Source of the DNA: Bacteroidota bacterium
GTDB lineage: Bacteria; Bacteroidota; Bacteroidia; Flavobacteriales_D; Crocinitomicaceae
Direction of reading: 5' to 3'
Length of the DNA: 64,000 bases
NCBI GenBank assembly: GCA_024280295.1
Contig: JAJRQK010000005.1
Coordinates: 62,001-126,000 of the forward strand
Positions 1 through 64,000 of the stretch are shown in pieces (within the stretch, counting starts at the first letter, position 1; every line of letters starts with the position of its first letter). The position numbers were made by a program, and so were the translations under genes. The notes under the pieces were generated by a model, which was not told the DNA's origin, did not search any database, and saw only the letters and a program-made list of their open reading frames with translations.

Positions 1-1
1 T

Positions 2-2614
2 AATGGTAAATTCATTGATATTAGTGATACAGCCGGAATCAAAGGAAGTCCACTTGGGTTTGGATTGAGCGCATCAATAGGTGATGTAAATGGAGATGGA
101 TATCCTGATGTTTACGTGTGTAATGATTACCTTGAAAGGGATTACCTCTATATCAATAATGGCAATGGAACATTTACAGATCGATTAAAGGAAAATACTG
201 GACATATTTCAAACTTCTCAATGGGATCAGATATTGCGGACATTAATAACGACGGACACCTAGATATTATGGTAGCTGATATGGCGGCTGAGGACAATTA
301 TCGCTCAAAAACCAACATGTCAGGTATGAATCCTGAACGTTTTTGGAATTTTGTAAATAATGGTTTTCACTATCAGTACATGATCAATACACTTCAGTTG
401 AATAGAGGAGATGGTTCGTTTTCTGAAATTTCTCAACTTGCGGGTATTGATAAAACTGATTGGAGCTGGGCACCTCTTTTCGCCGACTTTAATCAAGATG
501 GTCTTAAAGATTTATTTGTAACAAATGGTTTAAGAAAAGAAGCACGAAATAATGATTTTGTCAAAAAGAAGAAGATTCTTTTGGCGAGAATGAAGGAGTT
601 TCCAGACAGCACGAATTTTTACCTAAAGGAGATCCTTGATGAAATGCCTGAAGAACCAATTTCAAATTACCTCTATACAAATAAAGGGGATTTACACTTT
701 TCTAAAATTGGAAATACAGGAATGTCAAACCCTACTTTTTCCAATGGTGCAGCTTATGCCGATCTTGACGGTGATGGAGATCTTGATCTTATTGTGAACA
801 ATATTGATAATGTTGCAACAATTTATCGCAATGATTCTGAAACAGATAATTATATTAAAATCAAATTGGCAGGAGATAGAGGGAATGTGTCCGGAATTGG
901 AGCGAAACTGACAATTGTCTGTGGAAATCTGGTTCAGACAACTGAGCATTATCTCTCTAGAGGCTATTTATCTTCTGTGGAGGACTTGATTCATTTTGGA
1001 TTGGGCAAGAATAGAATTATTGATAAGGTTGAAGTTGTTTGGTCTAACGGAACTGTTACTCTACTTGAGAATATTGAAATCAACCAGGTATTGGCAATCG
1101 AGCAAAATGGTATAGTTAACACTGACCAGACTAATTTTAGAACTACTCTTGAATTAAATACTGAACTTCAACAAATTGACTATAAACATACTGAGAATGA
1201 TTTCGATGACTTTGAAAGAGAGGTGCTTCTTCCACATAAAATGAGCAATTTAGGTCCTGCTATTGCCGTCGCTGATGTTAACGGTGATGGGCTTGATGAC
1301 TTTTATGTTGGTGGGGCTAGTGGTCAATCTGGACAACTTTTTATACAGTCGGCTAATGGAGAATTTAGAAAAGAACAGGATTATGCCTTATCTTCAAATG
1401 CCAGTCGTGAAGAGGTTGTTGCTCATTTCTTTGATGCTGATGGGGATAACGATCTCGATTTGTATATTGGAAGCGGTGGAAATGAGTTTCTGAATGGCGC
1501 TGATGACTTAAAAGATCAACTATATCTTAACGAAAATGGGAGCTTTGTTCTATCAAATGCTCTCCCAAAAGATATGAGTACCTCTACAGGTACAATAATT
1601 TCAACTGATTTTGATGGTGACGGCGACCTTGATTTATTTGTTGGATCACGACAAACCCCAGGGAAATACCCATTTGCTTCGAAGAGTTATATTCTCAAGA
1701 ATGAAAATGGTCAGTTTACAGATATAACTGATGAAATTGCTCCCGTTTTAAATGAACTTGGGATGATCACAGATGTGGTTTGGGCTGACCTCAATAACAA
1801 TGGAAACCTTGAGCTAGCTTTATCTGGAGAATGGATGCCTCTTACTATTTTAGAAATCGAAGATGGAGTGTACATCGATCGTACTACTGAATTTGGACTT
1901 AAAAACTCTAATGGATGGTGGTTTAGCCTTGAATCTGCTGACATTGATAATGATGGTGATCTTGATTTGATAGCAGGGAATCTCGGATTGAATTACAAAT
2001 ACAAAGCTTCACTGGATGGTCCGTTTCAGATCTACTCTGAAGATATAAATAAGGATGGAATGAATGATATCGTTCTTGGGTATGATCAAGGTGGTGAAAT
2101 ATATCCATTGCGAGGTCGTCAGTGTTCGTCTGAACAAATTCCAGAGCTACAACAAGATTTCCCGACCTATGACCTCTTTGCGAGTGCGACCTTAAATGAG
2201 GTATATGGTGATCGTTTAAACCCAGCGTTAAAACTCGAAGTTTTTGATTTTCATTCTGCTGTTTTTATAAATAATGATGGGAAGTTTAGGCGTCAAAATT
2301 TTGCGCATCGATTTCAATCATTTAATTGGAACGATATTATAACTACAGACCTTAATTCTGATGGGAATATTGATATTATCTGCGCAGGAAACTTATTTGA
2401 AGCAGAGGTGGAAACTCCACGATGTGACGCTGGGAAAGGCTTAATACTCCTTGGTGATGGTAGAGGTAATTGGCAAGAAATACAAACATCAAACAATAAA
2501 TGGGGTATCGGAAATGTAAAACAACTCCAATTACTTGTGGTGAACGGCAATAAATCAATACTAATTGGTGAGAATAATAAACCTCTTAAGTTGTTGAATT
2601 TTTTGAGTAAATAA
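2..2614 (+). CDS. FG-GAP/VCBS repeat protein with ASPIC/UnbV domain (5' truncated by window edge)
   Basis: The reading frame is open from base 2 upstream of the TTG at 65, so the gene begins outside the window. The visible part has many FG-GAP/VCBS calcium-binding repeats with the D-x-(D/N)-x-D-G-x-x-D loop (for example DVNGDGYPDV near the start, DLDGDGDLDLI and DFDGDGDLDLFVG). An ASPIC/UnbV domain lies roughly 270-345 residues after position 65 (GIGAKL...W.NG motif). These repeats form beta-propellers in secreted or surface proteins. No YPNP-type T9SS tail is visible at the C-terminus, so a lipoprotein or other anchor at the missing N-terminus is likely (inference). Function unknown; in Bacteroidota such proteins often sit near SusC/D-type genes, but none is seen here. 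Confidence 0.9.
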   Translation, partial: NGKFIDISDTAGIKGSPLGFGLSASIGDVNGDGYPDVYVCNDYLERDYLYINNGNGTFTDRLKENTGHISNFSMGSDIADINNDGHLDIMVADMAAEDNYRSKTNMSGMNPERFWNFVNNGFHYQYMINTLQLNRGDGSFSEISQLAGIDKTDWSWAPLFADFNQDGLKDLFVTNGLRKEARNNDFVKKKKILLARMKEFPDSTNFYLKEILDEMPEEPISNYLYTNKGDLHFSKIGNTGMSNPTFSNGAAYADLDGDGDLDLIVNNIDNVATIYRNDSETDNYIKIKLAGDRGNVSGIGAKLTIVCGNLVQTTEHYLSRGYLSSVEDLIHFGLGKNRIIDKVEVVWSNGTVTLLENIEINQVLAIEQNGIVNTDQTNFRTTLELNTELQQIDYKHTENDFDDFEREVLLPHKMSNLGPAIAVADVNGDGLDDFYVGGASGQSGQLFIQSANGEFRKEQDYALSSNASREEVVAHFFDADGDNDLDLYIGSGGNEFLNGADDLKDQLYLNENGSFVLSNALPKDMSTSTGTIISTDFDGDGDLDLFVGSRQTPGKYPFASKSYILKNENGQFTDITDEIAPVLNELGMITDVVWADLNNNGNLELALSGEWMPLTILEIEDGVYIDRTTEFGLKNSNGWWFSLESADIDNDGDLDLIAGNLGLNYKYKASLDGPFQIYSEDINKDGMNDIVLGYDQGGEIYPLRGRQCSSEQIPELQQDFPTYDLFASATLNEVYGDRLNPALKLEVFDFHSAVFINNDGKFRRQNFAHRFQSFNWNDIITTDLNSDGNIDIICAGNLFEAEVETPRCDAGKGLILLGDGRGNWQEIQTSNNKWGIGNVKQLQLLVVNGNKSILIGENNKPLKLLNFLSK

Positions 2615-2624
2615 TATATCTTCA

Positions 2625-2669
2625 TGTAACTGTTGTTACTGTAATTTTCTGAGAGAACTGATACTTTTG
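2625..2669 (+). promoter_or_regulatory. Crp/Fnr-type dyad plus -7 element, promoter of DUF983-crp operon
   Basis: TGTAACTGTTGTTACT at 2625-2640 is a perfect GTAAC-N4-GTTAC dyad. The -7 element TACTTTTG (consensus TAnnTTTG) is at 2662-2669, its first base 29.5 bp from the dyad centre. With transcription starting five bases after the element the dyad is centred at -41.5, the class II activator position. The start of DUF983 at 2677 leaves almost no leader. The downstream operon contains a Crp/Fnr gene, which suggests autoregulation. Confidence 0.75.
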
Positions 2670-2676
2670 TGTTACT

Positions 2677-3054
2677 ATGGCAAAGAAAGGATCAAAATTA
2701 TATAGCATAACTAAGTCAAAATGCCCATATTGTCACGAGGGATATTTTTTTGAGGGATCATTCTTTAAAGGAACCCCAAAAGAGGAGTGTGATGTATGTG
2801 CAGGTAAGTTCAGTAAAGAGCCTGGTTTTTATCAAGGTTCTTACTACGTGGTTTATGGACTTGGAGTAGCCGTTTTTGTGATTATTTGGACATCAATTAG
2901 TCTATTTTTTAATAATCTAAGTTTTAATGCTACCCTAACTACTATCGTTATAGGACTGATCATTACAGCACCATTTACATATCCATTATCTAAAATAATT
3001 TGGGCAAATATGTTCTTCAAGTATGGGACTAGGGAAGAGCATAAAAAAATGTAA
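2677..3054 (+). CDS. DUF983 family membrane protein
   Basis: A 125-residue protein with two CxxC pairs in its first 45 residues (CPYC and CDVC, a likely zinc-binding knuckle), followed by the family-typical GFYQGSYYVVYG segment and two hydrophobic segments (about residues 55-78 and 84-105). This is the DUF983 architecture; biochemical role unknown. Its TAA stop (3052-3054) directly abuts the ATG of the Crp/Fnr gene, so the two are co-transcribed and probably translationally coupled. The promoter carries the GTAAC-N4-GTTAC dyad shared with the sulfur genes downstream, linking this membrane protein to the same response (inference). Confidence 0.88.
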   Translation: MAKKGSKLYSITKSKCPYCHEGYFFEGSFFKGTPKEECDVCAGKFSKEPGFYQGSYYVVYGLGVAVFVIIWTSISLFFNNLSFNATLTTIVIGLIITAPFTYPLSKIIWANMFFKYGTREEHKKM

Positions 3055-3693
3055 ATGGAAATAAAGCAAGCACTAATTGATAGTTATGGATTTATTCTCG
3101 AAGAAGAGTTAATCGATGAAATTATTGAATCTGGACATCAAAAGGAAGTTGTTGCTGGAGAAGTCTTAATCGAGTACGGTCAAAACGTTAAATTTATGCC
3201 ATTGCTTTTAGATGGTGCAATCAAAGTTCTTCGGCAGGATAAAGAAGGAGATGAATTACTTTTATATTTTCTTGAAAAAGGTGATACATGTACTATGACA
3301 ATGACATGCTGTATGGGGCAATCGAAAAGCGAAATTAGAGCTGTTGCAGAAAAAAATAGCACGATTGTTATGATACCTGTCAGTAAAATGGCTGAGTGGA
3401 CGAAACAATATCAAGGTTGGATGACTTTTGTTTTCGAAAGTTATAGTAATAGATTCAATGAGATGCTTGAAGCAATTGATAATCTTGCATTTAGCAATAT
3501 GCATGATCGAATTTATAAGTACTTGAAAAGTAAAGTGCTAGTTAATAAATCAACTACATTAGAAATTACTCATCAAGACATAGCCTATGATATGCACTCA
3601 TCTCGTGTTGTCATTTCTCGATTACTAAAAAGCCTTGAAATAGAGGGGAAGATTAAAATCTTTCGCAACAAACTAGAAGTTATCGAATTTTAG
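3055..3693 (+). CDS. Crp/Fnr family transcriptional regulator (paralogue 1)
   Basis: A 212-residue protein with an N-terminal cyclic-nucleotide-binding-like beta-roll (about 25-120), a dimer helix (about 125-155) and a C-terminal winged helix-turn-helix (about 165-212; HQDIAYDMHSSRVVISRLLK). No FNR-type N-terminal cysteine cluster. Instead it has Cys79 and the pair Cys85-Cys86 in the loop after the GD motif (GDTCTMTMTCC). The recognition helix keeps both arginines but has Val where CRP and FNR have the base-contacting Glu (RVVISR versus RE..SR). It is the second gene of an operon whose promoter has the putative site of this regulator. Likely controls the surrounding sulfur genes; effector unknown, possibly a reactive sulfur species sensed by the cysteines (inference). 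Confidence 0.9.
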   Translation: MEIKQALIDSYGFILEEELIDEIIESGHQKEVVAGEVLIEYGQNVKFMPLLLDGAIKVLRQDKEGDELLLYFLEKGDTCTMTMTCCMGQSKSEIRAVAEKNSTIVMIPVSKMAEWTKQYQGWMTFVFESYSNRFNEMLEAIDNLAFSNMHDRIYKYLKSKVLVNKSTTLEITHQDIAYDMHSSRVVISRLLKSLEIEGKIKIFRNKLEVIEF

Positions 3694-3723
3694 ATATGAA
3701 TAAGCTGTAATTATCTCACAATG

Positions 3724-3768
3724 TGTAACATTTGTTGCAGCACTCGTCTAACAAGTAATTTAAATTTG
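3724..3768 (+). promoter_or_regulatory. Crp/Fnr-type dyad plus -7 element, tauE promoter
   Basis: TGTAACATTTGTTGCA at 3724-3739 (one mismatch from the dyad, GTTGC for GTTAC) and TAAATTTG at 3761-3768. The spacing between dyad centre and first base of the -7 element is 29.5 bp, the same as at 2625 and 4589. It lies 19 bp before the exporter ATG at 3787. Confidence 0.72.
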
Positions 3769-3786
3769 TACTTCATTATTTGATTT

Positions 3787-4593
3787 ATGGAACTTGTAGA
3801 AATATTCGGTTATGTTGGAGCACTACTAATAGGATTAGTCCTTGGTTTAATAGGAGGTGGAGGTTCAATTTTAACTGTCCCGATTTTAGTATACATTTTA
3901 GCGGTTGACCCTGTAACAGCAACAGCTTATTCTTTATTCGTAGTGGGTACATCAGCACTCGTTGGAGCGATTAGAAATGCTCAGAAAGGTATGGTGGACT
4001 TCAGAACTGGGATCGTTTTCGCAATTCCAGCATTTATAGCTGTCTTTTTAACTCGTAAGTTCCTAATTCCAGCAATTCCCGATGAACTCTTTACAATAGG
4101 AGATTTCATGGTAACTAAGGATGTAGCAATAATGATATTTTTTGCGTTGATTATGCTCATTGCATCCATCTCCATGATTAAAGGACGGAAAGACAACGGC
4201 AATGAAGAGGATGAAATTTCATACAATTACCCATTAATTATTATCGAAGGATTGGTGGTTGGTGTCTTAACTGGAATTGTTGGAGCAGGAGGAGGTTTCC
4301 TTATTATTCCAGCTTTAGTTCTCTTTGCAAAATTACCGATGAAGAAAGCAGTTGCTACTTCATTAATGATTATTGCAATTAAATCCTTGATCGGTTTCCT
4401 TGGAGATCTAGGTAATGTGGATATCGATTGGACCTTCTTGCTATCGTTTACAGGGCTTTCTGTGATTGGAATTTTTGTAGGAATCTACCTAAACAAGTTT
4501 ATTGATGGTAAAAAATTGAAAAGAAGTTTTGGCTGGTTTGTGTTAGTTATGGGGGTATACATCGTCTTAAAAGAAACCATATTAGACATGTAA
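3787..4593 (+). CDS. TauE/SafE family sulfite/organosulfonate exporter (TSUP)
   Basis: A 268-residue inner-membrane protein with about eight hydrophobic segments in two related halves. Each half begins with the glycine-rich family signature: GLVLGLIGGGGSILTVPILV near the N-terminus and GIVGAGGGFLIIPALV near residue 165. Known TSUP members export sulfite, sulfoacetate or other sulfur anions. Lying between a Crp/Fnr gene and a persulfide dioxygenase, it probably removes the sulfite that enzyme makes (inference). It has its own dyad-bearing promoter, and its stop codon overlaps the dyad of the next promoter (4589-4604). Confidence 0.92.
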   Translation: MELVEIFGYVGALLIGLVLGLIGGGGSILTVPILVYILAVDPVTATAYSLFVVGTSALVGAIRNAQKGMVDFRTGIVFAIPAFIAVFLTRKFLIPAIPDELFTIGDFMVTKDVAIMIFFALIMLIASISMIKGRKDNGNEEDEISYNYPLIIIEGLVVGVLTGIVGAGGGFLIIPALVLFAKLPMKKAVATSLMIIAIKSLIGFLGDLGNVDIDWTFLLSFTGLSVIGIFVGIYLNKFIDGKKLKRSFGWFVLVMGVYIVLKETILDM

Positions 4594-4633
4594 CTCAAGT
4601 TACTGTAAAATCACTTTCTGTTGCTTATCTTTG
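4589..4633 (+). promoter_or_regulatory. Crp/Fnr-type dyad plus -7 element, persulfide dioxygenase-rhodanese promoter
   Basis: TGTAACTCAAGTTACT at 4589-4604 is a perfect dyad that overlaps the stop codon of the exporter gene. TATCTTTG (TAnnTTTG) is at 4626-4633, again 29.5 bp from the dyad centre. The dioxygenase gene starts at 4653, giving a leader of about 15 nt. Confidence 0.75.
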
Positions 4634-4652
4634 AATACAATACTAAGAAAAA

Positions 4653-6062
4653 ATGAAAATAGAACAATTATATACAGGCTGTTTAGCTCAAGGAGCTTAT
4701 TACATCGAAAGTAACGGAGAAGTTGCTATTATTGATCCTCTTCGCGAAGTACAAACGTACATAGACATGGCAGAAAGTAGAAATGCGAAAATCAAATACA
4801 TCTTTGAAACGCATTTCCATGCCGATTTTGTCAGCGGTCACGTTACATTGGCTGAACGAACTGGTGCTGAAATCGTTTATGGTCCAACTGCAAAAACGGA
4901 TTTTAAATGTACTGTCGCTAAAGATAATCAAGAGTTTAAACTTGGAGATGTCACGATAAAAGTACTACACACACCAGGTCATACAATGGAGAGCTCTTCG
5001 TTCCTGTTAATTGATGCAGATAGTAAAGAACATGCTGTCTTTAGCGGTGATACGCTATTTTTAGGTGATGTTGGTCGCCCCGATTTAGCTCAGAAAGCTG
5101 CTACTATGACGCAAGATGAATTAGCAGGGATACTATTTGATAGCCTCCGTTCAAAAATTATGACGCTATCCGATGATACTATTGTTTATCCTGGACATGG
5201 TGCAGGAAGTGCTTGTGGTAAGAACATGAGTAATGAAACAGTTGGATCTATTGGTGATCAAAAGGAAAATAATTATGCGCTCAGAGCAGATATGACGCGT
5301 GAAGAGTTTATTATAGAGGTTACTGATGGTTTACTTCCTCCTCCAGCATATTTCCCAATGAACGTAATGCTCAATAAGAAAGGCTACAAAGATATTAAGG
5401 AAGTAATTGCTCAAGGACAGAATGCGTTATCTCCAGAGGAATTTGAAATGGCTGCCAATGAAAGCGGTGCACTTGTTCTCGATGTTAGACATCAATCTGA
5501 ATTTGCGAAAGGTCATATTCCAAGATCAATTTTTATTGGAATTGAAGGTGGGTTTGCTCCATGGGTAGGAAGTCTTATTAAAGACATTCAACAACCAATT
5601 TTATTGATTACCTCTGAAGGAATGCTTGAGGAAGCGATTACTCGTCTCTCACGTGTTGGTTTTGATAACGTTATCGGGTACTTGGAGGGAGGATTCAATG
5701 CATGGAAAGATCTTGGAAAAGAAATTGATACGGTCACAAGTATTACTCCACAGGAATTCGAATCTAGATATTCATCTAAACCTGTTATTGTTGTTGATGT
5801 GAGAAAAGAATCGGAGTTCAATTCTGAGCATGTGAATGGTGCAATTAATACACCACTAAGTGAAATAAATACACACTTGGATAAATACGATGACTCAGAA
5901 TTGAATTATGTGCATTGCGCAGGAGGGTATCGCTCAATGATTGCCTCATCAATATTGAAGTCGAGGGGAGTACATAATATTGTTGATGTCCAAGGGGGAT
6001 TCAGTGCAATCAAAGAAACTTCAATTAAGGTTTCAGAATTCGTTTGTCCTAGCACACTTTAA
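4653..6062 (+). CDS. MBL-fold persulfide dioxygenase (ETHE1-like) fused to two rhodanese domains
   Basis: 469 residues. Residues 1-240 are a metallo-beta-lactamase fold of the ETHE1/persulfide dioxygenase type: HFHADFVSGH (His54, His56, Asp58), HTPGHTMESSSF, then SGDTLFLGDVGRPDL. The first rhodanese domain (about 255-350) keeps the fold (LVLDVRHQSEFAKGHIP) but has TSEGM where the catalytic cysteine loop should be, so it is probably non-catalytic. The second (about 360-465) has the active loop HCAGGYRS with Cys422. ETHE1-type enzymes oxidise glutathione or other low-molecular-weight persulfide to sulfite; the active rhodanese could move sulfane sulfur to or from sulfite. First gene of a run with three further ORFs to 7412. 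Cytoplasmic (no signal peptide). Confidence 0.93.
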   Translation: MKIEQLYTGCLAQGAYYIESNGEVAIIDPLREVQTYIDMAESRNAKIKYIFETHFHADFVSGHVTLAERTGAEIVYGPTAKTDFKCTVAKDNQEFKLGDVTIKVLHTPGHTMESSSFLLIDADSKEHAVFSGDTLFLGDVGRPDLAQKAATMTQDELAGILFDSLRSKIMTLSDDTIVYPGHGAGSACGKNMSNETVGSIGDQKENNYALRADMTREEFIIEVTDGLLPPPAYFPMNVMLNKKGYKDIKEVIAQGQNALSPEEFEMAANESGALVLDVRHQSEFAKGHIPRSIFIGIEGGFAPWVGSLIKDIQQPILLITSEGMLEEAITRLSRVGFDNVIGYLEGGFNAWKDLGKEIDTVTSITPQEFESRYSSKPVIVVDVRKESEFNSEHVNGAINTPLSEINTHLDKYDDSELNYVHCAGGYRSMIASSILKSRGVHNIVDVQGGFSAIKETSIKVSEFVCPSTL

Positions 6063-6080
6063 TTAATTCTAAAAAATAAC

Positions 6081-6380
6081 ATGGGATTTTTATCATCATT
6101 AAAAGAAATGTTCAGCGGATCTAAAGTAGATTACGCCGAGTTAATCAGCAAAGGAGCAATTGTAGTTGATGTGCGTTCAATCCAAGAGTTTAAAGCTGGA
6201 CACGTTAAGGGAAGTAAGAATATTCCATTACCCGTAATTGCAAATAAAACAAAAGCATTGAATGGGAAAGTTGTAATCTTAGTTTGTAAATCTGGAGGAA
6301 GAGCTGGAAATGCAAAAGGGATTCTTTCTAGGGCTGGAATTGAAGCCTATAATGCTGGTGCTTGGCAAAACCTTCGCTAA
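6081..6380 (+). CDS. Single-domain rhodanese
   Basis: 99 residues, one rhodanese domain with active loop CKSGGRAG (catalytic Cys about 76) and the VDVRSIQEFKAGHVKGSKNIP signature. No signal peptide, so cytoplasmic. Starts 18 bp after the dioxygenase-rhodanese fusion, in the same orientation, and is probably co-transcribed from the dyad-controlled promoter at 4589-4633. Such proteins carry persulfide sulfur between enzymes or make thiosulfate from sulfite; the partner here is probably the upstream dioxygenase (inference). Confidence 0.93.
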   Translation: MGFLSSLKEMFSGSKVDYAELISKGAIVVDVRSIQEFKAGHVKGSKNIPLPVIANKTKALNGKVVILVCKSGGRAGNAKGILSRAGIEAYNAGAWQNLR

Positions 6381-6390
6381 CCTAATATTT

Positions 6391-7002
6391 ATGAGTACGA
6401 AAGATCATTGGGAAAATATTTACGCAACGAAAGAACTTTCAGAAGTTTCGTGGTATCAACCAACTCCTACAACATCAATTCGGTTAGTAAAAAGTGCTGA
6501 TTCGAATAAACATGCGGCAATAATAGATATAGGAGGTGGAGATAGTTTCTTAACGGATAAATTAATTGCAGAAGGATATAGTAATTTGACTGTTTTGGAC
6601 ATTTCAGCCAATGCAATTGATCGTGCGAAGGAAAGACTTGGCACTAATTCTGAAAATGTCAAATATGTTGTTTCCGATGTAGTTGACTTCAATCCTTCTG
6701 AACAATTCGACGTTTGGCATGATCGAGCAGCCTTTCATTTTCTTGCTAATGAAAAAGAGATTAAGAAATACATCGAAACTGCTAAAAATGCTATCAAAGT
6801 TGGAGGTAATCTAATTATTGGGACATTTGCTGAAGATGGTCCAGATAAATGCAGCGGGATTTTCATTAAAAAATATAGCTCAATAGATTTAATCAATCTC
6901 TTTACATATGATTTCGATTTGGTGAAAGAGTTTAATGAGCAGCACAATACTCCATTTGAAACAACACAAAATTTTACATTTGTACACTTAAAAAGAAAAT
7001 AA
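6391..7002 (+). CDS. Class I SAM-dependent methyltransferase
   Basis: 203 residues from the ATG at 6391 (MSTKDHWENIYATK); the longer in-frame version from 6310 would overlap the rhodanese gene and is not credible. The SAM-binding motif I is IIDIGGGDSFLTD (about 46-58), motif II NLTVLDISANAIDRAKERL, then an acidic motif FDVWHDRAAFHFL. This subfamily with the DHWENIYATK start is recurrent in rhodanese/sulfur clusters, and methylation of a thiol or persulfide substrate is a possible job, but no substrate can be read from sequence. Its TAA overlaps the ATG of the next gene (TAATG at 7000-7004), indicating translational coupling. Confidence 0.88.
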   Translation: MSTKDHWENIYATKELSEVSWYQPTPTTSIRLVKSADSNKHAAIIDIGGGDSFLTDKLIAEGYSNLTVLDISANAIDRAKERLGTNSENVKYVVSDVVDFNPSEQFDVWHDRAAFHFLANEKEIKKYIETAKNAIKVGGNLIIGTFAEDGPDKCSGIFIKKYSSIDLINLFTYDFDLVKEFNEQHNTPFETTQNFTFVHLKRK

Positions 7003-7412
7003 TGAAAGGATTAATAATTTTAGTTGGGGCGAGTCTCCTATGGCTAACAGCATGCGCTCAAGAAGCAACAGGAACTGAAGAAACATCATTTACTGAATCA
7101 TCCGAAATGGATGGATTTAGTATTGAGAGAGTGTCTAAAGAAGACTTTGAAGGATATCTTAAACATAATCCAGATGCAGCACTTGTTGATGTAAGAACAC
7201 CTAATGAGTATAACCAAGGGAAAATTGGTGATGCTATAAACGTTGATTTCTTAGCAACTACTTTTGAGGAAGAAATCGGGAAACTTGATAGAGATGGGTT
7301 AACATTGATTTACTGTCGCTCTGGTGGTCGCAGCGCAAAAGCACTTGAAAAAATGAAGAAACTCGGATTTACAAATATTCGCGAACTCGAAGGTGGCTAC
7401 TTAGGCTGGTAA
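7002..7412 (+). CDS. Rhodanese-domain lipoprotein
   Basis: 136 residues. The N-terminus is a lipoprotein signal with lipobox LTAC (Cys18), so the mature protein is membrane-anchored, probably facing the periplasm. The rhodanese domain occupies about 45-136, with LVDVRTPNEYNQGKIGDAINVD and active loop YCRSGGRSA (catalytic Cys about 105). Coupled to the methyltransferase by a one-base overlap; last gene of the run that starts at 4653. Placing one rhodanese outside the cytoplasm while others are inside suggests sulfane-sulfur handling on both sides of the membrane (inference). Confidence 0.92.
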   Translation: MKGLIILVGASLLWLTACAQEATGTEETSFTESSEMDGFSIERVSKEDFEGYLKHNPDAALVDVRTPNEYNQGKIGDAINVDFLATTFEEEIGKLDRDGLTLIYCRSGGRSAKALEKMKKLGFTNIRELEGGYLGW

Positions 7413-7503
7413 AATTCTTCGTTATGATTGCGGGAATTGAAGTCCAGAATTTAGAATGTGGTGGGGATTGGACTTGCAACATAATTCTGGACACTGAGTT
7501 AAG

Positions 7504-7650
7504 TCACGCTAATTGTTTATAATTATTGTTTTCTAACTCAAATTCATTAATGGTTTTGTAATTCAAAGTCGAGTGTCTCCTTTCTCTATTGTACCAAGTT
7601 TCTATCCATTTAAAAACAGATGCATCACTTAATTTGTGAGTTATACGAGT
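7504..7650 (-). pseudogene. IS3-family transposase C-terminal remnant
   Basis: The minus frame ending at TGA 7504-7506 encodes the end of an IS3-type DDE transposase: the WIETWYNRERRHSTLNYKT segment is the family's catalytic-Glu region. Only about 45 recognisable residues remain, with no start and no partner orfA. Beyond the stop, towards 7480, the sequence around ATTCTGGACACTGAG resembles an IS end. This is the left-over tail of an insertion lying between the rhodanese lipoprotein and the second Crp/Fnr gene. Confidence 0.75.
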
Positions 7651-7670
7651 ATTTTTTATTAATATTAAAT

Positions 7671-8318
7671 ATGATTGAAAAAATCCTTGAAACTCACTTC
7701 CCATCCTTATCAAAACTGCCTGAATTACGAGATGAAATTGTGAAAATCAGTAGCATCCACACATTTCTTGAAAATGAGGTTATTCTTCGTGAGGGACAAT
7801 ACATCAAAGTTATTCCATTACTTATTAGTGGACTCGTTAAAGTCTATAAAGAAGATGTTGAGGATGGAGAAATTTTGCTCTATTATATCAAGAAAGGCGA
7901 AAGTTGTGTTATGTCGATGACGACTCTTATGAGAGGAGATACTAGCCCTGTAAAAGGAGTTGTGGAGGAAGAGGCAGGAATTTTGGTTATCCCTGCAGAT
8001 GAAGTTTTGAAAATTGCTCAGAAGTATCCAGCATGGAACGCATTTATTTACGACTTGTTCAGTAATAAGTACGATGAATTATTGCACATGATCACCACAT
8101 TAACGTTTTCGAACAAAGATAAATTGGTCATGGAATACCTTCAGAATTTGTCAGAACTTAAAAATAGTATCATAATTCACAAGACTCATCAGCAAATAGC
8201 ACAAGATTTAGGCTCTACACGAGAAGTGATGTCGCGAATTTTAAAGAAACTTGAAAAGGACGGATTTGTTCATCTATCTCAAGGATCAATTGAAATTTTG
8301 ACTCCTAATGAAAGCTAA
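7671..8318 (+). CDS. Crp/Fnr family transcriptional regulator (paralogue 2)
   Basis: 215 residues from ATG 7671 (MIEKILETHF); the extension back to 7620 runs into the IS remnant and is not used. Beta-roll about 25-120, dimer helix about 125-155, winged helix about 165-212 (HQQIAQDLGSTREVMSRILKK). Unlike paralogue 1 the recognition helix has the usual RE..SR pattern with Glu. It keeps Cys79 (GESCVMSM) aligned with paralogue 1 but lacks the Cys85-Cys86 pair. No GTAAC-N4-GTTAC site is seen upstream; the IS remnant may have replaced its original promoter. A target dyad is found just downstream of it at 8364-8379, before DUF2892. Confidence 0.9.
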   Translation: MIEKILETHFPSLSKLPELRDEIVKISSIHTFLENEVILREGQYIKVIPLLISGLVKVYKEDVEDGEILLYYIKKGESCVMSMTTLMRGDTSPVKGVVEEEAGILVIPADEVLKIAQKYPAWNAFIYDLFSNKYDELLHMITTLTFSNKDKLVMEYLQNLSELKNSIIIHKTHQQIAQDLGSTREVMSRILKKLEKDGFVHLSQGSIEILTPNES

Positions 8319-8363
8319 TTTTAGTGTCACTTAGCTGTAAAAACTGTTTAGTTTATGCGTCCT

Positions 8364-8408
8364 TGTAACAAAGGTCACAGGTTCAGAAAGGTTCAAGTCG
8401 TTAATTTG
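8364..8408 (+). promoter_or_regulatory. Crp/Fnr-type dyad plus -7 element, DUF2892-rhodanese promoter
   Basis: TGTAACAAAGGTCACA at 8364-8379 (one mismatch, GTCAC). TTAATTTG at 8401-8408 differs from TAnnTTTG at one base and sits at exactly the same 29.5-bp spacing. It lies 27 bp before the DUF2892 start. Confidence 0.68.
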
Positions 8409-8434
8409 TATAAACCAAAGAAAAATTATCGATT

Positions 8435-8635
8435 ATGAAAAAGAATATGGGAATGGCAGACAGAGTGATTAGATTGATTATCGTAGGAGTAATTGCTACA
8501 CTTTACTTTATGGAAATTATTCAAGGAACATTGGCATATGTTTTGCTAGCTGCAGCTGGAATCTTCTTACTTACAAGTTTGATCAATTTTTGCCCACTCT
8601 ACAAAATAATTGGAGTAAAAACATCAAAAAAATAG
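8435..8635 (+). CDS. DUF2892 small membrane protein (YgaP-like transmembrane part)
   Basis: 66 residues with the family start MKKNMGMADRVIRLIIVGV, two hydrophobic helices (about 11-28 and 33-52) and the conserved NFCPLYKIIG end with one Cys. In YgaP the same membrane domain is fused to a cytoplasmic rhodanese; here it is a separate gene 16 bp before a rhodanese gene, so the pair is probably a split version of that architecture (inference), although the rhodanese next door is exported. Controlled by the promoter at 8364-8408. Confidence 0.92.
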   Translation: MKKNMGMADRVIRLIIVGVIATLYFMEIIQGTLAYVLLAAAGIFLLTSLINFCPLYKIIGVKTSKK

Positions 8636-8651
8636 AACTAAAAATGTCGTT

Positions 8652-9146
8652 ATGAAGCAACTTATTCTCATTTTATTTGCAACTGTGTCCTTCGGATCTT
8701 TCGGTCAAATTCAGAGTAGAAGCTACAGTGCCATGCTCTACAAATTGTTGGATCATACAGTAGAAGAAATCAGTGTTAGCGATGCTTCTGAAGTAAGTAA
8801 CTTGACTTTATTTCTGGATGCTCGCGAAAAAGATGAGTTCGAGGTTAGTCATATTAAGGATGCCAAATGGGTAGGTTATGATAACTTTAGAATGAAGCGA
8901 ATGGAAGGGATTCCTAAGGACAAAGAAATTATTATCTATTGTTCAGTTGGTTATCGCAGTGAAAAAATTGGTGAGAAGCTTGAAAAGGCTGGTTATACTA
9001 ATGTTAAAAATCTATACGGAAGTATTTTCGAATGGGTAAATCAAGGACATGCTGTTTATGACAATGATGGTAATGAGACAATTAAAATCCATGCATTCGA
9101 TAAAGACTGGGGACAGTGGTTGCTTAAAGGCGAAAAAACATATTAA
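8652..9146 (+). CDS. Exported rhodanese-domain protein
   Basis: 164 residues with an N-terminal signal peptide (hydrophobic 3-18, cut near FGQ) and one rhodanese domain (about 40-135): LFLDAREKDEFEVSHI and active loop YCSVGYRSEK (catalytic Cys about 99). The C-terminal 30 residues (DKDWGQWLLKG) are outside the domain. Co-transcribed with DUF2892. Together with the lipoprotein at 7002 this makes two extracytoplasmic rhodaneses in the locus. The gene ends before a pair of strong hairpins that separate it from the convergent operon. Confidence 0.92.
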   Translation: MKQLILILFATVSFGSFGQIQSRSYSAMLYKLLDHTVEEISVSDASEVSNLTLFLDAREKDEFEVSHIKDAKWVGYDNFRMKRMEGIPKDKEIIIYCSVGYRSEKIGEKLEKAGYTNVKNLYGSIFEWVNQGHAVYDNDGNETIKIHAFDKDWGQWLLKGEKTY

Positions 9147-9164
9147 ACCTAAACCTTTTAATCA

Positions 9165-9233
9165 TTGAGAAATGTTCCTTTCTCAATACGTTAATGAAAG
9201 AAGCCGTTCGAAATTGAGCGGCTTCTTTGTTTT
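9165..9233. terminator. Two tandem hairpins between convergent transcription units
   Basis: Hairpin 1 has perfect 8-bp arms TTGAGAAA (9165-9172) and TTTCTCAA (9179-9186). Hairpin 2 has perfect 10-bp arms 9197-9206 and 9219-9228 (AAAGAAGCCG core) followed by a T-rich run to 9235, a classical intrinsic terminator for the plus-strand rhodanese. It could also end the minus-strand operon whose last gene stops at 9312. Confidence 0.8.
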
Positions 9234-9311
9234 TTGAAATTTCAACTGAATCTATCTAAATTTGCTTTAACTAGTTATTTTCAAGCGATCTAAAAAAGAT
9301 TAGAATCAAAC

Positions 9312-10127
9312 TTAAGTTTTAAGCTTTCTATAAAAAATCGCGAAGTTACCAGCAAGTAGTGCTATTACAATGGCATTCGGAATTTCAAGGCATTCTAGTC
9401 CAGCAATAAGAAATGCCATTATTATACCATAAATTATTTGCGCATTTGTGCCAATTGGTGATGTTTTTGGTTCCACAATTACGGCTGCACCTATGAAAAG
9501 GATGATAATCAAGTAAGAAAACGACTCATAGGCGTCTAATGTAACTCCTACAAGAAGTGATGTCGCAATAAAGCTAATCGCCAGTGGATGCTTTCGAACC
9601 CTTGCTACATTAAAAATCAATGCTAGCAATATTGGTAAAATTGAAATTGGAATTTCTTTTCCGGCAATAGGAAATCGAATGTCAATTCCTGTAAAATCCA
9701 TTGGTGGAACATTCAAAAATGGAACTACAAATGATAAAAGCGTGATTATTCCTATTGTAAAAACAACAGGGTTGAAAATATTCATTCCTTTGTATTTCAC
9801 GAAAAACTTAGAAACATATAACAAGAGAATAACAAGAATCCCTCTTACTGGCTCTGGATCTGCGTGAGAAAGCATAAGGATAATTAAGAAAGTGCTAATC
9901 ATCGAGTTGATGTACTTCTTGGATTTATCAAATGCTGCGCTAAATACTAAATGAAGCACGCTGGAAATAACAATCAGTCCAACGCCGAGTAGTGCAAAAT
10001 GAAGTCCATCATCAATTCCATCAACAATAAATACATTGGCAATTTTCAAAATTGTTAGCATAATTAGAAACACCAGAAAGTGATGGTATGTCGTTAATTT
10101 GCCTGCTAGTTGCTTAAATTTGCTCAT
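9312..10127 (-). CDS. RnfD/NqrB-like membrane protein
   Basis: 271 residues, about eight hydrophobic segments. The segment EPKTSPIGTNAQIIYGIIMA resembles the conserved region near the flavin site of RnfD (DPVTSP...G). RnfD/NqrB are ion-translocating electron-transport subunits; here there is no RnfC, G, A or E gene nearby, so it is an orphan homologue of unknown activity. Last gene of the TetR-headed operon, 10 bp after DUF2141. Possible role: coupling electron transfer to the membrane in the same stress response as the efflux pump (speculative). Confidence 0.72.
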   Translation of the reverse strand: MSKFKQLAGKLTTYHHFLVFLIMLTILKIANVFIVDGIDDGLHFALLGVGLIVISSVLHLVFSAAFDKSKKYINSMISTFLIILMLSHADPEPVRGILVILLLYVSKFFVKYKGMNIFNPVVFTIGIITLLSFVVPFLNVPPMDFTGIDIRFPIAGKEIPISILPILLALIFNVARVRKHPLAISFIATSLLVGVTLDAYESFSYLIIILFIGAAVIVEPKTSPIGTNAQIIYGIIMAFLIAGLECLEIPNAIVIALLAGNFAIFYRKLKT

Positions 10128-10137
10128 AACTATTGAT

Positions 10138-10593
10138 TTATAGATAAATTACTTTTACGCGCTTACTCATGTTCGAACTAACATAAAAACTCGCTTTTTT
10201 GAAACTAGGTCGATTAGTAAACCCTATCGATGTGAAATTGGAAAACCCTATTCCTTCAATGGGCATGATCCAGCCTTTTTTGATTTTTCCATCTTCATTC
10301 TCATCATGTAAAATGTTCACAGCATACCTGCCTTTAGGAAGGTTTTTAAACGTAACATAAGCACTATAGCTCTTTATTTGACCAATTTTTTTGCGGTAAT
10401 ATTTCTTATACTTTTCGTCTGGAATGGTTCCGTCTTTGTTATACAAGGTGAACTGAATATGACCCTTTGAGTTTCTTAGTTGATTGACTTTTACTGTAAG
10501 TGAATACATTGTTACAGACTTACTTTTCTGAATCGAAAGTAAAGTGAATGCTATTATAGCTAGAGTCAATCCATATTTAAAGATATTTTTCAT
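10138..10593 (-). CDS. DUF2141 secreted protein
   Basis: 151 residues with an N-terminal hydrophobic signal (about 7-22) and one beta-sandwich DUF2141 domain: LTVKVNQLRNSKGHIQFTLYN, then GRYAVNILHDENEDGKIKKG and the terminal GIGFSN segment. The LHDENEDGK stretch is the family signature. Function unknown; such proteins are often beside RnfD-like or efflux genes. Lies 29 bp after the RND gene and 10 bp before the RnfD-like gene. Confidence 0.85.
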   Translation of the reverse strand: MKNIFKYGLTLAIIAFTLLSIQKSKSVTMYSLTVKVNQLRNSKGHIQFTLYNKDGTIPDEKYKKYYRKKIGQIKSYSAYVTFKNLPKGRYAVNILHDENEDGKIKKGWIMPIEGIGFSNFTSIGFTNRPSFKKASFYVSSNMSKRVKVIYL

Positions 10594-10622
10594 AGAAATT
10601 ATTTTAGTATTAATGATTCGAT

Positions 10623-13600
10623 TTACTGCTCTATAATTGGTATTGCAGACTTGTTCGATAGTTTCTTTTTCCCAAATCGCTCTTTAATGCTATCAACGAC
10701 ATAGTAAACAACAGGAACTAAGAAGACTGTGAGAATTAATGATGATGAAACCCCTCCAATAATAACCCAGGCTAATCCATTTTTCCATTCACTTGCAGTA
10801 CCAGTTGCAAGAGCGATAGGTAACATCCCGACAATCATTGAGATACTCGTCATTAAAATTGGACGCATTCGACCTTTTCCAGCAACAATTAGGGCTTCCT
10901 TATAGTGCATTCCTTTCGCCTTTAATTGATTGGTGAAATCGACAATTAGAATGGCGTTCTTTACAACAAGTCCCATTAACATGATCAATCCGAGAAGAGC
11001 AAATAAGCTTAAATGACTGATCGATAGATTGAGAGCTAAGAATGCGCCAATTATCGCAACAGGAATCGAGAATAGAACCACGAATGGATACACGAAGCTG
11101 TCGTAGAGCGCAACCATGATCAAGTAGATGAGTAAGAATGAGATAAGCAACACTGATCCAAGTGCACCGAAACTATCATTCTGACGCTTTATATCACTAC
11201 CCCAAGTCATGTTAACTCCTTCTGGTAATGGGTTTTCTTTCAAATAAGCAACCACATCATCGGCAACACTTCCCGAAGGGCGTCCTAATGCATCAGACGT
11301 TAGGGTTACCGCGGCTTGTCGATCTTTACGCTCTAACAGTGATGGTGAATTATCTCGAACAACTTCTGCGAATTGTGAAACCTTAACTGGAATACCTTTT
11401 GGATTGATAATCGTTAGGTTCTCCAAATCTTGTTGATTCTGGCGGTCAATATCGTCCAGAATAATTCTGATCGGATATTCCGTTCCATCTTCTGTCAGAC
11501 TTGCATCATTGTTACCTGTAATTGCCACTCTAAGATTAATTCCGACGTAAGCCGTGTTCAATCCAAGTCGTTGCATCTTATCTTTATCAGGCACAATTTT
11601 GTACTCTGGACTTCCTTCCTCAACAGATAGTCGAACGTTATCTGATCCTGGAATATCTTGGATGATTGATTTCAAATCCTCACCAGTTTTCATCACAACA
11701 TCAATGTCAGAACCGCTTAGAGTGAACTCAACCGGCGCAGATCTTGGAATAAGTCCAAGTGCGGACATCGAGTAGTTGATTCCGGGGTGTTTCTCTTGAA
11801 GTGCATCACGAAGATCCTTCATAAACACTTCTGTACGCTGATCATTACGCTTGTTTTTTGATTTCAATTGGATCGTAAACTCAGTTTTATTAGGAGAACC
11901 AACACCAAGACTTCCTATTCCAGTACTCGGACCTCCGATATTACTAAAAACAGTTGCCACATCATCTTGATGTAAAATGAAATCTTCAATTTTCCTTGAT
12001 ACGATGTTATTCTCCTGTATTGAGGTCGATTTATCGTATTCCAGAGCGAGTCGGAACTTGCCTTGATCTCCAGTAGAAATCAACTCGGCGCCGATAATGT
12101 TTTGCTTCATCATCACACCAGTAAGTCCAAATAGTGCAAGGACTATCCCAACAAATGCGAGTTTATGAGAGAGTACCCATTTAAGTCCGCGACCATACCA
12201 TTCTGTGAAGGCGTCAAGTTGTTTTTCGAACCATATCAAGAATTTATTGAAGATATTCTTCGGTTTCAGGTCTTCGGATTTCCCGATTCGGGAGGCCATC
12301 CAAGGAGTTAATGTAAATCCAACTAATAAACTCGTCAGGGTAGAGGTGATAACAACTACAGAGAATTGCTTGAGCATATCTGCTACGAATACTTGAATGA
12401 ATAGGATTGGTAAGAACACTACAATATCCACAAGGGTAATTGAAAGTGCAGAAAAACCAATTTCCATTCTTCCGTCCATTGATGCTTCGCGCTTGCCTTT
12501 CCCCATATCTAAGTGACGTTGGATGTTCTCTAAGACTACGGTGGCATCATCTACCAAAATTCCAATGATGAGTGACATCGCTAGAAGAGTCATCAAATTC
12601 AAAGTGTAGCCGAGCATCCACATAACTGCAAAAGCAGTGACTAGGGAAGTTGGAATAGCAACCAAGACGATTAATGAATTACGGAAACTTCGAAGGAACA
12701 AGAGCATCACGATCGAAACGAGAATCACAGCCATGATCAAATCCTCAACAACTGATTCAACTGCTGCAATAGTGTTGTCGGTGCTGTCATCCGCTATAAT
12801 GAATTTAACGTTCTTCGATGCAAACTGTTCTTCAATATCTTTAATTTTGGCCCGAACTGCTGTGGAAACATCAACAGCATTCGCATCTCCTTGCTTTTTT
12901 AGCAGAATTCCGATTCCATTTTTTCCGTTGTAACGATTAATTGAAGTGATCTCTTTTACGCCATCAACAACTGTGGCTATGTCTTTTATATAAACAGGAC
13001 TCCCAGGTATTGGCATGGCAACTTGAACATTTTCGACATCTTCAATTGTCTTGAATTTCCCTGTGAGTCGCACCGAGTTACTTTCTGAGTTGTTTTGAAT
13101 TTTTCCGGCTGGAAGATCTAATCCAGATCGATTTATCATCTCAACTACTTGAGGCAGTGAAATGTGATACAATCTCAATTTCTCTTGATCAATTTTCACT
13201 TGAACTTCTCGCTCTTCACCACCTAATAATGTAAGTTCAGCCACACCCTTTATCTGCTGAATTTGCGGCAAGAACTCATCTTGCATCATTTGATAAAATT
13301 CAGTAGAAGTGTAATCACTTGTCGCACTAATTGACATTATAGGAAGGTCATTTGGAGACACTTTACTCATTTCTGGGCTTAATATCTCAGCGGGCAAATC
13401 CTTTCTGATATTGTCGATGTAACGCTGTGCATCTTGCATGGTCTGATTTAAATCTGTACCATAATTGAGGTTGGCAATAATAACAGATGCGTTCGGCAGA
13501 GATTTAGTTACAAGATACTCGACACCTTCAAGGTTGGACAATGCATCCTCTATTTTACGAGAGACGGAGGTTTCAACTTCCTGCGGATCTGCACCAGGGT

Positions 13601-13751
13601 AAACAGTCTTAATCACCACAACAGGTTGATTGAAGTCGGGCATCAACTCATAGCTTAGGTTTCGATAACCAATGTAGCCCAACAGGACGAATACACTGAA
13701 TATCACTATGATGAGTGATGGTCTTTTAATTGATATTTCGGTAATATTCAT
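10623..13751 (-). CDS. RND efflux transporter permease (HAE1/AcrB type)
   Basis: 1042 residues, full length for the family. Two repeats of a TM1 + large periplasmic loop + TM2-6. TM4 has the proton-relay pair in GILVDDATVVLENIQRH (Asp-Asp), typical of hydrophobe/amphiphile exporters and unlike metal exporters such as CusA. The second half has GLVVKNAILIVDF, GRMRPILMTS. Inner-membrane pump of a tripartite system with the adaptor (5 bp upstream) and TolC-like channel. Substrate unknown. Probably controlled by the TetR protein at the head of the operon. Confidence 0.95.
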   Translation of the reverse strand: MNITEISIKRPSLIIVIFSVFVLLGYIGYRNLSYELMPDFNQPVVVIKTVYPGADPQEVETSVSRKIEDALSNLEGVEYLVTKSLPNASVIIANLNYGTDLNQTMQDAQRYIDNIRKDLPAEILSPEMSKVSPNDLPIMSISATSDYTSTEFYQMMQDEFLPQIQQIKGVAELTLLGGEEREVQVKIDQEKLRLYHISLPQVVEMINRSGLDLPAGKIQNNSESNSVRLTGKFKTIEDVENVQVAMPIPGSPVYIKDIATVVDGVKEITSINRYNGKNGIGILLKKQGDANAVDVSTAVRAKIKDIEEQFASKNVKFIIADDSTDNTIAAVESVVEDLIMAVILVSIVMLLFLRSFRNSLIVLVAIPTSLVTAFAVMWMLGYTLNLMTLLAMSLIIGILVDDATVVLENIQRHLDMGKGKREASMDGRMEIGFSALSITLVDIVVFLPILFIQVFVADMLKQFSVVVITSTLTSLLVGFTLTPWMASRIGKSEDLKPKNIFNKFLIWFEKQLDAFTEWYGRGLKWVLSHKLAFVGIVLALFGLTGVMMKQNIIGAELISTGDQGKFRLALEYDKSTSIQENNIVSRKIEDFILHQDDVATVFSNIGGPSTGIGSLGVGSPNKTEFTIQLKSKNKRNDQRTEVFMKDLRDALQEKHPGINYSMSALGLIPRSAPVEFTLSGSDIDVVMKTGEDLKSIIQDIPGSDNVRLSVEEGSPEYKIVPDKDKMQRLGLNTAYVGINLRVAITGNNDASLTEDGTEYPIRIILDDIDRQNQQDLENLTIINPKGIPVKVSQFAEVVRDNSPSLLERKDRQAAVTLTSDALGRPSGSVADDVVAYLKENPLPEGVNMTWGSDIKRQNDSFGALGSVLLISFLLIYLIMVALYDSFVYPFVVLFSIPVAIIGAFLALNLSISHLSLFALLGLIMLMGLVVKNAILIVDFTNQLKAKGMHYKEALIVAGKGRMRPILMTSISMIVGMLPIALATGTASEWKNGLAWVIIGGVSSSLILTVFLVPVVYYVVDSIKERFGKKKLSNKSAIPIIEQ

Positions 13752-13756
13752 AGCTC

Positions 13757-14815
13757 TTACTTGTTAATGATTGCGTTCACGTTTGCTCCATCGTAAATAT
13801 TGATGAATCCTGAGGTAACAATTACATCGCCTGCTTTTAAGCCACTTGAAACAACTGACTTGTTCTTTATTCGATTGGAAATTGTGATGTCTTGAAGTAC
13901 AGATTTACTATCTCTAATAATATAGACTTGAGGTTTTATACTCGAACCAACAATTGATGATGAAGCAATCAAAATAGATTCGTCGTTCTTATTCCCTTCA
14001 AATTCAACTCTTCCGAACATATTAGATTTGATTTCATTTTCTAAAGAATTATCTACTTCGAATTGAATAGGGAAACTATTCCCCATATTGCCTTTACTAC
14101 CTATCATAATGACTTTTCCGTTCACTTTCATGTTTGGAAATGCATCGACTTTGATGACGTAAGACTTGTCCATTTCAAATATCCCTAGCCGTGATTCTGC
14201 AACATTTACGGTAAATTTTAAGCCAGAAATATCTGTGATGATCAATAGCGGAATCCCCGGTGCAGAAAAGGCTCCAACTTCCATCATTTTCTTAGTTACA
14301 ACTCCGTTGAAAGGTGCTCTAATTGTTGTCTTTTGGATAGTTGTCAACAATGTTTGGCGTTGATTTTTAGCAGCTCTTAGGGCTAGTTCTGTCTTTTCGA
14401 GTTTAACTCCTTCAATCGCCCCAGAATTCACCAAAGTAGTGTATCGTTCAACGTCAGTTTCAAGTCCACTGATTTGAATGTTAACGGTTTGAACTTGTAA
14501 GCGAAGAAGCTTGTCATCTAACTTAATCAAAGCCTGTCCTTTTCTTACGTTGTCTCCCTCGTTAGCGTAAATTGCTATGATTTTACCTTGGACATCTGAG
14601 TTTAATTTAACTTCCATTTTAGGGTTAAATGTTCCAGTGAAGTTATATGCAGCATGCTTACTTGCAATGTCTACTTTTTCTGCTTTTACATTAATTGATA
14701 GCTCTTTATCGTAGTGATAAATTCTGTTTTCTGAGATCTCCTTGTTTCCTTTTAATTGGATAACAATTATTGCAGCGAGCGCTACTAAAATCAATATTCC
14801 TACAATTTTTTTCAT
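13757..14815 (-). CDS. RND periplasmic adaptor (membrane fusion protein)
   Basis: 352 residues. N-terminal membrane anchor or signal (about 3-22), biotinyl-lipoyl-like half (GKIIAIYANEGDNVRKGQALIKL), alpha-helical hairpin (about 105-150), second lipoyl half (IRAPFNGVVTKKMMEVGAF) and C-terminal beta-barrel/proximal domain (AGDVIVTSGF). Links the RND pump to the outer-membrane channel. Four bp gap from the TolC gene and 5 bp to the pump gene, so the three are tightly co-expressed. Confidence 0.94.
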   Translation of the reverse strand: MKKIVGILILVALAAIIVIQLKGNKEISENRIYHYDKELSINVKAEKVDIASKHAAYNFTGTFNPKMEVKLNSDVQGKIIAIYANEGDNVRKGQALIKLDDKLLRLQVQTVNIQISGLETDVERYTTLVNSGAIEGVKLEKTELALRAAKNQRQTLLTTIQKTTIRAPFNGVVTKKMMEVGAFSAPGIPLLIITDISGLKFTVNVAESRLGIFEMDKSYVIKVDAFPNMKVNGKVIMIGSKGNMGNSFPIQFEVDNSLENEIKSNMFGRVEFEGNKNDESILIASSSIVGSSIKPQVYIIRDSKSVLQDITISNRIKNKSVVSSGLKAGDVIVTSGFINIYDGANVNAIINK

Positions 14816-14819
14816 CGTT

Positions 14820-16142
14820 CTATTCTTTTATGTTTCCTGTTAAACTTTTGAGTGATAAATCCGCTTTTTGATATTCAATAATTGCTGTGAGATTTTCCTG
14901 TTGCGTTTCTCTTAATGTAATGCTGGTTGAAATTATCTCACTTATTGTGGACACGCCATGATAGTATTGTACTGTAGTTTGATCATAGATTGATTGAGCA
15001 AGTTCTATTTGAGATTGACTTGTGTTAACTCTTCGCTCTGCAATTGTCCGTTCTAGTCGGGCATTTGCTATTTGCATGTCATTCTTGTCTTTTATTAAGC
15101 TTAATTGTAATCCACTAGATGAAATTTCGATTTTCTTTTGCTTGATTTTCCTACTCGTAACTGTGCCATTGAAGAGGGGGTAGGTAATATTAAGTCCTGC
15201 AAACCCTTGTGCATAAAAATCTAAGAATCGATTCGGCTCTTGATCGTATCCAAATCCTGTTGTACCATAAGACCCGTATAATGAAACTGATGGCAACTTA
15301 GATCGTTTTAATGTTGTTAGTTCTGTCGATAACAATTTACTGCGTGTAGTTGCTAATTGAAAATCTAGGTTGTAATTCAAATCGAGTTGTCCTCCTGTTG
15401 AGTATTCAATGTGAGAATCAATGCTGATTTGTTGATCTAGCGATATTCCCATCATAAATTTCAACCCGTTTAATACTTGTGCAATACGATTTTCAACTTG
15501 CTCTCGATTTGATTGAAGTTGTTCGACTTGAAGAGCAACACGATCAACATCAGTCCCTTTTGCCAATAACTGTTCTTCAACTAACTGAAGAGTGGTGAGA
15601 AGCTTTGTACTGCTCACAAGATTACTATCGATAAATGATAATTGATGCTCAAGAACTTGCGCGTTATAGTATAGATAGGTAATTTCCAGAATGAGTTCAT
15701 CTTCAGATTTCTGATGTTGAATTTCAGAAAGTTCCATTCCAATTTTTGTTGCTTCTATTGCACCGTAGATCTGTGAATTATAGATAGGCGCTCTCAACTG
15801 GACTGATGCATTAATATTATGTGGGACTCCAAATTGGGCAACTTTGAATTGACCATCAGGACCTCCAAACACTGATAGTGGCATTAATTGAGTTGGTAAA
15901 TCCATGAAATATTTGTAATCACCTAAGAGGATTACTTTGGGAATCAAATTAGCTTTTGCTTCCCCATTTTTCTCTGTATTCAGTTCCATATTCGCCTTTG
16001 AAACTTGAAGGCTTTTATTCTGAATTAGTGCCGTATCGATGCATTGTTGAAGGCTCCAGACTTGACCAAAAGTAGATGTGCCTAGCATTAAGATTACCAG
16101 AAGGGTAAGTGATTTTCTAGGTGTGTGAATGTTTACTAACAT
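14820..16142 (-). CDS. TolC-family outer membrane efflux protein
   Basis: 440 residues with a signal peptide (hydrophobic about 12-25, ending GTSTFGQ) and two outer-membrane efflux protein repeats containing long amphipathic helices; WSLQQCIDTALIQNKSLQVSKAN is the typical start of the first repeat. Provides the outer-membrane exit duct for the RND pump encoded immediately downstream. First structural efflux gene in the operon after a 40-bp gap from the cupin gene. Confidence 0.93.
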   Translation of the reverse strand: MLVNIHTPRKSLTLLVILMLGTSTFGQVWSLQQCIDTALIQNKSLQVSKANMELNTEKNGEAKANLIPKVILLGDYKYFMDLPTQLMPLSVFGGPDGQFKVAQFGVPHNINASVQLRAPIYNSQIYGAIEATKIGMELSEIQHQKSEDELILEITYLYYNAQVLEHQLSFIDSNLVSSTKLLTTLQLVEEQLLAKGTDVDRVALQVEQLQSNREQVENRIAQVLNGLKFMMGISLDQQISIDSHIEYSTGGQLDLNYNLDFQLATTRSKLLSTELTTLKRSKLPSVSLYGSYGTTGFGYDQEPNRFLDFYAQGFAGLNITYPLFNGTVTSRKIKQKKIEISSSGLQLSLIKDKNDMQIANARLERTIAERRVNTSQSQIELAQSIYDQTTVQYYHGVSTISEIISTSITLRETQQENLTAIIEYQKADLSLKSLTGNIKE

Positions 16143-16182
16143 AGTGTTGCAATTTTTTTTTGTTTACGAAGGAGAGTTTTCG

Positions 16183-16470
16183 TTATTTAATTAGTAGAAG
16201 CTGACTATCCTTTAGTCCGTCAACCCAATGAAGTACGTGGGGTTCAATTTTCACATAATCACCAGAATTTAGCACAGAACTAAATTCCTGTACATTCTCA
16301 AATTTGACTTGTCCATTTAAGCAAATCAAAAGAGCTGGAACGTTGGTTATATGCTCTTTTAATCTTGCTCCTTCTAGGATTTGAAGGGAAAGAATTTTCC
16401 CTTCCTCTGCACCAAATAATTTGAGTGCAGAGACCTCTTTATTTTTATCGTGTAGCTCTAAAGTATTCAT
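16183..16470 (-). CDS. Small cupin-domain protein
   Basis: 95 residues forming a single cupin barrel: the central part NVPALLICLNGQVKFENV and SGDYVKIEPHVLHWVDGLKDSQLLLI match the two cupin motifs, with a His in each (HITN, HVLHW) as possible metal ligands. No signal peptide. Start overlaps the stop of the lipoprotein gene by ATGA, so they are coupled. May bind a small molecule or metal related to the efflux response; no enzyme activity can be assigned. Confidence 0.8.
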   Translation of the reverse strand: MNTLELHDKNKEVSALKLFGAEEGKILSLQILEGARLKEHITNVPALLICLNGQVKFENVQEFSSVLNSGDYVKIEPHVLHWVDGLKDSQLLLIK

Positions 16471-16916
16471 TCGAAATAGGTGTTATAGGATTTAATACTT
16501 GCTTTAATTTCCATCAGTTTTGTCTTCCCTTCATCTGTAGATTTGACATGACTCATTTGATCAACTAAATCAATGTAAGGTAAAAGCCAAACGTGTAGAA
16601 TATCGTGAGCTTTACCAGTCATTGAACAACTCGAAGTAAGTTTGTTGACATTCACCATTAGTCCGTCTCCTAAACTTTGGTAATCCTCCAAAGAACTGCC
16701 ATCAAAAGATTCGATGCTGTTGCTCATTACGAGAATAGGAGGGAGCATCCCTTCAACTACCTTCCACTTTTTTCCATTATTTAGTTCTAGACCTTCTTCC
16801 GCCTCATTGGACTCAATAATATCTGTTCCATTTGATGTTGTGGATTCTGATTCACTCGAACAGGCAGTCAATAAAATTGAAACTCCTGTGATATAGAAAA
16901 TGTTTTTTACGTTCAT
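16467..16916 (-). CDS. Lipoprotein of unknown function
   Basis: 149 residues with a lipoprotein signal and lipobox LTAC (Cys19), followed by a Ser/Thr/Glu-rich linker. The C-terminal 80 residues look helical and carry CSMTGKAHDILHVWLLPYID, a possible His/Met/Cys ligand cluster. Not recognised as a named family. Starts 1 bp after the TetR stop codon and overlaps the cupin gene, so it is firmly part of the efflux operon; a periplasmic ligand-binding role is conceivable. Confidence 0.75.
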   Translation of the reverse strand: MNVKNIFYITGVSILLTACSSESESTTSNGTDIIESNEAEEGLELNNGKKWKVVEGMLPPILVMSNSIESFDGSSLEDYQSLGDGLMVNVNKLTSSCSMTGKAHDILHVWLLPYIDLVDQMSHVKSTDEGKTKLMEIKASIKSYNTYFE

Positions 16917-16917
16917 A

Positions 16918-17505
16918 CTATACTTTTATTAATATTAATATTGATTGAATTAATTCTTGCCCGTCTTTTTGTAGATTAAAATCAAATTTTGATACTCGAT
17001 ATTTGAACATCTTTAATCGAAAAGCTCCCATAACGATATGCATCAGCTCCTCAGTAGAAATCTCATTTGTAAATACACCGATATTTTGACCACTTTCAAT
17101 GATTGGTTTCAGATGTTTCACTTTAACAGCCATAATTTTTAAGAGTGCATTATTAATTGTATCGCTCTTTTCCATAAGTCCGTCAGAGAATACTGCTACC
17201 ACGAAGTGTCGATTTGCACTAAAGAAATCAAACTGACTTTTAAATAATTTTACCATTTGTTCTTCAGGGTTGTCGTTAGCATTGACAACCCTAACAAAAT
17301 TTTCATCCATTGTTTTTGCTAGAAAAGTGAGCATAGCTACAATGATTGATTCTTTGTTTTTAAAGTGCCTGTATATAGCCGCTTCTGAAAAACCCATTTC
17401 AAGTGCTAGGTTTTTTGTAGTAAGTCCACCAACACCCGAATCGGTAAGTAGCTTTCCTGCTGCATTTATTATTTCTCCTTGTCTTTCTGATATCTCGTTA
17501 ATCAT
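16918..17505 (-). CDS. TetR/AcrR family transcriptional repressor
   Basis: 195 residues. The N-terminal helix-turn-helix (about 8-55) has the TetR signature GVGGLTTKNLALEMGFSEAA followed by IYRHFKNKESI; the C-terminal half is a helical ligand-binding/dimer domain. First gene of an eight-gene minus-strand operon ending at 9312. A perfect operator-like repeat overlaps its own transcription start (17523-17538), indicating autorepression and control of the efflux genes. The inducing ligand is unknown. Confidence 0.92.
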   Translation of the reverse strand: MINEISERQGEIINAAGKLLTDSGVGGLTTKNLALEMGFSEAAIYRHFKNKESIIVAMLTFLAKTMDENFVRVVNANDNPEEQMVKLFKSQFDFFSANRHFVVAVFSDGLMEKSDTINNALLKIMAVKVKHLKPIIESGQNIGVFTNEISTEELMHIVMGAFRLKMFKYRVSKFDFNLQKDGQELIQSILILIKV

Positions 17506-17522
17506 AATTGAAGAAAATGTTA

Positions 17523-17545
17523 GTTAGTATTCACTAACAAAGGTA
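17523..17545 (-). promoter_or_regulatory. TetR operator overlapping the operon promoter
   Basis: GTTAGTATTCACTAAC at 17523-17538 is a perfect inverted repeat (6-bp arms, 4-bp spacer). On the minus strand the -7 element TACCTTTG occupies 17545-17538, so the repeat covers the expected transcription start (about 17533). A repressor bound there would block initiation. A second GTTAGT half-site at 17519-17524 overlaps. Confidence 0.8.
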
Positions 17546-17835
17546 AATAATTTTTACTAATCTCCAAATAATGAGACTGAAAATAATTTCAACTTAAGTG
17601 ATTTTAAAAGACAAAGAGTAGAAATATATGTGATTAATGGTAGTTTAGCTTGGAATCAGACTTGAAATTATAAATTTGAATTTCAAATAGTTATCATTTG
17701 TTTGGAGCAATTTTAGATACCGTTTTTCAATAATTTGAATCAATTTATTAATTATGCCAAAGCATCAGACTAGAAGAATAAATTATCTTTTGGTTTTGAT
17801 AGTCGAAGCAATTAATTCATTGCTGAATCAATGGA
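17546..17835. other. Intergenic region with no gene recognised
   Basis: About 290 bp between divergent units. It contains a 28-codon ORF starting near 17754 whose stop overlaps the dyad at 17836; it shows no recognisable features and is not called. Nothing else is supported. Confidence 0.5.
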
Positions 17836-17851
17836 TGTAACAATTGTTACT
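17836..17851 (+). promoter_or_regulatory. Crp/Fnr-type dyad upstream of sqr
   Basis: TGTAACAATTGTTACT is a perfect GTAAC-N4-GTTAC dyad (the centre AATT makes the core fully palindromic). It lies 48 bp before the sqr ATG. The -7 element expected at 17873-17880 is poor (CAAATTGC), which fits a promoter that depends on an activator, or a start site elsewhere. Confidence 0.65.
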
Positions 17852-17898
17852 TTAAAACTCTACACTATTCACCAAATTGCACATGTAAACTTCTTTTT

Positions 17899-19134
17899 AT
17901 GAAACACATATTAATTATCGGTGGTGGAACTGGAGGGATAATGACCGCATCCCAGCTTCTCAAACGAGGTGGGGTTAAAGTATCAATTGTTGAGCCTGCT
18001 GAATACCATTATTATCAACCAGCATGGACGCTTGTTGGAGCAAATACATTCGATTACGAAAAGACGAAGCGAACAATGGCTTCTGTTATGCCGAGTGAAG
18101 TTAATTGGATAAAGGATTATGCTGAAAAATTTGACCCTGAAAATAATGTGATTGAAATGAAATCGGGCGCAAAAATTGATTATGACTTTTTAGTACTATC
18201 CCCAGGAATAAAAATTGACACTTCTCTTGTTGAAGGCTTGACTGAAGCAATCGATAAAGGTGTAGTTTGCAGTAATTATACTGACCCAAAACATACTTGG
18301 GAAGTATTGAAGAATTTTAAAGGTGGAACGGCACTTTTTACGCAACCTACGACTCCCATCAAATGTGGTGGTGCCCCCCAAAAAATAATGTATTTAGCAG
18401 AAGATCATTTCCGTAAAACTGGAGTGAAATCTAAGACGAATATTGTTTTTGCAACTAATGGTGGAGTTATTTTTGGTGTAAAGCCAATAGCAAAAACCTT
18501 GATGGAAGTCATTGATCGTAAAGATATCAATATTCGCTTTGGGCATTTATTAGTTAGAATTGATGGTGAGAAGCAAATTGCCTGGTATAAAATGGCTGAC
18601 AACAATAAAGAGCATAATCATATCGATGTAGTGACCTCGAAAGATGGAGATCTCGTTGGGATTCACTACGATATGCTTCATCTTGCTCCACCACAAACAG
18701 CACCAGATTTCATTAAAAATTCTCCATTTGCAAATGAAGGAGGATGGATCGATGTCCACACTGGAACAATGCAACAAACAAAATATCCGAATGTATTTGG
18801 TATTGGTGATGCCGCAGCACTGCCAACTGCAAAAACAGGTGCTGCTATCCGAAAACAAGTTCCAGTTATAGTTGAGAACTTAATGCGATTGGTTAATTCT
18901 GAAGAACTGAGTAGTAAAGAATATAATGGCTATTCATCTTGCCCATTAGTTACTGGATATGGGAAAATGGTTTTGGCAGAATTTGATTACGACTCTAATT
19001 TCACACCAGACCCTAAGTTGAAACGAATGTTAATCAGTGATTCATCTAAAGAACATCGAAGATTATGGTGGCTGAAGAAGTACATTCTCCCAAGACTATA
19101 TTGGAACAAAATGTTAAAGGGCATCGATGTATGA
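17899..19134 (+). CDS. sqr: Sulfide:quinone oxidoreductase (type II/SQOR-like)
   Basis: 411 residues. N-terminal FAD-binding Rossmann motif IIGGGTGGIMTASQL (about 6-20) with the acidic end of the strand (VEP). Further FAD motif YPNVFGIGDAAALPT (about 296-310). Two cysteines expected for the redox disulfide are present: Cys156 in PIKCGGAPQK and Cys348 in SSCPLVTGYGK; there is an additional Cys124. The C-terminal region (RLWWLKKYILPRLYW) is an amphipathic membrane anchor. It oxidises sulfide at the membrane, passing electrons to quinone and sulfane sulfur to an acceptor, giving the persulfide substrate of the dioxygenase at 4653. Driven by a promoter with the shared dyad. Confidence 0.94.
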   Translation: MKHILIIGGGTGGIMTASQLLKRGGVKVSIVEPAEYHYYQPAWTLVGANTFDYEKTKRTMASVMPSEVNWIKDYAEKFDPENNVIEMKSGAKIDYDFLVLSPGIKIDTSLVEGLTEAIDKGVVCSNYTDPKHTWEVLKNFKGGTALFTQPTTPIKCGGAPQKIMYLAEDHFRKTGVKSKTNIVFATNGGVIFGVKPIAKTLMEVIDRKDINIRFGHLLVRIDGEKQIAWYKMADNNKEHNHIDVVTSKDGDLVGIHYDMLHLAPPQTAPDFIKNSPFANEGGWIDVHTGTMQQTKYPNVFGIGDAAALPTAKTGAAIRKQVPVIVENLMRLVNSEELSSKEYNGYSSCPLVTGYGKMVLAEFDYDSNFTPDPKLKRMLISDSSKEHRRLWWLKKYILPRLYWNKMLKGIDV

Positions 19135-19259
19135 TTATTCGCTATAATTAATGTAATCTAACAAGTTATTTTCAGCTCACATAGGTTAAATTTCAAAATT
19201 ATTAGTCTGAATTTGTAACCTATTGGTAGATCTTGCATCTAATTAAAAAAGTGAGTAGA

Positions 19260-19928
19260 ATGGGTGCTATAACAGTAATGAATTATCAGAAGCATAAGAT
19301 CACAGATTCTGAAATTGTACGGCGTATTCTTTCAGGTGAAAAAGAATTGTACGAAATTATTCTAAGACGAAATAATCAGAAGTTGTATCGTGTTGTAAGA
19401 GGGTATTTGACTAATGAGGAAGAGATTGAGGATGTTATGCAGGATTCTTATCTCAACGCTTTCGAAAAGCTTCATCAGTTTAAACATGATGCTCAATTTT
19501 CTACTTGGTTAATTCGAATAGGTATAAATCAAGCGTTGATGAGGATCAGAAAGACCAATAAAACATACAGTCTTGAGAGTTGTTCATCGCACCAAAACAC
19601 CAGGGTCATGGAAATACCAGATTACAATCAACCTAATCCAGAAAAACTATTGATAGGGCAGGAGTCAAAAGCCATTTTAGAAAGAACCATTGATTCACTG
19701 AATGAGAAATATAGAATGGTTTATATTCTAAAAGAGGTTGAGGGAATGTCGATTGTAGAAATTTCAAATTGTTTGGATTTATCTAATTCAAATGTAAAAG
19801 TTAGACTACATAGAGCTAAATCAATGCTCAAAGAGAAGCTTTTCGAGTTAACAAGTAAAACTGAGTTATTCGAATTTGGAAATGCAAGATGTGATCGAAT
19901 TACCCAGTTTGTTATTGAACGAATTTGA
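19260..19928 (+). CDS. RNA polymerase sigma factor, sigma-70 family (ECF-like)
   Basis: 222 residues from the ATG at 19260; 19278 (MNYQKHKITDSEI) is an alternative, and the TTG at 19233 is unlikely. Region 2: HKITDSEIVRRILSGEKELY to MQDSYLNAFEKLHQF and FSTWLIRIGINQALM. Region 4: LNEKYRMVYILKEVEGMSIVEISNCL with recognition helix SNVKVRLHRAKSML. The C-terminal FGNARCDRITQFV motif marks a common Bacteroidota subgroup. No anti-sigma gene is adjacent. Possible targets include the CHRD gene downstream, but no sigma-specific promoter could be identified. Confidence 0.9.
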   Translation: MGAITVMNYQKHKITDSEIVRRILSGEKELYEIILRRNNQKLYRVVRGYLTNEEEIEDVMQDSYLNAFEKLHQFKHDAQFSTWLIRIGINQALMRIRKTNKTYSLESCSSHQNTRVMEIPDYNQPNPEKLLIGQESKAILERTIDSLNEKYRMVYILKEVEGMSIVEISNCLDLSNSNVKVRLHRAKSMLKEKLFELTSKTELFEFGNARCDRITQFVIERI

Positions 19929-20019
19929 CGTTTAATAAACTCACTGGAAATTAAAAAGGATAACTTTTACATGTTCGTTGGTCTTAACACTAATTTATGC
20001 AATGGAATTTTTAATGCCT

Positions 20020-20064
20020 TGTGACATCTGCTACATGATAGACATTTCTATTACCCTATTTTTA
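20020..20064 (+). promoter_or_regulatory. Degenerate Crp/Fnr-type dyad plus -7 element, CHRD promoter
   Basis: TGTGACATCTGCTACA at 20020-20035 matches TGTAAC-N4-GTTACA with one mismatch in each arm. TATTTTTA at 20057-20064 (TAnnTTTG with the last base changed) has the same 29.5-bp spacing. This would give a leader of about 110 nt before the gene at 20179. Confidence 0.45.
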
Positions 20065-20178
20065 CTTTTTTACGAAGTAAGAAATCCAATTTGAAGAGTG
20101 CCTCGTAAATAATTGAAGGCTAGTTCAAAATGTAATTAGTTAAGCTTAATATAAATCAAATAATATAAATTAATCAAC

Positions 20179-22008
20179 ATGAAAAAAATCTACTTACTAG
20201 CAGGATCTGTCCTAGTTTCCTTAATAGGAATGTCACAGAATCCGGTTAAACACACAGATCAATTAACGTTTGCATCCATGATGGATGGAGCACAAGCTGG
20301 AGTTACAACAACTGCACTAGGTGTTGGGACGTTTACTCTCAATCCTACAATGGATACATTATGCTATGAAGTTAGTGCTAACAATTTATCAGGAGCAATC
20401 ACTGCAATTCATCTTCATACTGGTATGTTAGGACAATCTGGACCAGTTGCAATTAACTTGAGTTCTGGCATAAATAATAATATTGTCGCAGGAATGATTA
20501 CAGGAACAGATCTATCAGCTAATCTTTCTGCATTTTTAACGGGTGGATTGTACATCAATCTTCATACAGCTGCAAATGCGGGTGGAGAGATTCGCGGACA
20601 GGTTTATCTCGAAAAAGATATGCTATTTGTTTCAAACCTCGCCGAAGATGGATCAGGATCAGTAGCAATTGGACTTGGAAGTTTTCAATTGTCCCATGAC
20701 AAATCTACTGTAAACTACATTGTAGTTGCTGACGGTTTAACTGGAACTATCACAGCTGCTCATTTACATTTAGGTGCGGCAGGAACTTCAGGAGGAGTTT
20801 CTATTGGTCTTACTGGTGATATTGTTGCTGGAAACTCAATCATTAAAGGAAGTTTCTTGACGAGTGCTGCATCTGCAGATTTCATTGATAGCTTAATGGT
20901 TGGTAGTATCTACTTAAATGTACATACAGCAGCTAATCCTGGTGGAGAAATCAGAGGTCAATTGATAAAATCTAATAACCTTGCATTTGATGCAACTATG
21001 GATACAATGCAACAAACAGCTGCTGTTACTGGTACTAATATTGGTATGGGAGTTTCTGTAATTGAAATCAATTCAGGACTTGATACAATCTGGTACAACA
21101 CAATGGTAACAGGACTTACTGGACCAATTACAGCGATCCACATGCATAGAGCTATGATGGGTATGGATGGAACAGTTGAAGTGAATTTAACAGCTAGTAT
21201 TGCTGGAAATACAGTTAACGGAATGGTAACCGGTGCAGCAGTAACAAATGATCTTATCACAAAGATGTTACGTGGTGAAATTTACTTAAACCTTCATACT
21301 GCAATGAATGCAGGTGGTGAACTAAGAGGTCAAGCTTTCAAATTTGCTCGTGATGGCTACAGAATCTCAATGAGTGGTGATCAATTGGTTCCTACTGTTA
21401 GTGTTCCTGCTCAAGGAGCTGGAGTTGTTACTGTAGATAGGGATGCTACTAATGCTCACTTTATGGTAGTTGTTAGTGGATTATCAGGCACGGTTTCAGC
21501 ATCTCATTTCCATGCTGGTGTTTCTGGTGAAAATGGAGGTGTTGTTTATGACCTATCTGGATTCTATTCAATGTCAACAGGAGATGATGCAGCTAGCGGT
21601 TACTGGACTAGTACTGATATGATAACACCATTTAGTGCTGCTAATGCAACTCAGTTTTGGATGGATAGTATATACATCGTTGCCCACACAACTGCAAATG
21701 CAGGAGGAGAGTTAAGAGGTCAAGCTTGGAGATCTGCCGCTTGTATGGGGGCTGTTGGAATTGATGAGTTAGATGCTTCTATAAGCGTTTATCCAAATCC
21801 AACTTCATCTGATCTTACAATTACATCAGACAAGACTATTGGTTCTATATTAGTTCTTTCTAGTGATGGGAAAGTTGCAAGTTCAGTTACTAACATCAAC
21901 TCAGCAGTTCATACTTTGAATCTTGCTGATTTGGACAACGGATTGTACATGATTGTAGTTGAATATAGTGACAATACCAGATCAGTTACACGTGTAATTA
22001 AAAACTAG
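20179..22008 (+). CDS. Secreted four-CHRD-domain protein with T9SS sorting signal
   Basis: 609 residues: signal peptide (1-19), then four CHRD domains of about 120 residues each (about 25-145, 148-265, 270-385, 390-510). Each has the pattern ITAIHLHTG...GG(L/I)YINLHTAANAGGEIRGQ, with the conserved histidine pair and ELRGQ/EIRGQ close. The C-terminus (from about 530: ISVYPNPTSSDLTI) is a T9SS type A sorting domain, so it is exported and probably attached to the cell surface. CHRD domains are of unknown function in bacteria. A strong terminator follows. Confidence 0.9.
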   Translation: MKKIYLLAGSVLVSLIGMSQNPVKHTDQLTFASMMDGAQAGVTTTALGVGTFTLNPTMDTLCYEVSANNLSGAITAIHLHTGMLGQSGPVAINLSSGINNNIVAGMITGTDLSANLSAFLTGGLYINLHTAANAGGEIRGQVYLEKDMLFVSNLAEDGSGSVAIGLGSFQLSHDKSTVNYIVVADGLTGTITAAHLHLGAAGTSGGVSIGLTGDIVAGNSIIKGSFLTSAASADFIDSLMVGSIYLNVHTAANPGGEIRGQLIKSNNLAFDATMDTMQQTAAVTGTNIGMGVSVIEINSGLDTIWYNTMVTGLTGPITAIHMHRAMMGMDGTVEVNLTASIAGNTVNGMVTGAAVTNDLITKMLRGEIYLNLHTAMNAGGELRGQAFKFARDGYRISMSGDQLVPTVSVPAQGAGVVTVDRDATNAHFMVVVSGLSGTVSASHFHAGVSGENGGVVYDLSGFYSMSTGDDAASGYWTSTDMITPFSAANATQFWMDSIYIVAHTTANAGGELRGQAWRSAACMGAVGIDELDASISVYPNPTSSDLTITSDKTIGSILVLSSDGKVASSVTNINSAVHTLNLADLDNGLYMIVVEYSDNTRSVTRVIKN

Positions 22009-22061
22009 CATTTAGTGTGAAAATGTTGCCCCTCAAGGGAATACATTTTTTTTGATAGAAA

Positions 22062-22092
22062 AGGGGAAACATAGCGTTTCCTCTTTTTTTTA
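22062..22092 (+). terminator. Intrinsic terminator of the CHRD gene
   Basis: Arms AGGGGAAAC (22062-22070) and GTTTCCTCT (22076-22084) with a 5-base loop and one G-T pair, followed by an uninterrupted T run to 22091. Confidence 0.85.
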
Positions 22093-22162
22093 TTAAGAGA
22101 AATAATTGTTTAGAATAATTTAGCAGTAGGTTGATTTAATCACTATTTTAGTATGAAAATGG

Positions 22163-22726
22163 ATGAAAATGGATTGGATTCTTGAACCCTGGCCATGGTA
22201 TGTTGCAGGCCCCTTGATAGCATTAGTTATGATGCTTCTTATGTATTTCGGTAAATCCTTCGGTGTTTCTTCCACAATGCGAACAATGTGTTCGATGGCT
22301 GGAGCGGGAAAGATATCAGACTTTTTCAAGTTTGACTGGAAGGCTCAGATATGGAATATCATCTTTATTTGTGGTGCTATTGCTGGTGGATTTATTGCTC
22401 ATAATTATTTAAGCGCACATCATGTTGTAGATCTAAATCCAAAAACAATTGCTTCTCTCAAATCTATAGGTATCGAGAATGCTGGCAGTTCATTTATGCC
22501 TGATTCAATTTTCGGGATAGATGCATTATCTGACTGGAAAACTTGGTTATTCTTAATTGTAGGAGGGCTATTTGTAGGTTTCGGATCAAGGTATGCAGGA
22601 GGTTGTACATCAGGTCATGGAATTAGTGGATTAAGTAACCTTCAATTACCATCACTCATAGCAGTCATTGGTTTCTTCATCGGAGGTATCATAATGACCT
22701 ATTTTATTTTACCATACATTCTCTAA
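22163..22726 (+). CDS. YeeE/YedE-type (thio)sulfur transporter, first half
   Basis: 187-residue membrane protein with about five hydrophobic segments (about 13-30, 64-82, 122-142 and 160-183 clear). Contains the family signature SRYAGGCTSGHGISG (Cys about 149) found in thiosulfate and persulfide permeases of the YeeE/YedE group, here as one of two half-size proteins. The partner starts 10 bp downstream. Likely imports or exports thiosulfate or sulfane sulfur, consistent with the rhodaneses and SQR nearby (inference). No dyad of the Crp/Fnr type is seen upstream, so its control may differ. Confidence 0.88.
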   Translation: MKMDWILEPWPWYVAGPLIALVMMLLMYFGKSFGVSSTMRTMCSMAGAGKISDFFKFDWKAQIWNIIFICGAIAGGFIAHNYLSAHHVVDLNPKTIASLKSIGIENAGSSFMPDSIFGIDALSDWKTWLFLIVGGLFVGFGSRYAGGCTSGHGISGLSNLQLPSLIAVIGFFIGGIIMTYFILPYIL

Positions 22727-22736
22727 AACCTGACAG

Positions 22737-23153
22737 ATGAAATATATTAAATTTATTGTTCTTGGAATGTTCTTTGGGATTATACTTAGCAAAGCTGAAA
22801 TTATATCTTGGTATAGAATACATGAGATGTTCCGTTTTGAGTCCTTTCACATGTTTGGAGTCATAGGTTCAGCCGTTGTTGTGGGGATTATATCTATTCA
22901 GATAATCAAGAGAACAAAAGCGAAAAATTCTTTAGGAGAGGAGTTTCACTACACCGATAAGAAAATGTCAATTAAAAAGTACTTATTGGGAGGCTCGATT
23001 TTTGGACTAGGGTGGGCAATGATAGGAGCATGTCCTGGTCCTATGTTTATACTGCTAGGAAAAGGAGTAGCATCCATTGTAATTGTTATTCTGAGTGCTA
23101 TTCTGGGGACATTTATCTATGGATTAGTTAAGAATTATCGAATTTTCAAATAA
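22737..23153 (+). CDS. YeeE/YedE-type (thio)sulfur transporter, second half (DUF6691-like)
   Basis: 138 residues, about four hydrophobic segments. Starts FIVLGMFFGIILSKAEI and contains the second conserved cysteine motif WAMIGACPGPMFILLGKG (Cys about 98). This small protein is usually encoded directly after the first half and together they equal one full-length YeeE protein. Spacing of 10 bp indicates an operon. Confidence 0.88.
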   Translation: MKYIKFIVLGMFFGIILSKAEIISWYRIHEMFRFESFHMFGVIGSAVVVGIISIQIIKRTKAKNSLGEEFHYTDKKMSIKKYLLGGSIFGLGWAMIGACPGPMFILLGKGVASIVIVILSAILGTFIYGLVKNYRIFK

Positions 23154-23170
23154 TATCAAAAAAACAAAAT

Positions 23171-23833
23171 ATGAAGAAATTATTTTTTTTAAATCTATTT
23201 TTGGTTGGGTTTTCTTTCTGCTCAGTCGGTCAACTTAATACTGATACTGAATTCTGGTTAGGAGGAACGGTAAAATTCAAATTGAGTAATTCTTTAAAAC
23301 TAGATATTCAAGAGCAATTTAGGTTCAATAATAACGCATCTTCTTTTAGTTCTTCCTTCACCGAGGTTGGACTTAAATATAAAGTCAATAAGATTTTATC
23401 CTTTAAAGCCAATTTTAGACACAACGTTAAGGCTAACAAGAAAAACAGGGTGCGTGGATCAATAGATATGAATCTTAATTTGTCTAAAAAACAATTTCCA
23501 CTTTCGCTAATCTACCGATTGAGATTTCAAAATACAAATGTCTTGAACTCAACAAAACGGTACACTGTAATTAGAAATAAAATTGGACTAAAATACAATG
23601 CCTCCAAATTGGTTGATCCGTATGCATCTTATGAATTGTACTATCGATTGAACGGTAAGAATGAATTCCGAACTAAAAGATTAACACTAGGTCTTCAGTG
23701 GAGATTACTAAAGGAGCTTCGAATGACTACTTTTTACAGACTTCAAACAGATATTAATGTGAAGAACCCTGATCGTTCGCATATCATTGGCCTTATGTTT
23801 ACCTATAATCTTGATGTTAGAAAGAGAAGGTAA
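23171..23833 (+). CDS. DUF2490 outer-membrane beta-barrel-like protein
   Basis: 220 residues, signal peptide 1-20 (ending CSVGQ). The mature part is made of alternating strands rich in Tyr, Arg and Lys, with the DUF2490 features FWLGGTVKFKLSNSLKLDIQEQFRF and the terminal HIIGLMFTYNL. Family predicted to be an outer-membrane beta-barrel; function unknown. Starts 18 bp after the transporter gene, so probably in the same operon. Confidence 0.85.
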   Translation: MKKLFFLNLFLVGFSFCSVGQLNTDTEFWLGGTVKFKLSNSLKLDIQEQFRFNNNASSFSSSFTEVGLKYKVNKILSFKANFRHNVKANKKNRVRGSIDMNLNLSKKQFPLSLIYRLRFQNTNVLNSTKRYTVIRNKIGLKYNASKLVDPYASYELYYRLNGKNEFRTKRLTLGLQWRLLKELRMTTFYRLQTDINVKNPDRSHIIGLMFTYNLDVRKRR

Positions 23834-23913
23834 TTGAGTATGCATAAACGTTGGCGGTAATTAGAATAGACTTAACGAACATAATACAATTTTATTAACA
23901 GAGTGAAAATGGA

Positions 23914-23921
23914 TACCTTTG
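23914..23921 (+). promoter_or_regulatory. -7 element of a leaderless transcript
   Basis: TACCTTTG matches TAnnTTTG exactly, its first base 12 bp before ATG 23926. Transcription would start at the A of the start codon. Confidence 0.6.
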
Positions 23922-23925
23922 TAAA

Positions 23926-24450
23926 ATGAGTAAATTTGCTTTGCCTAATGCAGATCTCTTGATTGATGTGACTTATCGCCCTGGCGGGAATAATCACCTG
24001 CATATAATTGACAAAGAACAATTAGAAATATTGAGACCGGATGCTGTGATTTGCGATAGATCAACTGATAAATATGATCTTTCAGGCGATATTCATGTTG
24101 TAAAAGGGATACAAGGAATTCCTACGGGAAAAGACGCTGAATATAAAATGCCTATTTTCAAAAAGGATCATAACGCCTTCCGAAATGAGGATTATGTACC
24201 TAAAGAATATCAATTAACGAACCGACAAATAAGAACAACTGTCAGTTCATATTCATGGCCATCATTCGGAAGTAATGAAGATAGACTAGCAAATACTGAA
24301 ATTTACGCCAGACAAATTAAACCTATTCTACACTTTCTAATTGAAAATCTTGAAAAAGGTATTCAAGTACCTAAAAACCTAAAAACGTTCCCTTTAAATA
24401 ATGCTATTTACAATAGTCAAAACCCTTTAACTATTACTGCTAAGGGTTAA
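23926..24450 (+). CDS. Hypothetical protein
   Basis: 174 residues without signal peptide or membrane segment. Not recognised. The N-terminus MSKFALPNADLLIDVTYRPGGNNHLHIID looks like a folded cytoplasmic domain, with several His and Asp residues. Preceded by a perfect -7 element exactly 12 bp before the ATG. The codon use is ordinary for the window, so it is a real gene; function cannot be assigned. Confidence 0.75.
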   Translation: MSKFALPNADLLIDVTYRPGGNNHLHIIDKEQLEILRPDAVICDRSTDKYDLSGDIHVVKGIQGIPTGKDAEYKMPIFKKDHNAFRNEDYVPKEYQLTNRQIRTTVSSYSWPSFGSNEDRLANTEIYARQIKPILHFLIENLEKGIQVPKNLKTFPLNNAIYNSQNPLTITAKG

Positions 24451-24629
24451 AAATCATAGCTGCCCTGCGGGACAGTAACGCCTTTTAGTTTTCTCCACCT
24501 AACCAAAAAAAATAATTACCGAGAGATAACGTTTTCTTTAAGAAAGGATGATTTTAGGATAAAATAGTGCTTGTTTAGTGATTTGATTTTTGAACAATAA
24601 AAAAAAACGTTACTCAGAATTAATAAAAT

Positions 24630-25547
24630 ATGATAAAATCAATAAAAATTGGATTAATCGGATTTGCAATTCTATTTGGGTTTAATGTAAATGGTCAATA
24701 TCAAATTGGCTTAGTGCCTAGAGTTAGTCCAGATAAAGCAGTTTATCAAAAAATAGGTTATACCGAAATCGAAATTAAGTATGGTAGTCCAGAAGTTAAA
24801 AATCGAGAGATTTGGGGTGATCTAATACAGTATGATAAAGTATGGCGAGCAGGAGCTAATAATGCAACCACAGTTGAGTTTAGCGATAATATTACAATTA
24901 ACAATCTGCAATTGGACAGCGGGGAATATGCGTTTTTCATTATCCCAAAAGAAAATAATAAATGGACTGTAATTTTCAATCGGGTGCATAAACAATGGGG
25001 AGCATTTAAGTATAATGAAAATAAAGATGTTTTGAGAGTAGATGTTATACCGAGAAAAACATTATATCAAACCGAGAATCTGACATACTCTATCAAACAA
25101 TTGGGATTTCAATATGGAAGTCTTATTCTCAATTGGGATTTTATTGAGATAGAAGTTCCTTTTAAAACAAATTATCTAAAAAAGTTTGAATTAGAAGTTG
25201 AAGCGAGAGCAAATAAACAACCAGAGTATCTAAAATGGATAGTATATTTGCAAGGAGCGGAACATTTCGAACAAATTGGATTAAATTTCGGTTTAGGGCT
25301 TTCCTGGATAAATAAGGCAGAAAAAATAATGATTTCTACAACTGAGTGGAACGAACAATTTTATCCAAAAGATTACATCAAAGGACATCTATATTGGACA
25401 AAAGCGAAACTTTTGGCTAAAAGCAAAAGACAAACAGAAGCAATTGTGTATGTCCATAAACTAAAAAGCATCAAGAATACGTCTTTTTATGACAAAGAAA
25501 ACGATGAAGAAGGTATTGATATCTTAATGGAGTTATGGGCGAAATAG
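24630..25547 (+). CDS. DUF2911 secreted protein
   Basis: 305 residues, signal peptide (about 1-22, ending VNGQ). The DUF2911 domain covers about 25-175 with its typical motifs: VSPDKAVYQKIGYTEIEIKYGSPEVKNREIWG, VWRAGANNATTVEFSDNITI and LDSGEYAFFIIPKENNKWTVIFN. The C-terminal 120 residues are helical and TPR-like (multiple WxxxLxxA). Found in many Bacteroidota; function unknown. More AT-rich than its neighbours, as is the next gene. Confidence 0.9.
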   Translation: MIKSIKIGLIGFAILFGFNVNGQYQIGLVPRVSPDKAVYQKIGYTEIEIKYGSPEVKNREIWGDLIQYDKVWRAGANNATTVEFSDNITINNLQLDSGEYAFFIIPKENNKWTVIFNRVHKQWGAFKYNENKDVLRVDVIPRKTLYQTENLTYSIKQLGFQYGSLILNWDFIEIEVPFKTNYLKKFELEVEARANKQPEYLKWIVYLQGAEHFEQIGLNFGLGLSWINKAEKIMISTTEWNEQFYPKDYIKGHLYWTKAKLLAKSKRQTEAIVYVHKLKSIKNTSFYDKENDEEGIDILMELWAK

Positions 25548-25573
25548 TAAAAACTACAGTTATCAATGGCAAC

Positions 25574-25712
25574 TGTTGCACAACTAGCCAACTGCGAAAA
25601 TGAGAAACAAAAGGTGAATTCACTAATGAATAACTTGCTGATTATTAGTGAAAAATATTTTCAACTGATTGTGAAATGAGTTAATTTGCAAGAAGCGTTG
25701 AGTTGTGCAGCA
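25574..25712. repeat. Spaced inverted repeat in a 357-bp gene-free gap
   Basis: TGTTGCACAACT (25574-25585) and AGTTGTGCAGCA (25701-25712) are inverted copies with 11 of 12 matches, separated by 115 bp. The whole gap 25548-25904 has no supported gene. GTTGTGCA also occurs at 30431-30438 before another accessory gene. Possibly a small mobile or cassette-like element. Confidence 0.4.
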
Positions 25713-25904
25713 GCCGCAATTAATATGAGGTTTGGTGCTTAACTCAATGCGAATTGCATTGAACAGAGTCCGCAAAACTTACAATTTTGCGTTAATATTG
25801 AAAAGGAGAAAATTAAAAATCCGGAAAAGTACTTAATCGAAAATCCAGTCCTTCGAAATCCCTTACTAACCATTGCCGAGATGATAGCACCAAGTATAAC
25901 AAAA

Positions 25905-27017
25905 ATGAAAAAAACAGTATTATTAATTACAATTTTAGCATTTTCGATCAATGCTTTTTCACAAAATGTGAAATTTCAAAATTATGATGGTTTTTTATCA
26001 ATTGGAACACAATCAAACAGAACCGCTTCGATAAGTTTGGTAGATATTGACAAAGATGGTGATTTAGATGCTTTAGTTGCTAATGGTCGACATTGGGCTG
26101 AACAAAACTATATTTATTATAATGATGGAAAAGGCGGTTTTAAAAAGGCTCAACCAATTGGAAAATTTCTTGATGCTTCCTACTCAATGAAAAGTGCAGA
26201 CTTAAATAATGATGGAATTATGGATATTGTTGTTGTTAATGATAAAATCGAGAACAAAATATATTTTGGAATTGACAATTACACATATGATAAAGGAATT
26301 TCTTTTGGCAATTCAAACTATTCATCACGGAATTTAGAAATAATTGACATTGACAAAGATGGAGATTTAGATTTAATTATTTCAAATAGAAAATATGAAA
26401 ATGAAATTTGCCTAAATGATGGAAAAGGTAACTTTAAGCAAATTTTATATTTTGGAAATAAAACTGCCCAAACTATCCAAACTAAAATAGCAGACATCAA
26501 CAATGATGGATTTTTAGATATAATAACAGCAGAAAGAAAATCTAAAAATAAAATATTTTTGAATGATGGAAAAAATAATTTTCAGAAAAAGATAATAGAA
26601 TTTGGAAATGATAATGGAGATACTCGCTCAATTGATGTTGCAGATTTAAATAATGACGGATTTTTGGATATTTTAACAGGTAATTTAGGCTCAAAAAATG
26701 TTATTTATTTTGGAAATAAAGACTGTTCCTTCAGTAAAACATTTTTGTTTGAGAAAGAAAGAGAAACATACTCAATAAAAATTGCAGATTTAAATCAAGA
26801 TGGAATTTTGGACATAATTGAGGGTAATTCTGAACAACCAAATTATGTTTTTATTGGAAAAAGCAATGGAGAATTTAATGAAATTGGATTAAGAGAAGAC
26901 TTAAAAGATGACACTTATAATATTGAAATAGGAGATTTAAATAATGATGGATTTCCAGAAATTGTGGTGTCAAATTCAGGTTCTTGGAATTTATACTATA
27001 TAACTCGAAAAGAATAA
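25905..27017 (+). CDS. Secreted FG-GAP/VCBS repeat protein
   Basis: 370 residues from ATG 25905 (MKKTVLLITILAF; signal peptide ending AFSQ), chosen because 25881 would place eight residues before the signal peptide. About seven VCBS repeats with D-x-(D/N)-x-D-G loops (DIDKDGDLDALVANG, DLNNDGIMDIVVVND, DINNDGFLDIITAE and so on), likely a seven-bladed propeller. No T9SS tail. Strongly AT-rich compared with neighbours, and flanked by repeat-like intergenic DNA, so it may be acquired. Confidence 0.88.
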   Translation: MKKTVLLITILAFSINAFSQNVKFQNYDGFLSIGTQSNRTASISLVDIDKDGDLDALVANGRHWAEQNYIYYNDGKGGFKKAQPIGKFLDASYSMKSADLNNDGIMDIVVVNDKIENKIYFGIDNYTYDKGISFGNSNYSSRNLEIIDIDKDGDLDLIISNRKYENEICLNDGKGNFKQILYFGNKTAQTIQTKIADINNDGFLDIITAERKSKNKIFLNDGKNNFQKKIIEFGNDNGDTRSIDVADLNNDGFLDILTGNLGSKNVIYFGNKDCSFSKTFLFEKERETYSIKIADLNQDGILDIIEGNSEQPNYVFIGKSNGEFNEIGLREDLKDDTYNIEIGDLNNDGFPEIVVSNSGSWNLYYITRKE

Positions 27018-27135
27018 AAGGCGCTAACAAAGCAAGGAATAACAGATAGTCTTTGGAAGAATCAATATAGGTTAGAAATGAAAAAAAATGCTAACACTCT
27101 GTAAAAAGCATTAAAACGACTTTTACATTAACGGA

Positions 27136-27177
27136 AATAAGAAGCCCTCATTGGATATCCAATGAGGGCTTCTTATT
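27136..27177. terminator. Perfect 42-bp palindrome, bidirectional terminator
   Basis: Bases 27136-27156 are the exact reverse complement of 27157-27177, with no central spacer (core GAAGCCCTCATTGGAT). It lies between the convergent ends of the VCBS gene and the multicopper oxidase and can end transcription from both. Confidence 0.75.
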
Positions 27178-27189
27178 AATCAAAATAAA

Positions 27190-28872
27190 TTATTGTATAA
27201 TAAACTGTTGTGTTGTCCCATCATTGGCAATTAAGAAATATACTCCTGAATCAAGGTTGATCGTCAGTGTACTGTTTATAGTTGCTTTAGATGTATGAAT
27301 AATTTTGCCTGCAACATTGGTTATCTGAATTTCACCTTGATAATCATCAAATTGAATGTTCACTTGATCAACTGACGGATTCGGATAAATCTGAATTCCA
27401 TTGAGTTCATTTACAACAATTTCAGCTGTTGGCGAAGTAACGATGAATTGACCCATCATTCCTTCGTCCTCATGTGGAAGCATGTGACAATGATACATGT
27501 AAGGAATTGTATTGTTAGCATGATCACTAAATTGGGCAATAAATCGAACGTTACCCATTCCGCCTGGAACGAGAACTACGTCGTTAAACCCTTGTAATTC
27601 TGCTGGAGGTGTAGATCCATTTATGTCTAGTATAAAAAACTGCACATCATGAATGTGAAAAGGATGAGCAATTGGTGTTTGATTTGTCAATGTCCAAATT
27701 TCTATGTCATCCAATTGAACAGTATGGTTGATTACACTCATGTCAAAAGTTGATCCATCTATTAAAAATGGACCGCTTAAGTTACCCATTCCGCCACCTG
27801 CAGATGAAAATGTAAGGTCTCTTGTTACAGTTGCTGAGGCTTCTGTAAGAACTGTAAACGATGCAAGAGTAGCTGGGATTGTTGTAATTGGGCTTGCTGT
27901 TTGTGCTATAACATTAATATCAAGCATGGCGTAATTAGCTCCGTTGAGAGGATTACTTGTATAACCTGGTAGGCTAGAAGTCATAAATGGAGCCATCCCT
28001 GGTTGTGCCGATCCATAAACAGCATTTGGCAATTCTGATGCGAAATTCATTAACTGAAAATTCTGTCCCAGACTAGTTGTTAAATCCAATAAAATATCAA
28101 CACGTTGACCAGGTGCTATTCGATAGCGAGTCTTGTTAACAGGTGCCATGAAAATCCCTCCATCAGTTCCGATAATGCTGAAAGTACGATTATCTGAAAA
28201 ACCTATTTCCATTACCCGTTGTGAAGCTGCATTTAAAACTCTTAGTCGAACAACTTGCGAAGGGAAATCAACAAACGCGTCAACAGTTCCATTTACCATT
28301 ACAGATGTATCTAAATTGGTGTGAAAAAGTATCTGACCTGAAGCATTAAACCCTTTGGTTTGCATAATAATGGGAAACTCATCAACGCCATAGGTAATTG
28401 GAATACCCATTGATGCCTCTTCGGTATCTCGAACAATTACTAACCCAGCTATACCTTTTGAAACATGTTCGCCTGTTTTTTCATGTAAGTGTGGATGATA
28501 CCAATTTAGCCCAGCTTTGTCCATTACAGTAAATTGAGGATTCCAAGTAGTTCCAGGTAATATAATTGAGTGAGGTCCACCATCATCCTCAGGTGAAACA
28601 TGCATTCCGTGCCAGTGTATTGTTGTTGTGTCTAAAAGTTGATTGTCAACTGTAATATTCATATTATCACCTGTCGACATTATTAGCGTAGGTCCAAGCA
28701 GTGCGCCATTAGCTCCCAAAGTAGATGTGTTTACTCCAGGGTAGAATTGTGTTACGCCTTCTTGCAATGTCAAGTTTATTGTGGAAGTTTCAATTGTTGG
28801 TGGAATGACAAGAGCATTTTGTCCAAAACTAATTCCACTCATAAGTATTATTGATGCTACTAATAGTTTCAT
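27190..28872 (-). CDS. Secreted multicopper oxidase with T9SS sorting signal
   Basis: 560 residues from ATG 28872 (MKLLVASIILMSGISFGQ, a normal signal peptide). The in-frame start at 28908 lies upstream of the promoter's expected transcription start and is rejected. All four copper motifs are present: HWHGMH, HPHLHEKT, HPFHIH and HCHMLPHEDEGMM, the last with the type 1 Cys-His-Met ligands. The C-terminal domain IQIYPNPSVDQVNIQF marks export by T9SS. Laccase/CueO-like family; substrate unknown, perhaps Cu(I) or a phenol. Preceded by a dyad identical to those of the sulfur genes. Confidence 0.93.
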   Translation of the reverse strand: MKLLVASIILMSGISFGQNALVIPPTIETSTINLTLQEGVTQFYPGVNTSTLGANGALLGPTLIMSTGDNMNITVDNQLLDTTTIHWHGMHVSPEDDGGPHSIILPGTTWNPQFTVMDKAGLNWYHPHLHEKTGEHVSKGIAGLVIVRDTEEASMGIPITYGVDEFPIIMQTKGFNASGQILFHTNLDTSVMVNGTVDAFVDFPSQVVRLRVLNAASQRVMEIGFSDNRTFSIIGTDGGIFMAPVNKTRYRIAPGQRVDILLDLTTSLGQNFQLMNFASELPNAVYGSAQPGMAPFMTSSLPGYTSNPLNGANYAMLDINVIAQTASPITTIPATLASFTVLTEASATVTRDLTFSSAGGGMGNLSGPFLIDGSTFDMSVINHTVQLDDIEIWTLTNQTPIAHPFHIHDVQFFILDINGSTPPAELQGFNDVVLVPGGMGNVRFIAQFSDHANNTIPYMYHCHMLPHEDEGMMGQFIVTSPTAEIVVNELNGIQIYPNPSVDQVNIQFDDYQGEIQITNVAGKIIHTSKATINSTLTINLDSGVYFLIANDGTTQQFIIQ

Positions 28873-28888
28873 AAGTATTCTTTTTTTG

Positions 28889-28933
28889 TGAAGATAGTTC
28901 TTCTTCAATGACGACTAAGTAACTTTTGTTACA
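28889..28933 (-). promoter_or_regulatory. Crp/Fnr-type dyad plus -7 element, multicopper oxidase promoter
   Basis: On the minus strand TGTAACAAAAGTTACT spans 28933-28918, a perfect dyad. TATCTTCA at 28896-28889 has the TA of the -7 element at the standard 29.5-bp spacing, with the TTTG half changed to TTCA. Expected start of transcription is about 28884, between the dyad and the ATG at 28872. Confidence 0.7.
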
Positions 28934-28965
28934 TAAGAAATTCTTTAATTGGATATAAGCGCAAT

Positions 28966-28988
28966 TTCATTGATTCATTATCAATGAA
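28966..28988 (-). terminator. Hairpin after the Kelch gene
   Basis: Perfect 9-bp arms TTCATTGAT (28966-28974) and ATCAATGAA (28980-28988), 5-base loop, AT-rich and without a long T run, so a weak terminator candidate for the gene ending at 29017. Confidence 0.4.
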
Positions 28989-29016
28989 GTTAATTGTCAT
29001 TAAATAGTTTAGATAA

Positions 29017-30210
29017 TCAATCGCCTTGAAAGACGAATTTACCTTTGTGGACTATTTGGCCGTCAACAAGGATATGATAAAAATACATTCCTTGAAGATC
29101 AGTTCGATTAATTCTAGCTGCTCCAAATTCAGATTTCACCTGTCCTTGAATGCTTCCTTGTGAATTGAAATAGACAATTTCATAAGTTGACCATTGATCT
29201 GAATGAAAATTGATAGAGTGATTTGCGGGGTTTGGATATGTCGTAAATAATAACTTAGACAAGTTATCTTCTAAACCTGCTACTGCATCAAATTCCCAGA
29301 AGTCATTTAAATTGGTGCCATTTGTTCCTGTGCCCAAGTAACATCGTTCACCTATATTAAATCCAACAGAATAACGTCGTTTAGTTCCAGCGAAATTTTC
29401 TAATTGTGCCCAAGAATTAGTTGATGGCGAATATTGCCAAACCTCACTAGTCAAATCTGAATGAGCATTTACTCCATAGCCACAGATAATATAACCTTTA
29501 TTTCTCTGTACGAATGAAATCGAAGATAACCTTGCAAGACCAGGGAAAACAGCTTTAAGTGTCCAAAAATCTAGACTTGGATCATATTCCCAGAAATCAT
29601 TCACAGTAAGAGAATTATTGGAAGTTTTAAGATATCCCTTCCCATTAATTGAAAAACCAGAAAATGAGAAGTAAACATCAAATGGTGGTTGGTTTTTTTG
29701 AGTCCAAGAATCAAGATCAGCATCATACTCCCAAAGTTGATCTGAGGAAATGCGCATAAAGTAACCCTTATGACCGATTGTAAAATCTCCAGTATCTTGA
29801 AAAGTACCTCCTATTGAAGTGGGACTTGCAACTTGCGTCCAAGAATTAGTTTGTGGATCGTATTTATATAGGGAGTAGTCGTCAAGTTCACCTAGACCTA
29901 CAAAACCAACACTCTCAAGTCCCATCCCGTGAGCACCAAGTTCCCCATTACCACTATTACCAGGGTAATCTACTTTTTGTGTCCAAGCTCCAGTAGCTGG
30001 GTCAAACTCCCACCAATCTGAAAAATAGGTTTCAACTCCAGTCCCATTATAGTGACCAAGTCCAAGATATGCTCTATTGCCAATTGAAATACCAACAGCT
30101 CTATGTCGACCAATATTGCCAAAATCAGTACGCTGTGTCCATTGATGAGAAGCATTTGCCTCTGCGAAAATCAGTAAACATGGCAAGAAGAGTAGTAGTT
30201 TTAGATCCAT
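29017..30210 (-). CDS. Secreted Kelch-repeat protein with T9SS sorting signal
   Basis: 397 residues. Signal peptide (1-20), then about six Kelch-like repeats of 45-50 residues (W...R.FG..GR.RAVGISIGNRAYLGLG, DWWEFDPATGAWTQK, YKYDPQTNSWTQVA) forming a beta-propeller. The C-terminus from about 320 (LLFTTYPNPANHSINF) is a T9SS sorting domain. Cell-surface or secreted, function unknown. Its promoter was not identified. Confidence 0.9.
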   Translation of the reverse strand: MDLKLLLFLPCLLIFAEANASHQWTQRTDFGNIGRHRAVGISIGNRAYLGLGHYNGTGVETYFSDWWEFDPATGAWTQKVDYPGNSGNGELGAHGMGLESVGFVGLGELDDYSLYKYDPQTNSWTQVASPTSIGGTFQDTGDFTIGHKGYFMRISSDQLWEYDADLDSWTQKNQPPFDVYFSFSGFSINGKGYLKTSNNSLTVNDFWEYDPSLDFWTLKAVFPGLARLSSISFVQRNKGYIICGYGVNAHSDLTSEVWQYSPSTNSWAQLENFAGTKRRYSVGFNIGERCYLGTGTNGTNLNDFWEFDAVAGLEDNLSKLLFTTYPNPANHSINFHSDQWSTYEIVYFNSQGSIQGQVKSEFGAARINRTDLQGMYFYHILVDGQIVHKGKFVFQGD

Positions 30211-30453
30211 GGTAGCAATTTAATATAATATCTAAATATAGAAAAACCAAATGAAAACTATAGCAATAACTTAACATTAGCAATTTAATCTAGGAAGCCT
30301 TATCTTCGTTATGGAGCATTATTCTTTAAATAAGAGGATGTATTTAAACTTGAGAACGATAGTTTAAACCTATCTTTAAACAAGACTTAATTATCTTTTT
30401 GATTCTGTATTCAAACATACGAATCTTAGCGTTGTGCATAATTAAAAAAACAT

Positions 30454-30747
30454 ATGAAATTAAGTAATTCATTTAGCGGAGCATTAAGAACGTTTACCTA
30501 TTTCATTGCAAGTGGAACGCATTATCAACTAAAAGGAATTGAATACTTGGACTTGTTTGGAGAAGAACCAAGTGCAATAGAACAAGCTTTTGCAATATAT
30601 GCAAACGTGATTGAATTGGATGAAAATGGAATTGTATTGAACGCAAAATATGCAGAAAAAAGAGCTGTAGATTACATTCGTTCATACTGTGACTCTGAAT
30701 TTCAAGTTGAGCCACCATATGAGGACTGGGAAACAGAATTACATTGA
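30454..30747 (+). CDS. DUF7677-like small protein
   Basis: 97 residues, no signal peptide. The start MKLSNSFSGALRTFTYFIASGTHY and the Asp/Glu-rich C-terminus (DSEFQVEPPYEDWETELH) match a small family often found in accessory polymorphic-toxin/immunity cargo. A frameshifted remnant of another small gene follows 14 bp downstream, and GTTGTGCA lies just upstream, so this is an acquired patch. Function unknown. Confidence 0.65.
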   Translation: MKLSNSFSGALRTFTYFIASGTHYQLKGIEYLDLFGEEPSAIEQAFAIYANVIELDENGIVLNAKYAEKRAVDYIRSYCDSEFQVEPPYEDWETELH

Positions 30748-30761
30748 AAGACATAATTTAA

Positions 30762-30915
30762 ATGACTGACCAAGTAGCTGAAAGTATTGTAAAACAGTAT
30801 TCTTGAATACCGAGAAAAAGGAATGGAGGATGACCTATTAATTGTTAACGAATTGATGACCAAATATGGTTGAAATGAAGATGAATTGTTTTCGTCGGAC
30901 ATAGAAAATATCAGG
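30762..30915 (+). pseudogene. Decayed small gene (frameshift and internal stop)
   Basis: ATG 30762 opens MTDQVAESIVKQ and then needs a one-base shift to continue as ILEYREKGMEDDLLIVNELM, TKYG, TGA, NEDELFSSDIEN. The TGA may have been TGG (Trp). The reading frame in either part is coherent, so it is a broken gene, possibly an immunity-like partner of the upstream DUF7677 gene. Family not recognised. Confidence 0.5.
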
Positions 30916-30999
30916 GGAAACTCACACTTTATTGTTGGTGAGGCTAGATCAGTCGCTCTGCTTTTTTTAATACTTTACCGTGTTGACCAATTAATGTCC

Positions 31000-32423
31000 C
31001 TAGTTGGCAATGCGTTCTCGGAGCATAATATTGTAATGCATTTTCGGATAACTTGATTTAGCTTGATAGAAAATAAACTCAATACTATCAGTGGATATAA
31101 GCTTAAAATTACCACCGATATGCTCGTTTTCATAACAATTTGAATAGTCATTTGTGAAAATAGGATTTAATGCTGATTGACTAAAACTCCTGCCATTATC
31201 AGTGGTGATAAATAGCCCAAGTTGCGCGTCACTAACATTCCCAGAGCGTCCCATGTTTGCTCTTCCAGAAATATAATTCGACCAAAAATCATTTTTAAAA
31301 CCTTTCACGCCTGCGCACATAAGTAAAATTGTGTCATCGCGTATTTCAATGTAATTTGGTTCTGTCGACCCTGGAAAACTTCTCCATCCAGTATGATGAT
31401 CAATTACTGGATTGTATATAGAGTTTGTCCAGCAGAAAAGGTTAGTAGATGTTGCCATTCCAATTCGTTCCAAATTATCTTCATCACTCCCATCGTAAAA
31501 CATCACGTATCCATCCTTGTACTTCTCGATTTTAGCATAGAAACAAGATTCGGAGTTCCAATTTCCATTTTTAGGAGAGATAATTGGTTCTTTAATGATT
31601 TCAAAAGGTCCTAGAATAGAATGATATGATCTCGCAATTCCAATATGTCGTTTGCCACTGCGATCATAACCATCCATAAATAAATACCAAACACCATGAT
31701 GATAAATGACATCAGAGATTACTGCGGTTTGTTTAAACTTTCCTGATTGGTCTGTTCCTGCCCAACGAATTGTTTCGAAATCCTTTGCTGTTAGAATAGG
31801 GTTACCATTATTTGAAGCTGTCCAATTAATTAGGTCGGTTGATTCGGCGGCATATATTTGAATACTTGAGGTATCTACTTCGTTGACTATCATTATCCAC
31901 TTATCAAGACACTGATCATATTCTAGCGCGCCAAAAGCAATGCTCGACCCAGCAAATTCAGGCCACAACTTCGTGTTTATAATTGGACTGACTTGTCGGG
32001 TTTTAAATCCCGATGGATTCTTATTCCAAAACACGATTCTCTGCCCTTTTTTCGGTAACCCACTACCACGAGTGCACTTTCCCAGGTTTATTTCTCCTGC
32101 TTTATCGTCAATTCTATTGATTAGCCGAATGTTTTCAACTCCAGCATCGTAGTAAGCTTTTTCATTTCCCCAACCAATCGTCCAGTTAGATATGTTCTTT
32201 GAGTTAATGAAGAAGTTCTTTGGGAAAGTGATCGTTAGAGTAGAATCTTTCTTACTTAAATTACTGACAGTTAAGTATGTTCCTTCAATACTATTGTCTT
32301 GCTCCAGATTTAGGATCATGTTTGGCTCGTTGAGAAAGAAAACAGCCTCCACATTTTTTTTTGTTCCGAGCAAGACGAAAAAAGATGTACCAATAAAAGT
32401 ATTGAAATCAGTTTATGCTTCAT
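31000..32423 (-). CDS. Lipoprotein with beta-propeller glycosidase-like body, frameshifted at an A9 tract
   Basis: The signal-peptide frame opens at ATG 32423 (MKHKLISILLLVHLFSSC, lipobox Cys18) and runs into nine A residues (plus-strand T9 at 32354-32362), after which the body continues in another frame (NVEAVFFLNEPNMI...) to 31000. Ten A would restore one frame. The body (about 450 residues) has the repeated motifs of five-bladed propeller hydrolases (GH43/GH130/DUF type): WIMIVNEVD, HHGVWYLFMDGY, YKDGYVMFYDGSD, and Asp/Glu residues at several blades. A TTG at 32373 opens the body frame but lacks a signal. Either a sequencing indel, slippage-controlled expression or a pseudogene. Confidence 0.75.
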
Positions 32424-32637
32424 AAAGTCCAAATGACATCACTAAAGTAAGGTATTGATTTAAGGTGGAAGTAGAAGAAGGGTAGGAAATTGATATCAAA
32501 CCAACTTATATAGGTGTCCAGCTACCTAGGATTTAACTGAAATAATTATTTAATTCAAACTCTATTTTCTCATTATTCATTTAAAAACTTCTCGAAAAGT
32601 GAAGAGTTTGCTACCAAGATTTGTTATCTAAACACAA

Positions 32638-32665
32638 AAAAAGGCACTTTTTTAAGTGCCTTTTT
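32638..32665 (-). terminator. Intrinsic terminator of tRNA-Met
   Basis: Perfect 12-bp arms (32638-32649 and 32654-32665, core AAGGCACTT) and a TTTT loop, with T-rich arms on the minus strand. Lies 22 bp beyond the tRNA 3' end. Confidence 0.85.
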
Positions 32666-32687
32666 GATGAGAATTACTCATTATTTG

Positions 32688-32761
32688 TAGCGAGAAGGAG
32701 ATTTGAACTCCTGACCTCCGGGTTATGAATCCGGCGCTCTAACCAACTGAGCTACCTCGCC
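32688..32761 (-). tRNA. tRNA-Met (anticodon CAT)
   Basis: 74-nt minus-strand cloverleaf: acceptor GGCGAGG (two G-T pairs), D-arm GCTC/GAGC, anticodon loop TTCATAA with CAT at 34-36, T-arm AGGAG/CTCCT with loop TTCAAAT, discriminator A. An A-C mismatch is at 31-39. CCA is not encoded. The fMet features are absent, so elongator Met (or, less likely, Ile-lysidine) is meant. Confidence 0.92.
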
Positions 32762-32843
32762 ATTTCGCAAATGTTACACCTATTTGCGGGTGCAAATATA
32801 ACAGGAAATTTAATTACAACAAACCTTTCCGAGAGTTTGTATT

Positions 32844-34553
32844 CTACAATTTCTCAAGCTGCTCTTGAATGAAATTAGCTAACTTCTTGATATGACCTTC
32901 GCTAAAATTGAATTCTATACCTGCTGCACTATATATTTCAGGAATTGTCTTTGTATATGCCAATTTTAGTGCTGATTTGTAGTTTTCAATGGCTTTGCTT
33001 TTATCCTCTAAACTATTCTTCCAAACGCCCAATGCTCCTAACTGAGCAATTCCGTATTCGATATAATAAAATGGGACTTCAAAAATATGTAGCTGTCTTT
33101 GCCAAGCAGTTGACTTAATATCTTCAAATCCAGTGTAGTCAACTAACCCTGTTCCGTATTCAGATGATAAAGCATCCCACTTTTCAGTCCGCTCTTCGAT
33201 GCTATGTGTATGATTAACGTATAACCAATGCTGAAATTCATCTACTTGTGCGATCCATGGAAGTAAACTCAATGTTGTTTCGAGTTGCTCGCGTTTTGCT
33301 CGCTTAAAATTTTCTTCGGTTGTATAGAACTCATACCATTCTTCCATAGACAGCAATTCCATTGACATAGAAGCAAGTTCTGCAACTTCTGATGGTAAAT
33401 TCTTAAAGCCAGTTAATTCTAAATCACGACTTAGAAATGAATGAATTGCATGTCCACCTTCGTGAACCATAGTGACCAAATCACGTTGTGACCCAACAGC
33501 ATTCATAAAAATAAAAGGAACACCGATTTCATAGAGAGGATAGTTATACCCACCAGGAGATTTTCCAGTTTTCGAGTCCAAATCAAGATGTTTCATCTCA
33601 TCCATGGTGGAAAGACAATCAGAAAAATAAGAATCAATTTTATCAAACATTTTAACAGTTCCAGAAAGCAATTCTTGTCCAGTTTTAAATGGTTTTAATG
33701 GTGATTTCCCTTCTGGATCAACATCTAAATCCCATGGTCTGAAGGCTTTCTTTCCCAACTTGTCCAATTTCTTTTGCTGAATTCCTTTAACAATAGGAAC
33801 AATCACAGTCTTTACAGATTGATGAAAATTTTCGCAATCAGAAACAGAATAATCGAAACGGCCCATTGCAGCCATTTTGTAATCTCTGAAATTTTCAAAT
33901 CCAGCGTTCAGTGCTACCTGGTGTCTTTTATTTAAAAGAATGGCAAGCAAGTCATTGAAAGCATCAACATCTTTACGTCGTCTGTCTGATATTTTTTGGT
34001 AAACTTCACGTCTGACATCTTCATCAGTATCCTTCAAATGAAGAGCGGCTTTTTGCATTGTTAATTCTTCGCCTCTGTATTCGATATTTTGTGCGGCAGA
34101 TAATGCACCGTATTTTTGACTTTCTTCTGCTAGTTCAGCGTGTAGGATAACGTTCTCGTCTCTGTACAATTCTAATGCTTTTCGTACACTCCTAAAGAGG
34201 ATGAAAAAATCACTGCTAGATTCTAAAATTTTAGCATGAGGACTATCAACTAGTTTTCTGTTCAATTTATCCTCGAAGGGCGCAATTTTAGGTTGAATTT
34301 CCGTGACAAAGAAGGTGTAAGCACTGCTCAATGACTCATCAGTTGTATCTATACTCATTTTGATATACCGCCAAGCTGCATCTTCCTCTAATATAGCTTC
34401 AAGTTCGCTTTGATCACTTAACCATTTTTTAAAATCTTCGGGAGATGATATTGTTCGATCTAAGAGATCCTGGTAATAACCTTCAACTGATTCCCATGAA
34501 TCGATTGAGAGTTTAGCGTCCACAAATTTGCGCTTTGGTCGGACTATCTTCAT
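32844..34553 (-). CDS. pepF: M3 family oligoendopeptidase (PepF-like)
   Basis: 569 residues from ATG 34553 (MKIVRPKRKFVDAKL); the version from 34577 has eight extra residues with no support. Zinc-peptidase motif MVHEGGHAIHSF (HExxH with Gly in the second position: His, Glu, His) near residue 370 and the downstream Glu ligand in SEVAELASMSMELL. Cytoplasmic metallo-oligopeptidase that degrades peptides of about 6-18 residues. Located directly after tRNA-Met, in the same orientation, and 52 bp after the DUF5606 gene. Confidence 0.93.
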   Translation of the reverse strand: MKIVRPKRKFVDAKLSIDSWESVEGYYQDLLDRTISSPEDFKKWLSDQSELEAILEEDAAWRYIKMSIDTTDESLSSAYTFFVTEIQPKIAPFEDKLNRKLVDSPHAKILESSSDFFILFRSVRKALELYRDENVILHAELAEESQKYGALSAAQNIEYRGEELTMQKAALHLKDTDEDVRREVYQKISDRRRKDVDAFNDLLAILLNKRHQVALNAGFENFRDYKMAAMGRFDYSVSDCENFHQSVKTVIVPIVKGIQQKKLDKLGKKAFRPWDLDVDPEGKSPLKPFKTGQELLSGTVKMFDKIDSYFSDCLSTMDEMKHLDLDSKTGKSPGGYNYPLYEIGVPFIFMNAVGSQRDLVTMVHEGGHAIHSFLSRDLELTGFKNLPSEVAELASMSMELLSMEEWYEFYTTEENFKRAKREQLETTLSLLPWIAQVDEFQHWLYVNHTHSIEERTEKWDALSSEYGTGLVDYTGFEDIKSTAWQRQLHIFEVPFYYIEYGIAQLGALGVWKNSLEDKSKAIENYKSALKLAYTKTIPEIYSAAGIEFNFSEGHIKKLANFIQEQLEKL

Positions 34554-34604
34554 AAATGATGTATGTAAAAATTCCATTCGAATTAGTTCTGAATGGGACT
34601 TGAA

Positions 34605-35174
34605 TTATTTTTTGCCTGTCTTAGGTGAATTTTTCTTTGGAGCTGCTTTTTTCTTAGTAGTATCACTCGTTTTTTTTGCTGGTGGCTTTTTGGTTGGAGT
34701 TTTTTTCGATGTAGCCTTTTTTGGATTAGATTCCTTTGAAGTCTCATCAGCTTCCTTCTTCTTGGTCGCAGATTTTTTCTTTTCTTCCTCCTTAGGTTTC
34801 AAATCTCCTGATTTTAGAAGCATGTTATACCACTGGATTAACTTTTTGATATCAGATGGGTAAACTCGTTCTTCATCATAGTCTGGAATAATTTCTAGAA
34901 TGAATTCTTGAAGGACAGTTGAGTCTTCTTTATGAGATGGAGCAGATTTCCCATCTTGCTTTTCAAAAATCTTAGCGAAAATTTCACGAATAGGAACATC
35001 ACTGTCGTAAGTATAAATACTGATGTCATCTAATGCTGAAATACGATCTGAAGTATATGCAGGGAATCTTTTCTTCTCTGTCAATGACTCAACAATAATA
35101 CTATTTTTTCCTTGAGCAATAACTCGATATAAGCCTGGTCGACCTGAAATTGAAATGATACCTGATAAATCCAT
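34605..35174 (-). CDS. DUF5606 protein with Lys/Ala-rich tail
   Basis: 189 residues from ATG 35174 (MDLSGIISISGRPGLYRV). The promoter -7 element TATTTTTG at 35200-35193 places the transcript start near 35188, downstream of the alternative ATG at 35195, so 35174 is chosen. Residues 1-130 are the DUF5606 domain (PGLYRVIAQGKNSIIVESL, PSDIKKLIQWYNMLL). The last 60 residues are almost only K, A, S, T, P (KKATSKKTPTKKPPAKKT and similar), resembling a histone H1/SPKK-type tail. DNA or RNA binding is suggested by this tail. Confidence 0.88.
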   Translation of the reverse strand: MDLSGIISISGRPGLYRVIAQGKNSIIVESLTEKKRFPAYTSDRISALDDISIYTYDSDVPIREIFAKIFEKQDGKSAPSHKEDSTVLQEFILEIIPDYDEERVYPSDIKKLIQWYNMLLKSGDLKPKEEEKKKSATKKKEADETSKESNPKKATSKKTPTKKPPAKKTSDTTKKKAAPKKNSPKTGKK

Positions 35175-35192
35175 TTGTTCTAATTTGAACCC

Positions 35193-35200
35193 CAAAAATA
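35193..35200 (-). promoter_or_regulatory. -7 element of DUF5606 promoter
   Basis: Minus-strand TATTTTTG (TAnnTTTG) gives a start near 35188 and a 14-nt leader to the ATG at 35174; it decides the start codon. Confidence 0.55.
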
Positions 35201-35220
35201 GAAATTCTTTGTACTATCTG

Positions 35221-37770
35221 TTAGATTCTTGTAATTTTCGATTGATAGATTCCTTCTATTGTCTGAATTACAATAGAATAGGTGCCTTTCGATATTGTTG
35301 TTAAATCGTATGAAAGACCATCTGATGTGATAAGTCGAATAATTTTCCCATCTATAGCAACTAAATGAACTTCTATTATTTCGATGTTAGATTCAATGTT
35401 GAGGATATTATTTACAGGATTTGGGTAGATTTGAATCTGCTCAGAAATGATTTCTAAATCTTCAATTCCAACAGTCACAACAACTGAATCTGAGTAAGCA
35501 ACACAACCATCAGAATTAACAGTATAACAAGTATATATTCCAAAGGGAGATGTTATAGTGAGGTCTGGGTTTGTCTCACCACCAAGATCTGAACCATCAA
35601 GTGTCCATTGATAGCTATCAGAAGCAGTTACAGTAAGTGTATCTCCAATTTGTGTGATTGGAGATATTGTAGGAATTGGAAATTGTGTAATGATTAGCGT
35701 ATCTGAGTTCGCTTTACATCCTTTATTATCAAATACAATAGCTGAGTAATTTCCAACTGAATCAGTTAACGTTGGGAATGTCATCGATCCATTAGACCAA
35801 ATTACTGAATCTACAATTGATGTAGCTGAGATATTTATAGATACTGGTACATCGCAAATTCCAGATGGTCCAATAACACTAGCTGAATAGTTAGTCGAGA
35901 GCAATAGATCTAACGCATGTGCTTTGCCATAGCCGTAAGCATTATTAGGTACTACTCCAGTAAAAGTATCTGTATATGCTGTTGCAAGTAAATCATTCTT
36001 AAAATCTTGATATGTAGCTTTGCCACACTTTTCCAAATAAAGTGCTGCAATACCAGCAACAACGGGTGAAGACATCGAAGTTCCACTATTTCTATAATGA
36101 AGTAAGCCTGAATCAAGTACTGGATAAAACGCAGGAATGTCCTTCATAAACCAAAGTGCAGCACCAAATGTTACTTGACCAGATGCAGAGACGTCGGGCT
36201 TAGTTATATTTAAGCGATTAGGTCCTTTGCTTGATTTTGGACAAAGATCACCTGGTATTGTTCCTAGTGGTTCGGTATAGGTATTCAAATTCCCATCGAT
36301 ATATTGGAATTTGTTTTGAATATTTCCAACTGAGATCACTTTTTCAGAGCAATTCCATGAAGAAACGATAGTTTGTAAAGTGTCGGGCAATGTATAATAT
36401 ATAATATCAGGCATCTGCACACTTGTTGGAATAGTCGTGACCATGTCGTTAAACCCTAGCCATTCACCACTCCATAAATCGTAAGATCCTGTGCCAGTTG
36501 TTCTAAATCGATAGAGATAGTTTGTCGTGTCAATAGTAGTAAAAAGAACCTGCATGTTGTATGTTGCTCCAATAATACTTGTATATACTTCTATAGTTGC
36601 GAGTCTATTACTTCCATTCCAAATAGTGTCGTAGATAACAGCACCTAATGAGGAGGTTGCTCCATAGAAGTTTGTTGCACCTCTTAATTCGTAATCTGGA
36701 GATGGCTTATCAGCTGCAAATCCAAAATCAAACGTTGCCTCCGAAACATCTGACCACAAATCAAAAAATAATGTGTTTGTACCAAATGCACCAACAGGAT
36801 TGTTGTTAAACCATACAAAGTTAGTGTCAGAAGTTACATTTCCATGCTGGTGGTATGGCCCCTTAAGTCCCGAATTACCAGCCGCAGCAACAATAATTCT
36901 ACCAGGTTTTTCATCAAGGAGTGCTTCCATTGCAGTACTTGCAGGATCATTTCCGTCGTGGCTACCTGAGTACGAACCTATACTGAGGTTGATTACTGCT
37001 GGCACACCAAGGGAATCAGCAATACTAAAAATATAATCACATGCATCAGCCACTGTTAATGTCCAATTAGGGGCACTAAAATCACTCTCCACAATTACAA
37101 TGATCGACTCTGGTGCCATACCTAGATTAGTTCCATTTGCGTATGCGTTTCCTGAACCTGCTCCAGCTACAGTACTTCCATGGACATTATTATCAATGCT
37201 TCCGATTGTTAAATCGTCGATACTTGTACTGTCCCAAACGGATCCGTATCCATAAGGGGATGGGGGAGTCCCTGTAAAAACTGACTGATCCCAATAGCGG
37301 TAAACACGGGTTGTACTATCAGGATACATGAAATCTGGATGTCGCCATTCAATTCCTGTATCTACGTAGCCAATAACAACATTTTTCCCCGTATATCCAG
37401 TTGACAAACCTCCAGATCCAGCATGCACAGGATCTACAAAATGAAATAAGCGTGCAGTATCACTGAGCAGTTTTGGAGGTGCAAATTCAAAATAAAAATC
37501 ATTGATTGCTCCAGATTTAATGCTTTCATCGATCCATCTCGGACTTGAGGTTATGAATAGCCACTGATCATTTCTATATTTAATCGTTTTTTCTTGAGCT
37601 TCTAAAGTACTTACATTTGGAGGAGTGTTTGGTACACAGAAAGTAGTTAGTCCATCGGGGTTCTCTTGTAGTAATTCCTTGAATCCGAGCTTTTGAGCAA
37701 ACGTAAAATTGAGGAGAATTATTATTAAAAATGATAGAACTGAGTTTAGTTGTAGGAGTTTATTTACCAT
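35221..37770 (-). CDS. Secreted S8 (subtilisin) peptidase with T9SS sorting signal
   Basis: 849 residues: signal peptide (to FAQ), peptidase S8 domain with catalytic Asp in VIGYVDTGIEWRHPDF (about 130), His in VHGSTVAG (about 200) and Ser in GTSMSSPVVAGIAALY (about 560). The Asp-His-Ser order is conserved but the domain carries a roughly 200-residue insertion between His and Ser. Then a PKD/Ig-like domain (DSYQWTLDGSDLGG) and a C-terminal sorting domain (IQIYPNPVNNILNI). Secreted protease. Divergent to a second subtilase gene, with 117 bp between start codons. Confidence 0.94.
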   Translation of the reverse strand: MVNKLLQLNSVLSFLIIILLNFTFAQKLGFKELLQENPDGLTTFCVPNTPPNVSTLEAQEKTIKYRNDQWLFITSSPRWIDESIKSGAINDFYFEFAPPKLLSDTARLFHFVDPVHAGSGGLSTGYTGKNVVIGYVDTGIEWRHPDFMYPDSTTRVYRYWDQSVFTGTPPSPYGYGSVWDSTSIDDLTIGSIDNNVHGSTVAGAGSGNAYANGTNLGMAPESIIVIVESDFSAPNWTLTVADACDYIFSIADSLGVPAVINLSIGSYSGSHDGNDPASTAMEALLDEKPGRIIVAAAGNSGLKGPYHQHGNVTSDTNFVWFNNNPVGAFGTNTLFFDLWSDVSEATFDFGFAADKPSPDYELRGATNFYGATSSLGAVIYDTIWNGSNRLATIEVYTSIIGATYNMQVLFTTIDTTNYLYRFRTTGTGSYDLWSGEWLGFNDMVTTIPTSVQMPDIIYYTLPDTLQTIVSSWNCSEKVISVGNIQNKFQYIDGNLNTYTEPLGTIPGDLCPKSSKGPNRLNITKPDVSASGQVTFGAALWFMKDIPAFYPVLDSGLLHYRNSGTSMSSPVVAGIAALYLEKCGKATYQDFKNDLLATAYTDTFTGVVPNNAYGYGKAHALDLLLSTNYSASVIGPSGICDVPVSINISATSIVDSVIWSNGSMTFPTLTDSVGNYSAIVFDNKGCKANSDTLIITQFPIPTISPITQIGDTLTVTASDSYQWTLDGSDLGGETNPDLTITSPFGIYTCYTVNSDGCVAYSDSVVVTVGIEDLEIISEQIQIYPNPVNNILNIESNIEIIEVHLVAIDGKIIRLITSDGLSYDLTTISKGTYSIVIQTIEGIYQSKITRI

Positions 37771-37887
37771 TTGTCATTATATTATACCTTATAGACGTAA
37801 ATATCGACCAAAGTCTTAAATTCTCCTAGCGATTCACAAGATAAATTCTAATTTTATGCAAAATCAATTCTCACAAAGAAATTCAAT

Positions 37888-39540
37888 ATGAATAAAAATG
37901 TAATTAAATTATCATTAAGCATTTTTGCTTTTGGTATTACTAATATTCTATTTGCCCAAGATGTCGACGAAGATGTTGTAAACTGGTACAATGGAACGGG
38001 AGCTGGTATGCACACTGAGAAAGCATACAAGAAACTTAAAAAACGTGAATCAAAAACGGTAATCGTTGCGATTATTGACTCTGGCATCGATATTGAGCAC
38101 AAAGATTTGCAAGGGAAAATCTGGACAAACACAGATGAAATTGCTGGAAATGGAATTGATGATGATAAGAATGGTTACATCGATGATATTCATGGTTGGA
38201 ATTTCTTAGGGAATTCAAATGGTGAGAATGCTAATTCTATGCGTTTAGAGCGAACGAGAATTCTTGCGAAATTGAGCGCAAAGTTTGAAGGAGTAGATGA
38301 ATCTACTTTAGATGCAGGAGAAAAAGAAGAGTACGCATTGTATCAAGAGGTTATGGCAGGTGTAGCTGGCGAACGTTCAAATTATGAAGGCTATGTTGGA
38401 TATTTGAATATGATGCCAATGCTAATGGAAAGTGTTCCGTCTGCAGTTGGTGAAGTTTTGGGTACTGATTATACAATGGAAGACCTGAAAGCATGGGAGC
38501 CAGAGGACGATCAAATGATGCAAATGAAAGGTTTGGCTATTGCTATGAAATCAGGAGAACTGACAGCAGAATCAATTGCTAAACAAACTGAGCAAATTCA
38601 AGGAATGCTAGATACGCATCACAATGTTGATTTCGATGGACGTGCTGTTGTTGGTGATGATCCTGATGACTTCTCAGATGTACACTACGGGAATAATGAT
38701 GTAGAGGGACCTGACGCATTACACGGTACTCACGTTGGAGGAATTGTTGGTGCTATTCGAGGAAATGGACTTGGAGGCGACGGTGTTGCTGAAAACGTTT
38801 TGTTGATGTCACTTAGAGCTGTTCCAGATGGAGATGAGTTCGATAAGGATATTGCTCTTGCGATTCTATATGCTGTTGATAATGGTGCAATGGTAATTAA
38901 TATGTCTTTTGGGAAAGGGTACTCACCTCATGCACAGGAAGTTTACAATGCTTTCGCGTATGCTGACTCTAAAGGTGTTCTTTTAGTTCATGCTGCTGGA
39001 AACGATGCTTCAAACATTGATAACGGAGGTAACTTTCCAACATCGATGTACGAATTTCAAACTAAGAAACTAGATCATATCCTTGAAATTGGATCTTCTA
39101 CAAGAATGGCTAAAGTTGAGAAAGATAACCGAGGTAAATACGGGCCTAAGAAAATTGCATTGCCTTCATCATTCTCTAACTATGGCAAAGCAAATGTTGA
39201 TGTATTCGCTCCTGGATCTGAAATTTACAATTCTGTTCCGCAAAGTGATTACCAGGTTCTTCAAGGAACATCAATGGCAAGTCCAATGGTTGCAGGTGTT
39301 GCCGCTATGCTGAAGTCTTATTTTCCTGCTCGTTCAATGAAAGAGATTAAAGAGGTTATTTTAGCTTCTGCAACTTCTTACAAAGGATCTATGCAGCAAA
39401 TGCCAGGTACTCACGATGATGATGCAACAAAAGAAAAAGAAGATCAAATTGATTTTGCGACACTATCTGTTACAGGGTCAGTTGTCAATGTTAAAAATGC
39501 AGTAAAAATGCTTCTTAAGATGGAGAAGAAAGATAAATAA
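37888..39540 (+). CDS. Periplasmic/secreted S8 subtilisin-like peptidase
   Basis: 550 residues with signal peptide (to FAQ). Catalytic Asp64 (VAIIDSGIDIEHKDL), His279 (LHGTHVGGIVGAI), Ser462 (GTSMASPMVAGVAAML). A helical insertion of about 200 residues lies between Asp and His (includes EKEEYALYQEVMAGVAG). No T9SS tail, so it probably stays in the periplasm or is released. It is divergent from the T9SS subtilase and ends in a good terminator (39562-39598). Confidence 0.94.
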   Translation: MNKNVIKLSLSIFAFGITNILFAQDVDEDVVNWYNGTGAGMHTEKAYKKLKKRESKTVIVAIIDSGIDIEHKDLQGKIWTNTDEIAGNGIDDDKNGYIDDIHGWNFLGNSNGENANSMRLERTRILAKLSAKFEGVDESTLDAGEKEEYALYQEVMAGVAGERSNYEGYVGYLNMMPMLMESVPSAVGEVLGTDYTMEDLKAWEPEDDQMMQMKGLAIAMKSGELTAESIAKQTEQIQGMLDTHHNVDFDGRAVVGDDPDDFSDVHYGNNDVEGPDALHGTHVGGIVGAIRGNGLGGDGVAENVLLMSLRAVPDGDEFDKDIALAILYAVDNGAMVINMSFGKGYSPHAQEVYNAFAYADSKGVLLVHAAGNDASNIDNGGNFPTSMYEFQTKKLDHILEIGSSTRMAKVEKDNRGKYGPKKIALPSSFSNYGKANVDVFAPGSEIYNSVPQSDYQVLQGTSMASPMVAGVAAMLKSYFPARSMKEIKEVILASATSYKGSMQQMPGTHDDDATKEKEDQIDFATLSVTGSVVNVKNAVKMLLKMEKKDK

Positions 39541-39561
39541 AATCTGAATAAATTCTAAAAC

Positions 39562-39598
39562 GCCTCATTTCGAAATTGATTTGAGGCATTTTTTTTGA
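39562..39598 (+). terminator. Intrinsic terminator of the second subtilase
   Basis: Arms GCCTCA (39562-39567) and TGAGGC (39582-39587) with some extra pairing, followed by a T run (ATTTTTTTT) to 39596. Confidence 0.8.
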
Positions 39599-39600
39599 AT

Positions 39601-39608
39601 TAAATTTT
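39601..39608 (+). promoter_or_regulatory. -7 element close to ATG
   Basis: TAAATTTT, followed by G, is 13 bp before ATG 39614, giving a near-leaderless mRNA. One of several cases in the window. Confidence 0.4.
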
Positions 39609-39613
39609 GAGAC

Positions 39614-40084
39614 ATGAAAAAAGTACTTATAGTATGCTTAACGCTAATGTGTGTTTCTGTTGCCAAACCAGACCCAACAACTTCACTTGATAAGTTAATT
39701 GATGATTGGCATCAAGCCGCATCTAATGCAGATTATCTTGCATATTTCGGAGCGATGGACAATTCATTTATATTCCTTGGAACAGCACCAAATGAACGAT
39801 GGACAAAAGGTGAATTTGCGTTATTTAGTAAGCCCTACTTTGATAATGGAAAAGCATGGTCTTTTACTGCATCAAACAGAATTTGGTCGTTTTCCAAAAA
39901 TGGGAAAATAGCTTGGTTTGATGAAGATTTGGACACATGGATGCGCGGATGTCGAGGTGCAGGAATTCTTATCAGAAAGAAAGGTGAATGGAAACTAGTT
40001 AGCTATAATCTCACAGTTCTTATAGAAAATGAGAAAATTCAAGAATTCATTGATCTTCGTGATTCCCCTTATCTGAATAATTGA
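39614..40084 (+). CDS. Exported NTF2-like/SnoaL-type protein
   Basis: 156 residues, signal peptide 1-18. The cone-shaped NTF2-like fold is indicated by LIDDWHQAASNADYLAYF...MDNSFIFLGTAPNERWTKGEF and the end RKKGEWKLVSYNLTVL. Families with this fold range from ketosteroid isomerase to binding proteins; no catalytic residues can be assigned. Converges with the aldolase gene. Confidence 0.85.
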   Translation: MKKVLIVCLTLMCVSVAKPDPTTSLDKLIDDWHQAASNADYLAYFGAMDNSFIFLGTAPNERWTKGEFALFSKPYFDNGKAWSFTASNRIWSFSKNGKIAWFDEDLDTWMRGCRGAGILIRKKGEWKLVSYNLTVLIENEKIQEFIDLRDSPYLNN

Positions 40085-40093
40085 TATTCAACA

Positions 40094-40750
40094 TTAGTTA
40101 TTTCCTTTCGCGTAATCAGCTAAGAATGTTTCCAATCCAGATGTCGTCAATGGATGATTCGCTAAAGCCTTAATTGCCTTCAACGGACAAGTTGCAACAT
40201 CTGCTCCAATTTCAGCACAATGAATAATATGCATTGGATGTCTAACTGATGCAGCTAAAATTTCAGTGTCAAAAGGATAGTTATTATAAACACCTTTAAT
40301 TTGAGCAATTAAATCTAAGCCACTGAAAGAAATATCATCTAATCTACCTAAGAAAGGGGAGATGTATGTCGCTCCAGCTTTTGCAGCTAGCAGTGCTTGA
40401 CCAGCAGAAAACACCAGTGTGCAATTTGTTTTAATTCCTTTAGTACTAAAATGCTTTATCGCTTTAATTCCTTCTAAAATCATTGGAACTTTTACTACAA
40501 TATTTTTGTGCATTGAAGCAAGTGCCTCTCCTTCGCGAACAATTCCTTCATAATCTGTTGAAATAACTTCAGCACTAACAGGCCCATCAACAATAGCGCA
40601 TATTTTCATGTAATGATCGAGAATATTTTGCTCGCCCGTTATTCCTTCTTTCGCCATCAAAGATGGATTAGTAGTTACACCGTCAAGAATACCGAGATCA
40701 TTTGCCTCTCTGATGTCATCTAAATTTGCTGTGTCGATAAAGAATTTCAT
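40094..40750 (-). CDS. fsa: Fructose-6-phosphate aldolase / transaldolase-like protein
   Basis: 218 residues, the length of the small TalC/MipB/Fsa type. Start MKFFIDTANLDDIREA, GVTTNPSLMAKEG, Schiff-base lysine region NIVVKVPMILEGIKAIK (Lys about 86), NCTLVFSAGQALLAAKAG and SPFLGRLDD. It cleaves or forms fructose 6-phosphate (or acts as transaldolase) in the cytoplasm. Preceded by TACTTTTG at 40774-40767. Genes on either side are unrelated. Confidence 0.95.
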   Translation of the reverse strand: MKFFIDTANLDDIREANDLGILDGVTTNPSLMAKEGITGEQNILDHYMKICAIVDGPVSAEVISTDYEGIVREGEALASMHKNIVVKVPMILEGIKAIKHFSTKGIKTNCTLVFSAGQALLAAKAGATYISPFLGRLDDISFSGLDLIAQIKGVYNNYPFDTEILAASVRHPMHIIHCAEIGADVATCPLKAIKALANHPLTTSGLETFLADYAKGNN

Positions 40751-40766
40751 AGGATTTGTTTTTTGT

Positions 40767-40774
40767 CAAAAGTA
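40767..40774 (-). promoter_or_regulatory. -7 element of the aldolase gene
   Basis: Minus-strand TACTTTTG matches TAnnTTTG; start near 40762, leader about 12 nt. Confidence 0.5.
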
Positions 40775-40968
40775 CCTAAGATTTCCAATTGAATGATTTT
40801 ATTGTTGAGGGACTTATCCATAGTTTTTTAACAATTCTCCTTGATACGCTAGGGAATGAATACCTTTCTGTACAATTACCACAACAAACTGATTTCAGAA
40901 TACAAAATTATAGTACTTTTCAGTGTGTTGGGAAAACATTCTAACACTAGTGATTGAATAGATATTAA

Positions 40969-41691
40969 TTACCACCAGAAAAAGCTCAAGAAATCAACAA
41001 AAGCATTGCTCATGCGCTGCATTTGATTGGAGGAAGATTTTACGTTTGTCTCTTTAAAATTTTCTTTCTTAATTCGATAATAGGATCGTTCTGAATAGCT
41101 AATCTGAAAATTATTTCCAGTTAAACTAGGTGAATCAAACACAGCTTTCCCTCTCAAAGAGACATCGCAGTTCCCTATATCTCCTGAAGCTTTGAGGATT
41201 CCACGGTTGAATCCATCGCCAGATAAATCCACTCTAAGGCTATCAACATACAACTCGAGGCTTAGTTCGGAAGACGTTGACGTGACTTGCAAATTACGAG
41301 TAGATATCGAACCAATTGTTTCGTATTCAGCATTCTCGGTATTGATTTCATTAATATCTATGAAATGAATTGCTATTTCAATCGGTTCGTTGTTCTTAAG
41401 TTTGGTATTCGATTTAGCTTGCACCGTTAACACTCCATTTTCATTGATTATTTGTATTGCCTCGATAATGTTGTCTTCTCCCGAAATTCTAACTTCATAG
41501 AGTGTGTCTTGTACTAAATACACGTTGTAGTTATCTACCTGTATAGATCGAAAGGAGTCAACCACAACAATTCTTTGAATGATTCTATTAGAGCCAATAA
41601 TAGTTTCATTGTCTGCCTGTCCAATAGCAATTTTCATCGTCAGAAAAACGATGAAACTGGTAAGAAGTAGTGTGTGAAAAAAAAAATTCAT
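40969..41691 (-). CDS. DUF2807 putative auto-transporter adhesin-like protein
   Basis: 240 residues, signal peptide (ending AIGQ). The DUF2807 domain (about 38-215) has RIVVVDSFRSIQVDNYNVYLVQ...VRISGEDNIIEAIQI and successive beta strands of a right-handed helix. Common in Bacteroidota; the function is unknown. A 200-bp gap without genes separates it from the aldolase gene. Confidence 0.85.
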   Translation of the reverse strand: MNFFFHTLLLTSFIVFLTMKIAIGQADNETIIGSNRIIQRIVVVDSFRSIQVDNYNVYLVQDTLYEVRISGEDNIIEAIQIINENGVLTVQAKSNTKLKNNEPIEIAIHFIDINEINTENAEYETIGSISTRNLQVTSTSSELSLELYVDSLRVDLSGDGFNRGILKASGDIGNCDVSLRGKAVFDSPSLTGNNFQISYSERSYYRIKKENFKETNVKSSSNQMQRMSNAFVDFLSFFWW

Positions 41692-41756
41692 GCAAGTCGT
41701 TTGATACAGGAAAGCAAGAATTACGCCAATATTTCACTAATGTGTACAGTTCTTTT

Positions 41757-42449
41757 TTATAGCATTTCAAATCGATAGATCAATACGATTCTAGCAAGAT
41801 TAGTTAGCCTAATTCCATTTTTTTCAAATTCAATCATCTCCTTGATCATTCTCAAATAATTTTGGGAATTAGAACTATTTGCTATATCAATTGTAGCTTC
41901 CGTTACTTGAATTACTCCACCAAGTTTATTTCCTGCACCAGAAGCAAGAATTTGTGCACGTTTCTTGGCTTTTTCCAGAAGCGTTGGATAGATCTTAGGG
42001 TAATAGACTTCGACGTTTTCATAGGTTATTCCACCACGCTCAATAGTCACACCAACTGCTGGCTTAAGTAGCTTATTTAAGCGAGAAATATCAGAAAGGG
42101 TAGGGTGAGTCACTTCAATTTCCCAGTCCGCTTTAGCATCTTCAAAATCATCCATTTTATAGTTCACTTTGAAGGTGAATTTTTCTGTGGTCAATAGTTT
42201 CGTTATTTCCTCTAAAGTATATGATGAGGCTTTTTCTGCTAATTCAGAATCAATATCATTAGGGGCTGCTAGAGGTTCAGCGGAATCTTCCCACGCAGTA
42301 GTTAGGCTATTGCTATTTGTTACAATCGATGTAAATTCGACTGCATTAAGTTCTATATCTTCTGAAACTGTTACTTGAATAAAGTTTTGCTGTAAATTAC
42401 TCGTTAGAGGAATAAATAGTAGAGCGAGCAGCAGGATAATATTTTTCAT
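41757..42449 (-). CDS. SIMPL-domain (DUF541) secreted protein
   Basis: 230 residues with a signal peptide (1-18) and the SIMPL/DUF541 domain seen in periplasmic stress-related proteins: a beta-rich first half and the helix EKAKKRAQILASGAGNKLGGVIQV. Function poorly defined. Last ordinary gene before the non-coding border at 42450-43183. Confidence 0.8.
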   Translation of the reverse strand: MKNIILLLALLFIPLTSNLQQNFIQVTVSEDIELNAVEFTSIVTNSNSLTTAWEDSAEPLAAPNDIDSELAEKASSYTLEEITKLLTTEKFTFKVNYKMDDFEDAKADWEIEVTHPTLSDISRLNKLLKPAVGVTIERGGITYENVEVYYPKIYPTLLEKAKKRAQILASGAGNKLGGVIQVTEATIDIANSSNSQNYLRMIKEMIEFEKNGIRLTNLARIVLIYRFEML

Positions 42450-42595
42450 AAAGTTTTTTTTGCAAGATACTAATTTTCAGAAAGAGCATAAACTCGCGAA
42501 CACAAAAAAGAATATTAAGGGAGGTTGTGCTAAAGGTGAAGATTGGTTAGTGTTTATTTGCTGAAGTATTACATTCATTTATTTAACATAATATT

Positions 42596-42730
42596 AATTA
42601 TAGGACAGTACTATTGATTCGCATTCTGCGACGTATTTGTCAACTATAATGGATATTATTTCTCCGCTTTGCTCCGGACTACGCCTAAATAGCACGTTTC
42701 CTTCTTCGCTACTCATATTGTCCTATAATT
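42596..42730. repeat. 135-bp element with 12-bp terminal inverted repeats in a 734-bp gene-free border
   Basis: AATTATAGGACA (42596-42607) and TGTCCTATAATT (42719-42730) are perfect inverted copies enclosing 111 bp. The surrounding 42450-43183 has no gene; it includes GC-rich patches and the run CAAAAAGAACCAAAAAAATC (about 42947) of a type often seen between Bacteroidota genes. Probably a MITE or island edge. Confidence 0.5.
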
Positions 42731-43183
42731 AGTCGTTATTTTAAATAGCCACACGGCAGCGTGAAAATACGGCTGCTTTGCCAACGCTTTTTAATAATTT
42801 ATTCTTTTTCTCCAGCGCACAAAAAAAGTTATTGTGGTAGCTCACTTGTATACGTAAAATGCTATTTGCCTTAATCAGGCTTTATTTCACATTTTTCTAT
42901 ACTGCGTTCGCTGTGTTAGTTTTATCTGTTCATTTTTGACTTGATGCAAAAAGAACCAAAAAAATCAAGTGGAAACGATGCACCGCGCACTCTGTACAAA
43001 TTCTGCAATTCTATTAAAGTAGTTAGTCTGAAGACTAAAACGCAAGCGCCTTTAATGAATTACTACGTATTTGTACATTCACAGCCACCACACGCCTGCC
43101 GTTTCCACAGGCCTGCGCACTTGGGTTCTATTTAACATAATCTAATTTCGCTTCGGAAACTCATGAAGAATTGTGTTTAAAGA

Positions 43184-43621
43184 TCACTCCAGTTTACTGA
43201 TCATGTTATCTAAAGCGTATTCGCTTAGTTTCTCCATTCCTTTTACGAATATTTTTATATCATAGCTAGATAGATGATTGAATTGCTCTCCCAAATCGTT
43301 ATCAATAAAAATGTAATCATCTGGCTTCGCCAGTTGGTTTGATGGTATTAGATATAACACAGGCTCCATTTCCTTCATAAACAATACTAAGGCAATCCAA
43401 AGATTGTCTTTTGGTTCTCCTAATACTGATTTTGAGATTTTAACGCTTCTGTCCTTTTCTAAATTGACCGTTTGTAAATACAATTCATGATAATTACCTG
43501 CACTGGTCTTGATAATAAAATCTACCCCCTCTGGCCCACTTTCATTTTGAAATACTTCTAACCGAGCTTTCATTAATTCAAGTTTGGTAAAGTGTTGAGC
43601 GTATTTGCGGAGTGTTTGCAT
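43184..43621 (-). CDS. Hypothetical protein of the defence island (possible DUF4365/PD-(D/E)XK fold)
   Basis: 145 residues, no signal peptide. The segment GVDFIIKTSAGNYHELYLQTVNLEKD has the Asp, Glu/Gln order of a restriction-like nuclease core, and the central LWIALVLFMKEMEPVLYLIPS strand-helix fits such folds, but key residues are not clear. It lies 5 bp after the rhuM-like gene, in the same operon as DUF2130 and the RloC-like ATPase. The assignment is a hypothesis. Confidence 0.55.
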   Translation of the reverse strand: MQTLRKYAQHFTKLELMKARLEVFQNESGPEGVDFIIKTSAGNYHELYLQTVNLEKDRSVKISKSVLGEPKDNLWIALVLFMKEMEPVLYLIPSNQLAKPDDYIFIDNDLGEQFNHLSSYDIKIFVKGMEKLSEYALDNMISKLE

Positions 43622-43626
43622 TGATT

Positions 43627-44640
43627 TTATTTTTTCTTTTTAAACTTTTTAGCTGTAGTATCAATTTGCTTAATAAAGTCTTTTTCTACGGTAGACAATT
43701 CGTTTTTAATTTGCTCTTTATATTTCTCATATTCTGTATGTGCCTTATCTAATGCCTTTTTATGACTGACTTTACCTGCATTTACCAAAATGTTATTTCC
43801 TGTCATTGTTAAAAAATCATCTAAACGATCAGACCAATCATTCATATACATTGGCTTACGGTTTAGTGCTTGTAATTCAGCAACTTCTAAATATGCTGTT
43901 ACCATTCTATTTAAGATGTCTAATTCATCCTTCTGTAGGTAGTTTTTGGCTATTTCAGTTTCTTTTTTTGTTGGTTTATATCCTTTAAAGTTCGTTAAGC
44001 CTAAAAATGGTTGATTGGCATTTGCTCTTTGGTAAACAATTTCTGCTGCGGTATTTCCGTGAGCAGCCCAGTGCATTTTATTTTGAATCGTTTTAAAGAA
44101 TAGTAACGATACTTCTGCTTTTGCATCATAATCTACGCTTGTGGCATAAATGTCTAACACTTTTCGCCAAAACACTTTTTCTGACGAGCGTATATCTCTG
44201 ATACGAGCTAGTAATTCATCAAAATAATTACCGCCTCCGACTTCTTTAAGCAAGTCATCATTCATTGTAAAGCCTTTTACAATGTACTCTCGTAAACGAG
44301 CAGTAGCCCATTGCCTGAATTTTGTTCCTTGAATACTTTTAACACGATAACCAACTGATATGATTACGTCTAAATTGTAATATTTAACAGCCTTTTCTTG
44401 TGTCTTCCCTTCGATAGCACCGTGTTGAGTGGTGTGTCGGAAATCCCGACATACCAGTTCTTCATCCAATTCTCCTTCTTTAAAAAGGTTGTTGATATGC
44501 TCAGTTATGGTGCTTCTCCCCTTTCCAAAAAGTTCTGCCATTTGAACTTGTGTAAGCCAAACGGTTTCATTCTCTAATCGAGTTTGAATTTTAGTTAAAC
44601 CGTCTTCGGTTTGGTATATGATTATTTCTGTACTTCCCAT
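43627..44640 (-). CDS. rhuM: RhuM family protein
   Basis: 337 residues. N-terminal MGSTEIIIYQTEDGLTKIQT then VWLTQVQMAELFGKGRSTITEHINN, a helix-turn-helix, followed by the RhuM-specific YNLDVIISVGYRVKS and GTKFRQWATARLREYIVKGF. Family members are found in pathogenicity and defence islands; the mechanism is unknown. Directly abuts DUF2130 (gap 0) and is followed by the small unknown gene. Confidence 0.9.
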   Translation of the reverse strand: MGSTEIIIYQTEDGLTKIQTRLENETVWLTQVQMAELFGKGRSTITEHINNLFKEGELDEELVCRDFRHTTQHGAIEGKTQEKAVKYYNLDVIISVGYRVKSIQGTKFRQWATARLREYIVKGFTMNDDLLKEVGGGNYFDELLARIRDIRSSEKVFWRKVLDIYATSVDYDAKAEVSLLFFKTIQNKMHWAAHGNTAAEIVYQRANANQPFLGLTNFKGYKPTKKETEIAKNYLQKDELDILNRMVTAYLEVAELQALNRKPMYMNDWSDRLDDFLTMTGNNILVNAGKVSHKKALDKAHTEYEKYKEQIKNELSTVEKDFIKQIDTTAKKFKKKK

Positions 44641-45924
44641 TTAATCTAACTCTAATTGATTTTGTTCATTCTCATCATCTTCTTCTCCAGGTAATTCCAA
44701 AGCTTTCACAGACTGAATGGCATTACCCGCAATTCCTCTAATAGATGCATACATATCAATAGTATTAGTGGTTACTTTATCAATCTGTTTATCTCTTTGT
44801 TTCCAAATTCGTTGCATGGAACGTTTTTCACTTTCTAAATCTGATTTCATTTGTGTAAACCCTTCAACAATGGCTTCAACCTGCATTCTAAAGGTATTTC
44901 CAGTAAGAAAAGTGTAGAGCATATCCATCTTATCTCCTTTGTTCTCTTGTGAACTTATGGCTGTACTTAACTGTACAATGGATTCTCTTAATACAGCACA
45001 AAGACCTTTAAACTCTTCGTAATTACAAATCCAAATCCCATCTTTCAAGCCCATTCTATCCATATTAGAAGGCATTACTTCTGTAACCAAAACACCAATA
45101 GTTGCTCCTTTGTCTCGTATATCTGCTTTGAATTTCTCTATCCAACTTGGCTGAAAGTCTTTGGTGCGTTTACTTTCGTAATAAATTGTACCGCAATTCT
45201 GTGCTGAACGAGTATTTACATGTTGTAAACAGTCACCTCCTCTTGCTCCTTTCTTTATTTCCTCGATAGTATCTAACGGAAATTGAACAGCTAACCATTC
45301 TTCAATTGCCAATTCTTGAACTTCTCCTTGCATTTGCATAGAACCCTGTTCTTGCTTGCGCTTCATTTCTTCGGTGAGGTTCTTTTGATCTTCCAATTGC
45401 TTTTGCATTTCTTTAAAACGCAATTCATTCTTTTCTGCCTCTGATTTTCTAATTTTTTCTTTCTCAGTTGTAAGTGTTTCGTTTAGCTTTTTCTGAGCTT
45501 CCGCTTCGGCAGCTTCTTTTAGCTCTCCTTTCTCACGTTTCAACTTCTCAATTTCAGCTTTAGAACGGTTTAGCTCCTTTACTTGCTCAGATTTTTCGTT
45601 TAACTCCTTTTGTAAAGCTTCAAATTGTTCAGATTGCTCTTCTTTTAATTTAGATTTCAGGGTTGATTCAATGACTTTTTTCTCTTCTTTAAGCTGAGAC
45701 TCCAAGCGTTCTTGAAACAATTCGTTTTCTTGCTTTTTAGCCTTCTCAAAGTCAAGTTTTTCTTGTTTTAGCTTTTCTTGCCCTGCTTCGTATTTCTTCT
45801 TCTCCTCTGCTATTTGAGATTGATATTTTTGTTTTATTTCATCTTCTAATTGATGAGTCAAAATATCTTGAACATCAATTGATTCACCACAATTAGGGCA
45901 TTTTATTTGGGTTTCATTAGTCAT
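44641..45924 (-). CDS. DUF2130 protein (zinc ribbon, coiled coil, restriction-like nuclease fold)
   Basis: 427 residues. N-terminal zinc-ribbon half IKCPNCGESIDVQ, then about 180 residues of Lys/Glu-rich coiled coil, then the DUF2130 domain: GDCLQHVNTRSAQNCGTIYYESKRTKDFQPSW, in which the conserved Asp, Glu and Lys (YYESKR) fit a PD-(D/E)XK core. Commonly encoded beside rhuM and restriction genes. Possibly a nuclease acting on unmodified DNA (inference). Confidence 0.9.
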   Translation of the reverse strand: MTNETQIKCPNCGESIDVQDILTHQLEDEIKQKYQSQIAEEKKKYEAGQEKLKQEKLDFEKAKKQENELFQERLESQLKEEKKVIESTLKSKLKEEQSEQFEALQKELNEKSEQVKELNRSKAEIEKLKREKGELKEAAEAEAQKKLNETLTTEKEKIRKSEAEKNELRFKEMQKQLEDQKNLTEEMKRKQEQGSMQMQGEVQELAIEEWLAVQFPLDTIEEIKKGARGGDCLQHVNTRSAQNCGTIYYESKRTKDFQPSWIEKFKADIRDKGATIGVLVTEVMPSNMDRMGLKDGIWICNYEEFKGLCAVLRESIVQLSTAISSQENKGDKMDMLYTFLTGNTFRMQVEAIVEGFTQMKSDLESEKRSMQRIWKQRDKQIDKVTTNTIDMYASIRGIAGNAIQSVKALELPGEEDDENEQNQLELD

Positions 45925-45942
45925 CGCACTTTCTTTATAATT

Positions 45943-48360
45943 CTATGTTTCAACCGTTTCATCAGGAACAGATTCACCTATACTATTTAATAAAGCCTCA
46001 TATTGATCATTATCTTGTTTAATTCGTTCAATAATCAATTTGGCTGCTGTGTTCATTTCAGGCACTTCTACAACCGATTCTCCTCTCTCAAATATCCCAC
46101 TTAAATGAGAATATTCGTTATTTAATCGATCCGTAAACACTGCTGGTATATTCTCATCACCAAAAAACTTCTTCATTTTGTCCATTGGATTCGTTGAGTC
46201 AGGGTATTTGTAATAAAGGAATAACTCTAAAAATTTCCGTGCATTATTACCAAAATTATAAAATGCTGTGTAACTGCTATCATCCACATTTTCCATTGTC
46301 GAACACTTATAAATTTGACTAAACAAATAATTGAATTCAGAAACGTAATCCTTCAAATAGTTAGGCATTATTTTAATCGTAGATTTTTTATCATTTCTTT
46401 CAATAACTAAATAGCGGTAGAGCTTCGTTCTTTCAGATTTTCTATCATCATTATGTGCATTGGGAAGTCTTTTTAAGTATTTTAAAAAGTTCAAATTGTG
46501 AGTTGAAATGAATAACTGCTCAAAATCTTCTTCTCCATATATTTGAGTATTGATTAATGTATAAATGAAGAAAATGTGATTACTGTCAAGACTTGAAATA
46601 GGATCATCAATCCAGATAATTGGTTTTTTCCCTTTAGTTTCAATATCCTGAAGCTTTGCCATAAAATAGCAGAATGCAATTAAACTGTTTTCACCTTCGC
46701 TTAAATGGTATGCTTTTTTGTTTTCTCTATGTATTTCAAACCTATATTGTTTACTCCCTGTATCTTCATCTTCAAATTCAATAGCTTTTAGAGATAAAAA
46801 ACTATGACCGAAATAATTATTCAGTAATTCATTAACCTTATCAGCTCCCTTGCTCTCATCTTTCAGTTTCCTTTGCTTTGTTGTAATCTGACTTAAAACG
46901 TCATCTATTTCAATCTGCTTTTCATCTCTTTTATTCTTTTCCTCTGACAATTTAGTGCTCAGTGCAGAGATATTAGTTACCTGTTCATCATACTTTATTG
47001 TAGCTATGAAATCATAAATTTCACGTAAACGTAAATTCTTCTTAGCTTTCTCTTGGTCTTTACTTAACTTTTCCGTGTATTCATTAGATTTTGCTCGTAA
47101 TCCTTCTATTTTCTCTACCGCTGTATCTACTTGCGATTTCACATTATCCGGTGTTTCAAATATTTGTGCATTTATGATGTCATTTTTTCTTTTTTCTAAT
47201 TCTGTTATCAATAGGGTAAGAGAATTTTGATAATCTTTAATAGCACTATCAAATGCCTCTTTAACTAAATCAAAGTCATTATTATACTTGGAATAAAATT
47301 CATCTTTTTTTACAATTTCTATTGTATCAAAAGTCTTGCTTTCATTTTCTATTTCAGTAATTAAGCCAGTGATTTCCTTCTCCAATTTATTCGATTCCTC
47401 ATCAAAATGTTTATCTAATTCACTCCAACGTGGTTCTTTGATTTCATTATTGCAAAAAGCACAAGTATCTAATTTATCTTTATGTAAATTTCGACCATCT
47501 TTCACCCATCTATTTAGTACGGCATCTTTAACTAAATATTCAATTTTATCTGATTGAGCAATTGGTTTTTCTGCCAATTCTTTTCCTTTGTTTGAAAAGT
47601 CTTCAAAAGTTAATATCAACTCTTTTAACTCAAGAATATCATCTTTTGCTTGTTCTAGAAGAATTTTTTCTGCTAACACTTTATCTTCATCAGAAATAGG
47701 GCTAAACTCTTCTTTTTTAACGTCTAGTATTTCTCTTTTAAGCTTAGCGTTCGTGTAGTTTTGATCTCCAAATTTTTCAGAATTATATTTAATTCCATTA
47801 GGGTTTCCAATAGCCTTTTCACTTAGTTGTGAAGCTAAAGTGTTTTCAGCTGTCTGGTGTGTTGATTCAGCGGTCTTGAATATCGTTTGAAGAGATTTCA
47901 AGTCCTTAAAAAAAGCTGTTTCTTTATCTTCTTCATTTGTCCCTAATTTATCTTTTAAGACCTTTATGTCCTCTTCTATTACATTATTGTCTCCTCCGAG
48001 TATTGCAAAAGGTTGAACATTTTCATCAGGGTTATTTATGAACCTTAAATTGTGCTTAATAAAATCTTCATTAAATACTCGGATGGTTTTGTTGTGAGAG
48101 GAAAAGTCCACTTGTGTAACATCATCATTATCAACTACAGAAATACAACATTCAGGGTTTTCATACTTATCTGAAATGATACCTGTTTCCATTGCTCTGA
48201 GAATTCTCGAAAGAGTTGTTTTTCCAGAATAATTTCTACCGTAAAGAATATTTGTCTTTTTAAATTCTAAAGTATTAGAATCATCATCAACAACTTCCGA
48301 ATCCCAATCGAAGTCATTGAATACAGCAAGATTTTTAATATATTTAATTTTCTCAATCAT
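45943..48360 (-). CDS. RloC-like ATPase with zinc hook and anticodon-nuclease-type C-terminus
   Basis: 805 residues from ATG 48360 (MIEKIKYIKNLAVFNDF); the longer form to 48405 would begin inside the restriction remnant. Walker A GRNYSGKTTL (41-50), long coiled coil broken by CAFC (Cys299, Cys302; zinc hook), signature HLSEGENSLIAFCYF and Walker B IIWIDDPISSLDSN. The C-terminal domain has Arg708-x3-Glu712 (ARKFLELFLYY) and His752 (NEYSHL), matching the Arg/Glu (i,i+4)/His triad reported for the anticodon nucleases PrrC and RloC. It probably cuts tRNA when a phage blocks restriction. Adjacent to a type IIG/I methylase remnant. Confidence 0.85.
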   Translation of the reverse strand: MIEKIKYIKNLAVFNDFDWDSEVVDDDSNTLEFKKTNILYGRNYSGKTTLSRILRAMETGIISDKYENPECCISVVDNDDVTQVDFSSHNKTIRVFNEDFIKHNLRFINNPDENVQPFAILGGDNNVIEEDIKVLKDKLGTNEEDKETAFFKDLKSLQTIFKTAESTHQTAENTLASQLSEKAIGNPNGIKYNSEKFGDQNYTNAKLKREILDVKKEEFSPISDEDKVLAEKILLEQAKDDILELKELILTFEDFSNKGKELAEKPIAQSDKIEYLVKDAVLNRWVKDGRNLHKDKLDTCAFCNNEIKEPRWSELDKHFDEESNKLEKEITGLITEIENESKTFDTIEIVKKDEFYSKYNNDFDLVKEAFDSAIKDYQNSLTLLITELEKRKNDIINAQIFETPDNVKSQVDTAVEKIEGLRAKSNEYTEKLSKDQEKAKKNLRLREIYDFIATIKYDEQVTNISALSTKLSEEKNKRDEKQIEIDDVLSQITTKQRKLKDESKGADKVNELLNNYFGHSFLSLKAIEFEDEDTGSKQYRFEIHRENKKAYHLSEGENSLIAFCYFMAKLQDIETKGKKPIIWIDDPISSLDSNHIFFIYTLINTQIYGEEDFEQLFISTHNLNFLKYLKRLPNAHNDDRKSERTKLYRYLVIERNDKKSTIKIMPNYLKDYVSEFNYLFSQIYKCSTMENVDDSSYTAFYNFGNNARKFLELFLYYKYPDSTNPMDKMKKFFGDENIPAVFTDRLNNEYSHLSGIFERGESVVEVPEMNTAAKLIIERIKQDNDQYEALLNSIGESVPDETVET

Positions 48361-48370
48361 ATCTTCGGTA

Positions 48371-48586
48371 TTAGCTCCCCTCCACAATTTTAATCTCTTC
48401 CTCACTCAATCCCAACTCATAAACCATTGCATCAATCTCCGCATCAGTTTTATCAATTTCAGCTTTTAGGGTTTGTGCTTCTCCTCTTTTTGTTTCAAAA
48501 ACTTCCATCCACTCCATTTCATCTATTTTAGAAAGCTTCTCCCCTTCAACTTTCTTAATGGCTTTATTGAGTTCCGTAATAAATTC
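48371..48586 (-). pseudogene. Restriction-modification N6-methylase C-terminal remnant
   Basis: A minus-strand frame of 71 codons, from just after an in-frame TAA (48587-48589) to TAA 48371-48373, encodes the tail typical of Eco57I-type/type IIG enzymes: IDKTDAEIDAMVYELGLSEE and EEIKIVEGS. No start codon precedes the conserved part and no methylase domain is present. It is the tail of a lost enzyme next to the RloC-like gene. Confidence 0.75.
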
Positions 48587-48816
48587 TTAAACCTAAGCTA
48601 AGTAACATAACGCAATCCATTATAAGACATTCTCGCAAGCTCGGAAAGTCACTATAATTTGTTTTATTTTCTTCTATCACGGGACACTAAGATATGAAAG
48701 AACCTGAATAATAAATCCTATCAATAGGATTAACATTACGAACCTTGATTTATCAATAGCGTCCTAAACGTTTTGTAAAAAAAAATGCCCTCATTTTTTT
48801 ATTCGGATAACCATTG

Positions 48817-48824
48817 TAACTTTA
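48817..48824 (+). promoter_or_regulatory. -7 element of leaderless methyltransferase mRNA
   Basis: TAACTTTA is 12 bp before ATG 48829, so transcription would start at the start codon. Confidence 0.5.
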
Positions 48825-48828
48825 CATT

Positions 48829-49470
48829 ATGACTTGTCAACATTGCTGTGGTGCAGAATCAATCTTCGATCAGAAAAGTGCTAAACGCGATCATAAACGC
48901 TACAAACGAAAAGGTCCGAATAAGACCACTCGCCTACTACTTAATGCATTATTCAAAAATGATTTAACAGATTTAAGTGCACTCGATATTGGTTGTGGCG
49001 TTGGTGTGATTCAACACGAATTACTGAAGAATGGAGTGGTTAAAACAACTGGTGTAGATGCTTCCACCGCCTATCTGGAAACAGACAAAGAAATTGGGAT
49101 AAACAATGGTACTAGTAAACTGATGAAATTTGTTCATGGAGATTTCACAGATTGTGCACGGGAGATAGAAAAGCATGACATTGTTACACTTGAACGAGTT
49201 GTTTGTTGCTATCCGCATGCTGACGAATTATTGAATAAATCACTCCAGAAAACAGAAAAGTACTACGGAATTGTTCATCCTCGATCTAATTTCCTTTTTA
49301 CCGCCTTGAATAAGTGTGCTGATTTATATTTATGGATGCGTGGAAACCCATTTAGGACATTTATGCATTCTGAAAAAAAGATGCATGAGTTGATTAAGAG
49401 TAATGGATTTGAGCCAATTTATCGAGGAACTAGTTCTATCTGGAGAATTTGTTTGTTTAAGAAAGTATAG
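48829..49470 (+). CDS. SAM-dependent methyltransferase with N-terminal Cys cluster
   Basis: 213 residues. The N-terminus MTCQHCCGAESIFDQKSAKRD has three cysteines close together, then motif I LSALDIGCGVGVIQHELL (about 47-64) and LERVVCCYPHADELLNKSL. The arrangement resembles Mg-protoporphyrin O-methyltransferase-like proteins of unknown substrate. Lies on the right border of the defence island, with leaderless promoter at 48817. Confidence 0.85.
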   Translation: MTCQHCCGAESIFDQKSAKRDHKRYKRKGPNKTTRLLLNALFKNDLTDLSALDIGCGVGVIQHELLKNGVVKTTGVDASTAYLETDKEIGINNGTSKLMKFVHGDFTDCAREIEKHDIVTLERVVCCYPHADELLNKSLQKTEKYYGIVHPRSNFLFTALNKCADLYLWMRGNPFRTFMHSEKKMHELIKSNGFEPIYRGTSSIWRICLFKKV

Positions 49471-49512
49471 AAGGAATTGAAGTAGACAATATGAAAATCA
49501 CTGAATTTTTCA

Positions 49513-49830
49513 GCCTGTCATTTGTTGCATTCTAATCTGTTGAATAAGCCAGTAGGTTGCTTCGCTTTCGCGTTTAAATGTTTTAATGGGATAATCAACC
49601 TTCTTTATTTTGAAATAGAAATTAGCCAATAATCTCTGAGGAAGCTCTTTAATCACCAAAGCAAGAGCGAGTGTATATTTAGAACTCTCATCATTGATAT
49701 TGACCTCTCTTGCTTCAGCAGAAATAGAACCCTGAGTACCAGCAATACTCTAATTCTATATGATTCTTCAGGTTCAATTGTAATTTCAGTAGTGTATAAA
49801 GATATAACAATCGATTAAATAAAAAATATT
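49513..49830 (-). pseudogene. Remnant of a DUF7793-like (STAS/SpoIIAA-type) gene
   Basis: Minus strand, from TGA about 49549-49551 backwards. The frame reads AREVNINDESSKYTLALALV and RLLANFYFKIKKVDYPIKTF, EATYWLIQQI, resembling a Bacteroidota family of small SpoIIAA/STAS-like proteins. An upstream piece (LYTTEITIEPEESYRIRVL) lies in another frame, so at least one frameshift near 49745 has broken it and no start remains. Coordinates are approximate. Confidence 0.5.
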
Positions 49831-49875
49831 ATTGGTAAAAATTGAATTGATCAGAGTCTTTCAATTGAAAATTAG

Positions 49876-49883
49876 TAAATTAC
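49876..49883 (+). promoter_or_regulatory. -7 element of sensor kinase gene
   Basis: TAAATTAC is 12 bp before ATG 49888, another candidate leaderless start; the TTTG half is imperfect. Confidence 0.4.
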
Positions 49884-49887
49884 ATGT

Positions 49888-51033
49888 ATGATTAAACCAT
49901 CTATCCCTGTAAATGAGACTGAAAGAATATCATCATTAAATGGCTATGCCATAATGGATACGCTTCCCGAAGAAGATTTTGACCGAATTGCAAGTCTTGC
50001 GGCGCAGATTTTAAGCACACCTGTATCCTGTGTTTCACTGGTAGGTAATGAACGACAATGGTTTAAATCACACATTGGGACATCAATAACTGAAGCACCT
50101 AGAAGTCTTTCATTTTGTGCACATGCCATCTTAAATCCAAATGAAGTGTGTGTTGTCCCTGACTCTCGACAAGACAAAAGGTTCATAGGTAACCCTATCG
50201 TGGAGGGAGAACCTCGAATAATTTTTTATGCTGGAGCTCCTTTGGTGAATCCAGATGGACATGCACTGGGAACTCTTTGTGTGATTGATCATAAACCGCA
50301 TCATCCTACGAAAAGGCAGATCGAAGCATTACGAGCGCTTTCTAATCAAACAGTTACATTAATCGAATTAAGAAAAAGCTTAATCGAATTAAAAGGAGTG
50401 AACGCAGAACTTGCAAAAGATCTTAAGCGCAAAAGTACCCTCTTAAAGGATGTTCACCACCGAGTGAATAATCACCTACAAATTATCAATAGCATTCTTC
50501 GTATGGAATGTAATGATGAGGAGGAAGAACGGATTCGACTCATATTTAAGGATGCTCAAAGTAAAATAACATCGATAGCTCTTATACATGACAAAATGTA
50601 TCGAACTGGAGAGATTGGGATTGATAGCATTGAACAGCATTTAAGTTCTCTGATCAACGATATGGTTGAACTATACGCTGTAAAAAACATTACAACTGAT
50701 ATAAAAGTTGAGAAATTATCTCTTAACCTAGATACTATTGTCCCACTTGGTTTATTAATAAATGAACTGATCTCCAACGCTCTCAAATATGCTTTCGTTG
50801 GACTTGATGCTGGTAGGTTAACCGTTCATTTATCTCTCATCGATGATGACAAGTGTGAATTAATAATAGGCGACAATGGAATAGGCATGCCAAAAGAGCG
50901 AACTGGAGATCGATATGATCGATTGGGGTCTGAATTAGTTCAGATTTTCAGTGAACAACTTGGGGGTACTTTGGAACGCTTAAGTGGTACTGGAACAATG
51001 TTCAAGTTAATCTTTAATAAAAATATCGAATAA
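49888..51033 (+). CDS. GAF-domain histidine kinase (HisKA_2 type)
   Basis: 381 residues, cytoplasmic. GAF domain (about 20-165: VSLVGNERQWFKSHIG, SFCAHAILNPNEVCVVPDSR), then the HisKA_2 dimerisation/phospho-acceptor region LLKDVHHRVNNHLQIINSIL (His about 193), then HATPase (N-box NELISNALKYAF, G-box GDNGIGMP). No receiver domain or response-regulator gene is adjacent, so an orphan sensor. The signal may be light or a redox cue (not determinable). Confidence 0.9.
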   Translation: MIKPSIPVNETERISSLNGYAIMDTLPEEDFDRIASLAAQILSTPVSCVSLVGNERQWFKSHIGTSITEAPRSLSFCAHAILNPNEVCVVPDSRQDKRFIGNPIVEGEPRIIFYAGAPLVNPDGHALGTLCVIDHKPHHPTKRQIEALRALSNQTVTLIELRKSLIELKGVNAELAKDLKRKSTLLKDVHHRVNNHLQIINSILRMECNDEEEERIRLIFKDAQSKITSIALIHDKMYRTGEIGIDSIEQHLSSLINDMVELYAVKNITTDIKVEKLSLNLDTIVPLGLLINELISNALKYAFVGLDAGRLTVHLSLIDDDKCELIIGDNGIGMPKERTGDRYDRLGSELVQIFSEQLGGTLERLSGTGTMFKLIFNKNIE

Positions 51034-51042
51034 TATTGATTA

Positions 51043-53964
51043 CTAGTTCTTTATTACTTTCAATGTCACTACCTTATTCAAGTTCACCAATCTAATGATG
51101 TAAACTCCTGGGATTAACGATTCAGCATCTATATGATGAATCGATTGATCTGCTGGAATTATTTCTGACGAAACGATTTGTCCGACAGAATTGTATAATT
51201 CAAGCGTTCCTGCTCCGTCATCAAGAAAAGAACCAAGTTCGATCGTTAATTTCTTTGTGAAAGGATTCGGATGCACAAGAATTTGTTCAGTTTGACAGTT
51301 AATCGATTCTAATCCTAAGAATGTTGTTTTTCCATCGTAGTCTACTTGATGCAATGAATAATAGGCCTGCTCACGTGAAGATCTATCCAGAAATTTATAA
51401 GACATATCCGAAGTAGTACTGCCCGCAGCATCTATTGTACCAATAACCTCATAGTCGCCACTTCCAATTGCTTTTCGAATTTCAAAATAATCATTGTTGT
51501 CTTCAGAGGTTGTTGTCCACTCAAGTAATGTCCGATCATCTTGGCACTCTAATGTGTAAGATGCTAACTTCGCCGAAAGAACAATTACAGGGCAATTCCC
51601 GACCGCACCACTGTTATTAACAACTACAATAGCACCTGCATTATCAGTGACTTGAACCGGATACGGTATTGGAGCTGATAATGTTTGAGTTGTGGCAATG
51701 ATTGTGTAGGTAGTCGTTGTTATATTCTTAAAATAATCAAAGCAAAAGAAACCACAACTTGACGAACAATCATTATCGAAGATAGAACCAGGATCTGTGC
51801 ATGATGTTGAACTTGAAATTGATTCCCATGTGTAAGGGCCATTGCCCCCATTAGCTGTTAGGTCTCCATTGGCTTCAATACATACACTCAAAGGAGCATT
51901 GCAATTGGTAACGCTAATAATGATTGTTTCAATTCCGCAAGGTAAGGTGTATGTGATTGCAAAGTTTCCAACCCCTGATACTGACGGGAAAAAGAATCCA
52001 TTTACATTCACTCCTATTCCCGACCATGTTCCTCCAGGAGTGGTTGTAATTAACTGCTGACCAATCTCATTATCACAATACGGTCCTGCTGGACAAATAT
52101 TTACATCGCAACAAACAAGTGCATACTTCCCTAAAGCGGCAAAATTCATTGATTGAATTCGTGAACCACGATTTGTAGGAGTTCCATTATTTAAGAGTGC
52201 CCCACCTGCAATCACTTCGCCGTTTGAACTTACGTTTACATCATATACCGTGAATCCTCCGGAAGTATTGATCGAACTCACAAAATTCAAGTTTGGATCA
52301 AATTTCACAACGCGATCCATCGACCCAACATAAACATTTCCATTAACATCAACATCAATTCCACTGCAATGAACTACCCTTCCTCCAAAGCCGTTATTTG
52401 CACTTCCTCCAGGAAGTGCAACGGTATTAACAAGTGCTCCTGTTGCAACATCATACTGCCGAACTTGATCACCATTATTCACATAGAAAAAATTGTCATT
52501 TGAAATCAAGGACTTCAGCCCTCCTCCATTTTGATCCGCTGACAGGAAGTTTTCGCACTTATAGGCAAGACCTACATTTGCTGTTTTAAAAATCGGGTCT
52601 GAAGTCGTGCATGCACCAATATTCTGACTTATTGCACCAACATCAGTGTGAATTTGAAAAATATATTTAGCATTCTTGGAAGAGGTAATACACCTTACTT
52701 CGTTGGGGCAGCAACCGTTGATTCCAGAATTCACTATTGATTGCCCATTAACGTTTCCATTAACAGGATCAATATCATAGATTCGCGCATCGAAACCAAA
52801 GAATCCAACAGAGCCCGTTCCTCCGACAATTAATTTATTGTTATCGCAGTTAAAAGTAATCGACCAAAACTCAGTTGATAATCCTCCTGGACTATAAGTT
52901 CTATGCCATACCATAGCCCCTCCAGTACTAACTCTTTCAATTTCAGAACCAGTTCCTTGCGTAATAAAACTTTCTCCCGCGGCGTTAGTTGCGAGAGTCC
53001 CCAACCAATCACCATTAATTGTATCCCATGGAGTGTTGTACTGCCAAATGAGTACTCCAGTGGGGGTGTATTTCCTTAGTACCATTGGGACTTCTCCACC
53101 GATAGTGTAAATATTTCCAGATGCATCCGTTTCTACTTCACGTGTAAAATCTCCTGCATTGAAATTTGGAGAAATAACCCAAGGGTCAATTATTGCCTCT
53201 TGGGAATTATCAAAATTCTCAAGCTCATACGTCAAGATGTTATTAGAGAATAAGTAATTTGAAACAATAGGATCATTCGTTCCTTCATAATAACTAACAG
53301 GCGCTTTCTCTGTGATATTTCCCAAGGTAGTATGCATTGAAATTTCACCATTAGCATTAAGCATTGTTTTAGACTTCCCCACTATATTCTTTGAAGCATG
53401 AGAATATTTCATTTTGATTTGCGATGGATCAGCTCCAGGGTGAAGAATAATATTGTACTTCACTCCTCCATCAGGGTGAAAGGTGTATTCAATATCAATA
53501 TTGTCATATAAGTTTACATAAGTAATTTTGGAAAAGCCTTGTGCTCCGCTAATTGAAGTAAACTCATTCGTTAAATAGTTTTTTACACTGTATGAATTGT
53601 AATGTTCTCTTATTTGACTAGGAACAAGCTCAACAGTTGAATTGGCATCTAAAAATCTAATATTTATTAATTCACTGAGGTTTTTTTTTACAACCCCATT
53701 ATCGTGATCTCCTTCAATTTGAATTTTCTTAAAGGTTTCAAATCGATAGGTTAAACCTTCATCAGTGAAGAATATAAAAACGTTTCCGAGTTTAGCACCA
53801 AACTTGATGCTATCTGTTATACTCCATCCTCTGCGATCAAATTGACCAACATTTTCAATAAAAGATTTATCAGAATGAAAATCAGCTTCAATTAATGTTG
53901 ACGATTGTGCTGATGAGTCTAAAACTGTTGCTAATGCAATAAATAGTATATAGATTTTTTTCAT
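51043..53964 (-). CDS. Large secreted beta-propeller protein with T9SS sorting signal
   Basis: 973 residues from ATG 53964 (MKKIYILFIALATVLDSSAQ). N-terminal DUF7948/SBBP-associated domain (FIENVGQFDRRGWSITDSIKFG...FHPDGGVKYNIILHPGADPSQIKM), then a long propeller-like region with repeated GGTG/GNVYVGS, NNKLIVGG, VYVGSMDR, then a Cys-rich part and C-terminal sorting domain (ILVHPNPFTKKLTIELGS). Exported to the cell surface; role unknown, possibly adhesion or recognition. Confidence 0.88.
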   Translation of the reverse strand: MKKIYILFIALATVLDSSAQSSTLIEADFHSDKSFIENVGQFDRRGWSITDSIKFGAKLGNVFIFFTDEGLTYRFETFKKIQIEGDHDNGVVKKNLSELINIRFLDANSTVELVPSQIREHYNSYSVKNYLTNEFTSISGAQGFSKITYVNLYDNIDIEYTFHPDGGVKYNIILHPGADPSQIKMKYSHASKNIVGKSKTMLNANGEISMHTTLGNITEKAPVSYYEGTNDPIVSNYLFSNNILTYELENFDNSQEAIIDPWVISPNFNAGDFTREVETDASGNIYTIGGEVPMVLRKYTPTGVLIWQYNTPWDTINGDWLGTLATNAAGESFITQGTGSEIERVSTGGAMVWHRTYSPGGLSTEFWSITFNCDNNKLIVGGTGSVGFFGFDARIYDIDPVNGNVNGQSIVNSGINGCCPNEVRCITSSKNAKYIFQIHTDVGAISQNIGACTTSDPIFKTANVGLAYKCENFLSADQNGGGLKSLISNDNFFYVNNGDQVRQYDVATGALVNTVALPGGSANNGFGGRVVHCSGIDVDVNGNVYVGSMDRVVKFDPNLNFVSSINTSGGFTVYDVNVSSNGEVIAGGALLNNGTPTNRGSRIQSMNFAALGKYALVCCDVNICPAGPYCDNEIGQQLITTTPGGTWSGIGVNVNGFFFPSVSGVGNFAITYTLPCGIETIIISVTNCNAPLSVCIEANGDLTANGGNGPYTWESISSSTSCTDPGSIFDNDCSSSCGFFCFDYFKNITTTTYTIIATTQTLSAPIPYPVQVTDNAGAIVVVNNSGAVGNCPVIVLSAKLASYTLECQDDRTLLEWTTTSEDNNDYFEIRKAIGSGDYEVIGTIDAAGSTTSDMSYKFLDRSSREQAYYSLHQVDYDGKTTFLGLESINCQTEQILVHPNPFTKKLTIELGSFLDDGAGTLELYNSVGQIVSSEIIPADQSIHHIDAESLIPGVYIIRLVNLNKVVTLKVIKN

Positions 53965-54192
53965 GATGAAGTTCTTGTCTAAAATGATCATTTAAAGAAC
54001 TTAAACTTCAGTCATTTTTAAAAAAAACACGCTGATATTGAGGGGGAAGCACTCATGTTGCAAATGAGTTGTTCGTTGAATTTATCAAGAATAATATGTC
54101 CTACTTAAATCTGCCTTGCTATCAGGCACATTTAATGTATTCTGAAGGCCTTTTAAGAAATGGACTTAGGTTGGCATATTAGTTTTCATTGA

Positions 54193-54477
54193 TCAACTAA
54201 AATTGTCGGTCATTACGTTAGCAATTTTAAGAACATAGTTCACTACAACTAGGAAAGCGGTTAAGCTGAATAAGCTGACAATTACTATTGGACCAGTCTT
54301 AAACTTCCAGATCAAATGTAAAATAACAAAAAGGATACATACTAAAAAAGGGATCGTAGCTGGGAACTGATAAAAGCTTCCAACTACATCCCCTTCAATA
54401 AGCAATTGGAATGAGCGTTGAAATCCACATGTTAGGCAATCTACCCCAAATGTTGATTTCCAAGAACAATTAATCAA
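54193..54477 (-). CDS. DUF2752 membrane protein, TTG start
   Basis: 94 residues. Characteristic DUF2752 motif FGVDCLTCGFQRSFQLLIEGD (CxxCGxxR) and two hydrophobic helices. There is no in-frame ATG after the upstream coding region; TTG at 54477-54475 overlaps the TGA of the upstream gene as TTGA, a coupled start. The longer frame to 54564 overlaps the upstream gene by 90 bp and is not used. Part of a four-gene membrane cluster. Confidence 0.7.
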   Translation of the reverse strand: MINCSWKSTFGVDCLTCGFQRSFQLLIEGDVVGSFYQFPATIPFLVCILFVILHLIWKFKTGPIVIVSLFSLTAFLVVVNYVLKIANVMTDNFS

Positions 54478-54824
54478 AATCTTCCATTTGAAGCTACATA
54501 TAAAATTGCAATCAAAGCAGCAATAAAATAGAGAGCTGACAATGATGTTCCGATTATCGCACAAATATATCCTGCGCGTGCATTTTTATATGAGACCTCG
54601 TAAGCAGGTTTATCCGATTCGTATATAGCTTTAACTTTTTTCATCATCGCTAAAGCTATAATCCCACAAATCAGACCTGGCACACCATATAATATACAAC
54701 CCACAATTGAGATTATTCCTAGTACTAAAATTCCTGTTGCGTTTGGGATGGTCTTTTGAGAAGCTTGCCCTAAGTTGTTATTTTCGGTTATCCCAGGATC
54801 AAGAAGATCATCTAATTCACTCAT
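54474..54824 (-). CDS. DUF4190 membrane protein
   Basis: 116 residues. Two or three membrane helices with the DUF4190 features ATGILVLGIISIVGCILYGVPGLICGIIALAMM and GYICAIIGTSLSALYFI. Overlaps the downstream DUF2752 gene (TTGA) and upstream membrane gene (4 bp, ATGA), indicating one operon. Function unknown. Confidence 0.82.
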   Translation of the reverse strand: MSELDDLLDPGITENNNLGQASQKTIPNATGILVLGIISIVGCILYGVPGLICGIIALAMMKKVKAIYESDKPAYEVSYKNARAGYICAIIGTSLSALYFIAALIAILYVASNGRF

Positions 54825-55345
54825 TTATTCATGTGCTTAAGGTTTACCCCATACATGATAATAAATGCAGCAGGGAATAAAGCACCGATAAAGAATCCAA
54901 TCATGCCCATTGAAGCAAACATTCCACCTCCAGGACCAGCAGCTCCCATGAAACCTGTCATACTTGAAATAACCATGAAAGAACCAATTAATGGAATTAG
55001 TTGCCCAGGGATATAGATAAAATATCCAATTTTCTTTAAGTTCCACATCATAAGAGCACCTGTAAGACACATAGCATTTCCGAGTAAATTAAGATATACT
55101 GAAATTTTTGTCCATCGGTAGAAATCATCCATTCCGCCTAATGAAGATTCTCCAAACCCTCCCAGTCTATCTAATGTGTCAAAAGTATCCTGTACTTGAC
55201 CAATTGTAAACAAGCTCCATAGTCCAGTAAGCAGTCCAAGTCCTGCACCTACAAATGTGAGAATACATAAGACAGTAATAAACGCAGGGCGTTTTTGCTC
55301 TGGATTGACTTCATTGATGTCTAAGATTTCTTTATTTTCTTCCAT
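54821..55345 (-). CDS. Hypothetical four-helix membrane protein
   Basis: 174 residues, first gene of the DUF4190-DUF2752 operon. Hydrophilic start (MEENKEILDINEVNPEQKR), four membrane helices (about 22-47, 83-102, 109-127 and 140-166), Gly/Met-rich loop MGAAGPGGGMFASMGMIG before the last. Not assigned to a family. The overlap ATGA with the next gene shows translational coupling. Confidence 0.75.
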   Translation of the reverse strand: MEENKEILDINEVNPEQKRPAFITVLCILTFVGAGLGLLTGLWSLFTIGQVQDTFDTLDRLGGFGESSLGGMDDFYRWTKISVYLNLLGNAMCLTGALMMWNLKKIGYFIYIPGQLIPLIGSFMVISSMTGFMGAAGPGGGMFASMGMIGFFIGALFPAAFIIMYGVNLKHMNK

Positions 55346-55404
55346 AGTAATTATTGATTTAAATTTAGGTGACGCATAGATAGTAATAATATACGGATTT
55401 TTTT

Positions 55405-55443
55405 AAACAAAAATCCCTGATCATCGATTAAAGACAATCAGGG
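55405..55443 (-). terminator. Intrinsic terminator between DUF4190-type genes
   Basis: Minus-strand hairpin with arms CCCTGAT (55443-55437 on minus) and ATCAGGG (55421-55415), followed by a T-rich run (ATTTTTGTTT). Ends the gene at 55471 and separates it from the operon starting at 55345. Confidence 0.7.
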
Positions 55444-55470
55444 TATAATAAAGAAAATAATATAATACTA

Positions 55471-55797
55471 TTACAGATTTTCGTATCGCTCTAATTGATC
55501 GAATGCGTTATCTAATCCTCTAAGGTCATTTTTGAGTTGATTCACTGCCATCATAATCAAAATGATCCAAATGACTGCAAGTACAGATCCAATAATACCC
55601 ATAATCAAGCCACCTTTAGCTTTTCCTGCTGTAGGAGCAAGATCAGCATCAGCTTTAATTTTATTATTTGCAACAATAGCAAATATAATTGCTAGAACAC
55701 CACAAATTAACCCAAGCCAACCTGTCCAAAATAAAGCAAGAGATATAATACCTAGAACCATCGCTGCGAGAGCCATTCCATTTTTCTTTTCAGTCAT
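55471..55797 (-). CDS. DUF4190-like small membrane protein
   Basis: 108 residues: GMALAAMVLGIISLALFWTGWLGLICGVLAIIFAIVANNK is the DUF4190 repeat with two helices, then a third helix (GLIMGIIGSVLAVIWIILIMM) and an acidic tail. Similar to the protein at 54474, so a local duplication family. A terminator separates it from the downstream operon. Confidence 0.82.
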   Translation of the reverse strand: MTEKKNGMALAAMVLGIISLALFWTGWLGLICGVLAIIFAIVANNKIKADADLAPTAGKAKGGLIMGIIGSVLAVIWIILIMMAVNQLKNDLRGLDNAFDQLERYENL

Positions 55798-56123
55798 TTT
55801 TCCTTTTTTTAAAGTTACAACGGCTAATATATAAAAAAGTTAGAGCTCAAAGCATAAAAAAATAAAAAGTTCTATAAATAGATTTCAACAATGAAACACT
55901 AATATTCATCGATCATATCTGCATGTTGGACACTTAAACAACAATAATAGTCGATTGTTCGATGAATTACTACAAATACTAATTGAGTGTCATAATTTAA
56001 ACAACTGCATTTTGATATGGTGACTTCGTTCTTACTAACTATAAAATTTCCTATCATCTTGCTTTTCTGAATTTGAACAAAATAGATTTTTATTGTATTT
56101 TTAACTCATCAGATTAAATCAAT
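55798..56123. other. Intergenic region without recognised gene
   Basis: 326 bp between divergent genes; AT-rich, no conserved ORF, tRNA or strong hairpin. The plus-strand promoter of the lipoprotein is not clear. Confidence 0.5.
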
Positions 56124-56756
56124 ATGAAAAGACCTTTTCAATTCTCACTTATTTGCCTATTGCTTAGTTCAATTTTTGGATGCAAAAAAGGTCCTGCGGA
56201 TTTCACATTAACAGGTACAATTACAGATAGCAGTTTCTCTGCACCACTTTCTGATGCTGTGGTAAAACTATACGGAACTGAAGCTGGAGGATTGTCACTT
56301 GATTTAATTGCCCAAACAACTTTAGAGTCTGACGGCAGTTATTCATTTACTTTTGAAAGAGGAAAAATTGAAACTTATCATCTGTCAGTTGTGAAATTCA
56401 ACTATTTCGAACTGTATGAGGACATTCCATTTTCTAGTTTAACGATTGAGGAGGACAATATTCGCAATTATTCTACAACTGCAAAATCATGGGTCAAATT
56501 AAGATTCATTAATACAAGTCCTTTGGTAGATGATGTCCTCGAATATATTAAGCAAGAAGGGAAATCAGCCTGTGTTGAGTGTTGCCCAGACGGAACTACG
56601 TATCTAAATGGTGCTGTTGATACATCAATCTATTGTATGAATGATGGAAATACTGAATATCGCTACTATTATTTTGTACATAACTCAAGTATTCAAGGTC
56701 CTAAATCGGCAATTACAACCGCGTTTGATACTACCGAAATTCTGTTATCATATTAA
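56124..56756 (+). CDS. Lipoprotein with carboxypeptidase-regulatory-like domain
   Basis: 210 residues, signal with lipobox (SSIFGC, Cys20) and then a beta-sandwich TLTGTITDSSFSAPLSDAVVKLYGTEAGG...LESDGSYSFTFERG that fits the carboxypeptidase regulatory/TonB-plug-like fold. The second half has a Cys cluster (SACVECCPDG, YCMND), possibly disulfides. Envelope protein of unknown function, convergent with the YdjM-like gene 6 bp away. Confidence 0.8.
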   Translation: MKRPFQFSLICLLLSSIFGCKKGPADFTLTGTITDSSFSAPLSDAVVKLYGTEAGGLSLDLIAQTTLESDGSYSFTFERGKIETYHLSVVKFNYFELYEDIPFSSLTIEEDNIRNYSTTAKSWVKLRFINTSPLVDDVLEYIKQEGKSACVECCPDGTTYLNGAVDTSIYCMNDGNTEYRYYYFVHNSSIQGPKSAITTAFDTTEILLSY

Positions 56757-56762
56757 CAGTTT

Positions 56763-57773
56763 CTAGTTACCCTTCATTCTATTCCAAAGTTCACCAATCA
56801 CCTCCCCCATATTGTCAATCTTTGGTTTAAGTCTTGTTACTGTAGCTTCCTTATTCTCGTGTCGAGTGATTTTATACTTCCAAATAAAAGGAGATTCATT
56901 CACATCCATTCCGAATTGACCAAAGCGCAAATCAGTAAAGATTAAATCGCTACCATCTTCTTCGACCACATACCAGCCGTCTGCTATTTTGAGAATTTGT
57001 TCAATCTGTTTATGTTTTTTTATGTCAGCAATCAAATGATGATTCTTAGAGAACTCATGCGAGAATTCTATCTCTGATTTAGAGTCTAGTAACGAATAAT
57101 AGGCGAATTTATAACCTTTTTCTGTTTCCACTTGAGCATTCCAAAGTAAACTATTAAAAGGAGTTGGTTTCGTATCCATTTCGACATAAGAAATATGTTG
57201 ATCGCTTAAGTTCTTCTCAAATGTCTTAATTCCAATCCATTTAAAGACGAAAGTTAAAAGCATATAAGATGTACTAATAATTATCCCGATATTATTTATT
57301 CGCTGCCTCCTAGGATTTGTTCTTCTATGAAACATGACCGCAATAACACAGATCAGAAATGGGATTGTGTACAAAGGATCAACAACGAAGATATTCTTGT
57401 AAGTTATTTTAATCTCAAATGGCCAAAAAAACTGTGTGCCCCATGTAGTGTGCATATCAAGAAGCGGATGAGTGACTAGAGCTAGGAAGAATAAGAATGT
57501 CCAGTTTCTAAATGTCGCGTCTCTTTTTTTGTGAATTTTCAAAGCGAGCCAAGCGAATAATGGAGATGCAAGTAAGCAAAAGACCAGGGAATGAGAAAAT
57601 CCTCTGTGCATTTCAGTTGCCGTAATTGGATCCGTAAAGAATTTTATGAATACATCCAAGTCGGGTATAGTGCCTGCAACAGCGCCCCATAATATAGCAC
57701 GATTACCAATCTTTTTTCCGAGAACAACTTCGCCCATCGCAGCACCAAGAACTATTTGAGTTAATGAATCCAT
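56763..57773 (-). CDS. YdjM-like membrane-bound metal-dependent hydrolase
   Basis: 336 residues. MDSLTQIVLGAAMGEVVLGKKIGNRAILWGAVAGTIPDLDVF is the family N-terminus; HRGFSHSLVF and THPLLDMHTTWGTQFFWPF hold the His and Asp ligands expected for a metal site. About four membrane helices; C-terminal soluble domain (about 190-336). Starts directly after the stop of the upstream gene (57774), so an operon with the acyltransferase-like gene. Confidence 0.88.
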   Translation of the reverse strand: MDSLTQIVLGAAMGEVVLGKKIGNRAILWGAVAGTIPDLDVFIKFFTDPITATEMHRGFSHSLVFCLLASPLFAWLALKIHKKRDATFRNWTFLFFLALVTHPLLDMHTTWGTQFFWPFEIKITYKNIFVVDPLYTIPFLICVIAVMFHRRTNPRRQRINNIGIIISTSYMLLTFVFKWIGIKTFEKNLSDQHISYVEMDTKPTPFNSLLWNAQVETEKGYKFAYYSLLDSKSEIEFSHEFSKNHHLIADIKKHKQIEQILKIADGWYVVEEDGSDLIFTDLRFGQFGMDVNESPFIWKYKITRHENKEATVTRLKPKIDNMGEVIGELWNRMKGN

Positions 57774-58967
57774 CTAGTAAGTAAAGTCTGATTTGAAAGG
57801 CTTCCGCAATTCGAAATCACTTGGTGATATTGATTGAATAATTGGTTTTAAGAGTAAATTCGGAACGCTCTTCCTGTGTCTTGCGTAGAGTTTCATATTC
57901 ATAGGAACAGCACCGATACTACTTTTAACCATTTCTGCCGTTCTCCCTAAGTGTAATTCACTTGCTGATAACATTAAGGATTGCTCTACGTAATTGTATA
58001 GTATCCTTTGATATACAGATAATTCCTTGTTGTGTTTGTAGTCAAGTCCAACGAAGTTTGCTTCGAGGATGCCATTATTAAAAAATGAAGTGCTAAATCC
58101 AACCAACTTATCCTCAAAAAAGAAACCCTTTAAACAAAACTTATCTCCAAGCGCCTTCTCGAAGCTAAGAAAAGCTGCTGCCGTCAATCTACCAAAGCTA
58201 AAATCTGATTTCTCAAGCACATTCCAAAATAATACATTTATTCGATCACAGTGAATACGAATCTCTTCTCCGCTTAAGGTCCTAATGTCGAGATCCGAAG
58301 ATTTTTTGTAAACAGATTTGTATCTAGTCCGGAATTTCGTTTTCATGCTGGCGATGTAATCATCCATCGATTTCCAGTTACCGTGAATTTTCATAACCAT
58401 ATTCACATCCACCATAAAACCTCGGTAATTTCGCTTCATCAAATTATCAGTATAACTAACAGATGAAGGCTTAAATTCTTTAAATAAGGTAATGGATGAT
58501 TTCTCTTTAATCTCCTTCTGTTCTTTTAAAATTTCGGCAATTAGTGCTACTTCTTCAATAGCTATTTCTGGCGAGATATTTTTCCAAAGAAATCCATTCT
58601 CTCCATCAGAAAAAACATTGCCGCATACCATAACATTAATCGTAGATGGTGATAAAACCTTATTTTTAATATGACATGCGAGTTTTCCGAGATGAGAAGC
58701 GTATTTTCGACGCTTATCTTCAAAAACAACCAATTGAAATGCTGAAGCAAGAACCGGTTTACCTTCTTCAGAATAAGAGATGACGTAATAAAAATCAATA
58801 GATTCGCTCATAGTAGATTCTAGTGACCCTAAATACTCAAGCGAGAGATAAATGTTTCTATCATCTGTAACAGAATTCCAATCTGTGGAGTTTATCTCAC
58901 TCACAGTATTGAAAACTTCTCGATGTGAAATTTCTAATTCGGTTTCTGAGGTATGAGCATCTGACAT
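57774..58967 (-). CDS. FemAB/BioF2-like GNAT-fold transferase
   Basis: 397 residues, no signal peptide. Two GNAT-like parts typical of peptidoglycan bridge or cellulose-biosynthesis-like transferases; the second (about 190-385) has MKTKFRTRYKSVYKKSSDLDI, FFFEDKLVGFSTSFFNNGILEANFVGLDY and LHLGRTAEMVKSSIGAVPMNM. Substrate unknown. The -7 element TATTTTTG (58980-58973) is 13 bp before ATG, implying almost no leader. Confidence 0.8.
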   Translation of the reverse strand: MSDAHTSETELEISHREVFNTVSEINSTDWNSVTDDRNIYLSLEYLGSLESTMSESIDFYYVISYSEEGKPVLASAFQLVVFEDKRRKYASHLGKLACHIKNKVLSPSTINVMVCGNVFSDGENGFLWKNISPEIAIEEVALIAEILKEQKEIKEKSSITLFKEFKPSSVSYTDNLMKRNYRGFMVDVNMVMKIHGNWKSMDDYIASMKTKFRTRYKSVYKKSSDLDIRTLSGEEIRIHCDRINVLFWNVLEKSDFSFGRLTAAAFLSFEKALGDKFCLKGFFFEDKLVGFSTSFFNNGILEANFVGLDYKHNKELSVYQRILYNYVEQSLMLSASELHLGRTAEMVKSSIGAVPMNMKLYARHRKSVPNLLLKPIIQSISPSDFELRKPFKSDFTY

Positions 58968-58972
58968 TAAAA

Positions 58973-58980
58973 CAAAAATA
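58973..58980 (-). promoter_or_regulatory. -7 element close to ATG of the transferase gene
   Basis: Minus-strand TATTTTTG, exact TAnnTTTG match, first base 13 bp from ATG 58967; near-leaderless. Confidence 0.5.
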
Positions 58981-59010
58981 GCGAATAAGAAAAAAAAGGA
59001 TTAGATATTA

Positions 59011-60405
59011 TTATGAGCGGTTGGTAAGTTTGACTTTGAAATCAGATGCCATCATAGTGAATGCCATAATTTCCTTGACATCTTCATGAGGAGTAATCAT
59101 CTCGATGTTAAAGTTTTTAAAGAGCATTGAAAGCACTAATTTGATCTCCAAAATTGCCAAGTTCTTGCCGGGGCAGAACCTAGGACCACCACCAAACGGA
59201 ATGTAGGCATCAAGATTGTGCATTGGACATTTCGTTTCTTTTAGCCATCGTGCAGGGTTAAAATCGTTAGCATTACTGAAATTTACATCTTGCATTGCTG
59301 CGTATCGAGACTCGACAAGTAACAGACTTCCTTTCTCAAATAGGTAACCGTCTATTTCAACATCTACAGTTGGCTCAAAAAGGATTAACGGTGCAACAGG
59401 TCGCATGCGCATAGTTTCATTCGCAACTGCATCAATTTGTTTAAAGGATGGAGCTATTTCGTACTCTGTGATCCATGGATTTTCTTTTAAAAGTTCATCA
59501 GCCTCTTTACGAATTACTTCTTGAAATTCTTCGTGTTGAGTAAGAAGAAAAATTGACCAAGCTAATGTATGAGCGGTAGTATCTTCACCAGCCAGAAGAA
59601 TTGTCATTAAGTTCCCTTTCAATTCTTTATCTCCGAAATATTCTTCATTTTCAGCTTCAACAAGTATTGCCTCTAAAAAATTAGAAGGACTTTTTCGTAA
59701 ATTAGGATTCTCAGCAATTCTTTTTCTGCCATCGGCAATGAATTGATCGATGTAAACATTTATTTCCTTCAAAGCATTTTCATAAACTCGGTCATTCTTG
59801 GATTTATGTAGTTTATACCAAGGGATAGGATCATTGATGCGTTTGAAAATCATGGGGAATATCTTCTCCATGTGATCTTGAACAACACCACCTTTCTCTT
59901 CCAGTGAATTGATATCATAACCGAAGGCTAGGGTTGTTGTGATATCGACTGTGAATCGAAGGAAATCCTGTTGTATGTCAATAGTATTCCCATCATCAGC
60001 ATCACGTTTCCATTTCTTATGTAGCCGCTCAACAGTAACTAACATCTGATCGAAAAATGCTTTTTGGTGCTTCACATCCAATCCTTTGGTGACCATTTTT
60101 CTGTGAAGTTTCCATTCTTCGCCTTCTGCATTAAAAACACCGTGAACTTCTCCTTCACGTAGAATTTTATCAACCTTTTTCATTCGGATAAAACCTTCAG
60201 GGCGATCACGAAGTATGTACTGAACAATCTTAGGTTCAGTAATAACAATCATACTTCTTGTAATCAGTTTCAATCGATATACTGAACCAAATTCATCCGC
60301 CCAATCTTCTAGTTGATTGTGGAGATTGTCAACATCTATTTTAAGAGCATTCCCGAAAATTGGAATCCCCTTCGGTCCTGAGAGATCTTTTAATGTGATT
60401 GGCAT
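59011..60405 (-). CDS. Cytochrome P450
   Basis: 464 residues, full length, no membrane anchor (soluble). Oxygen-binding helix I AGEDTTAHTLAW (about 275-286), ExxR helix ETMRMRP, and the haem-binding loop FGGGPRFCPGKNLAILE with thiolate Cys about 413. Monooxygenase with fatty-acid- or terpenoid-type substrates; no ferredoxin gene is adjacent. Separated from the RhlE gene by 42 bp in the same direction. Confidence 0.95.
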   Translation of the reverse strand: MPITLKDLSGPKGIPIFGNALKIDVDNLHNQLEDWADEFGSVYRLKLITRSMIVITEPKIVQYILRDRPEGFIRMKKVDKILREGEVHGVFNAEGEEWKLHRKMVTKGLDVKHQKAFFDQMLVTVERLHKKWKRDADDGNTIDIQQDFLRFTVDITTTLAFGYDINSLEEKGGVVQDHMEKIFPMIFKRINDPIPWYKLHKSKNDRVYENALKEINVYIDQFIADGRKRIAENPNLRKSPSNFLEAILVEAENEEYFGDKELKGNLMTILLAGEDTTAHTLAWSIFLLTQHEEFQEVIRKEADELLKENPWITEYEIAPSFKQIDAVANETMRMRPVAPLILFEPTVDVEIDGYLFEKGSLLLVESRYAAMQDVNFSNANDFNPARWLKETKCPMHNLDAYIPFGGGPRFCPGKNLAILEIKLVLSMLFKNFNIEMITPHEDVKEIMAFTMMASDFKVKLTNRS

Positions 60406-60447
60406 AACAGCATACTTGAATCACTAAACTATAGTGATAATCGAGGA

Positions 60448-61737
60448 TTAACGTCGTCTATTTCCTCCCTTTCTTTTTCCATTACCAGCACCTCCACTTG
60501 TCTTTCGATGAGCACGAGCTTCTCTACGTTTTTGCATCTGAATTTCATTTTGTTTTGTGAAACCATCCTGCATTTCACGATAATCGTTAATTGCATCTTG
60601 CGTGATAGGGAATGGATGCCCCTCAATGACCTCAATTTTCTTTCCGATCAGCTTCTCAATGTCTTTAATAAATGGTTTTTCATCGATATCACAAAGAGAA
60701 ATTGAGTTTCCGCTTGCGCCAGCTCTACCAGTTCTTCCAATTCTATGAACGTATGTTTCTGGTTCGTTGGGAATGTCATAATTGACTACGTAGGTTAAAT
60801 CCTCAATGTCAATACCTCGAGCTGCGATATCCGTTGCCACCAAAACACGATTTCGACCTGACTTGAATCCTTTCAGTGCTTTTTCTCGTTGATTTTGGGA
60901 TTTATCTCCATGAATTGCAGCAGAAACAATGTTCGCTTTAGCTAATATTCTAGCCAATCGATCCGCACCTCGTTTCGTTCGCACAAATATCAGTACAGAA
61001 TCCATTGTTGAATCTTTCAATAAATGCAGTAACAATTGCTTCTTTGTCGGCTTTAGTACATGATAGACTACCTGACGTACAGTTTGAGCCGCAGAAGATA
61101 CAGGATTTACAGAGATATGTGCGGGATTCACAAGCAACTTCTTGGTCAACTCAACAATTGCTGGAGGCATGGTTGCAGAAAAGAATAGTGTTTGTCTTTT
61201 TGTTGGAAGTTTTGGTAGTATGCGTTTAATATCGTGGATAAAACCCATATCTAGCATCCGATCAGCTTCATCAAGTACGAAGATTTCTACATCGTGTAAT
61301 TTGACATAGCCCTGATCCATTAAATCGATTAATCTACCTGGTGTAGCAACAAGGATATCTACTCCGCGACGAAGTTTGTCAACTTGAGTACCTTGCTTAA
61401 CACCTCCATAAATAACAGCATAATTAATCTGTAAGTTCTGGCTATAATCTCTAATGCTTTCTCCAATTTGAGCTGCCAATTCACGTGTTGGAGTCAGAAT
61501 CAATGAACGAATTGGTCTCCTTCCTCCTTTATTCCCATGAGATTCATTAAGTATCTGAAGGATTGGAATTGAGAAAGCTGCTGTTTTCCCAGTTCCCGTT
61601 TGAGCACAGCCGAGAACATCTTGTCCTTTTAGCGCTTTAGGAATTGCTCGCTCTTGAATTGGTGTTGGGGTTTCGTACCCTAAACTGTTAACAGCATCGA
61701 GAATTTCGGGTATCAAATTGAGTTCATTGAATTTCAT
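60448..61737 (-). CDS. rhlE: DEAD-box RNA helicase RhlE
   Basis: 429 residues. Q-motif [16 protein letters not shown], motif [12 protein letters not shown], motif Ia [13 protein letters not shown] ([13 protein letters not shown]), SAT, and [11 protein letters not shown]-terminal basic tail ends [13 protein letters not shown] remodelling in ribosome assembly or mRNA decay. The -7 element TATCTTTA (61749-61742) is 12 bp before the ATG: candidate leaderless mRNA. Confidence 0.95.
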
Positions 61738-61741
61738 TCGC

Positions 61742-61749
61742 TAAAGATA
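61742..61749 (-). promoter_or_regulatory. -7 element of leaderless rhlE mRNA
   Basis: Minus-strand TATCTTTA (TAnnTTTG except the last base) is 12 bp before ATG 61737. Confidence 0.5.
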
Positions 61750-61812
61750 GAAGGAAATTATTCTCTTAAGATTGGATTGAGTAATAGTTTACACAAACGA
61801 TGTGTTATTAAC

Positions 61813-62329
61813 TTATTGCTGACCTATCAACTCATTCAATTGAACGAGCATCTCTTCTATTTCACTTGTACTATTCACAATTAGTGTACCACCAACTAAG
61901 GCTTTCCGCCGTCCATTATGTTTAAAAAATATCGCAACCATTGTCTTCCCCATTACTTGACTGGATTGAATTGTAATTTTACTCATTTCAGAAAATGGAA
62001 TGACTTTACCTCGAAGAATTAATTGTTTTGTTGCAGAATTAAAAGTTGAAACTGGCTCTCCTCCCATCAGTCCTTTTGCAATGAAAAGAAAAATTCCAAG
62101 AACAAAGAGTAAAATACCACCATAAAAGAAGGTGCAATCAAAAATTGTGGCCAGTATTTCCCAACTAAGTTATACTTCTTATGTTTACAAAGCCTAATCC
62201 AAGAAATACAAGCCCCATAATTATAGTGATTATTCCGAATTTTTTAGCCGAGTTCTTTTTTTCGTTGATTTGTATTCTACCCTCAATCTTGAATGCATCA
62301 AAAGAATCGTTTGAAGTAATTTGTTCCAT
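61813..62329 (-). pseudogene. Two-helix membrane protein split by a frameshift
   Basis: The first part opens at ATG 62329 (MEQITSNDSFDAFKIEGRIQ) and has a membrane helix (FGIITIIMGLVFLGLGF), ending in TAG near 62170. A second helix (FYGGILLFVLGIFLFIAKG) and soluble part MGGEPVSTFNS... continue in the neighbouring frame to 61813. One extra base would account for the split. The ATG at 62067 could start the second part alone but would lose the second helix. The name of the family is not recognised. Real gene decay or a sequence error. Confidence 0.6.
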
Positions 62330-62530
62330 GATTTCTGGGTGTTATTTGAATGTGTTAATCAATCATTAAATTAATGCAGTAGCATATTACCATCCTAAAT
62401 CTAATCAATAAATTGGAAGTGAATCACTCACGTTTATGGATTGACGTTTTTAGTATCTAGTCTTTCATTTCTTCACAAAAATCTATAATTCCGATGGATA
62501 TTTTCTAAAATCTACCGAGATTAGCTCCGG

Positions 62531-62995
62531 ATGATCTCAAAAGAGAAAAAAAAGAAACACAATACGCAATTTTGGACTGGATTTCAAAAAGAAATGCGAA
62601 AGTATAAATCTTCAAATGGACGAGGAATTAGTTGGATTAATTATCCAACGGATGTGAGAGATATCTATGTTCGTTTAGAGGTATCTCCGAAAGTTGCAGC
62701 ACTCTGCTTCGACATCCAACCTAAAGATGATGGGATTCGTTCTCTATTGTGGGAACAAATGACAGAACTCAAAGTTGTAATGGAAAATATCATTGGTCCA
62801 GCAACAGCTTGGAATGAATTTGATAGAGAATTTGCCGGAAGGAATATTTCTCGTATTCATTGGGAAATAAAAGGTTTAAATTTTTATGATGATAGTGACC
62901 TCCCTAAGATTAAATTCTTCTTGAAAGAAAAGGTCATTGCATTTGACAAGTTCTATCAAGAATACAAAGAAATATTAATAGCCTTAGCTGAATAA
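62531..62995 (+). CDS. DUF4268 protein
   Basis: 154 residues. NTQFWTGFQKEMRKYKSSNGRGISWINYPTDVRDIYVRLEV is the DUF4268 signature. Often fused to nuclease-type domains elsewhere; here it stands alone. Cytoplasmic, role unknown. The next gene starts 24 bp later. Confidence 0.85.
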   Translation: MISKEKKKKHNTQFWTGFQKEMRKYKSSNGRGISWINYPTDVRDIYVRLEVSPKVAALCFDIQPKDDGIRSLLWEQMTELKVVMENIIGPATAWNEFDREFAGRNISRIHWEIKGLNFYDDSDLPKIKFFLKEKVIAFDKFYQEYKEILIALAE

Positions 62996-63007
62996 GGTTC
63001 AAAACAC

Positions 63008-63015
63008 TAAATTTG
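63008..63015 (+). promoter_or_regulatory. -7 element of leaderless mRNA
   Basis: TAAATTTG, exact TAnnTTTG match, 12 bp before ATG 63020; transcript would begin at the start codon. Confidence 0.55.
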
Positions 63016-63019
63016 CGAC

Positions 63020-63823
63020 ATGAATAAAATCATTGGAATAGCTTTACTTTCTTTGCTCTCAGAAATGAGCATAGCACAAACAGTCATTTACACAGAAGAT
63101 TTTGAATCTGGTGCTCCTCTAGCATTTACGATTGTTGACAATGATGGGCTAACTCCAAATACAGTTGTCTCTGAATTCACGAGTGCATGGATTCGCTTGG
63201 CAGACCCAGATAATTCGAATGATACAGTAATGGGATCAACCTCTTTTTTTGAACCAGTTGGACAGGCTGATCGTTGGCTGATTACTCCTGCTATTACTCT
63301 TGGGGCTTATGGAAACGTTCTCTCATGGGAAGCTAAATCACACGATGCCTCTTTTCCAGATGATTACTTAGTAGTTGTGTCATCTACTGACACACAACTA
63401 GCAAGCTTTATAGATACTGTAGGTGACGTTTTTCAAGAGAATGAGACATGGACAAACCGATCAGTTAATTTAAGTACTTATGGACTTGATAATCAAACAG
63501 TCTATGTTGGATTTGTGAATCGCACCAATGATGGATTTAAACTATATATAGATGACATCCAGATGTTAATTGAAGATACTCTATCAATTGATGACCTTTC
63601 GATCCAAATTAATGTTCGAGCATATCCAAATCCTGCGACATCCTTGCTCAAAGTAAACCGTGATGATGTTTTATCGATGACAATAGTAGGAATGGGTGGC
63701 AAGGAGTTGCTTTATATTGAATCTTCCAATCAGATAACCATTGATGCATTAGAAAATGGGCACTATCTACTCTATGTTTCCACAGCAAAAGGAAATCGAG
63801 TTCTTTCATTTGTAAAGAATTAA
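63020..63823 (+). CDS. Secreted cleaved-adhesin (choice-of-anchor J) protein with T9SS sorting signal
   Basis: 267 residues, signal peptide (1-19, to IAQ). The jelly-roll domain has VIYTEDFESGAPLAFTIVDNDG...ADRWLITPAITLG...GFVNRTNDGFKLYIDDIQM, typical of cleaved adhesin domains. C-terminus (VRAYPNPATSLLKVN) is a T9SS sorting domain. Its stop overlaps that of the convergent gene. Confidence 0.9.
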   Translation: MNKIIGIALLSLLSEMSIAQTVIYTEDFESGAPLAFTIVDNDGLTPNTVVSEFTSAWIRLADPDNSNDTVMGSTSFFEPVGQADRWLITPAITLGAYGNVLSWEAKSHDASFPDDYLVVVSSTDTQLASFIDTVGDVFQENETWTNRSVNLSTYGLDNQTVYVGFVNRTNDGFKLYIDDIQMLIEDTLSIDDLSIQINVRAYPNPATSLLKVNRDDVLSMTIVGMGGKELLYIESSNQITIDALENGHYLLYVSTAKGNRVLSFVKN

Positions 63824-64000
63824 TTAAAAATTTTAGGAAGCGGAACAAGTTCTAGTGCAATATTTCGATCCGAATCTTTTGTAGAAGTCATGTAAATAGT
63901 ATCTTCTGTAATCTTTATCAAACTGAAATCCCATGTACTTTCTTTGAAGTAGATAGCAAGTGATTTTTCATCCGAATGGAGAATGTAATCGCCAATATTT
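63820..64000 (-). CDS. C-terminal end of a minus-strand gene (runs off the window)
   Basis: A frame open from the window edge to TAA 63820-63822 encodes about 60 residues, ending LVPLPKIFN, with beta-strand-like SLAIYFKESTWDFSLIK. No stop, so the gene continues to the right. Its stop overlaps the stop of the plus-strand gene by two bases. Not assigned to a family. Confidence 0.65.
   Translation of the reverse strand, partial: NIGDYILHSDEKSLAIYFKESTWDFSLIKITEDTIYMTSTKDSDRNIALELVPLPKIFN

Follow-up and report, generated by a model that had tools for sequence, protein, structure and literature searches.

We found that the gene at positions 45943–48360 on the minus strand of the window (the whole 64,000-nucleotide stretch of DNA that was analysed) probably encodes an RloC-type anticodon nuclease, in which a DNA-end-sensing ATPase switches on a tRNA-cutting, HEPN-like RNase. 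The proposed sensor of DNA ends, such as those that arise when a phage degrades the host DNA, is a Rad50-like ABC ATPase head on a coiled coil whose CxxC tip is of the zinc-hook type. Turnover of ATP would in turn activate a C-terminal HEPN-like RNase centred on Arg708, Glu712 and His752, which would cut the anticodon loop of tRNA, stopping translation, so that the infected cell would yield few phages. DNA-end sensing, zinc control, tRNA cleavage and translation arrest are attributed to the window protein from published work on RloC: homology to the characterised members predicts both the sensing of DNA ends and the cutting of tRNA. The same defence locus would once have had a type IIG-like restriction enzyme upstream of the rloC operon.

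The reading frame runs from an ATG at 48360 to a stop codon ending at 45943 and encodes 805 residues. A GTG start could extend it to 48405; relatives, including the one from Allomuricauda (L026), align from the ATG. Pfam and PADLOC searches and sequence motifs all identify the gene: AAA_13, for which the 3.46-Mb genome has no second match at E 0.001, covers residues 27–757 (E 2.6e-135), and the PADLOC PDC-S06 model PDLC04887 matches residues 1–797 (1000 bits). The two halves of an ABC ATPase surround a coiled-coil insert that bears a CAFC hook, and an anticodon-nuclease-like (HEPN-like) region follows at the C terminus. The Walker A motif GRNYSGKT begins at residue 41, the signature LSEGE at 553 and Walker B (IIWIDDP) at 581. 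The hook occupies residues 300–303 (47452–47463, minus strand, coordinates derived from the residue numbers), and the C-terminal region, residues 642–805 (45943–46437, minus strand), contains Arg708, Glu712, Arg745, Ser751 and His752. RKFLE spans residues 708–712 and His752 lies within EYSHL, giving a triad of the form R-x3-E-x39-H with Ser751 directly before the histidine.

These features match RloC as published, with a motif Arg-x3-Glu-x36–52-His in which Ser often precedes His, a length of 658–897 residues and a coiled-coil/hook insert as the feature that separates RloC from PrrC (PMC2610378). At 805 residues the window protein falls within that size range; its ABC motifs are split by a coiled-coil insert, the CxxC lies in the insert, and its C-terminal residues follow R-x3-E-x36–52-(S)H. 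That the gene is an intact, RloC-type member of an already known family is well supported. The preliminary description had placed Walker A and B motifs, the CAFC hook and the Arg708/Glu712/His752 triad in this protein, and each was recovered in an intact open reading frame. The order and spacing of the triad, which had been likened to those of RloC and PrrC, fit the published RloC definition, and the RloC-like identity holds with the qualification that hook, length and tree make the protein RloC-type, not PrrC-type.

The loose triad motif is weak evidence by itself because it is frequent in shuffled sequence: among 5000 shuffled versions of the C-terminal region 254 contained R-x3-E-x36–52-H, and among 5000 of the whole protein 2255 did (14 and 222 of 5000, respectively, when SH was demanded). 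Conservation is the decisive test. Homologues came from 77 related loci together with others from 395 genomes of the phylum, 20 of which matched at 1e-10, the window's own genome included. Among the 97 non-window rows, 81 were counted, having residues at both 708 and 752 and 110 or more aligned positions in the C-terminal region; ten of these are distant (25–32% identity over the matched part), L021, one of the ten, is PrrC-sized, and L003 and L088 represent a single gene from two collections. Arg708, Glu712, Ser751 and His752 are identical in all 81 rows and are the sole strictly invariant positions among the 165 residues 641–805, with Arg745 kept in 75. The triad, whose absence from close homologues had been named as a possible refutation, is thus conserved throughout this set. 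Cys300 and Cys303 were likewise both kept in 65/65 close and 8/8 distant near-full-length rows (73/73), counting the best frame per locus and excluding L001, L002, L022, L023 and L025 as the window itself or second pieces. In the Geobacillus kaustophilus RloC, replacing any residue of the triad by alanine destroys activity in vivo, hook mutants are far more active than the wild type, and the wild type is inhibited by zinc whereas a hook mutant is not (PMC2610378).

We modelled the protein with AlphaFold2, both whole and as the C-terminal region by itself. The whole-protein model (pLDDT 83, pTM 0.47) is mostly helical at residues 125–517, and the heads of Rad50 and SMC proteins were its best Foldseek matches in the PDB (E 2.9e-8); residues 750–765, including His752, fell below pLDDT 50. 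The C-terminal region alone (pLDDT 77, pTM 0.67) was modelled as a helical bundle. HEPN chains headed its Foldseek list, but with a best E of 0.14 and none at 0.001, and the 12 best rows from VIA-align were HEPN-type (Z 6.3–7.4), with catenin next at 6.1. The count of HEPN-type chains includes 1wty, 1jog, 5yep and 7bxo, which we take to be of this type and whose titles lack the term. Arg745-x6-His752 fits the HEPN Rx4–6H motif, to which group the RNase domains of PrrC and RloC have been assigned (PMC3710099). The models weakly suggest a HEPN-like C-terminal region. Concerning the proposal that this region folds like an anticodon nuclease, the appearance of HEPN chains at the top of both lists speaks for it, with middling scores that for a helical bundle are no more than suggestive. 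Searches of PDB sequences with the protein, with profiles from alignments A1 (46 of 63 listed near-full-length relatives) and A2 (26), and with one PrrC relative found no true relative; profile matches at E 0.01 were set aside as coiled-coil noise, mainly apolipoprotein and keratin.

The same build, an ABC ATPase joined to a HEPN RNase, could in principle act on mRNA, rRNA or another substrate instead of the anticodon loop of tRNA. Invariance in the C-terminal region is limited to one serine and the catalytic residues, and such a sequence signature does not fix the substrate; moreover, HEPN RNases include cutters of mRNA such as RNase LS (PMC3710099). We nevertheless consider a different substrate unlikely, since two characterised RloC proteins, at 33% mutual identity, both cut tRNA (PMC3874168).

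A remnant of a restriction-modification enzyme had been reported beside the gene, and this was confirmed by tblastn. It lies at 48374–48586 on the minus strand, comprises about the last 70 codons of an Eco57I/MmeI-like enzyme and ends in a stop codon just before the rloC ATG. It is 47% identical (E 1.3e-10) to residues 952–1018 of the enzyme encoded at L026:6934–9987, an intact protein of 1018 residues with Eco57I, TaqI_C and MmeI-type domains that is encoded directly upstream of RloC in Allomuricauda. From its Pfam domains we read the L026 enzyme, and with it the matching remnant, as probably type IIG-like. No other copy of the remnant enzyme was detected in the window's own genome at E 0.001.

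Loss of the linked enzyme raises the question of whether rloC is itself decaying. Compared with its nearest relative, the L026 RloC (83% identical), the window gene has a dN/dS of 0.076; for residues 641–770 dN is 0.022 with dS saturated, and the insert, residues 131–500, is the least constrained part at 0.169. The gene is under purifying selection relative to L026, in a pairwise comparison, which leaves room for a recent loosening of constraint in the window's lineage alone. The gene might be a passenger that has lost its partner and is simply still unbroken, as could be read from the erosion of the upstream restriction gene, which retains about 70 codons against some 1018 in its L026 relative. 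This is very improbable given the intact frame, the low pairwise dN/dS, the retained motifs and the intact DUF2130 and RhuM frames downstream. A nuclease that stays constrained after its linked enzyme was lost would provide a natural example for the published view of RloC as carrying its own switch.

The further proposal, that the partner is gone and the gene acts alone, stood in part. The linked enzyme is lost, but contig C60 of the same genome carries a complete-looking type I system in one stretch, with hsdM (HsdM_N, N6_Mtase), hsdS (Methylase_S) and hsdR (HSDR_N, SWI2_SNF2), so that the type I system may act in trans and the gene need not act alone. Directly after hsdS on this contig (L158) lies a gene for a 373-residue protein without a Pfam family. 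Regulation as in PrrC would mean that a type I complex silences the window protein in trans until phage anti-restriction proteins release it, an arrangement that could draw on the C60 genes and that finds some echo in the type I genes near the close relatives L028, L029 and L082. It is nonetheless a quite doubtful account. The Acinetobacter baylyi RloC, which cuts tRNA-Glu and tRNA-Gln, is activated by inducers of DNA breaks also in mutants deficient in restriction-modification (PMC3874168); the partner lost from the window was type IIG-like rather than type I; and at 27 of 42 well-flanked loci, the window included, no restriction-modification-type neighbour was detected within 8 kb. The A. 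baylyi study leaves open the role of restriction-modification during infection (PMC3874168). In the literature covered, little speaks directly for RloC protecting cells against phages: PMC12322248 lists it as not tested, and in Pseudomonas RloC was found to correlate with susceptibility to phages (PMC12447246).

We surveyed the surroundings of rloC at 77 loci, namely 76 relatives and the window, L041 being omitted because its frame ran on. Restriction-modification, BREX or SNF2/modification-type genes lie within 8 kb at 22 or more of the 77 loci, and restriction-modification-type neighbours occur at no fewer than 15 of the 42 loci whose flanks reach 8 kb or more in either direction; these counts are lower bounds because the query set was limited and the window remnant is uncounted. 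Absence of a linked restriction-modification system is common among RloC-type loci, and RloC has been described as rarely linked to such systems (PMC2610378). The closest rows in the tree differ in partner, with a type IIG-like enzyme at L026 (the only one among the 77 loci), a type I system at L029 and none detected at L027. Such variation among the nearest relatives argues for a movable, self-contained unit.

In the window rloC is followed on the minus strand by three further genes. A DUF2130 protein of 427 residues (44641–45924; PF09903, E 1.2e-78) begins 18 bp after rloC, a RhuM-family protein of 337 residues (43627–44640; PF13310, E 4.5e-108; PADLOC PDC-S05) 0 bp after the DUF2130 gene, and an open reading frame of 145 residues without a known family (43184–43621) 5 bp after rhuM. 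Because these gaps are so short, the four genes, including that for the 145-residue protein, are likely to form an operon with rloC as its first gene. This spacing makes it plausible that RloC acts together with DUF2130 and RhuM. Searches of Pfam, PADLOC and NCBIfam at E 0.001 assigned the 145-residue frame to no family, and it had no Pfam match over the cut-off with the limit set to E 10 and no PHROG; its one weak plasmid match was from Acinetobacter baumannii (26% identity). Beyond it, at the downstream edge of the operon, about 0.7 kb (42450–43183) are free of listed frames of 80 residues or more. The consensus pattern of Bacteroidota promoters gave 4 matches against 3.67 expected, none of them near the operon. 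The DUF2130 protein has two zinc-finger matches in the PDB at its N terminus, which has a CPNC zinc-ribbon-like start (a sub-threshold match). The protein also shows, by eye, a G-G-D...E-S-K pattern that recalls PD-(D/E)XK nucleases.

The gaps of 18, 0 and 5 bp could also be taken to mean that RloC, DUF2130, RhuM and the 145-residue protein are one obligatory system, in which RloC by itself does not protect. The DUF2130 gene comes after rloC not only in the window but also in L027 and, split in two, in L026, RhuM occurs within 8 kb at 8 of the 77 loci, the window included, and RhuM has been noted in loci with PrrC-like genes (PMC3710099). The same survey makes strict dependence unlikely, DUF2130 being found at only 3 of the 77 loci and RhuM at those 8, some of the loci having short flanks, and L029, second nearest on the tree, having neither within the flanks covered. 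Our literature search found no joint mention of DUF2130 and RhuM. The L026 DUF2130 gene (12436–14924) is split into pieces of 194 and 226 residues about 1.2 kb apart, possibly by an insertion.

SbcD, found at 9 of the 77 loci (L049, L051, L054, L060, L064, L070, L072, L075 and L091), lies beside RloC in each, and SbcC occurs at 7. In six of the nine there is a four-base overlap between the predicted SbcD start and the RloC stop. A protein search of the nine genomes gave one SbcD match in five and two in four, some of the second matches being partial. RloC and SbcD are mentioned together in the literature, including PMC2610378, and we do not claim that their linkage is unpublished. The adjacency offers a testable lead on DNA-end triggering. 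We suggest, as a speculation that is more likely wrong than right, that RloC in this clade is an exchangeable DNA-end alarm, repeatedly paired with the end-making or end-processing enzyme of its locus (type I, type III-like or type IIG-like restriction-modification, or SbcD/SbcC of the Mre11–Rad50 type), and that in the window DUF2130, as a possible PD-(D/E)XK-like nuclease, replaces the dropped restriction enzyme. If so, RloC and SbcCD of some lineages would constitute one translationally coupled operon in which end processing is joined to tRNA cleavage.

Near-identical RloC proteins were seen in Flavobacterium, Avrilella and Sphingobacterium (L032, L036 and L050, about 8480–16760; end branches 0.004–0.008), with an integrase-like gene (by eye) upstream, common gene clusters downstream and no restriction-modification detected. 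We read these three as recent mobile cargo. A phage search with the window protein returned matches in 8 records, one of them covering at least 80% of the protein and all below 60% identity.

To place the protein among known systems we compared it with PrrC-type proteins in two trees. Of 296 genomes of the phylum, 59 had a match to the PADLOC PrrC model at E 0.001, in many cases over the ATPase only, and the window protein matches only positions 98–226 of the 372 in this model. The 18 strong PrrC loci have frames of 358–419 residues, with no CxxC in their frames of at least 300 residues. A 59-row tree was built from 15 of these 18 loci, with PrrC frames chosen by the triad pattern (L116, L117 and L120 gave none), the window, 24 close relatives and 19 other AAA_13 proteins. 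One branch (SH-aLRT 100) splits the window and 43 hook-bearing proteins from the 15 PrrC-type rows, which fill about half of the tree columns because the insert is absent from them. A quick 92-row tree took in 8 of 13 PrrC loci and placed seven of the eight together; one PrrC locus, L111, had entered as a wrong 423-residue frame (its triad is in a 402-residue frame), and the close rows were not one clade there (4 changes). We also sought the G. kaustophilus RloC by its published residue numbers (PF13166, 299 genomes of the class of Paenibacillus L092), with no match among frames of at least 300 residues (L103–L154), and the likeness to characterised RloC is drawn from published description.

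PrrC, as in EcoprrI, shares with the window protein an ABC ATPase and a C-terminal R-x3-E...SH, a pattern present in 15 of the 18 PrrC-model loci. It differs in having 341–416 residues and no hook insert and in being tied to type I restriction-modification (PMC2610378). We rejected a PrrC identity on these grounds, since the window protein has 805 residues and a CAFC hook and lies on the hook side of the SH-aLRT 100 branch, and since the adjoining remnant is type IIG-like, the type I genes being on another contig. Rad50 and SbcC share the ATPase head, the coiled coil and the CxxC hook and gave the best PDB folds, yet they have no RNase C-terminal region (PMC2610378); a Rad50/SbcC identity was rejected because the conserved Arg/Glu/His region is present within residues 641–805. 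PADLOC PDC-S06, matched over the full length, is a candidate label without a mechanism that one publication carries as a table entry; the present analysis suggests that this label may stand for an RloC-type anticodon nuclease. The closest counterpart remains RloC of G. kaustophilus and A. baylyi ADP1, with which the window protein shares its size class, an ABC ATPase split by a CxxC-bearing coiled coil and the triad, and of which, again, only some members are linked to restriction-modification. The window differs from these in that its lost enzyme was type IIG-like, whereas the 2008 paper names type I or III, and in that DUF2130 and RhuM follow the gene. The kind of protein is thus already known, and what the locus adds to RloC is a case in which the linked restriction enzyme was lost in nature and DUF2130, seen at three of the 77 loci, is a partner.
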